From Cloeon dipterum (Eukaryota; Arthropoda; Insecta; Ephemeroptera; Baetidae): a stretch of 64,000 bases of DNA. Below are positions 1-64,000 of this stretch, piece by piece; positions within the stretch are counted from its first letter, which is position 1, and each line of letters begins with the position of its first letter. Below the pieces are notes generated by a model. That model had not been told where the DNA came from. It ran no database searches and saw only the letters and a program-made list of their open reading frames with translations. The translations under genes were made by a program, and so were the position numbers. Where the stretch lies: contig NC_088786.1 of the NCBI RefSeq assembly GCF_949628265.1, forward strand, positions 40,445,681 through 40,509,680. The letters are read 5' to 3'.

Positions 1-833
1 TGTCAGCGTTCAGAGTTGCTTCACCTCCAGGACAGTAGACGTTACTCTGAAAAATAATTATTTCATCACAGCTGCGCTCTAACAAAACAACTTTAAAATT
101 TTACCTGGAAGCTCGGTTGGCTCATGACAATTTCTTTGAAACTCTCGGCGTTTTTCGTCAGAGGCACTTTGGAGTCAAGTAAAATATTTTCCACTCTCTC
201 AGCCATGGAGACGCTTTCGTTGAGCACCGAACAAGGCTCGACGACGATTCCCATTCCTAAAATCCACATCTCATTGCGCCTTGCTGCCCCTGCAAACTGT
301 TATAAACGGATTTACAAATATTTTAATCCAAAAATTCCACAATTACTCTAATGGAGCATTTTCTTGTTGACGTTTTCGGCGCTAGTTTCGCTCTGTAAAC
401 CTGCATTTCGTCTTCGTCGTCGCAATCGTCAGTGTTGACTGCATTTGTGGTGCTTTCGTACTCGCCGAGCCGGCCGAACAGCTCCAGCACCTTCGCCTGA
501 ATCACAAAAATTAATAAGAATATTTTAATTCATTATTCTACCACCTCTGAGACTATCCAAACGCTTTTGATGCTAATTTTCGGATCAGTGAGCTCGACAG
601 ACACTTCAAGCTGATCGGCTTCGTCCTGCCGAGACAAGGCAATGCACGAGTCGAGAGTCACGATTTCATCTATGTCAACACTGAGAGGAATAATTACAGG
701 ATTTTAATTTAATAATATGCCAGAAAAATTACATCTTTGACGAATCTATGAGAGTGACAGCGTTTTTAATCTTCTTCTCATTAGTGATCCTCCAGTTGCA
801 GGAAATTTTGAGCGAATTCGAATGCTCTGCCAT
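1..833 (-). CDS. 5' part of a conserved gene, possibly PAAT/C10orf88-like (cut by window edge)
   Basis: Five exons read on the minus strand: 833-733, 680-545, 496-347, 296-105 and 46-1 (continuing out of the window). All introns are GT..AG and the phases agree, giving at least 209 residues that start MAEHSNSLKISCNW. The first part is a compact beta-rich stretch, followed by an acidic loop (NTDDCDDEDE) and then KCSIRF and RRNEMWILGMG. Segment order (a secretory-type beta domain, a 'VSEAKVLELFG' region, a 'KCSIRF' strand and a later amphipathic helix) recalls the animal PAAT/C10orf88 protein, which associates with mitochondrial ABC transporters, but that is a recollection of family layout and not a match I can test. 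The start at 833 is the first in-frame ATG before the first donor. The gene is divergent from SNF8. The existence of the gene is fairly secure; its name is not. Confidence 0.55.
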
Positions 834-1707
834 GACGTGGAAGGGCAGAATTTTGATTTTACAGGGAATTTACACCTTCTCGTTTGCATACGCGTGCAAT
901 CGCACTCTTTGTTTGTGTCTACCGGCCAGCGACGCTGATGTTGACAGGCTGTATCTCAGCTGATTCAGGCTGCGCACTGCAGAAGAGGGGCGTGGCCTTT
1001 GAAAAAGAAAATAAATAAAATTCTTTGTATTTCAGTGTTGACAAATGGCTGAACTGTTTCGAGCTTATTTGTTTTGGAATTTAAAAATAATTCAGTGTTT
1101 TTTGTTTGTTGGAATGTCCAGTAAAGTGTTTTTAATTCGATGAAATGACAAGCAGTGAAAAACATCATGATAGCCTCCCTCTAAGGATGGTAGGAAAAGG
1201 AGTTAAAATTAACTGTTCAAAAATGATGGCTCGACTCTGAGTTTTATCAAAATCTACAACCAAATATTAATTTAAAATGCTGAAAGATGCAATTCTTTAT
1301 TTTAAACTGCCTTCTAGATGTTTAAGTTGCTTTTAAACTTCTGGTTTCTTTACTCCTTGTTCTACACACCTTTAACTGGTGGAACTTCTGAGGGGCGTGG
1401 TCGCTGAATTCTTATCACGTAAAAATAATTCTTTTTCTGTTTTGTAGAAACTATAAACACAAAATCCGCATTTTAATAGATAAAATTTTCATAATTAAAA
1501 AAAATAAGCCAACTTCAAGCGGTTTGGCCTGATAATTAAAGTGTTTTTACAGAAATTTAGGCATTAGGGTCACGCCCCCCTGACGATTCATTATTTTTGT
1601 CGTGTTTTCACAAGTGCAGCTGATTGCTCGTCAGAATTTGACTATTATTCGGCCGGAAGAAGTTTCAGGTGCGTCTAAAATAGGAATTTAAGATCGAAAG
1701 GAGCAAA
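834..1707. promoter_or_regulatory. Divergent intergenic region between the PAAT-like gene and SNF8
   Basis: About 870 bases separate the two divergent start codons. The sequence is AT-rich with no TATA box at a convincing position and no ORF that I trust. Two similar short blocks, at 984-1000 and 1393-1408, share the string GAGGGGCGTGG. The region must hold both promoters, but I cannot place either transcription start. Confidence 0.4.
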
Positions 1708-2436
1708 ATGCGTCGTCGCACGGGGGTCGGGGCGATCCACAAGCAGAAGCTGGAGCAGGAAAAGTACAAGGACAAGGGCAGCGAGATGCAGGAGTCGCAC
1801 CTGGAGCAGATGTCGCGGCAGATGGAGGTGTTCAGGGCGAATTTGGAGGAGTTTGCCGGCAAGCACAAGCACGAGATCAAGAAGAACGCGCAGTTCCGGC
1901 GGCAGTTCCAGAGCATGTGCGCCGCCATCGGGGTGGACCCGCTGGCGTCCGGCAAGGGCTTCTGGTCGGTGCTCGGCATCGGCGACTTCTACTTCGAGCT
2001 CAGCGTGCAGATCATCGAGATCTGCCTGGCGACCAACTACAAGAATGGCGGGCTGATCAGCATGCGGGAGCTGCTGGAGCGGCTCGCACGCAGCCGCACG
2101 CAGGAAGTGTCCGCCGAGGACGTGCTGAACGCCGGCAAGAAGCTGCGCAAACTGGGCAACGGCTTCTCGATCGTGGCCATCGGCCCCGGACAGCACCTCG
2201 TGCAGTCCGTGCCCGGCGAGCTCAACATGGACCACACCACCGTGCTGCAGAAGGCCTCGGACACCGGCCGCACCAGCGTCGACGACCTCTGCCGCAGCCT
2301 CAGCTGGGACAGGGATCGCGCCGAACGGGCCCTCGAGCACATGCTCAAGGAGGGGCTCGCCTGGATCGACACGCAGGAGGAGGGCCGGTCCTTCTGGTTC
2401 CCCAGCCTCTTCCCTGGATGTGCCCAGGCCGCTTAA
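1708..2436 (+). CDS. SNF8: SNF8/VPS22/EAP30, ESCRT-II subunit
   Basis: A single-exon reading frame of 242 residues. Animal SNF8 is about 250 residues, so this is full length. SNF8 is the central subunit of ESCRT-II, which acts on endosomes in sorting ubiquitinated membrane proteins into multivesicular bodies. The family hallmarks are visible: the N-terminal MRRRTGVGAIHKQKL, a helical hairpin rich in K, E and Q up to about residue 70, the conserved block GVDPLASGKGFWSVLGIGDF near residues 75-95, then two winged-helix domains ending in EGRSFWFPSLF. The start at 1708 matches the family N-terminus. The coding sequence is GC-rich compared with its surroundings. A poly(A) signal AATAAA lies at 2490-2495, only about 180 bases before the ADAT3 start on the same strand. 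Identification is confident. Confidence 0.95.
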   Translation: MRRRTGVGAIHKQKLEQEKYKDKGSEMQESHLEQMSRQMEVFRANLEEFAGKHKHEIKKNAQFRRQFQSMCAAIGVDPLASGKGFWSVLGIGDFYFELSVQIIEICLATNYKNGGLISMRELLERLARSRTQEVSAEDVLNAGKKLRKLGNGFSIVAIGPGQHLVQSVPGELNMDHTTVLQKASDTGRTSVDDLCRSLSWDRDRAERALEHMLKEGLAWIDTQEEGRSFWFPSLFPGCAQAA

Positions 2437-2500
2437 ATTCTCAGGGTTAGAAATTTTCTAGCCCTAAATGAAGAATTTTCAATTTTTTTAATAAAAATTA

Positions 2501-2572
2501 CATTCGTGCCGCGGAAATTCGGCCGATCGTGGGCGGGGCGACTGATCGGCCAAATTTCCGCGGCACGAATGA
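2501..2572. repeat. Near-perfect hairpin in the SNF8-ADAT3 gap
   Basis: The arms CATTCGTGCCGCGGAAATTC and, in reverse complement, the sequence ending at 2572 pair over about 28 bases around a short GC-rich loop (GGGCGGGG). A partial extra copy of the right arm (GATCGGCCAAATTTCCGCG) follows at 2619-2638. The same arm sequence bounds an element at 15284-15474, so this is a collapsed member of a small foldback family and not a unique terminator. Given its position just after the SNF8 poly(A) signal it could also affect 3'-end formation, but that is inference. Confidence 0.7.
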
Positions 2573-2676
2573 CCCCGTCTGGGCGATGCGGAAGGATTTA
2601 AAATCGGGTGGGGCGACCGATCGGCCAAATTTCCGCGAAAAAGGTCTTAATTCCCTCCCCTATCTTGTTTCAGGTG

Positions 2677-3624
2677 ATGGAGGAGAGGTGGGCGCCGATC
2701 CTGGCGGACTGCTACCTTTCGGACGAAGTGCCAGTGACGAAATCGTTCGTGTGCGACATCCTGGACGCCAAATCGACCGGCAAGGTGATCCAAATCCTCA
2801 ACTCCAAGTACCCTGAGCCGCGGCTGAGCCACCTGAAGCGGGTGAACAGCGACAAGAAGAAGAACCTGCTGCAGGTTCTCCTGACGGAGGAGAAAGAAAC
2901 CTTGGAAAAAATATTGCAGTGTTTTTCCGAAAAGGAAATTCGGGTTTCCGAGCCGTTCGTTGTGACCGTTCCTGCGGAGGGGGCGAAGACCAAAAGACAG
3001 AATCAGTTCGCGACCTGTTTATGGCCGGTGGCCGTTTTTACGGCGGACAAGTACCTGGAGAGTGTGATCGAAGGGTCGAATTTCTCCGAAAAGGACAAGT
3101 CGGAAATAAATAATCTAATGGTTGTTGCCCTGAAAGCGGCGGAACGGAGCAAGAAATTGGGCGGGAAGGGCGTAGGGGCGGTTGTGGCCTTCAAGGGGAA
3201 GGTGCTAGGGGTGGGTTGCGACCTGAGGACGCGACACCCCCTGAAACACGCGTGTGCGGCCGTGCTGGACATGGTTTCGTGGGTGAAGCAGGGCCGGCAG
3301 GGCGACCCTCCGCCCTGGGCCGCCCCCGACCTGGCCGAGTGCGACTTTGCAACCCTGAGGGCACCTGAGTCGTACCTTTGCACCAACTACGACGTGGTTG
3401 TCACCAGGGAGCCGTGCACCTTCTGCGCCATGGCCCTGCTGCACAACAGGGTCAAAAGGGTTTTCTACGGCTGCGCGGCCACTCAGGGTGCCCTCGGCAG
3501 CAGGGTGAAACTGCACACCCTGCCAGGTATCAATCACCGATACGAGGTCTTCGGAAGGGTCATGCGAGAGGAGTGCGCTCAAATGGTTGCTGATTGCGAT
3601 GTCAAACATGATTGTTTTTCTTGA
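2677..3624 (+). CDS. ADAT3: ADAT3, non-catalytic subunit of the tRNA A34 deaminase
   Basis: The frame encodes 315 residues. ADAT3 pairs with catalytic ADAT2 to convert adenosine to inosine at the wobble position of tRNAs. The C-terminal half is a cytidine/deoxycytidylate-deaminase fold with zinc ligands H191, C247 and C250 (REPCTFCAMALLHNRV). In active deaminases the first motif is H-A-E; here it is H-A-C, so the proton-shuttling glutamate is missing, as expected for the ADAT3 side of the dimer, which usually has V there. The N-terminal third is a divergent tRNA-binding region. The start at 2677 follows a good splice acceptor (TTGTTTCAG, ending at 2673), so a non-coding 5' exon upstream is likely. 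The frame is open further upstream to 2608, but that stretch is repeat sequence. A poly(A) signal AATAAA lies at 3633-3638. Confidence 0.93.
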   Translation: MEERWAPILADCYLSDEVPVTKSFVCDILDAKSTGKVIQILNSKYPEPRLSHLKRVNSDKKKNLLQVLLTEEKETLEKILQCFSEKEIRVSEPFVVTVPAEGAKTKRQNQFATCLWPVAVFTADKYLESVIEGSNFSEKDKSEINNLMVVALKAAERSKKLGGKGVGAVVAFKGKVLGVGCDLRTRHPLKHACAAVLDMVSWVKQGRQGDPPPWAAPDLAECDFATLRAPESYLCTNYDVVVTREPCTFCAMALLHNRVKRVFYGCAATQGALGSRVKLHTLPGINHRYEVFGRVMREECAQMVADCDVKHDCFS

Positions 3625-3690
3625 TTTACGCTAATAAAAAATATTTTAACTGAATCACATGTTTTTCTTACAAGACAGGCGTTAAATAAA

Positions 3691-4490
3691 CTGACCTGAG
3701 GAAGGTCACGGAAGGGTAAGAATCACAAATCGTTGAATGGTATCGCCAAATTAGTAAAAAAATCTTAAATTCCCGCCTTGAAGCGGATCTCAGGGTACGG
3801 GGTACCCTGAAAAAGGTCGTTTGAGCACCGCAGGTCAAAGCCATTCTAGAGACCTGTCCAATGAGGGGTCGTTATCGATGATTGGACGAGCAGCTGAATT
3901 AATACAAAAATTAAACAAATCTCGCCCGTATACATTGTGTCACGAAGCCGAAAAACGGAAAAAAATATTTTAATTTTTCTATGGGCACAAAAAACTTGAA
4001 AATTGGTTTTTTAGACCGGCGGCGGTCCTGCGCATGCGATGGAGTCGGTAAAATTCTCCAATTTTGTTGCGTTTGAAAAGAATGGCGAATTTTAAAGAAA
4101 GTGCAGAAATCGCATTTTTCAAACTTAAAAATCTATCTAGTCTTTGAATTTTGATCGGATCGGCTCCTAATTGATCTTAAAATGATGCTAGATAAATTTT
4201 GCGTCGATTGATGAGTCATTTCTTCGAATTTTCGCTCTGGATCGGACATCTGGCCGGCGGAAGTCGAAAAAATTAAATTGCTCGATAAAATCAACGGCTC
4301 GATCAACGTTGATAAAAATCCCACAAAATGCTCTTCATTCGATTCCAGTTGAAATGGCTTGGCGCCATATCCCGGAAAAATTAAATTTTTTGTTTTTAAA
4401 AATTTTTAAAATTTTGGCCGAAAATAATTCGTTACACGTTTCCCAAATATTTGACGCTTTTGTTATAAATTTGTATTTAAAAATGCTCAA
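3691..4490 (+). repeat. R1 interspersed repeat, copy 1
   Basis: Recognised by the blocks CCTGAGGAAGGTC, GGTACCCTGAAAAAGGTC, CAATGAGGGGTCG and GATTGGACGA, in the same order as in seven other copies in this window. No protein-coding frame runs through it. The class (MITE, SINE or Helitron-like) is not determined. Confidence 0.7.
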
Positions 4491-4529
4491 CTAGCTACAT
4501 AAATTTTTTTAAATTTATCTCCTCCTTTT

Positions 4530-4648
4530 TCAGTGGGAAAAATTGCTCATGCAGGATGGAATAAAGAGCAATGGCGCACAAAAAGCCAGACGGGACGTCG
4601 ACGTCAGTGTTTAGTGTTCGTACTTACACTTTTTCAGTGTTAGGATAA
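4530..4648 (+). promoter_or_regulatory. Probable promoter of lectin gene A, module shared by the paralogues
   Basis: The stretch before the start codon is conserved in front of several paralogues (for example 6935-7039 and 18700-18814). Common parts are TTTTTCAGTG, an ACGGGACGTCGG-like block in A, B and D, and TCAGTGTTAGG or TCACTGCCAGG a few bases before ATG. TCAGT resembles the arthropod initiator element, which would imply a very short 5' UTR. There is no clear TATA box. The transcription start is inferred. Confidence 0.35.
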
Positions 4649-5669
4649 ATGTCGGCCGTCGCGCTACTTTTCATAGTAACAACTAAAACATCAAAACTGT
4701 GATGGTGCATGTGAAATTTCAGGTTTCGTCCGCGGCGGCGGCGGCGGATTTTTCTGGATTTGATTGTGACTCGCCATATTTAAGGCATTCAAGAAAGGTA
4801 GAGGTCGCCGCTTGCATCGCCGATTGCTTGGATTTGGACTTTGAGGCGACGGAGAAAAATTGCAGCTACAACTTAAACACGGGAAAACTCATCTTGAAAT
4901 ACGAAAATGTAGGAATTCTGATCGAAAATTGGCGATTTTTTGAGTTTTTGAATACAGTTTCAGGAAGACGGATGTCCGAAATGCATTCTCGATAGGAAAA
5001 ATGTAAGAGTTAATTCGGAAGAATCAGTTTTTTACATTTGTTCGCAGTTCAAAGCGTACAAGTCAGCTTTAGGTTTTGGTAAGGGGCTTTGAAATTCTTT
5101 TAAAAACATTTTATACGCATACTATTTGGCAGTTTCGTTGATATCCTATTCGATGTGCGGTAAAAAGTTAGTTTTCGCAAACGTAGCAATTCCGGTGAGA
5201 AATACAAATTTTTAACCCTGTCGCACTTGACACGCTTTTAAAGACTGACTTCGACACGACAGGGATGATTTGCGGCATAATTTGGCCGATGTCGAAACAC
5301 TGGCTTCCGAAGGACTGGGACGATGTGCGCTGCGTCATCGAATCCCTGCGTGAGCCTCAAATTAAATTAATTAAAAATCTAATTTCCATATTCGCAGCGG
5401 AGGAAATTCAACGAGTGGGAAAATTGCGATTGGTTGCGTACCGAAGCAACTGCAGCAAGGAATTCTTCTTCTGCTCCACCGACACCCCGCGCTCGTTGCG
5501 AAAATCGTTTCTTTTCGAGGAGCTCAATAATCTAACACCACTGGCAACAAACAACGGCACGTGCGCCATTTTTGATTACAAAATAAAAAATAAGAAAGCT
5601 GTGGACGTCAAGCTCAGAGCCGCGGATTGCAAGGAAAAGTCTTTTGCTGTATGCGTGTCGGACGAGTGA
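4649..5669 (+). CDS. Lectin-like gene A: secreted C-type-lectin-domain protein
   Basis: Seven exons: 4649-4675, 4723-4908, 4964-5002, 5048-5078, 5133-5194, 5244-5349 and 5398-5669. They give 240 residues in consistent phase. A short hydrophobic start (MSAVALLFIVSSAAAA) looks like a signal peptide. Residues about 20-85 form a cysteine-rich region ([21 protein letters not shown]). The C-terminal part fits a C-type lectin fold by cysteine spacing: [56 protein letters not shown]. The calcium/sugar motifs EPN or QPD and WND are absent, so carbohydrate binding is not implied. Introns are 45-55 bases. A poly(A) signal AATAAA is at 5731-5736. Its closest relative in the window is gene C. The fold assignment is inference from pattern; the gene model is well supported by six paralogues with the same exon borders. 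Confidence 0.8.
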
Positions 5670-7039
5670 TTTGTTTTTATTTGCAGTTGAAATTCTGTGA
5701 CGAAAGAAAAATTGTAAAACATGCAGCCTGAATAAATTGTATGAATTTTTCCTGTGATTTGCGTATCTTGATTATTAGGGCTGTGAATTTCACACGATTG
5801 ACTGTTTTTTTATTAAAACTAAACTTAAAATCGTATAAAACCCCTTAAATATTGCAAAACATAATTTACTTATAATATATTGATAGCAAAATTGGTCAAA
5901 ACCAAATAAAACGTGACAATTTTGGGCATTTTTTTTCGCAATCTGACCCTCAGGGTAAGAACCCGAGGGTCGGAATCAACCTTCGGTGGTTCAATTTCGA
6001 TCGCCACAGTGCGTTGAGGTAAACGGAACACGCAATAAAATCGATGTTTGTTTAAATGACGATCACATTTTCTAATTAAAGGTCGTGCTCGATCCGGGTT
6101 TAAAACTTTTAAATTTTGATTGCCGTGAAACTGCCATTCTGAAAATTTGTTTTCTTGCACAGAATTTCACCGGCTACAATTTGACTTTGTTCCAGAAGAA
6201 ATCGATTTCTCGGAAGAGGTCTGAAAATGTGATCTTGACTTTTGACCTGCAACCTTTTCAGGGTAGGGAAAGTTGTTCAGGGTGAATTCTCATCGCAATC
6301 AAAAGTTGCAGTCCGACTTTGATTCTAAGAATTTAATTTTCTAGATTTTTGTAATTATGAAAAATTATGGAACGCACCATCTCGCCCGGGCCTCAAAATG
6401 TGGAATTACTCCATTTCCTAAAAAGGACTTAAACAGCGGGGTCCAGATGTGTGATAAAATTGGTTCGCACTGCGCAAATCCAAGATGGCGTCTGAGTGTT
6501 GGAAAGAAAAGGCTCGTTTTTGGATTGCCGTACGAGTGTCAAGAGTTTGTTTTTACGATCCAAAAGATACAATTAGTTAAGAGTAATGCAAATTATGTGT
6601 CAAAATATTGACCAAAACTTGCGCTTCTTTTGCGCATTTTTGCGTGCGCCATACTCCACCGGACGCCATATCTGCGCGTCGCACCAATCTGACCCCCGCT
6701 GGGTAAAACAATAACTTGCAAAAATTGTTATTTAATTAAAAAAATGCGAAGCTGTGGTATCTTTGGAGCCAAAGTTTGTAGACTTTCAAGGATTCTGCAT
6801 GCAGTTAGTATAATTTTCCTTTCTTGCAGTCGCGGAAGGGATTAAAGGATTAAAATCTCTGATCCATTCCCGAATTATTTAAAAATGGTCGACTTGCGTG
6901 AAAATGTTTGAAATTTGTCTCTCTTGCTTTTTCAGTGCGAAAAGTGCAGGCTGGAAATGGCTATGACGCAGTTTTTCACAAATAAAACAACTCAGACGGG
7001 ACGTCGGTGTTCACTTGCGAGTTTTATCACTGCCAGGAT
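5670..7039. other. Spacer lectin A-B, duplicated again between C and D
   Basis: Most of this spacer is homologous to 17892-18814 (for example CGTATCTTGATTATTAGGGC at 5762 and 17982, and the strip TGCGCGTCGCACCAATCTGA at 6675 and 18473). A block of about 445 bases (roughly 6084-6527) is present here but absent from the C-D spacer. I see no gene in it. Confidence 0.65.
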
Positions 7040-10000
7040 ATGTCGGCCGTCGCGCTACTTGTCCTGGTAACAACTAACTAACAACTAAACGTCGAAACTT
7101 TGATGCTGCATGTAAAATTTCAGGTTTTGTCCGCGGCGGCTTATTCTTCGCTTGATTGTGATTGCCCAGAGGACAGGCATTCGAGAAAGACATATGTCGC
7201 CGCTTGCATCGCCGATTGTTTGGATTTGGATTTTCCAGCAACGGAAAAAAATTGCAGTTACAATTCAAACACGGGAAAAGTCATCGTGAAATACGAAAAT
7301 GTAGAAATTCTGATGGAAAACAGGATCATATTCCAAGTTCTTGAACAGTTTCAGGAAGACGGATGTCCGAAATGCTACCTCGATTGGGAAAATGTATGAT
7401 TTATTTCGTTAGAATCAGTTATTGTATTTTTTTGCAGTTCAAAGTGTACAAGACAGCTACAGTAGGTTTTGGTAAGGGGCTTTGAAATTCTTTTAGAAAC
7501 CCGCATAAAAAAATATCACCTGAGAATGTTCTAAGAATATACCGACTTCGCCCAGGATTAATCTAAAAAATTAATTATATATGAACTTATGATACGGTTT
7601 TTCGTGATACTGGATTAATCTGTAGATTAATTTATGAGAATATTCTAAGAATGTTCCAGGATTATTCTGCCGGGCTTTGTTTCAAAAAGCTCTAAAGAAT
7701 GATCTTAGAACATTCTCAGAATATACTTATGGATTAATCTTGGGATTGATCTAGGATTCATATTTAGCGTATCAAATCTTAACTTTGTATTATTCTTTGA
7801 GGACAATCTTAGAATGTTCTTAGGTGATTCTAATATCATTTTAAGGTTAACATAGATTGTGACAAAAATTATCCCTAAATTATTCTTAAAATTACCCTCA
7901 GATTGTTCCTAGAATATTTCAAAATCTGTCATTACTATTACTGCGATATAATTGGGAATTATTTAAATAATTACAAACTTATTCAGTTGAATTTTTAAAA
8001 TTTATTTGTTTTTAATCATATCAGGTACACAATTTTCTCTCATTCGATGCCAGCACCGCCAATCTTGAAGCCCAAACTGCAGAACTTAAACGATTGTATC
8101 TTTTCCCGTCGTGCAAAACAGCTGCGGACGGCTTGAAGCTAAAAAAAGGGAGCGACTCGTAGAAAAAAATAAATAAAAGCTTTTTTCAATTAGCTGTGCT
8201 TGGAAAATGGAAGGTAGAAGTATGTCAAGTTCATGCATAATATTTTTCCATTTTCCATGCGAAGCCAATTGAATCAGAATGTGTAATAAAAATTCTCGTA
8301 AGCGTACAAAAAAGGCACCGCGATTTACATGGAAAAATTACATTTTTCCTCACCGATTTACAGTTTCCGCCACCCAAACTTATTTATGGGGTTCTAATTA
8401 AGAACATTAAGGACTGGAGAGGATCCCATATCAAAATATTGGTGGCAAAAACCGTACAAGTAGCGGCGAAAAGTGTAATTTTACAATAAAACCGTTGGAT
8501 TTCAAAGTTGCGCGATCTGTTCTAATTTCTTAGGACGCTAATCTATAAAATGGGACTTACCCTGTTGACCGCAAGATCCAGGCCATCCGTCCGAGTCCGC
8601 GGGACGTCCGTGTTGTCCCTTACTGGCGGCGTCCGGCGTCCTGCGTCCGTTAATAACTTTAACTTTGAACGGCGGTTGACCGTTGACGCGTTAGACAAAG
8701 AGAGCGAGGCAGGATTTTGTAAGTCTCTTCCCGCATAAAAAAATATAACCCAGGAATATCCGGAATAATCTTAGATTAATCAAAATTTACCCGAAAAAAT
8801 TAATCCAAAAAAATGATCCAGGATTAATCCTGTATTAATTGAGATTAATCTATGAATGTTTAAGATCAATCTAGAGATTCATCTAAAAAAATATTCTCAG
8901 ATTATTCTTTAGATCATTCTGAGATTAATCCAAAAAAATAATTTTTGGAATTTTCTTAGAATGAATCCAGATTAACCTTAAAATGTTTTAAAGTCAATCT
9001 AGAGATTAATTTACAAGAATATCCCTGGAATAATCCCAAAGGGGAAATTTGAATATAAGTTAATAGATTATCCCCAGATTATTCTATAGATCATTCTGAG
9101 ATTAATTCAAAATATTTTTTTAATTTTCCTAGAATATTCTTTAAAAACCCGAAAAGAGAAGAACTTAGATATTTTTCTTACAATTAAAAACACAAAATTA
9201 AATATGAAACATAATTTAATCAAGAAAATTAACTGCCATCTTGTTAAATAATATCACAAAAATATTTTTCTGGGAAATATTTTTTAATTAAGTCGATAAT
9301 TAAATTTTAATAATAAAACCTAAACCTTTTTCGCATTATCTAATACAAAATTATGATGCCTTTTTTCAAAGAAGCTGCCCAGATTAAAAAAGGTAAAAAA
9401 TCATAAATTCGATTGAATAATATAATTTCTTAACACAAGGAGTCTTAATTAATGCTACCGACAAACGTGCAAATTTGAATAAAAGGTCAGAAGTACAAAA
9501 AAGGGTTAAAAGGGCGATTTTAGTGTGCGCGTGGTAGCGGCGGCTGCACATGCATGTACGCACTTGCATGGAATGCCTGCTGCTGCTGCCTCTGTTGTGG
9601 AGCGGGGGAGCGGCGACGGGCGGTGGCAGCAGCAAGAGACTTACAAAATCCTGCCTCGCTCTCTTTGTCTAACGCGTCAACGGTCAACCGCCGTTCAAAG
9701 TTAAAGTTATTAACGGACGCAGGACGCCGGACGCCGCCAGTAAGGGACAACACGGACGTCCCGCGGACTCGGACGGATGGCCTGGATCTTGCGGTCAACA
9801 GGGTAAGTCCCATTTTATAGATTAGCGTCCTAAGAAATTAGAACAGATCGCGCAACTTTGAAATCCAACGGTTTTATTGTAAAATTACACTTTTCGCCGC
9901 TACTTGTACGGTTTTTTCCACCAATATTTTGATATGGGATCCTCTCCAGTCCTTAATGTTCTTAATTAGAACCCCATAAATAAGTTTGGGTGGCGGAAAC

Positions 10001-12325
10001 TGTAAATCGGTGAGGAAAAATGTAATTTTTCCATGTAAATCGCGGTGCCTTTTTTGTACGCTTACGAGAATTTTTATTACACATTCTGATTCAATTGGCT
10101 TCGCATGGAAAATGGAAAAATATTATGCATGAACTTGACATACTTCTACCTTCCATTTTCCAAGCACAGCTAATTGAAAAAAGCTTTTATTTATTTTTTT
10201 CTACGAGTCGCTCCCTTTTTTTAGCTTCAAGCCGTCCGCAGCTGTTTTGCACGACGGGAAAAGATACAATCGTTTAAGTTCTGCAGTTTGGGCTTCAAGA
10301 TTGGCGGTGCTGGCATCGAATGAGAGAAAATTGTGTACCTGATATGATTAAAAACAAATAAATTTTAAAAATTCAACTGAATAAGTTTGTAATTATTTAA
10401 ATAATTCCCAATTATATCGCAGTAATAGTAATGACAGATTTTGAAATATTCTAGGAACAATCTGAGGGTAATTTTAAGAATAACTTAGGGATAATTTTTG
10501 TCACAATCTATGTTAACCTTAAAATGATATTAGAATCACCTAAGAACATTCTAAGATTGTCCTCAAAGAATAATACAAAGTTAAGATTTGATACGCTAAA
10601 TATGAATCCTAGATCAATCCAAAGATTAATCCATAAGTATATTCTGAGAATGTTCTAAGATCATTCTTTAGAGCTTTTTGAAACAAAGCCCGGCAGAATA
10701 ATCCTGGAACATTCTTAGAATATTCTCATAAATTAATCTACAGATTAATCCAGTATCACGAAAAACCGTATCATAAGTTCATATATAATTAATTTTTTAG
10801 ATTAATCCTGGGCGAAGTCGGTATATTCTTAGAACATTCTCAGGTGATATTTTTTTATGCGGGTTGCTGCTGCCACCGCCCGTCGCCGCTCCCCCGCTCC
10901 ACAACAGAGGCAGCAGCAGCAGGCATTCCATGCAAGTGCGTGCATGCATGTGCAGCCGCCGCTACCACGCGCACACTAAAATCGCCCTTTTAACCCTTTT
11001 TTGTACTTCTGACCTTTTATTCAAATTTGCACGTTTGTCGGTAGCATTAATTAAGACTCCTTGTGTTAAGAAATTATATTATTCAATCGAATTTATGATT
11101 TTTTACCTTTTTTAATCTGGGCAGCTTCTTTGAAAAAAGGCATCATAATTTTGTATTAGATAATGCGAAAAAGGTTTAGGTTTTATTATTAAAATTTAAT
11201 TATCGACTTAATTAAAAAATATTTCCCAGAAAAATATTTTTGTGATATTATTTAACAAGATGGCAGTTAATTTTCTTGATTAAATTATGTTTCATATTTA
11301 ATTTTGTGTTTTTAATTGTAAGAAAAATATCTAAGTTCTTCTCTTTTCGGGTTTTTAAAGAATATTCTAGGAAAATTAAAAAAATATTTTGAATTAATCT
11401 CAGAATGATCCATAGAATAATCTGGGGATAATCTATTAACTTATATTCAAATTTCCCCTTTGGGATTATTCCAGGGATATTCTTGTAAATTAATCTCTAG
11501 ATTGACTTTAAAACATTTTAAGGTTAATCTGGATTCATTCTAAGAAAATTCCAAAAATTATTTTTTTGGATTAATCTCAGAATGATCTAAAGAATAATCT
11601 GAGAATATTTTTTTAGATTAATCTCTAGATTGATCTTAAACATTCATAGATTAATCTCAATTAATACAGGATTAATCCTGGATCATTTTTTTGGATTAAT
11701 TTTTTCGGGTAAATTTTGATTAATCTAAGATTATTCCGGATATTCCTGGGTTATATTTTTTTATGCGGGAACATTTCTTACGCATAATTTTAGTTCAAAT
11801 GGTGTCTCGTGCGATGTGTGGTAAAAATATCTCTTTCGGAAACGTACCAACTGCGGTAAAAATAACAATTGTCAACCCTCTCTCGCATTGAAACGCTTTT
11901 AAAGGGTGACTACGACGTTGGAGCTATGCTTTGCGGAATACTTTGGCCCTCGGAGCGACACTGGCTTCCCAAGGAGTGGGACGAGGTGCGCTGCGTCATC
12001 GAATCCCTGCGTAAAAGCCTCAAATTAAAAATAAAACAACCGGATAATTTCCTAATTCGCAGCCGAAGGTCTTCAACGATTAGGAAAGATGCGATTGGTG
12101 GCGTACAGAAGCAGCTGCAGCAAAGAATTCTTCTTCTGCACCACCGACACCCCTCGCTCGTTGCGAAAATCGTTTCTTTTCGAAGAGCTCAATATTAACC
12201 AAACATTGGCAACAAACGACGGCACGTGCGCCCTTTTTGACTTCAAAATTAAAAACAAGAAAGCTGAGGACGTCAAGCTCAGAGCTACCGATTGCAAGGA
12301 AAAAGCTTTTGTTATATGCGAGTAA
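7040..12325 (+). CDS. Lectin-like gene B, with a 4.3-kb transposon-filled intron 4
   Basis: Seven exons: 7040-7066, 7124-7300, 7355-7393, 7438-7471, 11794-11855, 11905-12010 and 12063-12325. They give 235 residues. The signal-like start is [15 protein letters not shown]. The cysteine plan is the same as in gene A (CIADC, KNCSYN, DGCPKC, then the lectin-like half MCGKNISFG to DCKEKAFVICE). Intron 4 is 4322 bases instead of about 50-60 because a nested pair of terminal-inverted-repeat elements sits in it (7500-11769). Both splice sites and the phase across the insertion are intact, so the gene may still be functional; I see no premature stop. The nearest paralogue is gene D (same [20 protein letters not shown]). 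Confidence 0.78.
7500..11769 (+). mobile_element. Outer copy of a 2134-bp TIR element, split by a second copy of itself
   Basis: The ends are CCCGCATAAAAAAATAT at 7500 and its inverted repeat ending TTATGCGGG at 11769. The dinucleotide AA flanks both sides (7498-7499 and 11770-11771); comparison with the uninterrupted introns of the paralogues supports AA as a 2-bp target duplication. Removing the inner copy and its TT duplication leaves 2134 bp. Both ends are packed with short motifs such as GATTAATC and TTAGAATGTTCT; the middle has GC-rich patches. No transposase frame is present, so it is non-autonomous. I cannot name the superfamily. Confidence 0.85.
8730..10863 (-). mobile_element. Inner copy of the same TIR element, inverted, inserted in the outer copy
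   Basis: This copy starts CCCGCATAAAAAAATATAAC at 8730 and ends TTATGCGGG at 10863. It is flanked by TT on both sides (8728-8729 and 10864-10865), a 2-bp target duplication inside the outer copy. It is 2134 bp, the same length as the reconstructed outer copy, and reads in the opposite direction. Sampled stretches differ at only isolated bases, so both copies look recent. Small frames in it are repeated identically in the outer copy and have no recognisable domain. Confidence 0.85.
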
Positions 12326-12540
12326 GACGTGGCATTATTTGCAGTTGATTAAAAAGATTCTTTGAAAATTTTCCGAAGAAAGGAAAATTGTAACACAAGC
12401 AGCCTGAATTAAATAAAAATTGAAATGCAAGAAGAGCGAAACAAAGAGGCTTATGAAATTCTTAAACCTATTTTGTCAGCGCAAATGAAAATCTCCAAAA
12501 AAAATTGCTGGTAAAATAAAATCCCATTTTCGTATTATGT

Positions 12541-12756
12541 TCCAATCGATTCCCGAGGGTCGAAATTCGTGGGCCAAATCATTTTTCCAATCGAAACAAT
12601 GTATGTGACGTGCGAGCAGAGGTGAAAAGAAAAACGCACGTGGTTTTGGCGCGCAAAACGTTCGAATCTTTTGCCGTCGCTACACATAAAACGGCCAATC
12701 AGAGAGCCGTAGCCGCTCGCTTCTTCTTCTGATTGGTCGTCAGCGGTCACTTGAAT
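12541..12756. repeat. Foldback (MITE-like) element of the CCAATCGATT family
   Basis: Begins CCAATCGATTCCCGAGGGTC, the terminal sequence shared with copies at 20005-20288 and 37704-38075. The inside carries CCAATCAGAG and its inverse CTGATTGG. Confidence 0.6.
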
Positions 12757-12805
12757 GATATGTTTCTTTTACAAGTAGTGTGCATCCTGACGGACGCCAA
12801 AAAAC

Positions 12806-13665
12806 TGACCTGAGGAAGGTCCAGGAAGGACAAGAGTCACGAATCGTTGAAAAGTATCGCAAAATGTGCTGGAAAAAACTGAAAAAGCTCAAAAACCGGC
12901 CTGGAAACTGATCTCAGGTCGCGGGTACCCTGAAAAAGGTCGTTAGGGTACCTCAGGTCAAAGCCCCGTGCGATGAGGGGTCATACACCACGATCAGACG
13001 AACGAACGAATTTAAAATAAAATAATACCATTTTTGCACGTAACGTTTTTGGGCACAAACAATTTGAAAAATCGGTTTCCAGACCGGCAGACGCCTGCGC
13101 GTGCGATGGCATTGGAAAACATTTTCAATGTTTTTCCGTTTGGAAAAATAATAGCGAATTTTCGATTTCCCATGGAGAAAATGCAAAAATCTCGTTGTTG
13201 AAATTTCAAAATCTTTCTCTTCCTAGGATTTTCATCAGATCTGCTCTTATTGAGTATTAAAAATGATCCCAGATATATTTAGCATCGGCTTAGAAGCATT
13301 GTTTTCGAATTTTTGCCCTGGACCGGAGTTATGGCTTGCGGAAGTCTGAAGATGTCGGAAAAAATCAATAAAAAATCAACGGCTCGATCAAAGTTGATAA
13401 AAATCTCACAAAATGATCTTCATTTGATTCCTAGCTGAGATTGCTAGGCGGCTTATCCGGTAAAAATCTGAATTTTTAATTTTAAATTTTGGCAGAAATT
13501 TTTCTGTTAAAATTCGAAAATTGCTCCAATATTGAAAACCCTTACACTTGCAGATGCGCCTCACGGAGGGGCGTCGATTGGTACCAGAATCGGCGCCATC
13601 CGACCCATACGGCTCCGCATGGGCCCTAAAAACAACAGTTTGCAAGTGTCACAAATCCCGCTGAC
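12806..13665 (+). repeat. R1 interspersed repeat, copy 2
   Basis: Carries the R1 blocks CCTGAGGAAGGTC, GGGTACCCTGAAAAAGGTC and GATGAGGGGTC. Near its 3' side it also has the strip GGGGCGTCGATTGGTACCA, which other copies share. Confidence 0.7.
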
Positions 13666-13854
13666 GCTTAAGAAAAAAAAACATTGATCAGTAATTAACT
13701 ATTTGCAAACCAGATTTCGATTAGTAGGAAAAACCTAATTTATTTATGGAAAACTGTGACTCGAACGAAACAGACTTGACAGGAATAAACGCGGTAATCG
13801 TCAGTGCGGTAAAATTAGTATCACAATTTTTTTCTTTTAAATTTATTTCGGCAC

Positions 13855-16800
13855 TCAGATGGCGTTTTTGTGGGCGCGCTTCATGTGCGTCTTGAGGTTG
13901 CCGTTCTGCGTAAACAGTTTGCTACACAGTTCGCAGCGGTGTTTGCGTTCGCCCGTGTGCGTCAGGATGTGCGCGTCGAGCGCGTTTTTCTGGTTGAACC
14001 TTTTCGCGCACAGGGTGCACGGGAAGGGCTTCTCGCCGCTGTGGATTCGCGCGTGCCGCACCAGCTGGCTCGGCTTGTTGAACGACTTGCCACACACCAG
14101 ACACACCTGAAACAAAATCAATCGTTAATGCCGCGAAAAAAGGTCAGACGGACATTTTCACCAACCGACCGCAATTTGAGCCGAGTTGGGACAGTTTTAC
14201 CAATGCCCAAAATGTCCATTGGACATTGTACCGCGGCATGAACGAAAATCATACCTTTCCGTCGGGCTCTGGCGGCTTAGCGGCCGTCTCGAGGCTGGCG
14301 GCGCCGATTTCGCCGATGAGCTGCTGTCCCGAGATGTCCGAGAAGACCTCGAAGCGGATGAACCCGTCGGCATCGGAAGGGTAGAGGATGAAGTTGCCGG
14401 AATGCACCTGCTGGATGAGGTTCTCGTCGATGTGCAGGTACTCGGAGGACTCCAGGTTGATCGGAATGTTGATCTGCGCGTCGTTGGCCTCCTGCTCAGG
14501 GTGCAGCGCCGACACCGCCTCCTCCACCTCCATGGCGCCCTCGGCCGCCGCCTCCGGCTCCTCGGCGATCGCGGGCAGGCTTGTTGCAGCAAAGTCCACG
14601 ACGGCGATGGTCGACGCCGCGTTTTTCTTGGACTTGTGCACTGACAGCACGTGCGCCTTCCTGTGCCCTGACGTGCGGAAGCTCAGCGGACAGTGCGGAC
14701 ACTTCATCGGTCTTGCACCTTGTTAATTGCATTAAATAACAAATTAATCTTTTTATATTGTTTTTTTACCTGTGTGTATGCGCATGTGCACCCTGAGCGA
14801 GCCTTTGGTGGAGAACCTGGCCTGGCAGATGTGGCACGGCAGGCCGGGCGTCGCGCTTTTCTTGTGCACCGCGCAGTGAGCGACCAGGGTGGAGCGCACG
14901 GCGAACGCCTTTCCGCACACCGCGCACTCGAATGGCTTTTCGCCTGGATAAAAATTTAATTTAAACGAAGAGGGGAATCAAATCGAGGGGCTACCTGTGT
15001 GAGTGCGCAAGTGTCTGGTCAGATCGGACGGCTTCTTGAAGCTTTTCGAGCAGAGGTGGCAGCCGTTGGCGTGCCGGACGTTCGAGCCGTCCTGCTCGTG
15101 CTTGGAAACGGTTCTTTCCTCAGGTTCTTCGTCCGTTTTCAGGCCAACTTCCTTTAAGCTTTGAAGGAATGCGTTTTCGGACACTGATGGTCTTGGACAA
15201 CTCTCCAAAGACTGCAAAAATCCGAATTTAAAAAAAATGAATAGAAAAATTGATAGAAATGGGTGGCAAGTATGAATCAAATGTTTGTGACGCGGAAATT
15301 TGGCCCATCGTCCGCCCCACCCATTTTTACAACTCTTCGGAGTGAAGTTGATACTCGGAGAGGTCTGCCTCATGGAGCGAACTTCGATCCGATCAGCTGA
15401 CTCGTGTGCGCGATGTGGAGGGATATAAAAGGTGGGCGGGGCGATCGATCGGCCAAATTTCCGCGGCACGAAAGTGAAAAATGCGATCTGAACCTTGGCC
15501 ATGGTGTGCGCCTCTTCGACCGTGAGCCTCCTGGCATTATTTTCCTTCTTAACCAGCAAGGAAGGCGCCTCGTCCGTCGCAGCTTTCTCGGCCTCTGGCG
15601 GCGGAGGGGGAAAATGCGCGGCACTCTTCAAAATGGACCGGTTGTGCACTTTGTTCATGTGGCCCTGCAGCTGCTTTGGACTCTTGAACACGGCGTTGCA
15701 GTGCTTGCACTTCAGCCTAAAATAAATAATTATTTAATTTTTAAAATGAAAGTGGATCAGGACGCACATTTTGGAAGGCGAGGTTGGTTTCTCGTGCTCG
15801 GAGGTGACGTGCAGTTTCAGGTCCTTTTCAGTCTCGAATTTGGCCTGGCAGAGTTGGCAAGGCAAAGAGTGTTCCTCCGCGAAGTGCATTTTGTACGTCT
15901 CGTTGTCCATGAAAATCTTCTTGCAAATGTCACACCTGAGTGAGGGAAATTTTAATACTCCAGGTAAAAAAAAACTTAAATTTAAATCCTTACGAGAACT
16001 GGGCGAGATCTTCCTGCGCATTTTCCGGCGCAGAGGTGGACGCGAGCATCTTGGTCAGGGCGCCGATTTCGATTTGATCCGTCTGAAGGATTAATTATTA
16101 TATTAAAATTTATTTGGATTTTTTAAAATTACCTGAATCGGAATGCCGGCGTTGAAGAAGGTTGCGTCCAGCGTTTGGCCGTCGAAACCCTGGATGAACA
16201 CGCCGGACTCGACGGGCACCAGCCCTTGGCCGCCGGACACGCCAGGCTGGTCCAAAATTGAGTATTCTTCGATGGACTGTGGAAAAAATATTTTAAATAG
16301 GGGTTTCTTTATTTTTAAAAAAATTACTCTTTGGATTCCGTGCAAAACGTTTTGCTTGGCGATCAGGTTGAGCTGCAAATCGCCAGAAATGCTGGCGACG
16401 TTCGCGTTGATCAGCTGAGGAATTGCTTCGGCCACGGCTTTCGAGCTCAGCGTGTCCGTGATGGTGATTTTCTCAGGGGCAACCACGTTCTCCTGAAATT
16501 ATAACGTCCAAAATTATTGTTTAATTCTCCAGAATTAAATTAAAAATAATTAAACTCTAAGGAGCAACAGGAAATTAATTTACGAAAATCCCCCGTGTGT
16601 CCAAAGTTTCTAGACTCTTAAGGATTTTGTAGTTTGCATAATTTCATTTGAATTAAAGTCAAAGTTCCAGTCTAGTCTAATCCATTCCCCGATTATTTGC
16701 TAAATATTTTAAAGTTTTCCACTTTGATTAATATATTTCAGTGGGAAAATTGCTCATCGTGCAGAATGGAAAGGGCAGTGACGCGAATTTTTATAAATCA

Positions 16801-19800
16801 AATCAGATGCTGGGACGCCAATGTCAGTGTGCTCACTTGCGCGAGTTTAATCGTTGTCAGGATGTTGGCCGTCGCGCTAGTTTTCATAGTAAAATCGAGC
16901 GTAGCCATTGAAAGTGCATCACGCCGCACGTTCTAAACTAAAATTTCAGGTTTCGTCCGCGGCAGCGGCGGATTTTTCTGGATTTGATTGTGACTCGCCA
17001 GATTTAAGGCATTCAAGAAAGGTAGATGTCGCCGCTTGCATCGCCGATTGCTTGGATTTGGATTTTGAGGCGACCAAAAATTGCAGCTACAATTCTCAGA
17101 CCGGAAAAGCCATCGTGAAATACGAGAATGTAGGATTTCTGATTGAAAATGGGCGATTTTTTGAGTTTTTGAATACAGTTTCAGGAAGACGGATGTCCAA
17201 AGTGCTTTCTCGATAGGAAAAATGTATGATTTATTTCGGAAGAATCTATTTTGTAATTTTTTCGCAGTTCAAAGTGTACAAGGCAGCTATTGATATAAGT
17301 TTGGCCGATTTTAATTCTTTTAAAGACATTTTAAATAACGTATACTTTAAGATCCAGTGGTATCCCGTCTGGTTTGCGGAAAAAAGATCGTTTTCGCAAA
17401 CATAGCAATTCCGGTAAAAATACAAAAAATTTTCAACCCTCTCCCGTTGATTAAGAGACACCCTTCAAGTGCGACTACGACATGGCGGCAATGCTTTGCG
17501 GAATAATTTGGCAATCGGAGCGACACTGGCTTCCGAAAGACTTTGACGAGGTGCGATGCATCATCGAAACCTTGCGTATAAGCCTCGAATTAAATTCATT
17601 ATAAATCTAATTTTCTTAATCGCAGCCGAAAGTATTCAACGGATAGGAAAATTGCGATTGGTGGCGTACAGAAGCAGCTGCAGCAAGGAATTCTTCTTCT
17701 GCACCACCGACACGCCGCGCTCGTTACGAAAATCGTTCTTGTTCGAGGAGCTGAATAACCAAACATTGGCACCGAACGCAACGTGCGCCCTTTTTGACTT
17801 CAAAGTAAAAAATAAGAAGGCTGTCGACGTCAGTCTCAGAGCCACGGATTGCAAGGAAAAGGCTTATACTGTGTGCGAGTTGGAAGAGTGATATTTTTTT
17901 GCAGTTGAAGTTCTCTGACGAAAGAAAAATTGTAAAACATGCAGCCTGAATAAATTGAACGAAAATTTTCCTGTGATTGCGTATCTTGATTATTAGGGCT
18001 GTCAATTTCAGACGATTGGCTATTGTTTTTTATTTAAACCAAACTTAAAATCGTATAAAATCCCTAAATAGTGCAAAAAATAAGTTTCTCATGCCGTGTA
18101 TAATATCGAAAACAAAATTTGAATTGTGATGGGCCAAAACCAAATAAAACGACACTAAACATGAGAATTTTGGGTATTTTTTCTCAATCTGGCCCTCAGG
18201 GTAAGAACCTGAGGGACGGAATCAACCTTTGGTGGTTCAATTTCGATCGCCACAGTGCCTTGAAGTAAACGGAACACGGAAGAATCGATTTTTTTTTTAA
18301 ATGACGATCACATTTTTAGTTAAAGGTACGAGTGTCACGAGTTTGTTTTTCCGATCCAACCAAAAGACACAATTAGTTCAATTAATGCAAACTACACGTC
18401 ACAATATTGACCAAAACTTGCTTCCACGAGACAATTTTTTCGCGCCATACTCTCCACCGGAGGCCATATCTGCGCGTCGCACCAATCTGACCCCCGCTGG
18501 GTAAAACAAAATTTTATTAAATTAAAAAAAATGCGAAGCTCTGGTAACTTTGGAGCCAAAGTTTCTAGACTCTCAAAGATTTTGTAGTTTGTATAATTTT
18601 CCTTTATTCCAGTCGCGGAAGGGATTAAAGAAATAAAATCTCTGATCCATTATTTAAAAATGCTCAACTTGCGTGAAAATGTTTGAAATTTGTCTCTCTT
18701 GCTTTTTCAGTGTGAAAATTGCAGGCTGGAAATGGCTATGACGCAGTTTTTCACAAATAAAACAACCCAGACGGGACGTCGGTGTTCACTTGCGAGTTTT
18801 GTCACTGCCAGGATATGTCGGCCGTCGCGCTACTTGTCCTGGTAACAACTAACTAACAACTAAACGTCGAAACTTTGATGCTGCATGTAAAATTTCAGGT
18901 TTTGTCCGCGGCGGCTTATTCTTCGCTTGATTGTGATTGCCCAGAGGACAGACATTCGAGAAAGGCATATGTCGCCGCTTGCATCGCAGATTGTTTGGAT
19001 TTGGATTTTGAAGCAACGGAGAAAAATTGCAGTTACAACTCAAACACGGGAAAAGTCATCGTGAAATATGAAAATGTAGGATTTCTGATTGAAAATTGGG
19101 GATGTTATTGAGTTCTTGAACAGTTTCAGGAAGACGGATGTCCAAAATGCTTCCTCGATTGGAAAAATGTATGATTTATTTCGGAAGCGAATCAGTTTTG
19201 TAATTTTTTTGCAGTCCCAAGTGTACAAGGCAGCTGCTGGTTTCGGTAAAGCGGTTTCAAATTCTTTTTGAAACATTTTATACGTAGTCCTTTAGCTACT
19301 TTGGTGTACCGTACGATTTGTGGCAAAAAGATCGTTTTCGGAAACGTAGCACTTTCGGTAAAAATAGAAATTGTCAACCGTCTCGCACTTGACACACTTT
19401 TTAAAGGCCGACTACGACATGGGAGCTATGCTTTGCGGAATAGTTTGGCCCTCGGAGCGACACTGGCTCCCGAAGGACTGGGACGAGGTGCGCTGCATCA
19501 TCGAATCCTTGCGTAGGCCTCAAATTAAACACTGGAAATCGGATAATTTCCTTGTTCGCAGCACAAGATCTTCAAAGATTGGCAAAATTGCGATTGGTAG
19601 CGTACAGAAGCAGCTGCAGTCAGGAATTCTTCTTCTGCACCACCGACACCCCGCGCTCGTTGCGAAAATCGTTCCTCTCAGAAGAGCTCGATAACCAAAC
19701 ACTGGACACAAACGACGCCACGTGCGCCCTTTTTGACTTCAAAATTAAAAACAAGAAAGCTGTGGACGTCAGGCTCAGAGCCACCGATTGCAAGGAAAAG

Positions 19801-22800
19801 GCTTTTATTATATGCGAGTTAGACGAGTGATACGTTTTTATTTGCAGTTGACTAAAACGAGATTTGTTTGAAATTCTCTGAAGAAAGAAAAATTGTAATA
19901 TACAGTCTGAATAAATTACATGAATATTTTTCTGTATGTGACTGCCTGTTTTTATTATGGAAGTGAAGGTTTTCTTGAAAAAAAAATTAAAGAAATAAAA
20001 ATGCGAATTAAAACGCACGTTGCTTTGGTGCGCAAAACGTTTGAATCTTTTTTTATGCTACTGCGCATGCGTGCCTCCTTCAAAGTCACAGCTGTCTCTT
20101 CTCAGCAAGAAGCATGGCTGTGACGTCAGAAGGGAGACGCATGCGCAGAAGCAACGAAAAGATTCAAACGTTTCGCGCGCCAAAGTAGCGCGCGATTTTC
20201 TTTGCGCCTCTTTTCGCACGTCAAAACACGTTTTTCGACCTGAAAATTAATTAACCCTACCTATTTTGACCCTCGGGAATCGATTGGAAGCTAACATAAA
20301 TGTGGATTTTGTGAGTCATTAAAATTTCTCAACTTGCCTGATAAAATTTTAATTTCGTCTCTTGATTTAATGAGTGGAAAAATCGTCACGCAGGATGCTA
20401 TGACGCAGATTGTCAAAATCGAAACATAAATCAGATGAGACCCGGCAGTGTCGGTGTTGGCCTGCGAGTTTTGTCAGTGTTAGGATGGCGGCCGTCGCGC
20501 TACTTTTCCTAGTAACAACAACTAAACATCAAAACTGTGCAACACGGGATCAAATTTCAGGTTTCGTCCGTGGCGGCTTATACTGCTCTTGATTGTGATG
20601 TGCCAGAGTACAGGCATTCGAGAAAGGCAGACGTCGCCGCTTGCGTTGCTAAATGCTTGGATTTGGATTTTCAGCCAGCGAAAAACTGCAGCTACAATTC
20701 AAACACGGGAAAAGTCGTCGTGAAATACGAAAATGTAGGATTTCTCATGGAAAATTGGGATTTTATTGTGAGTTCTTGAACAGTTTCAGGGAGACGGATG
20801 TCCAAAGTGCTTTCTCGATAGGAAAAATGTATGATTTATTTAAAAATAATCAATTTTGTAATTTTCTTTTTAGTTCCAAGTGTACAAGTCAGCTGTTGGA
20901 TTATGTAAAGGGGTCGGGAATTCTTGAAAAATATTTAAAATTCATTTTTTTAGTCCCTTTGGTAACCCATCCGGTGTGTGGAAAAAAGATCGATTACGGA
21001 AAAGTGGCAATTCCGGTAAAAATACAAATTCTCATCCATCTCCCGTTGATTAAGAGGCACCCTTTTAGTCCGACTACGACATGGCAGGAATGATTTGCGG
21101 GATAATTTGGCCCTCGGAGCGACACTGGCTCCCGAAGGACTGGGACGAGGTGCGCTGCGTCATCGAAACGCTCCGTAAGCCTCGAATGAAACTCATAATA
21201 AATCTAATTTCCATATTCGCAGCGGAAGAAATTCAGCGAATAGGAAAATTGCGATTTGTAGCGTACAGAAGCAGCTGCAGTCAGGAATTCTTCTTCTGCA
21301 CCACCGACACCCCGCGCTCGTTGCGAAAATCGTTCTTGTTCGAGGAGCTGAATAACCAAACATTGGCACCGAACGGAACGTGCGCCATTTTTGACTTTAA
21401 AATTAAAAATAAGAGGGCTGTGGACGTCAATGTCAGAGCCGCGGATTGCAAGGAAAAGGCCTTTGCTGTGTGCGAGTTAGACGTGTAACAAAAGTTTGTA
21501 CTAGCAGTTCACTTAAATGATTGAAGAAAGAAAATTTAAAATAAATAATGAATATTTTTTTCAGTGATTGCGTATCTTGATTATGGAAGTGCAAAGGGTT
21601 CATCTTAAAAAAATGCAAAGATGGTTTTGTGAAATTCTTCAACTTGTTTTAGCAAAATGAAAACGTACAAACAACTTGCTGGGGAAATAAATAAAAACTG
21701 TAAAAGACCTACAAATTTGTGCGTTCCAATCGATTCCTAAGGGTCGGAATAGTTTCAACCCTCAGGAATCAAACGAAAATGTGGTTTTAGTGGGTCATTA
21801 AAAATTGTCAACTTGCGTCATGTAATTTAAACTTCATCTCTTCATTTATTGAGTGGAAAAATCTTGACGCAGGATGCTATTGCTATGACGCAGTTTTTCA
21901 CAAATCAGGTGGGGGCATCAGTGTTTGCCTGCGAGTTTTTTCAGTGTTAGAATGTCGGCCGTCGCGCTACTTGTCCTGGTAACAACTAACTAAACATCGA
22001 AACTGTGATGGTGCTTGTAAAATTTCAGGTTTCGTCCGCGGCGGCTTATTCTTCACTAGGTTGTGATTCACCAAAAGAAAGACATTCAAGAAAGGTAGAT
22101 GTCGCCGCTTGCGTTGCTCAATGCTTGGATTTGGATTTTGAAGCGACGGATAAAAACTGCAGCTACAATTCAAACACGGGAAAAGCCATCGTGAAATACG
22201 AAAATGTAGGAATTCTGATCGAATATTGGGGATGTTATTGAGTTCTTGAACAGTTTCAGAAAGACGGATGTCCGAAATGCATTCTCGATTGGAAAAATGT
22301 ATGATTTATTTTGAAAAAAAAAAATGACTTCATTAATATGCATTTTAGTTCCAAGTGTTCAAGACAGCTGCTGGTTTATGTAAGAGTGTTTGAAATTCTT
22401 TAAATATAAAACATTTTACAGGTATAATTTTAGTTCCATTGGTAACGAGCTCGGTGTGTGGAAAAAGGATCGATTACGGAAAAGTAGCAATTCCGGTAAG
22501 AAATAAAAAATTTCAACCCTCTCCCGTTGATTAAGAGGCACCCTTCAAGTCTGACTACGACATGGCAGGAATGAGTTGCGGGATAATTTGGCCCTTGGAG
22601 CGACACTGGCTCCCGAAGGACTGGGACGAGGTGCGCTGCGTTATCGAAACCCTCCGTAAGCCTCGAAATAAATTCATTATCAATCTAATTTTCCTAATCG
22701 CAGCGGAAGAAATTCAACGATTAGGAAAATTGCGATTTGTAGCGTACAGAAGCAGCTGCAGCAAGGAATTTTTCTTCTGCACCACCGACACGCCGCGCTC

Positions 22801-25800
22801 GTTACGAAAATCTTTCCTTTTCGAAGAGTTCAAGAACCAAACATTGGCAACAAATGGAACGTGCGCCCTTTTTGACTTCAAAGTTAAAAACAAGAAGGCT
22901 GTGGACGTCAGGCTCAGAGCCGCGGATTGCAAGGAAAAGGCTTTTACTGTGTGCGAGTTAGTCGTGTGATTCAGTTGAGTAAAATAATAATATTCCAATT
23001 CTCTGATGGAAAAATTGTAATAGAGCCCGAAAAAATTAAATGAAAATTTATTTCTCAAAGTGATTGCTTGTCTTGATTATGGAATTAAGTTATCCTTCAT
23101 TTTTTTTCCAAATGCGAAAGGTGGTCAAAACGTTTGAATATATTGGTCACTACTGCGCACGCGTCACCCCACCCTTCTGACGTCACAGCTATTCTTCGTG
23201 CAGCTGACTGAGAGAGCTGTGACGTCAGAGGGGTGACGCGTGCGCAATAGTAACCAAAAGATTAAAACATTTATCGCGCCGAAGCAACGTGTGTTTCGAT
23301 TTGCGACACTAACTAAAATTGTTTGACCCACCTTTTTTGACCCTCAGAAATCAATTGGAACATACGAAAATTATTTAACTGCTTTTAGAAAAATACCATA
23401 TATTAAAAATTGACAAGAAGTGTTTTCAGATGTTCCAATTTCTTTGATTTTTATTTTCAAAAGTCTGCTATTAGCTCATCTGCATTTTTGGAGAAAATCC
23501 TAGAAACGACATTTAAGTCTTTGTCTTGACAAATTGTTGGTTTGACGCCAACTGAAAATGTATTAATTCCGAATTTTCTTGATTAACTGTGTTGTGCCCA
23601 TGACGACAGCTTAAGCCGGTAGAGAAAATAAATAAACATTTCGACTGTCTCTCTTTTTTGCGTCATTGGTGGCCTGATTTGATACTTGTGGACGGTGAAA
23701 ATCATTCGGAAGTTGGAAGCAAGCGTCATCACTCGTCATCAGGATGTCGGTCGGCACACTAGGTTTCGTTGTAGCTCCGAAACGTCCAAATTTTGGTCCA
23801 TACAAGCTGAGTTTGAAAATTTGCAGGTTTTGATTGGAATTACATCTGGATCTGTGGACGATTTTGGTTGCAATCTGCCGAAGAAAATTCATTCGAGAAG
23901 AGTAGACGTGACCGTTTGCATAGCCGACTGCTTGGATTTGGATTTTCAACCAACGGGGAATTGCAGTTTCGATTCCAGAACGGGGCAACTTGATGTGAAA
24001 TACGAAAACGTAAACGAGTTTTGATAGAAAACCAGGATATTGTATATTTTTTGGGCAGTTTCAAAAAGACGGATGTCCGAAATGCTCCCTCGATTGGAAA
24101 AATGTATTTTTTTTAGACGTTGAAAAATTAGTTTCATATTCAAAAAAAATTAATTGCAGCTCCAAACCTACAAACTAGGGTCTAGCTTGGGTGAGGCGAC
24201 TAAAAGTTAACTGAACAAAGAATTCTCATCCGTTTTTTTTTCAGTTCCATTGCGTACGCATCCGATCTGTGGGAAGAACATAAATTTCGGACACATGGCA
24301 ATAGGGGTAAGTAAATTGAAAGTGGAATTAAAGTCTGAATTTTTGTAAAATGCCCCCAAGAAGACCAATCAGAGGAAGGAGAGCGACTGCAGCTCTCTGA
24401 TTGGCTGTTTTGCGTAGCGACGGCAGCGCCGCAACGAGTCACGTGACGTAAACCAGCCAATCAGAGTGCCGCAGCCGCTCTCCTTTCTCTGATTGGTCGC
24501 CAGAGGTCACGTGGCACTCATCGCTAATAAACTTTTGACTTCTAACGCCCTGAAAAGACCGAATACGACATGGCATCGATGTTTTGCGGCTTAGTTTATC
24601 CGTTAGAGAGACAATGGCTTCCGAGAAACTGGGACGAGGTGCGGTGCGTCATCGAAGCATTGCGTTAGTTTCCAAAAATCCGTAAAAACGGCTTGAAAAT
24701 TAACGAAAAATCGCAGCCGAAGCCATTCAGCGATTGGGAAAGTTGCGAGTGATGGTGTACAAGAGCGATTGCAGCGCCGATTTCTTCTTCTGCGCCACAG
24801 ACACCCCCCGCTCGCTACGGAATTCGTTTCTCTCAGAGCTTGAAAAAAACGAAACGACATTTCCGGATGGAACGTGTGCCATCTTTGATTTTAAAATTCA
24901 GCGAAAGAAAGCCGTGGACGTCCAGCTCAGGGTGACGGACTGCAAGGAAAAGGCTTTCGCCGTGTGCGAACGGGACGCTTGAAACGTATGTTTGAAAATA
25001 AAAATAAAAAAAGAAGTCGATCATGAGCAGCAGAGAGAAATTTCATCCAACTAAATACCCGAATTTGAATTTTCCTGTTGCATTAAGTTTGAAATAATCC
25101 TACCTGGACCTGAACGGCGTATTTGGCCATGACGGGCTGCGCGAAAGGGTTGTTTTGCGTGTTGATGACCGAGAGGGAGCGCTGCTGCTCGACGGCGTTG
25201 ACCAATTCGACGACGTTCTGCGTCTGTCCGCCGGCCAGCGCGTCGTCCTTGGTGACCAGCACGGCGGCCTTGACGTTGCGCTTGCTGCGCTCGTGGTTGT
25301 TGATCACCTCGCGGGCGTGCGTCTTGATGTGCTGCCGGCACGCCGACGAGTACGAGAACGGCCGCTCGCAGTACGGACAGATGTACGATTTCTGCGACGA
25401 GTGGCTCAACATGTGCCTTTTCAGACACCCCTGAAATTTCAAATTTGTTCCGAAATGATGCAACAGTTAAAAAAATTCCGACAGTCCGTTGACCAAAAGA
25501 CTGAAATATAACCGCAATTAAAAAAACAATCCTCAGGTAGCATGACCTGAGGAAGGTCGGTTACAGGCAAGGATGAAAATCTTCGCCAAGTAACGTCAAA
25601 TGTGATCAAATGTACCAATAAAGCATTAAAATCCGGCCTCGAAGCGGATCTCAGGTCGGGGTACCCTGAAAAAGGTCATCAGGGTATCGCAAGTAAAAGC
25701 CCAATTAAAGACATGTCTAATGGGGGGTCTTGGTTGACGATCGGATGTACGGCTGAATTTTAATTAAATAAAACCATTTTTTTAAATTTTGACTTTTTCG

Positions 25801-28800
25801 AAAATTTGGCCGTAAAAAATTCATAAAAATTCGAAAAATGGTCCGATTTTGGAAAATCACACATCGGCAGACGCGCCTTCCTGAGAGGCGTCGATTGGTA
25901 CCAAAATCGGGGCCGTCCGGCCCATAGGCCCTGGCTGGGCCCGAAATTAAAAAAAAATGGAAATGTCACAAATCGCGTGTTTTCGACTTTAAAAATTAAT
26001 AACTAGGCTCCTATGGGACATAGAGTAAAAAACCAAAATTCTTCACATTTGCCACAAAATTATGCGTTTTTAGGTTCGGTTTTCGCGTCCACCCTGTTTT
26101 TAAATTTACTTGTGAGTCGGAGTAGGAATTTTTCGTACCTTTGTAGTGTAGGAAGAGTTGCATTTGGTGCATTGGAAAATCGGTCCAGCCTTGGTGTGCG
26201 CGACCATAATGTGGTGTTTCATAGCAGCTTTCGACGTGAATGACCTAAATACGCAAAATATAAATTTCCAGTAAAACACAATCAGGAATTGAGTACTTTC
26301 CGCAGTCGTGGCAAAGGAACCTCTTGATGCCGTCGTGCGAAGCTTCGTGCGCTTTTAAATGGCAAACTTTCTTAAATCGGCAGCTGCAACGCGTGCAAAC
26401 GTGAGGCCGCTCGGCGTAATCCTCCGGACGGTTGGAGGCCGAGCCTTTCCTCTTGTTAATCGCGATCATTCCTGTCAATTCAAATTTAATAAAAATGAAA
26501 TTTTTATAAATGATTTTGTTACCCTTCTCGGAAGCGAAGAGCGGATCGTGCAGATACTGCAGCGACTCCTTCAGCTTCTCCTCGAGCAACTTATTCTCCA
26601 AAATCTTCTTCTGCTTCTTTTCCTGCGCGTGCCGCTTCTGCTCCTCGCAGCCGTGACTTTCCTTGTTCCCCAAGGCGGTGTAGGTCTTCTCGCAGAAGCT
26701 GCATTTCAACGTCTTTGTGTTCGAGTGGCTCCTAAAATTCGAATGAACAACCAAAAACACCAACATTTGAATTTTTACTTGACGTGAGCCGCGAGGGAAG
26801 CAGCCGAGTTGTATTTCCTGTTGCAAATGGTGCAGATGGCAGGTTTCTGCGGCAAGTGCGTCAGCAGGTGGACGTTCAGGGTCGACTTCACCGTGAAACC
26901 CCGTTGGCAAAAATCACACTGAAATAAAAATTAATTGTTTCGAGGTTTAAAAAGAAAATATAAAATTATACCTTGAAAGGTTTCTCATTGGTGTGCGTCC
27001 TGAGGTGGCGAATCAGATCAGAGGGCTTTTTAAATTCTTTGCTGCAGTGATTGCATTGGTGCCAGCGGAAGCCAGCACGCTGCCGAACACTAATTTCGTA
27101 ATGCCTTGAAAAATATTAAATTAAATATCGAATTAGGGTTAAATTTAATTGAATCACTTTGTGGTTCCGTCCTGCATGGAGTCTGCGATAACCTGCACAA
27201 TTTCAGTCTCGGCACACCCTTCAGTCTTGGGAGCTGAAAAAATTAAATGTTTATTTAGCACGGCCTCGGTCATTTCAGGATTTAATAATTACCATTTTCC
27301 AAACCGCTCTGGGCGATCGCCTGCTGCAGAATGTCAGAGTCTGCAAGGTTGTGTTTCTGCTCTTCAGGCTGCGAATGAGTAAAATTGGGAAATGTTTTAA
27401 AGTCCAATGATAAGGATTTTTTATTTAAAAAAAAAAATACTTCTGCCCAAAAGTGGCCCTAAATCCAATTTTTTTCGAATTTACTATTTTCTAATTCCAA
27501 CAAAAAATCTGTCTTAAACTTTGAACTGGCCGTTAGAGAGCCTTTAAATTTTTTAGAGAATCAAGATACACAAAATTCCTTTAAATGAGAAGAAGAAAGG
27601 ACGCACTGGTTTGATGTGCGTTGAGTGGTTTTTGGTGACGTGCGTGTTCAACGAGCCGATTTTCCTGAATTTGCAAGGGCACTGGTGGCATTGGTACAGC
27701 GGCTCGCCGGATTTCTGTATGGCGTGCGTGCGAGCTATGTGAGAACGCAGATTTCCTGTGCACAAAAATGAGAAAAACCAACCATCAATAAAATAAAAAA
27801 CAAAAAATTTTTATACCTTTTTGCGAAAAGGAAGCTGTACAAAAGTTGCAGGCGTGGGGTTTTTCGCCCCTGTGCAGGTACATATGCAGCAAAAGAGAGC
27901 CTTTTTGCGAGAAGCCACGAGGACACAAATCACACTGAAATTCACGCCAGTTAGTTTTAGTTTTAAAGATTTCTGATTGGGAGTACCTTGAAGGGTTTCT
28001 CCCCGCTGTGGGTGGCTCTGTGTCTCTTCAGCAGGGAGGGCTTGTTGAACCTTTTGTCGCACAACGGACACTTGTGCGCTCCGGATTTTTTGTTTGGCGA
28101 TCCTTTTCTTAGTTGTGTCACTTTCAGACTCTGCTCCAGCTGAAACACATTAATAATCAGTCAAGGAACGAGATTTTTGGCAATTCAGGGTGCTTTCTTG
28201 AGCAACCTGGGAAAATCATTTTATACCTTATTGTGGTCCTTCATATGCGCCTTGAAAGCAGCGCAGGTGTTGAAAATATTCTTGCAAATATTGCACTCGT
28301 AGCTGATGACGATCTCTCCAGACTCTTCTGGATTCGCGTGTTTCTCCTCCATGTGCAATTCCAGGTATTTCTGGATGACAAAATTACCAAAATTTAAAGC
28401 TCAGGAACCAGAAAGCAAACCTCAGTGGGAAACTCGTCGCCGCACGCCTCGCAGGTGATGCTTTCTTCCTTATCGTGCACCAAAGTGTGCGCTTTGTAGC
28501 CGGCCAGCCGTTTGAACTTTCGCTCGCACAACGGACATGTCCAGATCGGCCCTTCGTGGTGGCTGCCCTCGTGAAGCAAAAGGTTCGCCTCGTGGTTGAA
28601 CGACATGTGGCAGTCTTTGCAGGGGAACGGCTTGTCCAGCAGGTGTCGCAGCTCGTGCCGCCTCTTCAGCGCCCACGTCCGCAATTCCATCTGGCAAACC
28701 TTGCACTTGTGCGGCCCCTTGAAATTGAGATTTTAGATTTTGTTGACGGATTTTTAGGAGTAATAACTGCGATTGGAGGTCGATTTTCATTTTCGTCTTT

Positions 28801-29800
28801 GGCGGGGGTGGGTGCGGTAACTTGCGGAATGTAATTAATTGCGCTACTCGGCTCCGTCTCCATGCTCGGAGGAATCTGAACGGTCGTGTTGATCAGGTTC
28901 GTCACGACTAGACAGAAAAAATATAAATTTAAAAATTAAATTAAATAAATCAACATGGTTTCTGGTATGAAAAAATACTAGATTTTTTAGTGTGCGCGAA
29001 ACAGCCGAAATCGGCCTCCGAAGAGGGGGGCGTAACCGAGGGAATACAATATGGCGGCGCGGACACTACAGGCACGCCATAGTGAATTACCTTGGTTACG
29101 CCCCCCTCTTCGGAGGCCAATTTCGGCTGTTTCTTAAGGGGGCGTAACCGAGGGAATACAATATGGCGGCGAGGGTAGGTTAGGCTCATAGGGGGCGTGG
29201 TTCGACGCCATGTTATATTCCCTTGGTTACGCCCCTTGACCGATTTTGGCTGCTTCGACGCCGAACATTTCGATTTTTAATACCAAAATCCCCGTCGAAG
29301 GAAAGATCACTACCTGTGTTTTGTTGATTGGGAGCGCTGAAGGTGATGTTGGAGAGAGGGTTGACCTGCTCGACAGCATTGGTCTGAGTTTGCAGGGTGA
29401 ACGAACCGTCGATCTTTCCGTCAGCGGTGGTCAGAATCATTCTCTGGCCTAGCGAGTCGTCCGTGACTAGCACAAACTAGAGAAAAAAATTGTTAATTAG
29501 TTCTTGAAAATTAAATAATTAAAAAACCTGTGTTCCCGGAGCGAAGACGGGCTGCTGCTGTTGCTGCTTGATTTTGTCCTTGGCGTTGATGGTCTCCACG
29601 GTGTCCAGCTGGATGTTGCTGGCGGCAGTGATGCTGCCGTCGGCGGTGATGATCAGAGGATAGTTGATGATGTTCTGCCTGTTGTCTCCGCCCATGTCCT
29701 CAAGAGGGACGGTCATGATCAGGTGGCCCTCGGGCGTCGAAAACACCGTCCCGGCGGGAGCCTCGTCGTTGCTCGTGATTATTATGCTCTGCGTGTCCAT
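13855..29800 (-). CDS. Large C2H2 zinc-finger protein (25 coding exons), host of nested lectin genes
   Basis: Exons in coding order: 29800-29528, 29476-29314, 28907-28768, 28717-28421, 28370-28227, 28139-27987, 27934-27817, 27755-27607, 27368-27293, 27233-27158, 27104-26972, 26918-26779, 26731-26523, 26471-26297, 26244-26139, 25430-25104, 16492-16328, 16276-16133, 16082-15994, 15935-15768, 15716-15494, 15211-14995, 14943-14770, 14718-14255 and 14106-13855. Every junction is in phase, giving 1524 residues. The first about 190 residues are finger-free and Q/T-rich (KQQQQQPVF), like an activation region. About 25 C2H2 fingers follow in clusters, some split across exons, with linkers such as HSGEKPF and HTGERKH; the last exon carries three. 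Expected role: DNA-binding nuclear regulator. Orthologue not recognised. The exon 16-17 junction spans 8.6 kb but is phase-matched. The 50-base intron 28718-28767 has a weak donor and is the least certain join. A non-coding 5' exon is likely, since an acceptor precedes the ATG. Confidence 0.85.
14127..14245. repeat. Small palindrome-ended repeat in a zinc-finger intron
   Basis: Ends ATGCCGCG and CGCGGCAT face each other, and the inside holds AATGTCCATTGGACATT. The ends resemble those of the foldback elements at 2501-2572 and 15284-15474. The assignment is tentative. Confidence 0.4.
15284..15474. repeat. Foldback element with GTGCCGCGGAAATT-type arms, in an intron
   Basis: The left arm (GACGCGGAAATTTGGCCCAT) pairs with the right arm (GATCGGCCAAATTTCCGCGG) over about 40 bases with some mismatches. 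It lies wholly in the intron between 15494 and 15211 of the zinc-finger gene and belongs to the same family as 2501-2572. Confidence 0.65.
16862..17891 (+). CDS. Lectin-like gene C: secreted C-type-lectin-domain protein
   Basis: Seven exons: 16862-16888, 16950-17129, 17185-17223, 17269-17299, 17352-17413, 17470-17575 and 17626-17891; exon 4 is set by its TTCGCAG acceptor and a GTTTGG donor. They give 236 residues. The start [16 protein letters not shown] is signal-like. The cysteine-rich linker (CIADC, KNCSYN, EDGCPKC) and the lectin-like half ([51 protein letters not shown]) match gene A closely; A and C share sequence beyond their exons. The exon 5 acceptor is the poor ACTTTAAG. A poly(A) signal is at 17949-17954. 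It is nested in the zinc-finger intron on the opposite strand. Confidence 0.76.
17892..18814. other. Spacer lectin C-D, copy of the A-B spacer
   Basis: It is collinear with 5670-7039 except for a block of about 445 bases missing here. It includes the shared strip TGCGCGTCGCACCAATCTGA and ends with the same pre-ATG module as gene B. No gene is seen. Confidence 0.65.
18815..19830 (+). CDS. Lectin-like gene D: secreted C-type-lectin-domain protein
   Basis: Seven exons: 18815-18841, 18899-19075, 19130-19168, 19215-19245, 19296-19357, 19407-19512 and 19562-19830. They give 236 residues. The start [15 protein letters not shown] is identical to that of gene B, and the next stretch ([16 protein letters not shown]) differs hardly at all, so D is the duplicate of B. 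The lectin-like half runs from [11 protein letters not shown] through [24 protein letters not shown] and ATCALFD to [14 protein letters not shown]. Unlike B, intron 4 is short (50 bases), which gives the pre-insertion state of the transposon site. A poly(A) signal is at 19910-19915. Confidence 0.8.
20005..20288. repeat. Foldback element with NRF1-like and CRE motifs
   Basis: A long inverted repeat: GCGCAAAACGTTTGAATC on the left faces GATTCAAACGTTTCGCGCGC on the right. Near the centre are ACTGCGCATGCG (NRF1-like) and TGACGTCA (CRE). The right end reads ACCCTCGGGAATCGATTGG, the family terminus. It lies between lectin genes D and E. Confidence 0.65.
20485..21488 (+). CDS. Lectin-like gene E: secreted C-type-lectin-domain protein
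   Basis: Seven exons: 20485-20511, 20561-20734, 20790-20828, 20874-20904, 20954-21015, 21069-21174 and 21223-21488. They give 234 residues. The start is [20 protein letters not shown]. The second cysteine block reads CVAKC instead of CIADC. The lectin-like half has [41 protein letters not shown] and [16 protein letters not shown]. It pairs most closely with gene F (both have [11 protein letters not shown] or its near equivalent and DYDMAGM), so E and F form a second duplicate pair. All introns are about 48-55 bases. Confidence 0.8.
21728..21770. repeat. Collapsed foldback element: two termini joined
   Basis: CGATTCCTAAGGGTCGGAA is followed after four bases by its inverse TTCAACCCTCAGGAATC. 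These are the two terminal sequences of the CCAATCGATT family with almost nothing between them, as if the interior was deleted. Confidence 0.55.
21952..22969 (+). CDS. Lectin-like gene F: secreted C-type-lectin-domain protein
   Basis: Seven exons: 21952-21978, 22029-22205, 22260-22298, 22349-22379, 22434-22495, 22550-22655 and 22704-22969. They give 235 residues. The start is [20 protein letters not shown]. The linker has CVAQC, KNCSYN and KDGCPKC. The lectin-like half has [41 protein letters not shown] and [16 protein letters not shown]. Exon lengths 39, 31, 62 and 106 are the same as in the other members. It is nested in the zinc-finger intron. Confidence 0.8.
22970..23743. other. Spacer lectin F-G
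   Basis: It contains a foldback repeat at about 23105-23356. The rest is AT-rich and I see no gene. The conserved promoter block found before genes A-F is not obvious before gene G. Confidence 0.5.
23105..23356. repeat. Foldback element with CRE and NRF1-like motifs
   Basis: Arms include CACTACTGCGCACGCGTCAC on the left and GTGACGCGTGCGCAATAGT on the right. CTGTGACGTCAGA and its inverse lie next to the loop. The right end ACCCTCAGAAATCAATTGG matches the family terminus with a few changes. Confidence 0.65.
23744..24982 (+). CDS. Lectin-like gene G: the most divergent member
   Basis: Seven exons: 23744-23770, 23827-24009, 24059-24103, 24160-24190, 24245-24306, 24558-24663 and 24717-24982. They give 239 residues. 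The start is [18 protein letters not shown]. Exon 3 is 45 bases rather than 39 because the usual acceptor CAG reads CAA, so an AG six bases upstream must be used. The linker reads CIADC, GNCSFD and KDGCPKC. The lectin-like half is [42 protein letters not shown] and [15 protein letters not shown]. Intron 5 is 251 bases because a foldback repeat occupies it. It is likely the oldest split in the array. Confidence 0.76.
24362..24516. repeat. Foldback repeat with four CCAAT-type cores in intron 5 of gene G
   Basis: ACCAATCAGAG and CTCTGATTGG recur in both orientations, together with CACGTGAC and its inverse. It explains why this intron is about 200 bases longer than in the paralogues. Confidence 0.65.
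25536..26010 (+). repeat. R1 interspersed repeat, copy 3 (internally shortened)
   Basis: It has ATGACCTGAGGAAGGTCGG, GGTACCCTGAAAAAGGTC and the 3' strip GGCGTCGATTGGTACCAAAA, with the middle of the repeat missing. It lies in the intron between 26139 and 25430 of the zinc-finger gene. Confidence 0.7.
28999..29265. repeat. Double foldback repeat with AATATGGCGGC motif, in a zinc-finger intron
   Basis: GAAACAGCCGAAATCGGCCT faces AGGCCAATTTCGGCTGTTTC. Inside, GGGGCGTAACCGAGGGAATA appears twice and faces two inverse copies (TTGGTTACGCCCC). AATATGGCGGC occurs twice. It resembles 34060-34222. It sits in the intron between 29314 and 28907. Confidence 0.7.
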
Positions 29801-30620
29801 TTCCAGTCTGTAAAATACAAAACAATTCTTGAGCAAACAAGAAAAAACATTTCCAAATAACGGGTGACAAAGAGATAAAGATTAAAACTTGCAGACACGA
29901 AAAATAAAAGCCATTCGAGCAGGATTTTGACGGAAATTCGCAGCCATGCACGAATTCGATGCCGTTGACGCGAACTTCCACGTCCACTGTACCTTTGGAT
30001 GGCTGAATCGGCGGTTAAATTAGATCATAGGCCAGCGGGAGCAGTGCAGGACGAGAATTTGAAAAGTTCTTCATAGCAATAACAAAGAAATCGTCTGACG
30101 TCTATCAAGGCTGTGAACGGCTGTGAACTGGCTGAGAACGTAAACAAAGTGCAGCGAATTCTCATTGGCCGATGGCGGAGCTCTGCGCCAATCAGCGCCC
30201 TCGTTTTAAAGAATTGCCGTCTAAAGCGCGGGAAATCGAATTCTTCCATTAAATCGAGGTTGGTTGCGATTAAATTTAAGATTCTTGTCTCAATTTTTGT
30301 TTATTTCTGCTAAATTAAGAAGAAAATAACCAACCCTATAACCAAAATGAGTTGAATATCTCAAGTTTAAGTGAATTTAAAAAAAATCTGACTAATAATG
30401 TGATTTTTTGACGAATTAAACTGACTCATTAGATTTTTATGCCAATTTACACTCTTAGGCGTTCATTTTCACTAATTTATCACCAGAAAAATTAAAGGAA
30501 ACTCAAATATCAGGTTTAAAAAAGAAAAACATGATTTCAATTTACATAAATTTTCGTTCAACAGCAGTTGACATTCTTTATTTACATTATAATGAATCTA
30601 ACAACAATGAATTAATCCCT
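29801..30620. other. 5' region of the zinc-finger gene and 3' flank of NDUFA10
   Basis: An acceptor just upstream of the zinc-finger ATG (about 29809) implies a non-coding first exon somewhere up to about 30250. CATTGGCC and GCCAATCAGCG (30162-30197) could be CCAAT boxes of its promoter. A poly(A) signal for NDUFA10 in minus orientation (TTTATT on the plus strand) is at 30577-30582. No other gene is seen. Confidence 0.45.
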
Positions 30621-31992
30621 TTACTTGAAGAGAATGCCCTTGTCACCGAGGCTGGCGTTGAAGCCCCTGTTATACTGGTTGCCAGGCGCCTAAAACAAAT
30701 CATTTTTTAATTTAAACTTGAGAGAAATCAATATTAATTTACCGATTCCATGACGTTATTGTAGACCCAGGCGTCGTCTCCCTCGACGAGCAATTCAGGC
30801 GCAGTGTGGATGGGCACGATGAAGAAGGACTCGAGCCACTCCTGCCTGTCGGCGTACATTTTTCGGTGCTTGTGCCAGTCCCACTCGTCGCCCAGGTCCC
30901 TCCAGTCACGCAGTTTCGGGTCTTCATCTTCGTAGTTGTCAAAATTCACCCGCTCGATGTCCTCGACCACGACCTCCACGTCGCCGTGGCTCGACCAATC
31001 GTACACAAGCAGCTCGGCATGAGAGCTAATCAGGAAAAAATTAATTATAACTATTATTGGTACTGTTAACAGATGGACCAACCTGATATCTTTGAGATAC
31101 TTGTTCTTCATCGAGTCCTCCAGGTCCGTGACGAATTTTTCAGTCAACGCCTTGGAATCCTTCTCGTCAGGCAGGGCCCTCTTCTTGATGTTCTGCAAGG
31201 TGGTGGCGACGGGCACGTCCAAGTAAATAACCAAATGCGGCCTCAGGAGCTGGGAAATCGTGTTTTCCCGGAATCGGTAGTACATTTCGTAGGCTGAAAA
31301 GCAGAATTAATTATTTTAAATTAAAAATTTCCATCAAACCGAACCTTCCTTGCTGATCAAATTGCTCTTGAACATCGCCTCGGTGAAGACAAAGTCGCTG
31401 TAGCAGCTGCGGTCGAGCACGACGCCCTGTCCGGTGCTGAAAAGGTGCGCCAGGGCCTTGACGTACTGCCTGTAGCGCATCTTGTACATGAGACACTGCA
31501 TCAGGGCCACCCTGCGGTCGTTCGGCTCCTTGTGGAAGTGCTTGATGTCGAAGCTCTGGCACGAGGCGGGCAGCTGCTCGTCCAGGGTGCGCGTGTCGAA
31601 GCCGTAGCTGTTGACGTAGTGCATGTCCAGGTTGCCGTCCGGCACGTACAGCATGTCCAGCTCCTCGGCCAGCTTTTTCGCGGCCGCCGTCTTGCCTGCG
31701 AAATTAATTCATGAATTCGAGAATATTCATAATTCAAGGGAAAACACCCACCCGAGCCGATTGGGCCCTCGACCACGACGATTTTCGAGTTTTCGTCCAT
31801 CCGGCCGGTGGTGCTTTCGCGCATGAAGAAGGCGTCGAAGAAGGTCAGCTTCTTCTCCGTGTAGGGCCACGGCTTGGGCCTCTTGTACGTGGGGTCGCGC
31901 AGGGCCTTGCCCGAGATCCCCCGCCGGCCCAGGCAGCTGATGGGCCGCACGGGCCGCAGGATAAACCGCCCCAACACGACCCCCGAGCTCAT
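30621..31992 (-). CDS. NDUFA10: NDUFA10, complex I 42-kDa subunit
   Basis: Five exons in coding order: 31992-31752, 31695-31345, 31293-31083, 31025-30743 and 30689-30621. They give 384 residues, usual for the family. NDUFA10 is an accessory subunit of mitochondrial NADH:ubiquinone oxidoreductase, related to deoxynucleoside kinases. The first about 40 residues are basic and hydroxylated (a mitochondrial presequence). The P-loop GPIGSGKT is at residues 76-83, split by intron 1. The kinase-like motif LDRSCYSDFVF follows in exon 2, and the LID-like region AYEMYYRFRENT in exon 3. The end is NRGFNASLGDKGILFK. All phases agree. It is divergent from UBAC2, with 486 bases between the start codons. Confidence 0.95.
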
Positions 31993-32478
31993 TTTCGATG
32001 AAGTATGGCGGCCAGCAAATAAAATCAGATGTTTTCTCAAAAACACTGAGTGGGCGTGGGCGAATGAATATCGATATTTTTTCAGAGCATGAAAAATGAA
32101 AATTCTTGCAGCAGAACTGTATTAAAATGAGATTTTAAATAATTCTGAGTGTATTTGAAAGTCAATTAACCGCCATTTTTAAGAATTCTCAGTTTTTATA
32201 AAAAGTATCGATACTTTTAATGTCATTTGAGTTCCAAAACACTGCTGAGTGGCGCTGCTGTTCAAATCATGCGCAGCATTTAGGTTGGCAGCAGTGTTTA
32301 AAGAGCCAAAATAACGTGAGTCACCAGTAGCAACACCAACTTAACAGCGAATTCACGGAAGGGGGCGAACGCGAATAATACACAGATTTCGCTTCCTCAG
32401 GGTGCAATCTTTGTCCACAGCGACGATTCAGCGTAGCAAGACGTGCAATTTGCGACAAATGCGGCAATCTAGGATGTG
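31993..32478. promoter_or_regulatory. Divergent NDUFA10-UBAC2 promoter with two TATCGATA motifs
   Basis: TATCGATA is at 32069-32076 and 32206-32213. In insects this 8-mer is the DRE bound by DREF and is typical of housekeeping promoters without TATA. Two perfect copies within 486 bases between two housekeeping genes are unlikely by chance. Binding is inferred. Confidence 0.6.
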
Positions 32479-35400
32479 ATGGCAGCTATTTTGTCGCAGT
32501 ACAGCACGACAGGCTTTTGTAAGTGTCTCCAAATTACGCAATGGTCGTCCATGTAATTTGTATTATGGTGTGTTTCCTCCGCAGACAAAGCCCCGGTGAG
32601 CAAGGCGTTGATGGGCTCGGTGTTCCTGGCGTGCACGGCCCTGAACACGCCTGCGCTGGCCCATTTGCGGCCGTACCTGCTGTGCCGCATCCCGGAGGCG
32701 TTCTCGGAGCCGTGGCGGCTGCTGCTGTCGCGACTCACCTTCCTGGACACCAAGGACCTGGTGTGCGGCTCCGTGCTCATCTACTACTTCCGCATTTTCG
32801 AGCGGCGCTTCGGCTCGCACAAGTTCTCGTCCTACCTGCTGGCCACCGGGCTGCTGGCCACCCTGTTCGAGGTGGCCGTCGTCAGCTCCATCAGGCAGTT
32901 CGGCCTGCACGACGGCCTCCTCCCGCCGGGGCCCTACTGCCTCATCTTCCCCCTCTTTGTCAACTTCTTTTTTGATATCCCGAGGATAGTTACCACGCAC
33001 GTCGTCGGCATTCCCATCACCGGGAAGACCCTGACGTACATCTTAGGCTTGCAGGTGTGCTCCACCAGCTCTGCCAATGCCGTCACAGCTCTTTGCGGCA
33101 TTGTAAGTCATTTTTAATCGACATAAAATTGTTGACCTTGAACAAAAACCTTAAAAAAATGTTTTTATTTATTTTTCCTCTTTGAAAATACTAATTTCCT
33201 GAATTAATTTCCAGGCTGCGGGGTTAGTTTGGCGGAGCGGCGCGCTCAACTGGCTCCGTTTGCCGAGCTTGGTGGCGCGGGCGTGTGATCTCACCATCGG
33301 GCGGCTGCTGCGCTCGCAGCCACCCTCGCAGGGCGCGCTGGGGGCCACGCTCGAGCTGCAGCGCCAGCAGCAAATGGAGCTTTTGGAGCAGCAGCTCCAA
33401 ATCAACAGAGCTAGGGACCACAGAACCAGACACGTGAGTTCCCAAATTTCATTTTATTCTAGAAAAAAACCTATTTTCGAGAAGCTTCTTAATTTAAAAC
33501 ATGGACATTAAATTTTTGTGGGATTATACTTCATAGAGGATTAATTTTGCTCCGTTTTTTCCTCTGCATTCATTTCTATTTTTCAATTTATGCAGAAAAA
33601 ATTGCGGTAACCTCGCTGAAATTTAAGTCTGATTATTTAAAAAAATTATTTACGATTTTTATGCAGTAATTTTTGAGGAAAAGTCTTTGTTTAAGATGGT
33701 GCCACCTGTTGGTGACTTTTAACGGCAACAAATTCTAATAAAATCTCAAATGAAAATTGCAAAGCTCGGAATAAAATGGAAGAAATAATAAAAAATGCGG
33801 CTCAAAGTGGGAAGTTAAAATACTTACGGGCTAAAATTAAAGATTAAGAGTGGCAAGAATTCATTTCCTCTTCATATTTTATTTAATTTATTTGAGTAAT
33901 TTAAATTATAAGTAAACTCTCCGTGAGAACGCCGTGAATAATGCCAAATATTCCTCTCTTGAAATGCAATCGATGAGCGAAAACCAATATTTATTTGGTG
34001 TCTAATTTTAGGAATGTTTCCTTTGACCGGATTTTTGTATCAAAAAATTCTTTTCTGCGTTGAAACAGCTGGAAAGGGGGCGTAACCGATGGCGGCGCAC
34101 CACGCCTTCTTAGAGAGGCGAGCAGTGCATTCTTTTCTGCCTTGTCTGTGCCGCCATATTGTATTCCCTGATTTACGGTTACGCCCTCCTCTTCAGCTGT
34201 TTCAACGCCAAACATTTCGGTTTCTCGCATTATTATCAAAAATGCGGATCCTCAACGCTGATTGGCTGATGTAACTCTAATGTTCAGCGGTTGCTTAGCA
34301 ACCTAGCTAGTTGAAAATTGCGTGGCGGGGGCTGACATGCGCGTTGCGTTCAGCCAATCAGCGTCCAGGATTTTTCTAACTTAGAATTCTTGCTGATTTT
34401 TCCGATTTGCGCGTTTTCATTCGTAAATAAATCGACTTAAATCGTGTTTCTGCGGACTATACAAAGGGACCAAACAATCGATTGGTAAGCTTAATTATTA
34501 GCAAGAAGAGCTTGATTTTGATCCCTCTCATCGCGAATTTTTAGGTAAAATTCCCTTGAACGTGTAGTGAATCGTGTAAGGAGACAATTTACACTCGTTG
34601 CTTGGTTAGAATGCTGTTTAAAGAGGATTTATGCTAAAAATCCAGGAAAATCTTCGTTGCCAATGCATGAATTAATTCCTTAAGAATCTGTTGAAACAAA
34701 AATTGACTTAATTAACAATGTAAACTATTGAGAAAAGTGTCTGTTAATTGGTATAGACTGTCTCCGTACTTGAAATCCTATTTAATTTCCCAACAAAGAG
34801 TTTCCCTAAAAGGACTCGACGAGAGGAATCGAAATCTGCCAAGAAATTGTGGTCAAGCGTGGGAAATTTTGGAGAAAATTAAAAAAATATTGAATTTTTA
34901 CTGCAGCATAAGGTCATTTTTTATTGTTAAAAATTGTAGAACGATAAAAATGACTCAATTTATATTTTATATATTTATTTAAGCAATTTTATCCCCAGGG
35001 AATGACAACTAACACCTATTTCCATGCTTCGTATATTTTTCTTGGTGTTGCGAAAGGTTGATTCATCATCTTGAGTGTCGTCGCCGGCAAAGAACTATGT
35101 TGTGTAAATCGTAGTGGCTTGACAAATATGAAAAATGACTGTGGAGGTATGCAACCAGTGTGTGCTTTGCAGCTGCGCCGGTTGCATAATGCTCCGTCTC
35201 GTCTGCTTCTCTTTCTTTCTCTTTTTCTGTTTCTGCAATGGTCGGTCGGTCGCGTGTGTGAGTCGAGAACAAAGCGGGCGCAGTGTGTTGTGCTGCACAA
35301 AGCGGAAGCAGCCGTTGGTTCGTTTCTCTGCTTGAAAGAAGGATCCTCCCTGTCTGCTCGGCTCAATTTTAATTAAAGCGGCGCAATGCAGAATGTAGGC

Positions 35401-38272
35401 CATGCAGCCGCGAAATCTGTTCGTCCCACGTGGCTATTAGCACCTCCACTCGCTCCACGCCACGCCGACCCGTTTATCTATCAATTTGTTTGGTTTTATT
35501 CTCGCTTAATGCGCTCGCTCCTTATCGTTGGAGACCAGAGAGAGAGAGAGAGAGAGCGCGCTGATAGTGATAAACACGCCACCCTAAGCATACACTTGAT
35601 GCTTTTAACATGATGGTAAACACGGAAATCGTGTATCTGCGCGTTATTTATTTGTATTCTGACGCTGACTCTTGGTTTTTGCTGTTTATTTATTTATTTT
35701 TTGCGGGAATTCAGCTAGAAAAATTATTTCCGCTAAAAATTAGCTCTTAGTTTTTGGAAAATCGAAAATTATTTTAATTTTTAGAAGCATTATAAAGTAA
35801 TTTATCGATCAATAATTTGGTCTAGTAATTTAAATTCTAATAAGCGGCGAGAATAAACTGTCTCCCTTTTGTAAATTTACGATTTATTTTACCAAAAGGG
35901 AAATTAAGCTCATTATACGCATGTCGTTGGACAAAAAGACAAAAGGAATCGAAACAAATGAAGCAAAAAAAAATCACTGTCAAACCGCTAAAAAATCGAT
36001 GGTTTTTCTCGATCCCTAATTTTGATTATTGCTAAAATCCTCAAAAATAAATCTAATGGCCCATTTTCAGGAGCTTAAATTGCAATTTCTTGTTGATTTT
36101 TGTCCTCTAAGGAGACAAAAATTAATTTAAAACACGTGGTAAGAATTTGCTTTACTTTTTCGACCTTTTTTTTTAAGCGAATTCATTTAAATTAATGTTG
36201 TTTTTTCTGTCATCTTGCTAGCGATTTTATTTTTTTAAATATTTAAATGAAATTTAAATGTTATTTTAAAAAATTAATTCTGTTACATTACACTTTTTCC
36301 TTTATTTGAAAGCAGTATTTGATTTGTAAAATAAATAAAGAAAAGTACAGGATTGAAAATGGCAAATGATTTAAAATTATTATTAATCAATGTGTTCCTT
36401 TAAAATTCAACCCAATTAAATTGTAATCAGCTGTGCTTATCTTTGATTATTTAAGACCGATAACGATTACGGTACTGATTTCCATTCCAGAGCACGTGCC
36501 AGACAATTAAGAGCCTGGTTTCTACCACTTAATTTTACCAATTTCTCGCGCGAGAAATGAATTTATTCCCTTTTTCTTGTGTGAAAATCTAAAATTTCCT
36601 CCGCTGTGCAGATATTTTCTCTTAAATTGCCATTTTCTGCCTCCATTTCTCCAAAAATTTCTTCCTAACAATTTTTCAAGTGGAACTCATAAGCTAATAG
36701 TTATTAGAAAATTATAGAAATACGAAAACTGTTAAAAATTGAAAATAAAAAAAACGTTTTTTACCAATATGCACTGCATTAAAAATCAGGGTTTTATTTC
36801 AATCCTGGTTATAACGCTTTTTTATTCTACATTAATTTTAGAAGAACAATTTCCAAGAAATAAAAAAAAACAATTTTAGATCTGCTTGTTTCTTTGAAGA
36901 GGCTGAGTAAATGAAACGCGGAGAGTGCGGTTGCGAAAGTTTTTATTCGTGCGCTGAGAGTCGGGAGCGTCGATTCCCATGCAGATTCGAGCTGAGCAGA
37001 GCAGAGTGTAACTGATATTACCATCTTTTCTTGTGCCCGCCCCAAACGAACTGTACGTGTGCATTGTGTGTGTGTGAGAGAGAGAGAGAAAAACCGAGTT
37101 GCTCGCTCGCTGGCTCACATCTCGCATAACCAGTCGGACCGGCGTGCGGCGTAGGTGGGAATTACAGAAAAGAAAAGAAAATAAAACGAAGCCGACACGA
37201 GAAACACTGTTGTTTGATCTCGATTCCAAAATGGAAACGGCAATTACTTGTAAATAATATTCCTTTTACGCGGATATTAATGAATCAGGCAGACACGTGT
37301 GTGAATAATAAATAATTTATTGATTAATGCAACTGCGTTTGTTTTCTGATTTTCAGGGTCAGGGTTACGCGGAGACGCTGGTCGGGCCAGACCATCACGG
37401 CGGCTGGCAGCCGAACCAAAACGAGGCGCAGCAAGCAGGTACACAGACACGCGTTTTATCTTCATCGCACAACAAGTTGTTCCGAATCCGAAATTCGCCA
37501 CTTTCGCTTCTCACGCTGCTGGGAAGGAAAAATAATGGATTCTTAACTTCCGTGCAGCTGCACTTCTTGCCTTTAACGGCGCTCAGAAGCCAGCAGATGC
37601 GTTTACAGCGCATGAAATTTCTCTGACAATTAGAGAATTAGCTTGATTTTTATTTATTTATTCGGAAAATAAGTTCGGCGTGATTTTTTTATGGAAAGAC
37701 AGTGTTTGACGAAGTTTTGGAGCCCACCAATCGATTCCTGAGGGTCGAATTAGGTATAAAGGATGTTTTTTCCGGCCAAAAAGTCAAAAGTAACGTGCGA
37801 ACTTTTTTTCCCGCCAAAACTTAATGAACGTATTTGTGAGAACCGCGCATGCGTGAGAGCAGGCTGGATCTGGCAAAGAAGTGATTCGTACAGGTGGTAT
37901 CCCTGCAAGTGCTCAAACCAGCTCTCACGCATGCGCAGCTTTCGACTTTACGTTCAAATTATTTTGGCGGGAAAAAAGTTCGCACGTCACATTGCACTTT
38001 TTGGCCGTCTAAAATGTCCATTGTACCTAATTCGACCCTCAGGAATCGAATGGTGGGCTCAGAAACCTCGTCAAAGATGGTCTTTAATTGATAATTAAGA
38101 AATTTCCTCATTAATTTTTTAATTTTTAGGGTTGAACGTGGCCGAGCAGCAGGAGGAGCAAGTGGCGCGGCTGGTGGACATGGGTTTCGACCGGGAAAGT
38201 GTGGTGAACGCTTTGCGGGCGGCCAACAACGACCTCAACACGGCCACCAACCTGCTGCTGCAGGAGGGTTGA
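32479..38272 (+). CDS. UBAC2: UBAC2, ER rhomboid-like protein with UBA domain
   Basis: Five exons: 32479-32518, 32585-33102, 33215-33433, 37357-37438 and 38130-38272. They give 333 residues (the human protein is 344). UBAC2 is an ER membrane pseudoprotease of the rhomboid superfamily, involved in ER-associated degradation and lipid-droplet control. Residues about 14-185 hold several hydrophobic segments (for example LMGSVFLACTALNTPALAHL and YCLIFPLFVNFFFDIP). A basic/Q-rich linker (LELQRQQQMELLEQQLQI) follows. The last about 40 residues are a UBA domain with the MGF motif (ARLVDMGFDRESVVNALRAA). The start at 32479 is chosen over the ATG at 32474, which is followed at once by TGA. Intron 3 is 3.9 kb. 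A poly(A) signal is at 38396-38401. Confidence 0.93.
34060..34222. repeat. Foldback repeat, GGGGGCGTAACC family
   Basis: TTGAAACAGCTG on the left faces CAGCTGTTTCAA on the right. The inside has GGGGGCGTAACCGATGGCGG and the inverse GCCGCCATATTGTATTCCCT. It is the same family as 28999-29265. Confidence 0.65.
34560..34910 (-). repeat. Dispersed repeat shared with 44660-45090
   Basis: The reverse complement of this stretch matches 44660-45090 in several strips, for example GATTTCGATTCCTCTCGTCG, GGGAAACTCT and GGATTTCAAGTA. No coding frame is conserved between the two. Confidence 0.5.
35537..35556. repeat. AG dinucleotide microsatellite
   Basis: About ten AG units in UBAC2 intron 3. Confidence 0.85.
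37064..37090. repeat. TG run followed by GA run
   Basis: Adjacent TG and GA dinucleotide tracts in UBAC2 intron 3. Confidence 0.8.
37704..38075. repeat. Full-length foldback element of the CCAATCGATT family, in UBAC2 intron 4
   Basis: The ends pair over more than 35 bases: TTTGACGAAGTTTTGGAGCC on the left matches the inverse of the right end (TTTGACGAGGTTTCTGAGCC), and both continue into CCCACC and CGATTCCTGAGGGTCGAATT. The core holds CGCGCATGCGTGAGAGC and its inverse GCTCTCACGCATGCGCAG. It is about 372 bp with no ORF. It is the best-preserved member in the window and defines the termini. Confidence 0.75.
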
Positions 38273-39389
38273 AACGATCCACCCTCTGAACGAGAGACAG
38301 TTTATGATTAACTTTAATTTAAACTTGAAATCGAGCATTGTTGTCTGTTTCGAATTTTACTAAATATTATTCCGACGTCGTCCCTGTGTGTGATCAATAA
38401 AAACTCGTATATACTGTGAATCTATAGTTTCAACAGTGAGTGTGAATTGAACAGGAAGAATCAGCAAAATCGAAGATGCAAGGAAAAGTGTCCTCAAAAT
38501 TGGTGTTAATTTTAAAAATAAAAATGATCAAAAACGAAATCTCAGCAGTTTCAGGTTAGTTGCAATATTTCTTAAAGAATTTACTTAGAAACTGGAAAAT
38601 TTTGTATTTTAATTCCAGGAAAGGGGCGTGTCCTATTTTTCAATCCTAAAAAAACACCCTTTTTGACCTTGTTTGTAGAAAATTTTATTTTAAATCATAA
38701 AAATGGCCGTGCATGAATGTGCAAAATAACTCCGATGAAATTAAATTAATTTTCTTAGGTCTCAGGGTCTGACCCTGAGGGTTAAAATACGAAAAGTGTT
38801 TGAAATATTCGTGTTTGATGTCGTTTCTTAGGTTTTCGACCCTGAAAAGATCAAATTTGAGTTCAGAAAGGTGAAAGGGGCAGCTCAAACCAATCTTTTT
38901 AAGATAAAAAGTAGAAAATTAAAAAATATATACAATTTTTTTTATTCCATTTAAAATTATTTTATGCAAGCAGTGTTTATTAAAGTTGAAAAGAACAATT
39001 GAAAAAAAATATCGGAAAACTATTCATTTTCAGAAATATTTAATTTTAAATTTAACGTGTTTTCTCATATCTTCGGAGCTGTTTTAATTAATTTATTCAA
39101 TTAATAATTCCTTCAAAGTGTGTTTATATAAAAATTTAAGATTGGGTGAATGCTTGAAAAATGAAAAGAAAATATTAAAAATTATTATTATTCCATTTTG
39201 AATAAAAAGAATAAAAACGGCAGCAATTAAAAATTAAACTTTCCAAAAATGTATTGGTAAATACTAATTTTTTAATGATTTATATTTATTTAACTATGTT
39301 CAGAGGATTTTTAACATCAATATTTCGAGCCACAAATTAGATTCGGGAAACGGATGGAAATGACGAAATAATCACAGTGTGACGAACGA

Positions 39390-40440
39390 AAACAAACTGT
39401 GCGCGGCGGCGTACGGTCGGTCCGCTCGCTCGTAAAAAAATTCCCGAGTGTCAAAAAGAAAGAATGGAAAGGTCATCCCTAGGAATGCGTGTAGGCAGGC
39501 AGGCAGGCACTATGGGGGGAGGGGAGGGGGTCGCGGCAACGCCGGAATGGAGCGGCCGGCGGCGCGTGCGCGGTCGGCCGCTCGAGAGGGGCTTCGCTTC
39601 GCACTGCATCGGCAGTCAGTGTCGGCCGGCTTCACGCACACGACCGTCTCGGGCCGCCCTTGTCAGGGCCCGCCGCACCGGCATGCACCGCATGTGACCC
39701 TGGCGCTGCAGGTCAGACCCCTCGAACAGGCCGCAGCTGGCCACCCTTCTGATCACTGCCAAAATCGGATTTACTCAATTCCAGGTACTTTAATTTTGTT
39801 TTTAATTTTTAAAAATAATATTTTGGCCTTCAAGGGGGTGGTTTTTTATTCAGAGGGTGGTTTATCATTTAAAATTACATGGAAATTAATTTTAAAAATA
39901 ATTTCAACCAAAGAAAATTATGGATTTTCCTCCCCCTCGCGGTGGTACGCCTGCCTACTCCGCACGGCCCGCCGCCATCCCCCCGAAATGGGGTTGTCAC
40001 GCCCCCCGGACCCGAAACACCCCCGTCCGGGCCCATTCTCGGCCCACGGAGCGGCCCGGCGAGTGCGAACGCCGCCCGATCGATAAAGTGGACGCTCGTG
40101 ACGTCACTGCCGGCACAGATGCCGCGGGGGGTTGCTGTGGCAGCCTCCCCGCGCACCCCCGGCGGCCGAGGCGCCCGGCGCGGGCCCCCCGGCGCCGCAA
40201 ATGCACCTCTGGGGCCGTCAGGGAGGCTCAGGGCCCCCGCGCCGCGTGACTCACCGCCGCGAATATAACTTTGTCTTGTTGTTAATCAGCTTTATAGCCG
40301 CCGCCAAGCTCTCGCTCTCGCTGATGCTTTATGCAAATAATGCGCCGTCGTGTGTGAGTGTGTGTTGCCATTCAAGCGTTAGAGAGAAAAATACGAAGGA
40401 AAGGGCGAAATTGCGCTGCTGCTGCTGCCGATGAGGCGAT
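39390..40440. promoter_or_regulatory. GC-rich, CpG-rich island without a recognised gene
   Basis: GC content and CpG density rise sharply around 39390-39740 and again at 39930-40300, against AT-rich flanks. Frames here (up to 212 codons) are open in several registers at once, as expected for GC-rich DNA, and have low-complexity R/P/G composition. There is a possible donor (CTGCAG then GTCAGA) near 39712. It could be an alternative promoter or a non-coding first exon. The function is unknown. Confidence 0.4.
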
Positions 40441-41170
40441 GAGACACACGCTCACAATATGCTCAATGGACACGTACTAGATGTGCCGCTATCCGGCGGT
40501 CACATCAATATAAATTTCAGCTGCGTGTCGCTCTCGTTGCGTGCGAGGCTAATCAAATGTCTGGCTCTGCCATTTAAATGATTCATAAATCGCAGAGGTA
40601 AATTTTTTTAACGCTGGAGGATTCATTTTTCACGGAAATAAATTATAAAAATTATTTTTAATAAATTTGGCGAACAGGTAGATGACAAAATAAATTTTCA
40701 AACGCGTTTTCTAGGATATTTTTTCGATTCAAAATATTTTGTGACCTTTTTTAAATATTATATTTTTTTACAATTTCTGATTTAAAAATATTCTAATCAA
40801 ATTTATTTACATTTGGATATTTATTAAAATATTATTTCTAATTAGGAAAAAATAGCAACATGAAAAATAGATCAGCTTCATGTAGAAAGGAAATGGTTTT
40901 TTTTCTTCTTTTCATGACGCAGTCCCCAATTTTTTATTATTTTTCCAAAATTTAAATTGATTAAAAAGTATCCTAACTTAGAGAGAATGAAAAGTGTTGG
41001 ACTAAAAGTTTGAAAAGAAATTTAAAAACCAAAAATTAACTTTTTAAATTGCTCTCTGATTCAAATGTTTTTCATTTGCTGATAAATTTGTAATATTTTA
41101 ACCAATTCTAAACAGTGTTGAATAAAATATAATTCTTCTACAAATATACAAGCCTTTAAAAAATTTATAT

Positions 41171-41694
41171 TATAGGAAGGAATTATGATGCGCAGTGGTT
41201 TCCTATATTAAGAATTTTATTAAAGCTGTTGTAGTGGGCTGCGTGTGTGGACTGCGACTTGTGGTAGATGGGACGACATCGGAAAAGTGTAGACTGGGCT
41301 GCGTGGCTGAATATGTGTGGAATTGTGAGGCTCGGAGAGTGGGACGGAATAAAGACTCGGGACGCGTCCGAGTGGGTTCATCAGGGACTTCGGTGAAGCG
41401 TGGCGCAGCATCCGAAGTGTGGTACCGCTTAAGCCCAGGCGTGCGATCGACAACATCGGGGACGGAAGCTACATCGTCCTGCTGCGATGGCGATCTTTAC
41501 GTCTTACAGGGTCCTCGTCCAGTTTGTCCTCACAATCAGGGTTGGTCCGGTCGTCTAGGCTGCTGCAGGAATTCTCTCTCTTTGAATTGCGTCGCGTCGG
41601 TTTATATATGCTCGTCAAACAATGTGATTAGTCTGTTGTGTGAATTTGTGTGTTGCAGAATGGTCATTGTTTGACGGAATGTAGGTACCCTACA
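41171..41694 (-). repeat. 3' LTR of the miniature element
   Basis: Direct repeat of 41942-42463, with scattered differences such as GAATTATGATG against GAATAACGATG. Confidence 0.85.
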
Positions 41695-41941
41695 TACGCC
41701 CCTTACTGAGACTGGAAGTCGTATGCAGGTGGAAAATTTTGAATCTCACTTGCCAGGTCTTGATCGAAGAATTCTGCGTGTTCTTGTCTGGATGAATTTA
41801 AATACCTGATTGTTGAGGGCCGCGATGCATTTTGAACTAATTGTTGATTCTTGTTAATTGTTGAGCGGCCTCTTCCAGTTTGAAAAATTCTTGAGAATTG
41901 GCTGTCTTCATCCAGCGTCTATCGTCGGGGGTCACCAAATA

Positions 41942-42463
41942 TATAGGAAGGAATAACGATGCGCAGTGGTTTCCTATATTATGAATTTTATTAAAGTTGT
42001 TGTTGTGGGCTGCGTGTGTGGACTGCGACTTGTGGTAGATGGGACGACATCGGAAAAGTGTAGACTGGCTGCGGGGCTGAATATGTGTGGATTGTGAGGC
42101 TCGGAGAGTGGGACGGATTAAAGACTCGGGACGCGTCCGAGTGGGTTCGTCAGGGACTTCGGTGAAGCGTGGCGCAGCATCCGAAGTGTGGTACCGCTTA
42201 AGCCCAGGCGTGCGATCGACAACATCGGGGACGGAAGCTACATCGTCCTGCTGCGATGGCGATCTTTACGTCTTACAGGGTCCTCGTCCAGTTTGTCCTC
42301 ACAATCAGGGTTGGTCCGGTCGTCTAGGCTGCTGCAGGAATTCTCTCTCTTTGAATTGCGTCGCGTCGGTTTATATATGCTCGTCAAACAATGTGATTAG
42401 TCTGTTGTGTGAATTTGTGTGTTGCAGAATGGTCATTGTTTGACGGAATGTAGGTACCCTACA
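41942..42463 (-). repeat. 5' LTR of the miniature element
   Basis: Direct repeat of 41171-41694; the primer-binding site follows it on the minus strand. Confidence 0.85.
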
Positions 42464-44659
42464 ATATAATATTTCTTGAATAAAATTTAAATCGTAAGAA
42501 TCATTTACAATTAAAATTGAATTTCTAAATTGAGTTAAATGACTTGGGAGGTATTTAAAAATATATATTTATTTTAATTAAATGGATTTAGAAACTCATG
42601 ATCGATTACCAAAATTTTAAAATAAAAATGTTTGCATGAAATTGCTGGTTGTATTGCAGCGGCATTAATGTCACTCTTAAAATCGTTTTTTCAACGTTTG
42701 AAAAAGAAATTTAAAAAGTCTTTGAAATTCTTTCGCTAAAACCGTCATTTGAAACACTCTTCCCACTCCTGGATTCGCTTACAAGCTTGCGGGAATTTTT
42801 AAAAGGGGGTGTGTGAATGGGCGTTGTTAAAAATAATTGAAATTGGGACATGGCATGTTATTATTTTTTAATTTAACCAAGAATTTTGGGTGAAACTTTT
42901 TTTTAATAAACGATTTATCCTTTTTTTACTAAAATTGCACGTTTAATTTCGCTAATTTACATTTTTGACGAGCTGAAAACCAAAATTGCTCATCCTTATG
43001 CTCATTTTCTTGCTCTACTGAAAAAAAAGTAATTTTCAAATAACAAATTTTATCAGCTTCTATCCCTTTAAATTTAAAAAAAGCAAATAAAATAATCAAT
43101 GCACTGGAGTCCAGGTTCGATTTGAGTTGGTTTCTGACGGTCAGAAGTCAATATGACGTAGAAATTCACAGTTGTTTGAATATAATTCGCCCATTTTGAA
43201 GCTGCGCAGTAATTTTGTGCGCATGTTAATCATGCGCAGTATGTTCAGATAGCTTCTTTATCTCACAGGAAGGCCAAAACTCATCACTGCGCATGCGTTA
43301 ATCAATTTAAAACCTTCTGCGCAGTCGAAATTCTCTTCGGGAGGCTAGGTTCCGATCTGTGTTTTTCCCGCCAGTCAAAAGTCAATATGGCGTCGAAATA
43401 ATGGAGGCCAATCAGGAGACAGTCCAGCGGCCAATCAGAAGCGTCGAAAAAGAGGCGTTCCAACCTAGTAATTTCACTCCCTGCGAATTTTGTTACATTT
43501 CCATGAGCCTGATGTGCCATCTAACGGTCGATTCACCAATTATCGGGCTAATCAGCTGTTTGTAAAGAAATAGCAACTAATTTATTCATTGGGCTGAGGC
43601 TATTTTCATGATTTTCCCGCCGTACTCTGCCAGACGCCATATCTGCGCGTCGCGTGAATCCGGACCGCGTTGAATCCCATCTTCTCCTTATTTAACAACA
43701 ACAGGATCTACATATTATTAAATTTTGGGTGATTCACGAATTTTAGAAAAATCTGAATCACTCCGCTCGTCATATTTTTATTCCCACCCGGAAAGTGTGT
43801 GTTGCAAACTCCATTTCTGGAGCATACTTACACTGACGGCGCGTTGCGACACAAAACATGACGCGCACTCTTTTTCCTTTACACATTTTTATTTTATTTT
43901 GCACTCGCAGCATAATAAATTTCCTTTTTCTCTCCGCGCGTCTAATTGCCGGTTTAATTCGTCTGCCCTCTCGGCATTCGGAGGCAGAGCACTCGAAAAC
44001 GGAGTTAATTCTCATGCGCGGCAGTAAAAGCAGCGGCTTCAATGGATTATTTCCTCTCGAGAAAAAGCAGGCTGCTATGGGAACGAAAGCGGCCACTTAT
44101 CCCACCGCCGCCACCACCGACGCCGCCTTCCTCCTTCAATTTTTATTTCCAACTCTACGCGTTCTATCTTTGGAAGTGTCAACCCGCGGTGGCACGGAAT
44201 TTTAAGTGGAATGAGCCTCGTTTTAATCAAAAGTTCACTCGCTCCTTGCCCCAGATAACACAATTTTATAATTAAAGGACCGTAATTCTTCATCAAGGCG
44301 CGAGGAATTTTTTAATGAAAAAATTTTTTTTCTCATCAAAATATCGATGTCAGCTTTTTCTTAAAAATTCAGTATTTTAGTTTAAAAAAAAATTCCACTA
44401 ACACAAACAATTAAGCCTCTCTCAGAGTGAAAAAACAGTGGCTTAAAAATTTCACAAGCCTGAAATTTCATCCGTTTTGTTTGAAACGTCTCAAATTCTT
44501 CCTTGGTCAATTCCCGCCTTGATCATTACGAAATTTGAGGGTTATTTACCTTTCCGGGATATTTTTATCCCGAATGGTATTTTAATACGACGAAATACTG
44601 GAAATAGTACATTTTTTAACAATAATCACACAAAAAAATAAACAATATATCGTTTTAAA

Positions 44660-45090
44660 GTGGAATGATACTTGGGCAACAATTGAAAATTATTTGAATT
44701 GTTGGATGCAATGAACAATTGATCGATAAACAATTTGTTCAACGATTTGCAATAATAAAAAAGGACCTTCCTACAGTAAAAATTCAAATTTTGCCAATTT
44801 TCTCCAACATGTACAGTGCTTGAACATATTTTCTTGGCAAATTTCGATTCCTCTCGTCGAGATCTGTCCAACGGTGTTTGCCACTAATTGGGGAAACTCT
44901 TGGTTTTGAAATTAAATCGGATTTCAAGTAAGGAGACAGCCATTGCCATTTGAAAAGCACGCTAACTTTCCAGCCAATTTTCTCGCAAAATTGCAGTGCT
45001 TCCTAGGTCAATTTAGGCTCTAACTGAATCCTAAGGGGCGAGTTTATGCATTGGCAACAAGCATTTTCCAGGCTTTTCCAGTATCATTCC
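44660..45090 (+). repeat. Dispersed repeat shared with 34560-34910
   Basis: It matches the inverse of 34560-34910 in the same strip order. It contains short self-complementary pieces but no long terminal repeat that I can see. Confidence 0.5.
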
Positions 45091-45999
45091 TCTTGAAAGA
45101 AAATTAAAACTATCAACGTTGATTTAACGTTGAATGTGAACAATGGTGAAAAATGAAGAAATGAACTAAATCATAATTGGAAATTGATGACTTTATTATT
45201 GGTCAACGGTTTCTATCATTTTCAATTTGAAAATATTTGTCGGAAGGTACCATTTTTGACGCCGTTGATTTTATATTGAACGTCAACTATATGGTTAATT
45301 CATGGAAAATTTACGTTAGAGCGGAACCTTTTTTCACTACAAATTTCCAACTTAGTCGTGCAATCGGATTGGCTGAACTTTGTAAATTCAAGAATATTTG
45401 TCAGTCAATGTTGATCAACGTTTATTCAAGGTGTTTCGTGAAAAGCGTATTTATTTAAATAATTTTTATTGCTTTCTTATTCTAATGTTATTTAATTTTT
45501 ATTTTCTCTTTCAATTAATTATTTCGTTCTTTACGGATTTTTGTGGATCAACATTGATTCTTGGTTGGAAATCAAACTGAAACATTTAAAGTACTGCGTG
45601 CCTTTAGAACGATTAATTTAATCTATTTGCAAAATTATAATTCATATCAATTCGTTTAATTTTATATTATAATTTGCTCAAACTTTATTAATTGCTAAAT
45701 TTAAAGTAAAAATCAATATCAAATCTGAGAAAATGGGAGAAATTTATTTATTTCAAAATAATTTAAATGTATACCATTTTTTAATGCTTCAGCATTATTT
45801 TATTTTTGAACCACCAATATAATTATTGATATTTCTCAAACTAAAAATGAATTTATTCTCCCGGGAAATATTTTTTAATCGAAACTGATTTTTCTGCCTG
45901 ATTTTAACACGAAAAATAAAGAAACCCCGCGATTTTGAAATTTCGCACTGTTTCATTTTATTTTTGTATCGCGGCGTGTGGCGCCATTTTTGATTTGGG

Positions 46000-46408
46000 G
46001 GAGTGCGGCTGCTGCGGTCGGTGCATTCGCATTCATTGTGCGCTCTCTTTGTTTTTGCCCGTCCGAGAGAAAGAGAGCGAGTTGTCAGAGTTGTCGTCCC
46101 CCTAGCTTATTTTCTTCTTTCGCCCCGTCGCAGCAGAGAGTTGGTTAATTTTCCGGCGGCGCGGCGGCTGCAGCGGCGGCGGCGGGGGTGCAACCCCCAC
46201 CCCTCGCACTCACTCACACACACACACGGGGTGCAGAGCAGCGATTTCCCTCTTGAAGACTCGCGTCGCTCGAGCGCAATCTTGATCCGGCGAGCGGGCG
46301 GGCGAACGGCGGGCGCGTGTGCGTTATTGATTCCCGCAGGCCACGCTTTTCCATTTTCCACCACACTGAGCGTCGTCGAAACTCTAATTTTGTTGCTGCT
46401 CCACAGGC
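46000..46408 (+). promoter_or_regulatory. Probable promoter and 5' UTR region of the 46-kb gene
   Basis: GC and GA content rise here (GAGAGAAAGAGAGCGAG at about 46065), and an acceptor (TGCTGCTCCACAG) ends at 46406, two bases before the ATG. So a non-coding first exon and the transcription start probably lie within these 400 bases. There is no TATA box. Confidence 0.45.
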
Positions 46409-49400
46409 ATGGCGAGCACCACCACCTCCGCCACCGCCGCCGCAGCCACCGAGCAGGCCGCAGAGTCAGTATTTCCAGCCCCTCGGGCGCCGAATTCGCC
46501 GAATTGGCAGAGTTGAGTTAATTCGCAATTTGCAGGTGCGACGAGGTGACCGAGTCGCTCGACATGCTCGACGCCGTCCTCCTGCAGTTCGACGAGGAGA
46601 AACAGACGCCGCCGCCGCCAGAGGAGGCCGCCAGGATCATTTCCTCGCTCGTGTGAGTTTTTCGCCAAATTCTCACGCTTATTTCAAATGACAGACACGT
46701 CTCCTCATTGATTTTTTACGCTCTTCTCCCTCTTTTTGTCACTTAACTTGCTTTTACTGCGAAGAAAACTTTATAATTTGACATTTTAATTGTAAATTAA
46801 TTGTTAAAATATCTAAATCGACCCAGCACTGTTTTTAATTTCTTGCAAATTTTATAGATTTCCTTTTTTAAATTAAAAAAATCTAAAATTTAAACGAATA
46901 ATAATTTAAAAATTTACTTATCAGGTTGTGCGACCTGGGGAAGGTCGGGGAAAGTCAAGGGAGCAAAATTGTAGCCGATTATCGCTAAATGTGCTCGAAA
47001 TTACTGAAAAAGCATTAAAAACCAGCCTGGGAGCCGATCTCAGGTTGCGGGGTACCCTGAAAAAGGTCATCAGGGTACCGCAGGTTGAAGCCCCGTCCAA
47101 GACCTTTCCAATGAGGGGTCGTGGTTGACGATCGGATGAACGGCTGAATTTTAAGAAAAATAAAACCATTTTTAACTCACGCACGTCGCGGAGCCGAAAA
47201 CTCAAAACCAAATTAATTTTAATTTTTCTATGGGCGCGAAATTTTTGAAAATCGGTTTCTAGACTGCTGTTGGACCTCTGCGTGCGATGGAACAGGTGGG
47301 AACCCATTATGAGCCCCCGTTCGGGAAAAAAAATCGCGAATTTTCAATTTCCGACGGAAAAAGTGCAAATATCACGTTTTTAAAACTTCAAAATTCTACT
47401 AGTCGTAGGATTTTGATTGGATCGGTTCGTATTTGGTCTTAAAATGTTCCTAGATAAATTTCGCATTGATTTACCGTGGTATTTGTTGATTTTTTCCCAA
47501 TCGAGAGATATGACAACCGGAATAAGTAGCAAATTGTTGTCAAAACGGAAAATTTTCGGTTTTTACGATTTTAAATTTTAAAAAAATGTTAACATAATGA
47601 AATTGACCCAGCACTGGTTTGCCTGCTTTAGTTTTTGAATTTATTACAATTTTTAAACTTGAAATTGCCATAAAAATATATAAAAAAAATTGAAAGAAAT
47701 CCAAAATTTAAACGGATGATATTAAATACAAAAGTAAAAGATTAAATAGATCGTCTGTGCTCGAAAATTATTCCTATTTATTGTTGTAGATAATTATTTA
47801 ATTGATAAATTGCGTTATTCTTTAATTAAAATTTTTTGTTAACCGTCAACAGTTAAATTTTTTATCTCGTCTGATAAACTCCGAACGAGCTATAAAATTA
47901 ACAGGAAGCACTCTATTTTTTTTCTTTTACTATCAGAGTTAGGCCTTCGGTGGAACATTGTTTCAAATAATAATGAAAAATTTAGCTTCAATTCAGCCAG
48001 TGAATCACACATTTTAAATTTGAGTTCATTAAAATATTCCCGTCACGTTTTTTTCCTCCGTGCAGCAGACGAAAGAATATACATCCAATCGTGCTGATTT
48101 TGCCCTGGGAAAAAGGCTGGCGGTTGCGCTGCGATGAGGATCACGCCCTTTCTCTCATCTCTCTCACTCTCTGCAACATTTTGCTTTTTCAAAACACACA
48201 CGTGAAATGACTCGTGCGACGCGGCACGTCTCGCCATTGATTTTTTTTTCTTTCACGCTCTCCTTTCTTTCCCTGGTGTGCATACGTATTTATTATTTGT
48301 GTTTTTCGGCGAGGATTGCGGCCAGGTTTACTGCCATGCGCGCGGCGGCCGTTCGCCTGTTTACATTTTGATAATGATCCCCTTTCGGGAACCTTTTGTC
48401 TGACTCCAAATTGCACGCATGCCGTCACTGCGCTCGGAAATAAAATAAATAAATCGTCACTGTTGCAGGGGTTCTCCGTACCAAAGCCTGCAAAGGGGCC
48501 AGGGCACCCAGACGACCTTTGTGAGTAATTAAACCGTGAAAAATAATCGACGCCTGTAATTTTATTTTTTTGTTCCTTTATTGCAGCCGCGGCCGAATAA
48601 GAAGCTGAGTTCCCAGTTTGGTTCGTTGCCGTTTGACCTGTCGTCCCACGCAGGTTGGCGTTCACCGAAATAAAAAAAATCCCATTATCTTCCTAACCGA
48701 ACCCTTTTCTCGGCAGCTCCGGCGGCGCCGCCCTGGCTGAACAAGGAGCAGAGCGCCAGGAACAACCTCCACCTGCCCATTCAGAATCCATTAACCACGA
48801 CGATGGCCCATTCCAGCGTAAGCCGCCCCCTGAGGGGAAATATATAAATGTCTTTATTATAAAAATAATAAATCAATTTTTTAAAGGAGGACGAGGAGCA
48901 GTTCTCGGACGACTCGCTCGAGGGGCAGGTGTGGAGTTCGGACCGCGACCTGTCCAACGATCGTGAGGACACCGGCAGCAGGGGCGACGTCATTTCCGCG
49001 TCTGAGGACGGCGAGAAGGAGCAGAGCAGCAGGGACGACGGCAGAGTCAGCATCGCCTGGAGCATCGAGTGGAACAACCACGACAAATCCGACGAGCCGG
49101 ATATTAGTACGATTTATTTATTCCAGACGAGTTAGAGACCCACTGAAGCCAATCGATTCCTGATCTCAGGTCACGTGACCTGAGGAAGGTCGCGGAAAAG
49201 TAAAGAGGAAAAATCGTTGCCAAAAGTGCTCAAAATTACTGATAAATCGGCATGGGAGCCAATCTCAGGTCACGGGTACCCTGAAAAAGGTCATTCAGGT
49301 ATGTCAGGTCGAAGCTCCGTCCAAGACCTTTCCAATGAGGGGTCGTGGTCGATGATCGGACGAACAGCCGAATTTTAAGAAAAATAAAAAACAATTCACT

Positions 49401-52400
49401 CACGCACGTCGCAAAGCTGAAAAACCGAAAAAAATTAATTTTAATTTTTCTATTGCTGCGAAAAATCTGAAAATCAGTTTCCAGACTTGCGTTAGACCTC
49501 TGCGTGCAGTGGAACAGATGGGAACTTGTTATAGGCCCCCTTTCGAAAATAAATTGCGAATTTTCAATTTCCCATGGAGAACGTGCAAAAATCACGTTTT
49601 TAAAACTTGAAAATTCAACTAGTCGTAGGATATTTATTGAATTGGCTCGTATTTGGTCTTAAACTGTTTCTAGATAGATTTTGCGTTGATTTACCGTGGC
49701 GTTTGTCGAGCTTTTTTCCCCAATCGAGAAATATGGCGACCGGAAACCGCAAATTATCGTAAAAACTGAAAATTTCCAATTTTGTATAAAATTAACGGCT
49801 CGGTCAAAGTTGGTGAAAATCACACAAAATGTTCTTTAATTGATGCCTAGCTCGGATGGATCCTGGAAAAATCTGCGTCACTTTTTTTCAATTTTGATTT
49901 TTTCCTAAATTTTTCCGAAAAATATTCTTAAAAAATCGAAAAATGATCCGATTTTGGAAAACCACACATCAACAGACGCGCCTTTCCAAGGGGCGTCGAT
50001 TGGTACCAAAATCGGGGCCGTCCGGCCCATAGGGCCCCGCCTGGTCCCCGAAAACAAAAATTGGAAATGTCACAATTTGCGTTTTTTCGACTTTAAAAAT
50101 TCATAACTCGGGAAACCAAATAAAAATGTGGCGTCAGTTGGTCTTTCAAGCCTAAATCTGTCAAGAGATGACTTTATTAACTCTTTTTGCTCAAATTTTC
50201 AGATGGCAAGGGGACGTACGTGATCAAGGACAAGAAGCGGCGTCTCTGCCTGGAAGAAGGTCTGTTCAATCGGCCGCAGATCGCGACCTCGAAGAGCTCG
50301 GACCATTTGCACAAATTGTCCAAACACATTTCGCGGGGGCGCAGTTTGCCGAGTCTGAGCACGGGCAAGCCGCTGGAAAACGGCGTCGTCGTGCCCATCG
50401 AACCCGAAGAAGAAGAAAAAGAAGCAGAGTCAAGGGTCAACGGCTTCGGCAGGGCGGGCGAAAACTCGCTCGACGCCTGCGACTCGCTCTGCGAGGAGGA
50501 AAAAATCGTAGAACCAGTAGAAGCAGTCAATGTTGCCATAATAACTTCCACTGACAATGAGAATCAAAATGAGGAAAGCACGGAAAAACTCGATAAGGAA
50601 ATTTCCGAGCCTGAAGTCGAGTCGACAGTTGAAAAAGTTGAGGAAGAAATCTCCGTGAAGGACGAGATTGTGGAGGAAATCGTGCCCGTTAGTGTTGAAA
50701 ATTTACTGCCAGAGGAAATAATAGTCGAAGATGAAGTCACTGTGTTAGTTAATAACGAGGAAGAGGAAAAAGAAGAAAGTGTCGTGGTCAAAGACCAAGT
50801 TACAGAAGTGGAGCCTGAAGTGCGGGAAAATGTTGAGCAAGAGGAGCAAGTTCAAGCGCCACCCCTCAATGAAATTTTGGACTCTGGATCAGATTCCGAG
50901 GAGGAGGAAGAGGAGGAGGTGCAACAGGTCGCTGAAACGCCCGGACCCTGCGAGTTGAGCTTCAAAATTATGCGGCCAAAGGTGAGAACTATGAAACAGA
51001 GCAATTTAATCGTTAAATTGAGTCCAGATTTGAGTTTTTTGGGTCGGAAAACATATGAAACGACACCAATGACGGGTATATTTGCCGAAATTGGGGAAAA
51101 CTCACCCCCTGGGGGATGAGACTGCATTTCAACCCCTTTAAAACATTATGACTATTTAAAATGGGTTTAAATCTGCTTAGAAAATGCTGGAAACTAGCGT
51201 AATTGAAATTAAACTTTAATTTTGGGGTGGAAAAAACATGTTTTTTCAAATTGAAATACGAATTTTTCAAAAACGCGGGAAAACCACGTTACAATTTTTT
51301 TATATGGTATTTCTTATTAAATGAGGCACATTTTAGCTATCTCAAAAATTAATTTTTTGCTTCATTCGATGTGCAGGAATTTTTTAAAATCTTAATTTAA
51401 ATTTTAGTGACCTTGACCTTTGACCTAGGAAGTTTATCACCCTTGAAAAGTTGTCGGGCGTTTAATGTAGATCATTTTAGACACCTTATTTGTCAACTTA
51501 TCTTAACTCTAACTATAGTTAAAAATTTAAAAAAAAATAAAAAAATGACCCTGAGCCCCTGTAAAGTAGGCAATTTTCGGAATTCTGACCTAAAATATCA
51601 GGTCCACTTGGGAAAACCTCTACCAAATTTCAAACCGTAGCCTTTCAAACCACTATTCTGTCCAGTAATTTGTTGGAAACAATTTTCTTAAAAAAAAAAT
51701 CACCTTTAATCCCTGAAAAGACAATTTTTGGAATTTTTATTTAAAATTTCAGGTCCACTTCACCACATTTCAGACCCTTGCCTTCACTTCCCAGTAAAAA
51801 AAAAACCAATTTGTTCAAGAAACAATGTGGTTTTTACAAAAAAAAAAAAAAAAAACCGAAAAATTGCATTTCTAGATGATTTCTCGTCCGAACTCGATGC
51901 CGCCGACGGAGGAGAACGTGGTGGTGTACACGAACAGCGTGACGCTGTACCCTGACGCGGGGCTGATCACGTACTACGACGACGAGCCCAAGGCCAAGCC
52001 CATGAAGGAGGCGGTGGCGGAGGCGGCGCCGAGCCTGCTGCGGCCCAAGTCGTGCTCGGACATCACGACGGCGGCCTTCGCCTGCGTCGACATCAGTCTG
52101 GACGAGGAGCCGCTCAGCCTGGAGCCCATCACCATCGAGGCGACGTCCACCACGGTCACCATCACCGAGACCGAGGACGAGACCCTCGAGGCCGAGGAGG
52201 AGGAGGAGGAAGGGGAGGCGGAGGAGCTGGAGGAGGAGGTGCACGAGCGGCTGATGGAACTGCCCGTCAAGGTCGACTGCCTCGTCCAGACGGACATTTC
52301 CGGACTGGGAAAACGGCTCTGCCTCGAGTCGCCAGGAGAGCAGGTAAAAGAAATGGTGAATATGCACAATATTTTACAATTCAACCCCTTCTCTCTTTCT

Positions 52401-55400
52401 CGATCTTTGTAGCATTCACCAAATGTAGTTTTAGAGACACAAAATCCTACCTTTATCTGTAAATTAGCTGTTCCCTACTGTAATACTACGATTTATTTAA
52501 AAATTTAGATAATTTTTCCTCAAAATTCGCACACCATTGAATAGATCGCGATGAGAGGGATTGAAATCAAGAAAAAAAAGCTGAAATTTTGATCAAAATA
52601 AAAATAAAACCAAAATATTTCATTAGGGTAGATTTTGGGGTCGTTGAGAGCTGCAAGGGTGGGTAGCGGAAATCTAGTTTAGGCAACGCAGAATTTTACG
52701 GCAAGTCTGAAGAATTTTGGTTTTTTAATGTACGACCCATAGCAGCCGAGTTATTATTTTTTAAAGTCGAAAAACGCGATTTGTGACATTTCCAACTTTT
52801 TAATTCGGGGCCCAGGCGGGGCCCTATGGGCCGGATTGCCCAAATTTTGGTACCAATTGACGCCCCTTAATTAGGCGCGTCCATCTGTGTTTAGTTTTTT
52901 GAAATCGGATGATTTTTCGAGTTTTTACGAATTTTATACAGCTGACATTTTGAAAAAGTCGGAATTTTCATACAAATGGTTTTATTTTTCTTAAAATTCG
53001 GCCGTTTGTCCGATCATTGACCACTGCCCCTTATCGGACAGGTCTTTAAGTAGGCTTTTACCTGGGATACCCTAATGACCTTTTTCAGGGTACACCGACC
53101 TGAGATCCGCTCCCAGGCTGATTTTTAATGCTTTTTCAGTATTTTTGAGCACATTTTTGAAGCGATTTTTGCTCCTTGTACTCTCACCGACCTTGCTCAG
53201 GTTGCGTAATTATTTTAAGACCAAATTCGAGCCAATCCGATCAAAGTCCTTCGAGAAGAAAGATTTAAAATGTTAAAAAAACGTGATTTTCTCCATAAGG
53301 GTACATGGAAAATCGATAATTTAAGATTTATTACTAAACGCAGGCAAATTTACGAGTTTTACTGACTCCATCGCATGCGCAGGACCTCCGCCGGTTTAAA
53401 AACCAATTTCCAGACTTTTCGCGCGCATAGAAAAATTAAAATTAATTTTTTACCATTTTTTCTCGGCTTTTATTTTTCTTAAAATTCGACCGCTCGTCCG
53501 ATCATGGACCACGACCCCTCATCGGACAGGTCTTGGGAAGGGCTTTGACCTATGGCACTTAAACGACCTTTTTCAGGGTACACCGCGACCTGAGATCCGT
53601 TTTTAATGCTGTTTCAGTAATTTTTAGCACACATTTTGATGATTTTTACCCTTACATGTGATTTTCTTCTAAACCATCTTTCTATTTCACTCTTTAATAA
53701 TTAGATTAGTTTTTAAAACCTTTAAATTAATTAATTTGTCCAATCCAGGTGGTGCCTTCGATGGCCGGCTTCACGCCAGTGACGGAGCACAAATCTCTGG
53801 AGCTGAGCCTTCTGGCCGCGAAGAAACCCATTCTGGGGCCGGGGGCGGAGGAGGTGCCGGCGATCGAGAAGCCGAGCTTCGTGGCGCCGCCGGCGCTGCA
53901 GTGCCGGGAGCGGCGGCGCCAACACCTCGGCTCGCACACGGACGTGAACGCGGTGCCGGCGCACCGGCACTCGGTGCCCGAATCCTTCCTCTTCCCCGGA
54001 AGCTTCACCATTCCGCTCAGCTTCGCCGTGGTCAACAAGCCGGGCCTCGAGGCCGCCACCGCCGCCCCCCTCGCCGCGGCCGCCCCCGCGGAGGAGCCCC
54101 GCGAGAGGAGGAAAGAACTGCCGCCGCCGCCCCTGCCTCAACACCAAAACGTGCCAAAGTACATTGAAAACCGCCCCCGCCAAAAGACGTAAGAAAATTT
54201 CTCTAATTTTTTTGTTTTTAACAGGAAGGAAATTTTTTAATAATTATTTATTTAATTTATTTATTTTTGATAAAAAAGAAAACGTTAGTTTACGTTAAAA
54301 AAATGTTATTTAGATTAGATAGTTCTGCTTGAAATCAGCTTGACAATTTTAAATAAAATAGCCAGCTGTCCGATGACCACAGAAAAAAAAATTGAAAAAA
54401 GATTTTCTTCCTTATTAGCGTTCAACCAATACTAAAAATATTATTGTTACTTTGTGAAAATCTATTCAAAAATTAGAAAACCGGAAACCAAACCATTTTG
54501 ACGTTATTTTTCTATAACATAAAAGTCTTTTGGACAATTTAGAACAATTTTAATTCAAAATCAGGCTTGAATTAATGTAAATAGCGTAATTTAAGCTCCT
54601 TTTTATTTAAAAAAATCTACAATTTGAGGTTTTTATTAATTTAGGCAGTTTAGAAATTAATCTAACGGTGCTAAATTCGATTGTTTTTCCAAAAAAAACT
54701 GAAATTTTAAATAATTTTTCTATTTAAAATATTTTTAAACTCAAAAGAATTTATTTGGTGAATTTTTACGTGGCTATTTTCAAGTCCTGGTGAACACTGA
54801 AATGAATTTGTTTTATTTTAGCCAGTTTTAAGTGTTAAACGAAAGCCAAAAAAACGTTGAATTTGGGTTAATTTCATGTATTGACGAAAATCAGACAGAA
54901 AAATTGAAATCTATTTGTCCAAAAGCTTAACATAGATCAAGTAGAACTGAAGGGAACAAATTAAACGAAAAACCGACTTCAATTTTGACTTTTTTGGATC
55001 GGAAAACATCGGAAACGATACCAATGATGGTCAAACTCACCGAAATTAAGCAAAATTAACCCCCTGGGGGATGAGGGTCGATTTCAACCCCCTTCAAAAA
55101 ATTTTAACTATTAAAAAGAGTTCGAAATATGACAGAAAATTGCGCAAAATGCGATTAAAAGTCTAATTTTAGGGTGAAAAACACATTTTTAAAAACTCAA
55201 ATCCGGATTTCTCGAAATTTTAAAAACCCAGAGCCGCCATTTTTTAAAATATTTTTTCTAATTAAATGAAGCACATTTTGGCTATCCTAAATATAAAATT
55301 TTTTGCTTCCTTCCATGTGCAGGAATTTATTAAAATCTTAATTTAATTTTTAGTGACCTTGACCTTTGACCTAGGAATTTTTCGAACGTGGCAAAGTTGT

Positions 55401-58218
55401 TGGAAATTTAATTTCAAACATTTTAGACACTTTATTTATCAATTTACCTTTACAATAACTAGATTAAAAATAATTTTTCTTTAAAAAAATACGATTTTTC
55501 GGATTTTTCTAAAAAATATAATTTTTAAAATTTGTTTTTATTAAATTAAAAAATTTTCCGATTTCAGACCGACAGAGCCTGAGTACCGGAGCGTGCACAA
55601 GAACCGTCCTCCGGTGCCGCCGCACCAGAACCTCGTCGAGCTCTACTCGGAGCCGCGTTCCTTCCCCGACGCCCCGCCGGCGGCCGCTGTGTCAGCGGCG
55701 GCGGCGGCGCCGCCCCCGCCGCCGCCTCCGCCGCTGGCGCCGACCTTCTCGGACCAGAAGCCGGCCGTGCCGGAGCACAAGGGCCCCGCGGTGCCCGCGG
55801 TGCCCGAGCACCGGTCGTCGTTCGCCGAGCAGCCGCTGCCGCCGACGCCGCTCACGCCGCTCACCCCCGACCGCCCGCTGCCTCCGTCCCCGCGGCTGCT
55901 GCCCACCTCGGCCAGCTTCCCCGTGCCCCCGGTGGCCCGCGACTCGCCCACCGTGCCCCACAGGCCCCTCCCCTCGCCCCCAAACACCCTCAAGACCCGC
56001 TCCGTCGACGCCGGCATCGGAAAGGGACTCAGAGACCAGCTCAAAGCCCACCAGGTGCGTCAATTGTTTTTATTTTTTAATATATCGTCCAAAAGGGATG
56101 ATAATTCAATGTTTAATATTTAATAAAAATTGCCATAAACTTCTTGAAAAGTGAGACTTAATTAAAAAAGAAGCATATTTGGAATTTGCGCAGCGATAAA
56201 AATTTTCCTAAAATTCCAAACGAACAGAAAATCAAATAATAAAATTTTAAAATAATTTAAAATCTGATTTTTTTCCAAAAACCAACATTTTTCTGGATTG
56301 CAAAAAGCTGTTTTGTGCATTTTTTCAGCAATTTTGCTCATTATTCCAAAACACATACATTTTAATTAGAGATAAAAAAAACCACCTAATAGACGACCAA
56401 AAACAAAAATTGGTATAAAAGCCACTAGTTTCACCAATTTTCCAAACTTTCCGGGTTTTTTTACGCGAAATGTTATCTTTCCGCGGCAAAAATTCAGAAA
56501 AAGGTGGAAATACTCCAAACTGGCAGTTTTCCCCCCGCCAAACACCATTGGAGCAATTTTACGCATTACCAAATTGGTGAAACCTCTACGTGAAGTAACC
56601 ATTTATTTCGAAAATAATTAGGAAACATTATATTTATAGTTGGGAAATTTTTATTAAGCTTCCAATCGTTCCAGGACTTTCAAATGAACATTAATTACAC
56701 AATTTCAACCGGATATGTACCTAAATTTGTCTAAAAAAGTGCTAATTTTTGCTTAGGACGGTTGTAATTAGTTTTTGTAATCGCAAAATAAAGCAGGTTT
56801 CTGTTTCTTGATGAAAATCAGAGAGAACTGCTTTCATTTTGTTAAAAAAAGCAATTTACATACATTTAGATGGTTCCTATTTCCATTTTTAGAAGCTTTA
56901 AAAAATCACACTAAAAAGAGGAAGAAAGTAGTAACTGCACGATTTCTTTGACACTTCTTTTTATTTTATTTAACTCAAAATGTTTATTTTTCACAAGGTT
57001 TTTGCAATGAAACAATTTTTCCCTACTTAAACACAAAAAATTACATAATAAGAATTTTTCCATGATTTGCTTAGACAATTTCAACGCTCAAAAATGTTTT
57101 TGGTTGATTAACACGATTTCCAGTTTGTTAAAATGAAGTCAACTGACCAGTTGCATAAACCCCAAGTGTTCGAAGCCGCCAAGAGATGGCGCCACCGTAG
57201 ACTTTCGATTTTAAGGCACTTCCGCTGCGATTTCAGACTCAATCTAGCTACCGTGCATTCTTCAATTAATTTACTATTTTTTGACGCTCTGAAAACCAAA
57301 ATCGGTTCAGCCAATCGCCATAGAATCGTGAAAAACTATTTTTCGAAATAAAAAAATCTTTTCCAACGTTTCTACGGCGAATGGCTGAACCGATTTTGGT
57401 TTTCAGCACGTCAAAAATTAGCAAAATAATTAAAAAAAGCAAAATAGCTAGATTGAGTCTGAAATCGCAGCGGAAATGCCTTAAAACCGCTTAAAACAAA
57501 ATTTTTAAGAAAGTCTGTGGTTGCGCCATCTGTTGGCGGCTTCAATAACTAAGGGTTTATGCAACTGGTCAACTGTCTAAATTTCTCAGCCTTACGTAAA
57601 ACAATAAGTTAATTGTCAAAATACTTTTAATGGAATTATTCAACGGCTCAAGAAATATTTGACGGTAATAAACTCTGGGAGGTTCAATTTTTTCTTAATT
57701 AATTATTTTCCGGGCATGTTAACAAGACTGTAACTTGTTTCCCATTTCAATGTTTCTCGGAGTGAACGCGTTTACACGGTGTTTGTCAACTTGCTGCACT
57801 GTCAGAGACTTGCACAACCCATTGGCCCCGATGAGCATGAATAAGAGCTTTTATCCCGCTTCTCGCTTCTCGCTTCTCGGCGCCGAATAAAAACGAAAAA
57901 GGCCATATTTTGACGCTCTTAAATCTCTCGATCATGCAGCAATTCCAAATTATTAATTTTTTTAATAAATAAAATAATTTAAATAAATTTAAAATAATTA
58001 ATTCCTTTCCGGGGAAGGGATTTGTGGCGCCGCAGGTTTTGGTTCCGTGAATGGTTTGAAGTTGTGCGTCGGAGATGAGATTGGAGTGCAGTGCAGCAAG
58101 ACGAGTCTTGTAATTGCAAAGCGAATAAGTAACAGTACCGCGGGATGACGCCTTTAAAGGCCACGACTGCTTCTCTTCTCTCGCGAGTGGCCGCCGCGCG
58201 CGAGCACGAGAGAGCAAA

Positions 58219-58249
<31 letters not shown>

Positions 58250-61200
58250 GTCAAGTTCCGCGCGCGGCGTGCATCGCTCGCGCATCTTTAATAATTGGCA
58301 ACTCGTCGCTTTATGCCTTTTTGATAAAAAGATAAAAACTGCTCTATTAGCCGTGCATAGAGATCGGCAGATGCGCCAAACCGGATGTAATCGACCGCTT
58401 ACTTAGATAAAGAATTAAATTTATTTTCTTCTCGATGAGCGTTTTTTGGCTCAAATAAAAGTCTAAAATCCAAACAGAATTTTTCAATTAAAAATTTACA
58501 CATTTATTTTACACTTGTCTTAAAAATTAATAATTTAATTTAAGATCTAAAATTTAACCGAGTTACATGCAAAATAAAAAATTAATTTCTCAGGTTGCAC
58601 GACCTGGAGAATGTCGGGCAAAGGCTAGGTAGAAAAACTGTCGCTAAATGAGCTCGAAATTACTGAAAAATCAGCCTGGGAGCCAATCTCAGGTCGCGGG
58701 GTACCCTGAAAAAGGTCGTCAGGGTACCTCAGGTCAAAGCCCCGTCCAAGACCTGTCCGATGAGGGGTCGTGGTTGACGATCGGACGAACAGCCGAATTT
58801 TAAGAAAAATAAAACTATAACTCACTTGTTCACGTCGCAAAGCCGAAAAACCGAGAAAACATTTATTTTAATTTTTCTATGGGCGCTACAAATCTTAAAA
58901 TCGGTTCCCAGACTCGCTTTGAAACTGTGCGTGCGATGGAACAGGTAGGAACCCATTATGAGGCCCCGTTCGATAAAAAAAACTCGCGTATTTTCAATTT
59001 CCAATGGAAAAAGTTAAAAAATCTTGTATTTCAAACTTGAAAATCCTACTAGTCCTAGGATTTTGATTGGATCGGTTTGTATTTGGATCCAAAATGTTCA
59101 TAAATAAATTTCGCGTTGATTGACTGTGGTAGTTGTCGAATTTATTTCCCTAATTGAGAGATATGGCAACCGGAAGTAGCAAAATTGTCGTAAAAACTGA
59201 AAATTTTTAGTTTTTAGTATTTTAAATTGTTAAAAAAGTGAAAATAACAAAACTAACCAAGAACTGGTATGCTTGCTTTAGTTTTTGAATTTATTGCAAT
59301 TTTCAGATCAATTTATTTTCCTTATTACAATTTTTAAAATTAAAATTGCGATAAAAATGCTTAAAAAAATTTAGAAAAAATCTTAATTTGGACCGGATAA
59401 TATTTTAGAATTAAAAAGCTATTCAAAATGTCTCTGTGACCTTGAAATATTCCTTTTTAATTCTTATTAAGATAATTATTTAATTAAAAATTTCGTTTTA
59501 TTCTTCCATTTTTTGTTTAAACAGTTTAATTATTCTAATTTTAATTTTATTTAGTTTATAATATTTTTTTAAATCTGTCTGCGTGCTGGAAATTGATATT
59601 AAATTTGCGAAAATAAATTAGAAAACCATTAATTTATTGATAGAAAAATCTAAAATGGTCAAAATAAGCAAAATAAATTTCTTTTAGGTTTCCCAGATTT
59701 CGATTTCGAACTTTTGTGATGCGTCATTTCGACATTTGGAAGGTTAATGCAACGAAAATTACAGTTTTTTTTTTATTTCCAGTTCAATTGAATGGAAATT
59801 ATTTCTCTGTTTCTTAAGAAATTAAATCAAAAGCACGAGTTGGGTATCTTTTTTGGAGTTGAAGTGAGGAAATTTATTATATTAATAATTTTAAAAAATG
59901 AATCAGACTCGGTCGCAACGCACACTAAAATAGTAATTGACGAAGTGCTATTTTCGCTACACACTATTAATAGCGTTGAGCGTATTCCAAAATTAAAGAT
60001 GCTGGATTTTTTTTTAATCTTGCTCTCTCTCAGCTGAAATGTCACAGAAATAAAAATTATGCTTCCGTTTTTTAGGTTGTTAATTGCAAGTCTATACTTA
60101 ATATAATTTCTAAAATTAGGGAAATAAATGTCTAGAAATTAAGCTAAAAAATCCGACAAAAAGGGATTCAAATGAAGCAAAAAATCGTTTAATTTTTTTT
60201 AGGAAATACGGAAAAATTAATTTTTCCATCAAAAAGATTGGAAATATCTGGAAAAAATTTATTGAGATTGAAATTATTGACGATCGCTTTTATTGCATAA
60301 AATTCTGTACGTTTTAAAAATCATTTAAAAATAAACTAAACGCTCAGTGTCATTTATTACTTTAAATAAAAATTTATTATGCTAAAAAAAGCCCAAAACT
60401 CGATTCCCACGAGGCGAAAAAATTGAAAATAGATGTTTAAATTCAACAAATAAATTGATAAATCCTGAATTAATTGGATCACAATTTTTTAAAAATTATT
60501 TATCAAGCTGCATTTTTAGCGCTAACAAGTATTTTTTTGTAGAAATTTAAGTCTAATATATTTAGCAGCAAGAAATTTATAGAAAAATGCGTAAAAATTA
60601 TAATTATTTGCCCTATTGATAGACTAAAATTGCTTTGGATTTATAAATCGTGAAATGTAATTTATCCCCTTTATTTAACTTTATTCTAAAATGTTTAAAA
60701 CTGATAATAAAATGGAAATAATATCATTTGCCAGTTAAATACGTTTTCACTATATTTAAAATTTAATTCAATTTGAAGACACGTTCACCAGTTGCACAAA
60801 CCATAGTGTTTGAAGCTGCCAACAGATGGCGCCACTGTATACTTTAGTAATAAATTTGATTTTTAATTAACTTCCGCTGTGATTTCAGACTCAATCCTGC
60901 CAATGTGCATTCTTCACTTAATTTTCTTTCTTTTGACGTTCTGAAAACCATAATCGATTAAACGAATCGCCGTAGGATCGTGAAATATTATTTTTTGATA
61001 TAAAATCTTTTCCAACGTTTTTACGGCGAATGGCTGAACCGATTTTGGTTTTCAGCACGTCAAAAGAAAGAAAATTAAGTGAAGAATGCATAGTAGAAGG
61101 ATTAAATCTGAAATCGCAGCGGAAGTGAATTAAAATTTAATTTAATACGAAAGTATACGGTGGCGCCATCTGTTAATTTTTTCCACTTTTCAAAAGTTCA

Positions 61201-61859
61201 AATGTAGGACAAGTTTAAATCTGACGACGCAATAGAGAACGGAATTAATCAAAATTTCCCCTCTTTTGGTGTTTCAGGGCTGCACGCTGCCGCCAGACCT
61301 GGGGGGCGCCACCCCTCGCAGGGGCGGCGGGGCGGCGACGGGGCGGAAGAAGCACCGAGCACCGGCGGTGCCGCCGCACGCGTCGCTACCGGAAACGCCC
61401 GTCTTCTCGCGGGGCTGCGACATCCCGCGCGCCCCCTACCGCGCCCTGGGCATCCCCGTGCTCAGGTCGTCCCTGTCGGAGGAGGGGGCGGCGCTGTGCG
61501 GGCCCGGCCGCGGCTGGTACCCCAAGCAGCGGCGGCCGGCGGCCCGGTCGACGGAGCACCTCGAGCAGGCCGGCTGGGGGGCGGACGGGGGCGGGGGCGG
61601 CGGGGGCCGCAAGCCGCACACGCTGCCGCCCAACATGAGTCCGCCCAAGTTCTTCCACCGGTCGTCGCCGCGAGAGGCGCTGCGCAGGGTGACCAGCCTG
61701 CTGATCCGCGGACGCACCACCCCCGCCGCCGCCCCTCCGCCGCCGCCCGCCTCCAACCAGCAGGCGGCCGCGGCCGCCTGCGAGACGCCGCAGCGCCACA
61801 AACGCAGCTTCTTCCGCCACTTCTGGAAAAAGTCCAAGCACTACTCGCTCGAGCAGTGA
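46409..61859 (+). CDS. Large uncharacterised, mostly disordered protein (predicted 1122 aa)
   Basis: Eleven coding exons: 46409-46464, 46536-46652, 48469-48520, 48587-48653, 48717-48817, 48887-49106, 50203-50981, 51876-52343, 53749-54188, 55568-56054 and 61278-61859. All phases agree. The N-terminus (ATEQAAECDEVTESLDMLDA) has a short amphipathic helix. Then come RPNKKLSSQFGSLPFDLSSH, an acidic S/D/E stretch, and about 260 residues in exon 8 dominated by E, V and S. A second acidic exon follows (ETEDETLEAEEEEEEGEAEE), next proline-rich exons with PPVPPHQN and poly-P (possible SH3/WW ligands), and finally a basic C-terminus (RHKRSFFRHFWKKSKHYSLE). No catalytic domain is seen. A cytoskeletal or junction scaffold is possible, but that is only inference from composition. 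Orthologue not recognised. Introns contain at least five R1 copies. Confidence 0.75.
46653..48468 (+). other. Intron of the 46-kb gene with an R1 copy
   Basis: 1.8 kb: R1 copy 4 (46920-47620), AT-rich filler, and a stretch of higher GC content at about 48045-48420 with CACTCTCTCTC-type runs. No exon is seen. Confidence 0.55.
46920..47620 (+). repeat. R1 interspersed repeat, copy 4
   Basis: Blocks CGACCTGGGGAAGGTCGG, GGTACCCTGAAAAAGGTC and CCAATGAGGGGTCGTGGTTG occur in order. Very similar to copy 5 and to the copy at 58590. Confidence 0.7.
49165..50125 (+). repeat. R1 interspersed repeat, copy 5 (longest)
   Basis: Begins at the palindrome TCAGGTCACGTGACCTGA and runs through GGTACCCTGAAAAAGGTC and GATTGGTACCAAAATCGGGG to a tail AAAATTCATAACTCGGG. 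It probably approaches full length and sits in the intron before exon 50203-50981. Confidence 0.7.
51030..51490 (+). repeat. Intronic repeat R4, copy 1
   Basis: It shares with 54985-55460 the strips CCCCCTGGGGGATGAG, TGACCTTGACCTTTGACCTA and GTGCAGGAATTT in the same order. It begins only about 50 bases after the exon 8 donor. Confidence 0.6.
51555..51790 (+). repeat. Imperfect tandem pair of about 140 bp
   Basis: Strips CAATTTTCGGAATT and CAATTTTTGGAATT, each followed by AGGTCCACTT and CAAATTTCA-like text, suggest a local duplication. Confidence 0.4.
52655..53215 (-). repeat. R1 interspersed repeat, copy 6 (inverted)
   Basis: The inverse blocks CGCGATTTGTGACATTTCC, GGGCCCTATGGGCCGG, TTTTGGTACCAATTGACGCC and GACCTTTTTCAGGGTAC appear in reversed order. 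Confidence 0.7.
53222..53645 (-). repeat. R1 interspersed repeat, copy 7 (inverted, 5' part)
   Basis: It contains the inverse blocks GGACCACGACCCCTCATCGG and ACGACCTTTTTCAGGGTAC. It lies directly after copy 6 in the same orientation, as a broken tandem. Confidence 0.65.
54189..55567 (+). other. Intron of the 46-kb gene
   Basis: 1.4 kb, AT-rich; the second half is R4 copy 2 (54985-55460). No exon is seen. Confidence 0.55.
54985..55460 (+). repeat. Intronic repeat R4, copy 2
   Basis: Homologous to 51030-51490 (see there); ends near GTTGGAAATTTAATTTCAAA. Confidence 0.6.
57138..57576. repeat. Foldback element with ATGGCGCCA motif, copy 1
   Basis: The ends pair: GACCAGTTGCATAAACCC faces GGGTTTATGCAACTGGTC. 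The arms are more than 180 bases long and include AGATGGCGCCACCGTAGACT and CGGTTCAGCCAATCGCC with their inverses. Total about 440 bp, no ORF. Confidence 0.75.
57780..58310. promoter_or_regulatory. GA-rich, higher-GC intronic patch
   Basis: Includes GAGCACGAGAGAGCAAAAG followed by a GA tract (58219-58250) and the CG-rich strip TCCGCGCGCGGCGTGCATCG. GAGA tracts are frequent in arthropod promoters. No initiator or exon can be assigned. Confidence 0.3.
58590..59240 (+). repeat. R1 interspersed repeat, copy 8
   Basis: Blocks ACGACCTGGAGAATGTCGG, GGTACCCTGAAAAAGGTC and CCGATGAGGGGTCGTGG occur in order; closest in text to copies 4 and 5. Confidence 0.7.
60776..61170. repeat. Foldback element with ATGGCGCCA motif, copy 2 (right end shortened)
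   Basis: Begins CACCAGTTGCACAAACC, and the inside shows AACAGATGGCGCCACTGTAT facing ATACGGTGGCGCCATCTGTT. The same family as 57138-57576, but the right end stops before the last about 25 bases of the terminus. Confidence 0.65.
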
Positions 61860-62227
61860 CGCGCCCCCCGCGGCCCCTACCGGCCGCCGCCCCCGCCCGC
61901 CGCAGCCGCCGCGGGGGGCCCCTTCGACCTGCTCAGGCTCTTCAGACGACGCCCCCGCAACTAGCTTAAACTACACACCTGTCTGCCCCCAAATACGCGA
62001 AAAAAACCGCCCGGAGTTGTTTCAAAATGGTCAAAAACTGCAATTAATCAGGATATTCGCTACAGTTAAAAATTCGCAAGACATGAAAATACTGTTAGAC
62101 ATTTTAAAACACGATTGAAATAGTTTTAAAACTCCGCATTCCTGTTTTCTCTTGAAAATTTCTTTTTTTTTTCAATTTAAATTGTTTTCTGAAAACAATA
62201 TAACTCCGGAAATTACATATTTGACGG

Positions 62228-62505
62228 TTCCAATCGATTCTTGAGGTCTGAAAATCGGCGGAAACATGAAAACCGTTACTTTTGACAGTTTTTATTTGAA
62301 TTTGGCGCCACGAAAATGCCGGCGACCAATCAGAGAAGCGAGCGAGACAGCAGCGCCCCAGTAGCAGCCAGCAGCTCGACTCTCGGCCCAATGAGAGAGG
62401 ACCGCTTGCTTCTCTGATTGGTCTCTGGCGTTCTTGTGGCGCTAGTTTCAAACAAGAAACCGCCAAAAAGAACGGATTTTACGTTTCCTTCGATTTTCGG
62501 CACGT
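62228..62505. repeat. Foldback element with CCAATCAGAGAAGCG arms, copy 1
   Basis: GCGACCAATCAGAGAAGCG on the left faces CGCTTCTCTGATTGGTC-like text on the right, and TTTGGCGCCACGAA faces TTGTGGCGCTAG. The left end TTCCAATCGATTCTTGAGG resembles the CCAATCGATT terminus. Confidence 0.65.
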
Positions 62506-62758
62506 TGAATCGAATTTTCAACCGAATAAATTAGATTCCCTAAGTAATCACTATTTTATTTTAAAATTCTGAGCGAGAGACTTTTAGATTTTTGCTGTTG
62601 AAATTCTTTTAATAATTTTTAAATATCCGAAATTTTAAAAATAATTGCAAAAAAAGGTGTAATTTTGTCTCTGTTGAGAAATAAACAACAAATTCGGTTT
62701 AAGTAAGCCGAAAAGTCGGTAATTTCAGTCAAAATGCTCTCTGAAATTACATATTTGA

Positions 62759-62960
62759 CGGTTCCAATCGATTCTTGAGGTCTGAAAATCGGCGGAAACA
62801 TGAAAACCGTTACTTTTGGCGGTTTTTTATTTGAATTTGGCGCCACGAAAACGCCGGCGACCAATCAGAGAAGCGAACGAGACAGCAGCGCCACAGCGGC
62901 AGCTTGATTCGCCTCCGCTAGCTGCCACGCTGCTGCGGTGGCGCTGAACACTATTCAAAT
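62759..62960. repeat. Foldback element, copy 2, truncated right arm
   Basis: Nearly identical to 62223-62355 for about 130 bases (for example GGTTCCAATCGATTCTTGAG and GGCGCCACGAAA). It then switches to a different small hairpin (GCAGCGCCACAGCGGCAGC and its inverse). Confidence 0.6.
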
Positions 62961-64000
62961 CAACAGAAAACCCGCGGCCATCTTTTTTATTCAAAGCCGT
63001 TTATCATATACAGAGAGAAATCAAAGAATGCCGAGTTGTTCCCGGACCTTCAATCAGTATTTTTGACTATTTGCCCCCCTCTATTTGTATGCATGTACTT
63101 TAAAAAAGAGAAATGCCGCCTCTCGGAGCGTGAAATATCCGCATTCATCATTTCGGGACGGAACGTTCCTGCTGTTTTCCGCTCTTTTCGAATGAATTTA
63201 CATAGACTTGAGCGCTCGAGAGACACGCAATGCAGCAGTGCAGTGTTGGAGCTTCTAAATTGGTCAATACTTTTGATACCACAAACAGAGAGAAAGAGAG
63301 AAAACGCTCACAACAAACACTTATTTTTATTCAATTTCCTCTACGCGCTGTACAGTTTATTTTGCCATACTAAAATTACGGACTATATTATTATATTATG
63401 TAAAAAGCACTCATTGTATATTCACTTACCAATTGGAATTTGGGGATATGCTCAAATTACGGAGAAATAGCATACAATGCGATCTTAGGACTCTTGTATA
63501 CTCCTGCACATTTTCTCGCGAAAAGAAGGAAAATTACTAAAAGGTAAGAGACTCGGTAGTCGTCACGATAGTTGCTGTTTGTAACGCAGAAATAAATAAT
63601 TATATATATTCATTCCTGTGAAAGTGGAGAAGAGAACGCATGCATTTCGCCCCGTTTATCTCTCATCTCACGCACCTCCCGCATTATTCGTTGAGCGTTT
63701 GCGTGTGTCAATTTCCCCCCACTCTGTGGTCTGTGTCATATCAGGGGAAACGTACGGTCGGTATATAGCTTCGTTTGATACTAAAAAAACAATACGCATT
63801 TATACACGTTTTATACACACGCCATTTATCGCCTTTTGCGCGAGGCCGCCGCGCAGTGTTCCAAGCCGTCACGAGAGGGCGACACCGTTCTTATTTAATG
63901 TACGAGAGAGCAGTTTCCCGCCAAATGTAAAAGGACGCGGGCGGGCGGTGACGCCATCTTTTGAAATCTTCGGGCCACGCGAGGCACTGCGCAAATTGCC

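Follow-up and report, generated by a model that had tools for sequence, protein, structure and literature searches.

The interval 7500-11769 of the window, by which we mean the whole 64,000-nucleotide stretch of Cloeon dipterum DNA analysed here, is one apparently non-coding TIR transposon interrupted by an inverted second copy of the same family, and the analysis supports a nested insertion of one family member in another within an intron. The nested arrangement is real and young. The account that we hold to be highly probable is that a non-autonomous element came to lie in the intron and that a family member of another lineage was then inserted into it in inverted orientation, with mobilisation in trans. 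The type of event is already known, and the locus is a further instance of it; in openly licensed PubMed Central text, no report was recognised as describing the 2134-bp family or the locus.

Structure of the nested pair and its host intron

The outer element, once its two parts are rejoined, and the inner element, read as the reverse complement, each measure exactly 2134 bp (Table 1), and the two copies differ at 6 positions, corresponding to an identity of 99.7%. The 17-bp TIR CCCGCATAAAAAAATAT is intact and exact at all four ends of the nested pair, and TSDs are perfect at two levels, AA outside and TT inside. Self-comparison displays a longer pair of inverted arms of 1240 nt (7495-8734/9629-10868) and a shorter pair of 921 nt (8728-9648/10851-11771). 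The original prediction of two nearly identical 2134-bp copies with a common TIR and 2-bp AA/TT duplications, in an A-B-A'-B' order that creates overlapping inverted repeats of about 1.2 and 0.9 kb, is borne out at each of these points. Among the ATG, GTG and TTG open reading frames listed, the largest that lies fully within the inner copy encodes 97 aa.

Table 1. Features of the nested transposon pair and its host intron (positions in the window)
Feature	Position	Strand	Remark
Upstream host exons, putative	7040-7066, 7124-7393, 7438-7471	+	within 7040..7471
Host intron, GT...AG	7472..11793	+	4322 nt; 50 nt without both elements; putative borders
Outer TSD, left (AA)	7498..7499	.	
Outer element, left part	7500..8729	+	element positions 1-1230; last 2 bases are the target TT
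TIR, outer left end	7500..7516	+	
Inner TSD, left (TT)	8728..8729	.	
Inner element, complete, inverted, 2134 bp	8730..10863	-	sister is the copy at C2:9196059 and following
TIR, right end of inverted inner element	8730..8746	+	
TIR, left end of inverted inner element	10847..10863	-	
Inner TSD, right (TT)	10864..10865	.	
Outer element, right part	10866..11769	+	element positions 1231-2134
TIR, outer right end	11753..11769	-	
Outer TSD, right (AA)	11770..11771	.	supported by the empty site
Downstream host exons, putative	11794-11855, 11905-12010, 12063-12325	+	within 11794..12325

With GT-AG borders, the spliced frame of the host gene is open from 7040 to a stop codon at 12323-12325. The empty site, which had been expected in the intron of a paralogue, is indeed preserved there, as the paralogue at 18583-19918 (87% identical) is devoid of the insert and aligns over the insertion point without a gap. 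The other long paralogous stretches of the window (4474-5736, 16759-17954, 20319-21485 and 21798-23048) likewise align to the rejoined flanks, and shorter paralogous stretches are located at 23890-24107 and 24561-24957. The designation of the host gene as a lectin could not be confirmed: Pfam gave no match for five open reading frames, the spliced protein and six C-terminal strings, a PDB sequence search with the spliced protein gave no match, and a PDB search with a host profile returned two matches which are not convincing (E 0.28 and 0.61). Scans of the window for tRNA genes and Rfam families found nothing.

The transposon family and the origin of the inner copy

A search of the 190-Mb genome finds the exact TIR 148 times and the backwards-read control 0 times, which, together with an exact 2-bp TSD in 31 of 38 aligned copies (7 are without a match), indicates a family beyond what chance would produce. 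The 38 aligned copies are the outer copy and 37 among the 40 best-scored genome matches; L042 (the 15.5-kb copy) and L045, both without a joined right end there, and the places beyond those scored were left out. In the aligned set TA is the favoured TSD (15 copies), followed by TT/AA (11), CA/TG (3), AT (1) and CT (1). Sorted by the adjoining bases, the exact TIRs comprise 76 right and 72 left ends, which combine to 67 end pairs, with lengths of 2125-2298 bp in 63 cases; with 14 unpaired ends, four of which are right ends of a second subfamily, this amounts to approximately 81 places.

For 76 randomly placed copies, 0.03 nested pairs are expected. When the 81 places were shuffled inside bins of 1-45 Mb, 3000 times for each bin size, 0.04-0.08 nested pairs were expected and 1 is observed, while for pairs within 3.4 kb the expectation was 0.11-0.26 as compared to 3 observed, with three or more such pairs arising in at most 0.3% of the shuffles for any bin size. 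The excess of close pairs is modest at most, since the counts are low and the 3.4-kb threshold was set after the pairs had been viewed. The 148 exact ends include no further left-left stretch below 6 kb and two further right-right stretches, of 4.4 and 5.5 kb, both of them back-to-back pairs; no second stretch of 3.3 kb (left-left) or 3.0 kb (right-right) was found among them. This absence of like-ended stretches elsewhere gives no sign of a composite that moves as a unit.

Within a set of seven near-identical copies, only 2 positions, both in the left TIR of L013 itself, distinguish the inner copy from the copy L013 (C2:9196059 and following), as compared to 6 that distinguish it from the outer copy. 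At positions 947, 1307, 1776 and 1984 of the element, the variant letter is common to the inner copy and L013 only, among the 38 aligned copies; at position 380, their variant recurs in 10 of the 31 less similar copies, and at position 243 the outer copy alone deviates. An exact genome-wide search for the allele at 1984 retrieved two places only, the inner copy and L013. At five of the six differing sites the inner copy thus agrees with the C2 copy, and at the sixth the outer copy stands alone. The most likely origin of the inner copy is therefore a lineage distinct from that of the outer one, so that another family member would have landed in the outer element.

This is at variance with the original proposition of a transposon that inserted a copy into itself, which the 2 differences from the C2 copy, set against 6 from the outer element, do not favour. 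Such self-derived nesting, in which a copy of the outer element, for example on the sister chromatid, was inserted, changed and later seeded the C2 copy, would agree with the 99.7% identity of outer and inner element, and the 3 pairs within 3.4 kb, where 0.1-0.3 are expected, would suit local hopping at a threshold chosen afterwards. It would, however, require five changes in the inner copy as compared to one in the outer, and has to accommodate four alleles held, among 38 copies, by the inner and the C2 copy only, with the allele tested genome-wide at exactly two places; we consider it unlikely, though not negligible. Much less probable still is an assembly artefact, in which independent loci or haplotypes were falsely joined. 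Near-identical repeats of such kind can be mis-joined, but the TSDs are perfect at both levels, the empty site is clean, the host frame is open on both sides and the left junction 8729/8730, which the search covered, is unique in the genome; a simple assembly duplication is further disfavoured because the copies differ in alleles, five of which are common to the inner copy and a third locus. Autointegration, the suicidal insertion of one excised element into itself as known for Sleeping Beauty, piggyBac and mariner (PMC3952818), is described as turning a single element into a deletion circle or an inversion product and is rejected with hardly any reservation, as two complete, full-length elements with different alleles were found.

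The structure, the TSDs and the empty site show the two insertions, while the donor and the mechanism are inferred. A non-autonomous cut-and-paste transposon of 2134 bp, with the TIR described above and a 2-bp TSD, entered an intron of 50 nt in a host gene that is tandemly duplicated. Into the middle of this element, another member of the young subfamily was later inserted in inverted orientation, most likely from a different donor lineage whose sister resides on another contig. For both elements, mobilisation was probably in trans, through a transposase from another locus.

Superfamily affiliation and a candidate transposase

Tc1/mariner elements have a TSD that is strictly TA, and this affiliation is rejected for the 2.1-kb family, in which TA is found in 15 of 38 copies only. 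ISL2EU elements of the PHIS superfamily have in common with the family a 2-bp TSD and an AT-rich target; their TSD is AT within A|AT|T and their TIRs usually begin with GG (PMC4482050), and this affiliation is equally rejected, as AT occurs in 1 of 38 copies and the TIR begins with CCC. Merlin, with a TSD of 8-9 bp (PMC4482050), is incompatible with a TSD of 2 bp. Closer are the CMC/CMCT elements (EnSpm, Mirage, Chapaev, ESTA and Plavaka), among which cases of a 2-bp TSD are on record (PMC6004678). For the CMCT clade, TSDs of 2-5 bp and, in the majority, CA..TG ends are described, and its transposases have in common a C(2)C and an H(3-4)H string located between the second D and the last E (PMC12730594). 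The short TSD, of 2 bp and exact in 31 of the 38 aligned copies, is shared with this group, and the candidate transposase discussed below contains strings of like form, which may correspond to those of the clade; unlike CA..TG, the ends here are 5'-CC..GG-3', and the Pfam match of the candidate is below the cut-off.

The candidate was encountered beside a related terminus. The alternative end CCCGCGTAGAAAAATTTAG is present at seven genomic places, six of which constitute a subfamily of about 2.0 kb (one copy being interrupted) whose right part aligns with positions 808-2134 of the 2134-bp element, and the seventh, L060, runs into an open frame of 715 codons (stop to stop; 711 from the first ATG). 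A genome search with this frame retrieved 26 matches, among them the frame itself, one match of 47% with two internal stops, more distant ones of 25-33% and six short ones of 71-74% at residues 681-715, which are the six copies of the 2.0-kb subfamily. The left end of the 2134-bp element aligns with the L060 end with a score of 31, the maximum in 500 shuffles being -10; the right end scores 8 against the L060 end, a value obtained without shuffles, and the two ends of the element score 17 against each other, so that similar ends alone are no proof of one shared enzyme.

The frame, which we take to resemble tnp2-type transposases, contains the strings CEHC and HADVRH, which are of the forms C(2)C and H(4)H and are located at residues 326 and 362, and an additional H(3)H at residue 531. 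The Pfam model Transposase_21 scores 10.5 bits on it as compared to a cut-off of 28.6 (E 0.34) and is outscored by the unrelated models Med31 (E 0.00075) and RPAP3_C (E 0.01), which are themselves below their cut-offs; a genome search with Transposase_21 (PF02992) found nothing, and no control matched either. The 715-codon frame is the best candidate for the transposase, tentatively CMC/EnSpm-like, and is referred to as CMC-like without being filed as a member.

An element of 15,492 bp at C1:13708933-13724424 was considered as an autonomous partner and rejected. It reads as a Merlin-like insertion in a copy of the 2.1-kb type, as its interior of about 13.3 kb is bounded by the 8-bp duplication GGATTTTG and by inverted ends of its own; two pieces of the interior match PF12762 below the cut-off. 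Seven further places, L045, L049, L050, L051, L052, L053 and L057, align only partially to the 2134-bp element, and the open frames at L045 and L049 were read in the search for a transposase.

Relation to maize double Ds and consequences for the host intron

A double Ds in maize is one Ds element inverted inside another Ds element. The locus has the same architecture, with a complete inverted second element, its own TSD and four intact ends, and in both cases a complete non-autonomous element resides within an element of the same family; different from maize are the 2-bp TSD, the 17-bp TIR and the host, which is not a plant. Ac/Ds is characterized by an 8-bp TSD and an 11-bp TIR (PMC3260210). 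According to the same source, Ds types are nested less often, probably because a Ds inside another gains the property of breaking chromosomes; no double Ds of the chromosome-breaking kind was detected in B73, though one Ds-l4 inside a Ds-l3 is on record (PMC3260210).

At the RNA level, extensive double-stranded RNA had been anticipated from the intron, and such a structure is plausible from the predicted fold: the minimum-energy fold of the intron is -2685 kcal/mol as compared to -910 to -925 kcal/mol in three shuffles of its mononucleotides; the left halves are joined by 1226 predicted pairs, and the right halves each pair internally. Simultaneous formation of the 1240-bp and the 921-bp duplex as nested hairpins is not possible, as the A-B-A'-B' order is interleaved and the two are mutually exclusive in this form. 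The long intronic RNA duplex is thus a prediction of folding, according to which the intron, if transcribed, would pair either its left halves or its right halves. The replacement of 50 nt by a hairpin-forming intron of 4.3 kb may well disturb splicing.

The locus might even be a natural counterpart of double Ds outside plants, in which a CMC-like transposase acting on atypical CCCGC ends would lead to aberrant transposition and chromosome breakage and the duplex would give rise to small RNAs that silence the family; we regard this extended scenario as improbable. As a young natural nested case beside an empty-site paralogue in a compact genome, the locus could serve to test whether composite elements of this type break chromosomes or elicit silencing, and apart from this question it represents ordinary transposon biology.

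Interrupted, truncated and paired family copies

Among the copies of the 2134-bp family elsewhere in the genome, one (L047-L048-L042) is interrupted by a Merlin-like insertion of about 13.3 kb, to which the 8-bp duplication GGATTTTG belongs and within which lie long tandem arrays (142-bp and 154-bp) as well as pieces of an IS1595-type transposase that score under the Pfam cut-off. The copy at L032 is split by an insert of approximately 560 bp (element positions about 1305-1867), which is of another family than the 2134-bp element and whose two halves, judged by eye, look nearly palindromic. At L045, the family left end stops at element position 992, immediately adjoining a 344-codon open frame that on visual inspection of its sequence looks like C2H2 zinc fingers.

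Two loci, L011 and L035, are inverted back-to-back pairs of family copies, spaced 1174 and 166 bp apart. One partner in each pair is missing a matching target-site duplication, a pattern which might reflect rearranged or aberrant insertions.

Host-gene paralogues in the window

In three of the tandem host-gene paralogues, the inferred short intron between the last two exons permits in-frame read-through.

Loci and features discussed in this section
Feature	Position	Description
L060	C5:29291904-29294048	715-codon transposase-like open frame adjoining a CCCGCGTAG end
L054, L055, L056, L058, L059, L061		second non-autonomous subfamily, ~2.0 kb
L047-L048-L042	C1:13708933-13724424	family copy with Merlin-like insertion
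Host-gene paralogues	window 5265-5669, 21081-21488, 22562-22969	inferred short intron separating last two exons

The L060 open frame and a second subfamily

Members of the second subfamily consist of the right 1.3 kb of the 2134-bp element fused to an L060-type end. All six loci retain a segment that matches the final 35 residues of the L060 frame at 71-74% identity. In a genome search with this frame, the sole full-identity match was L060 itself; the element carrying it is a candidate autonomous partner of the 2134-bp family.
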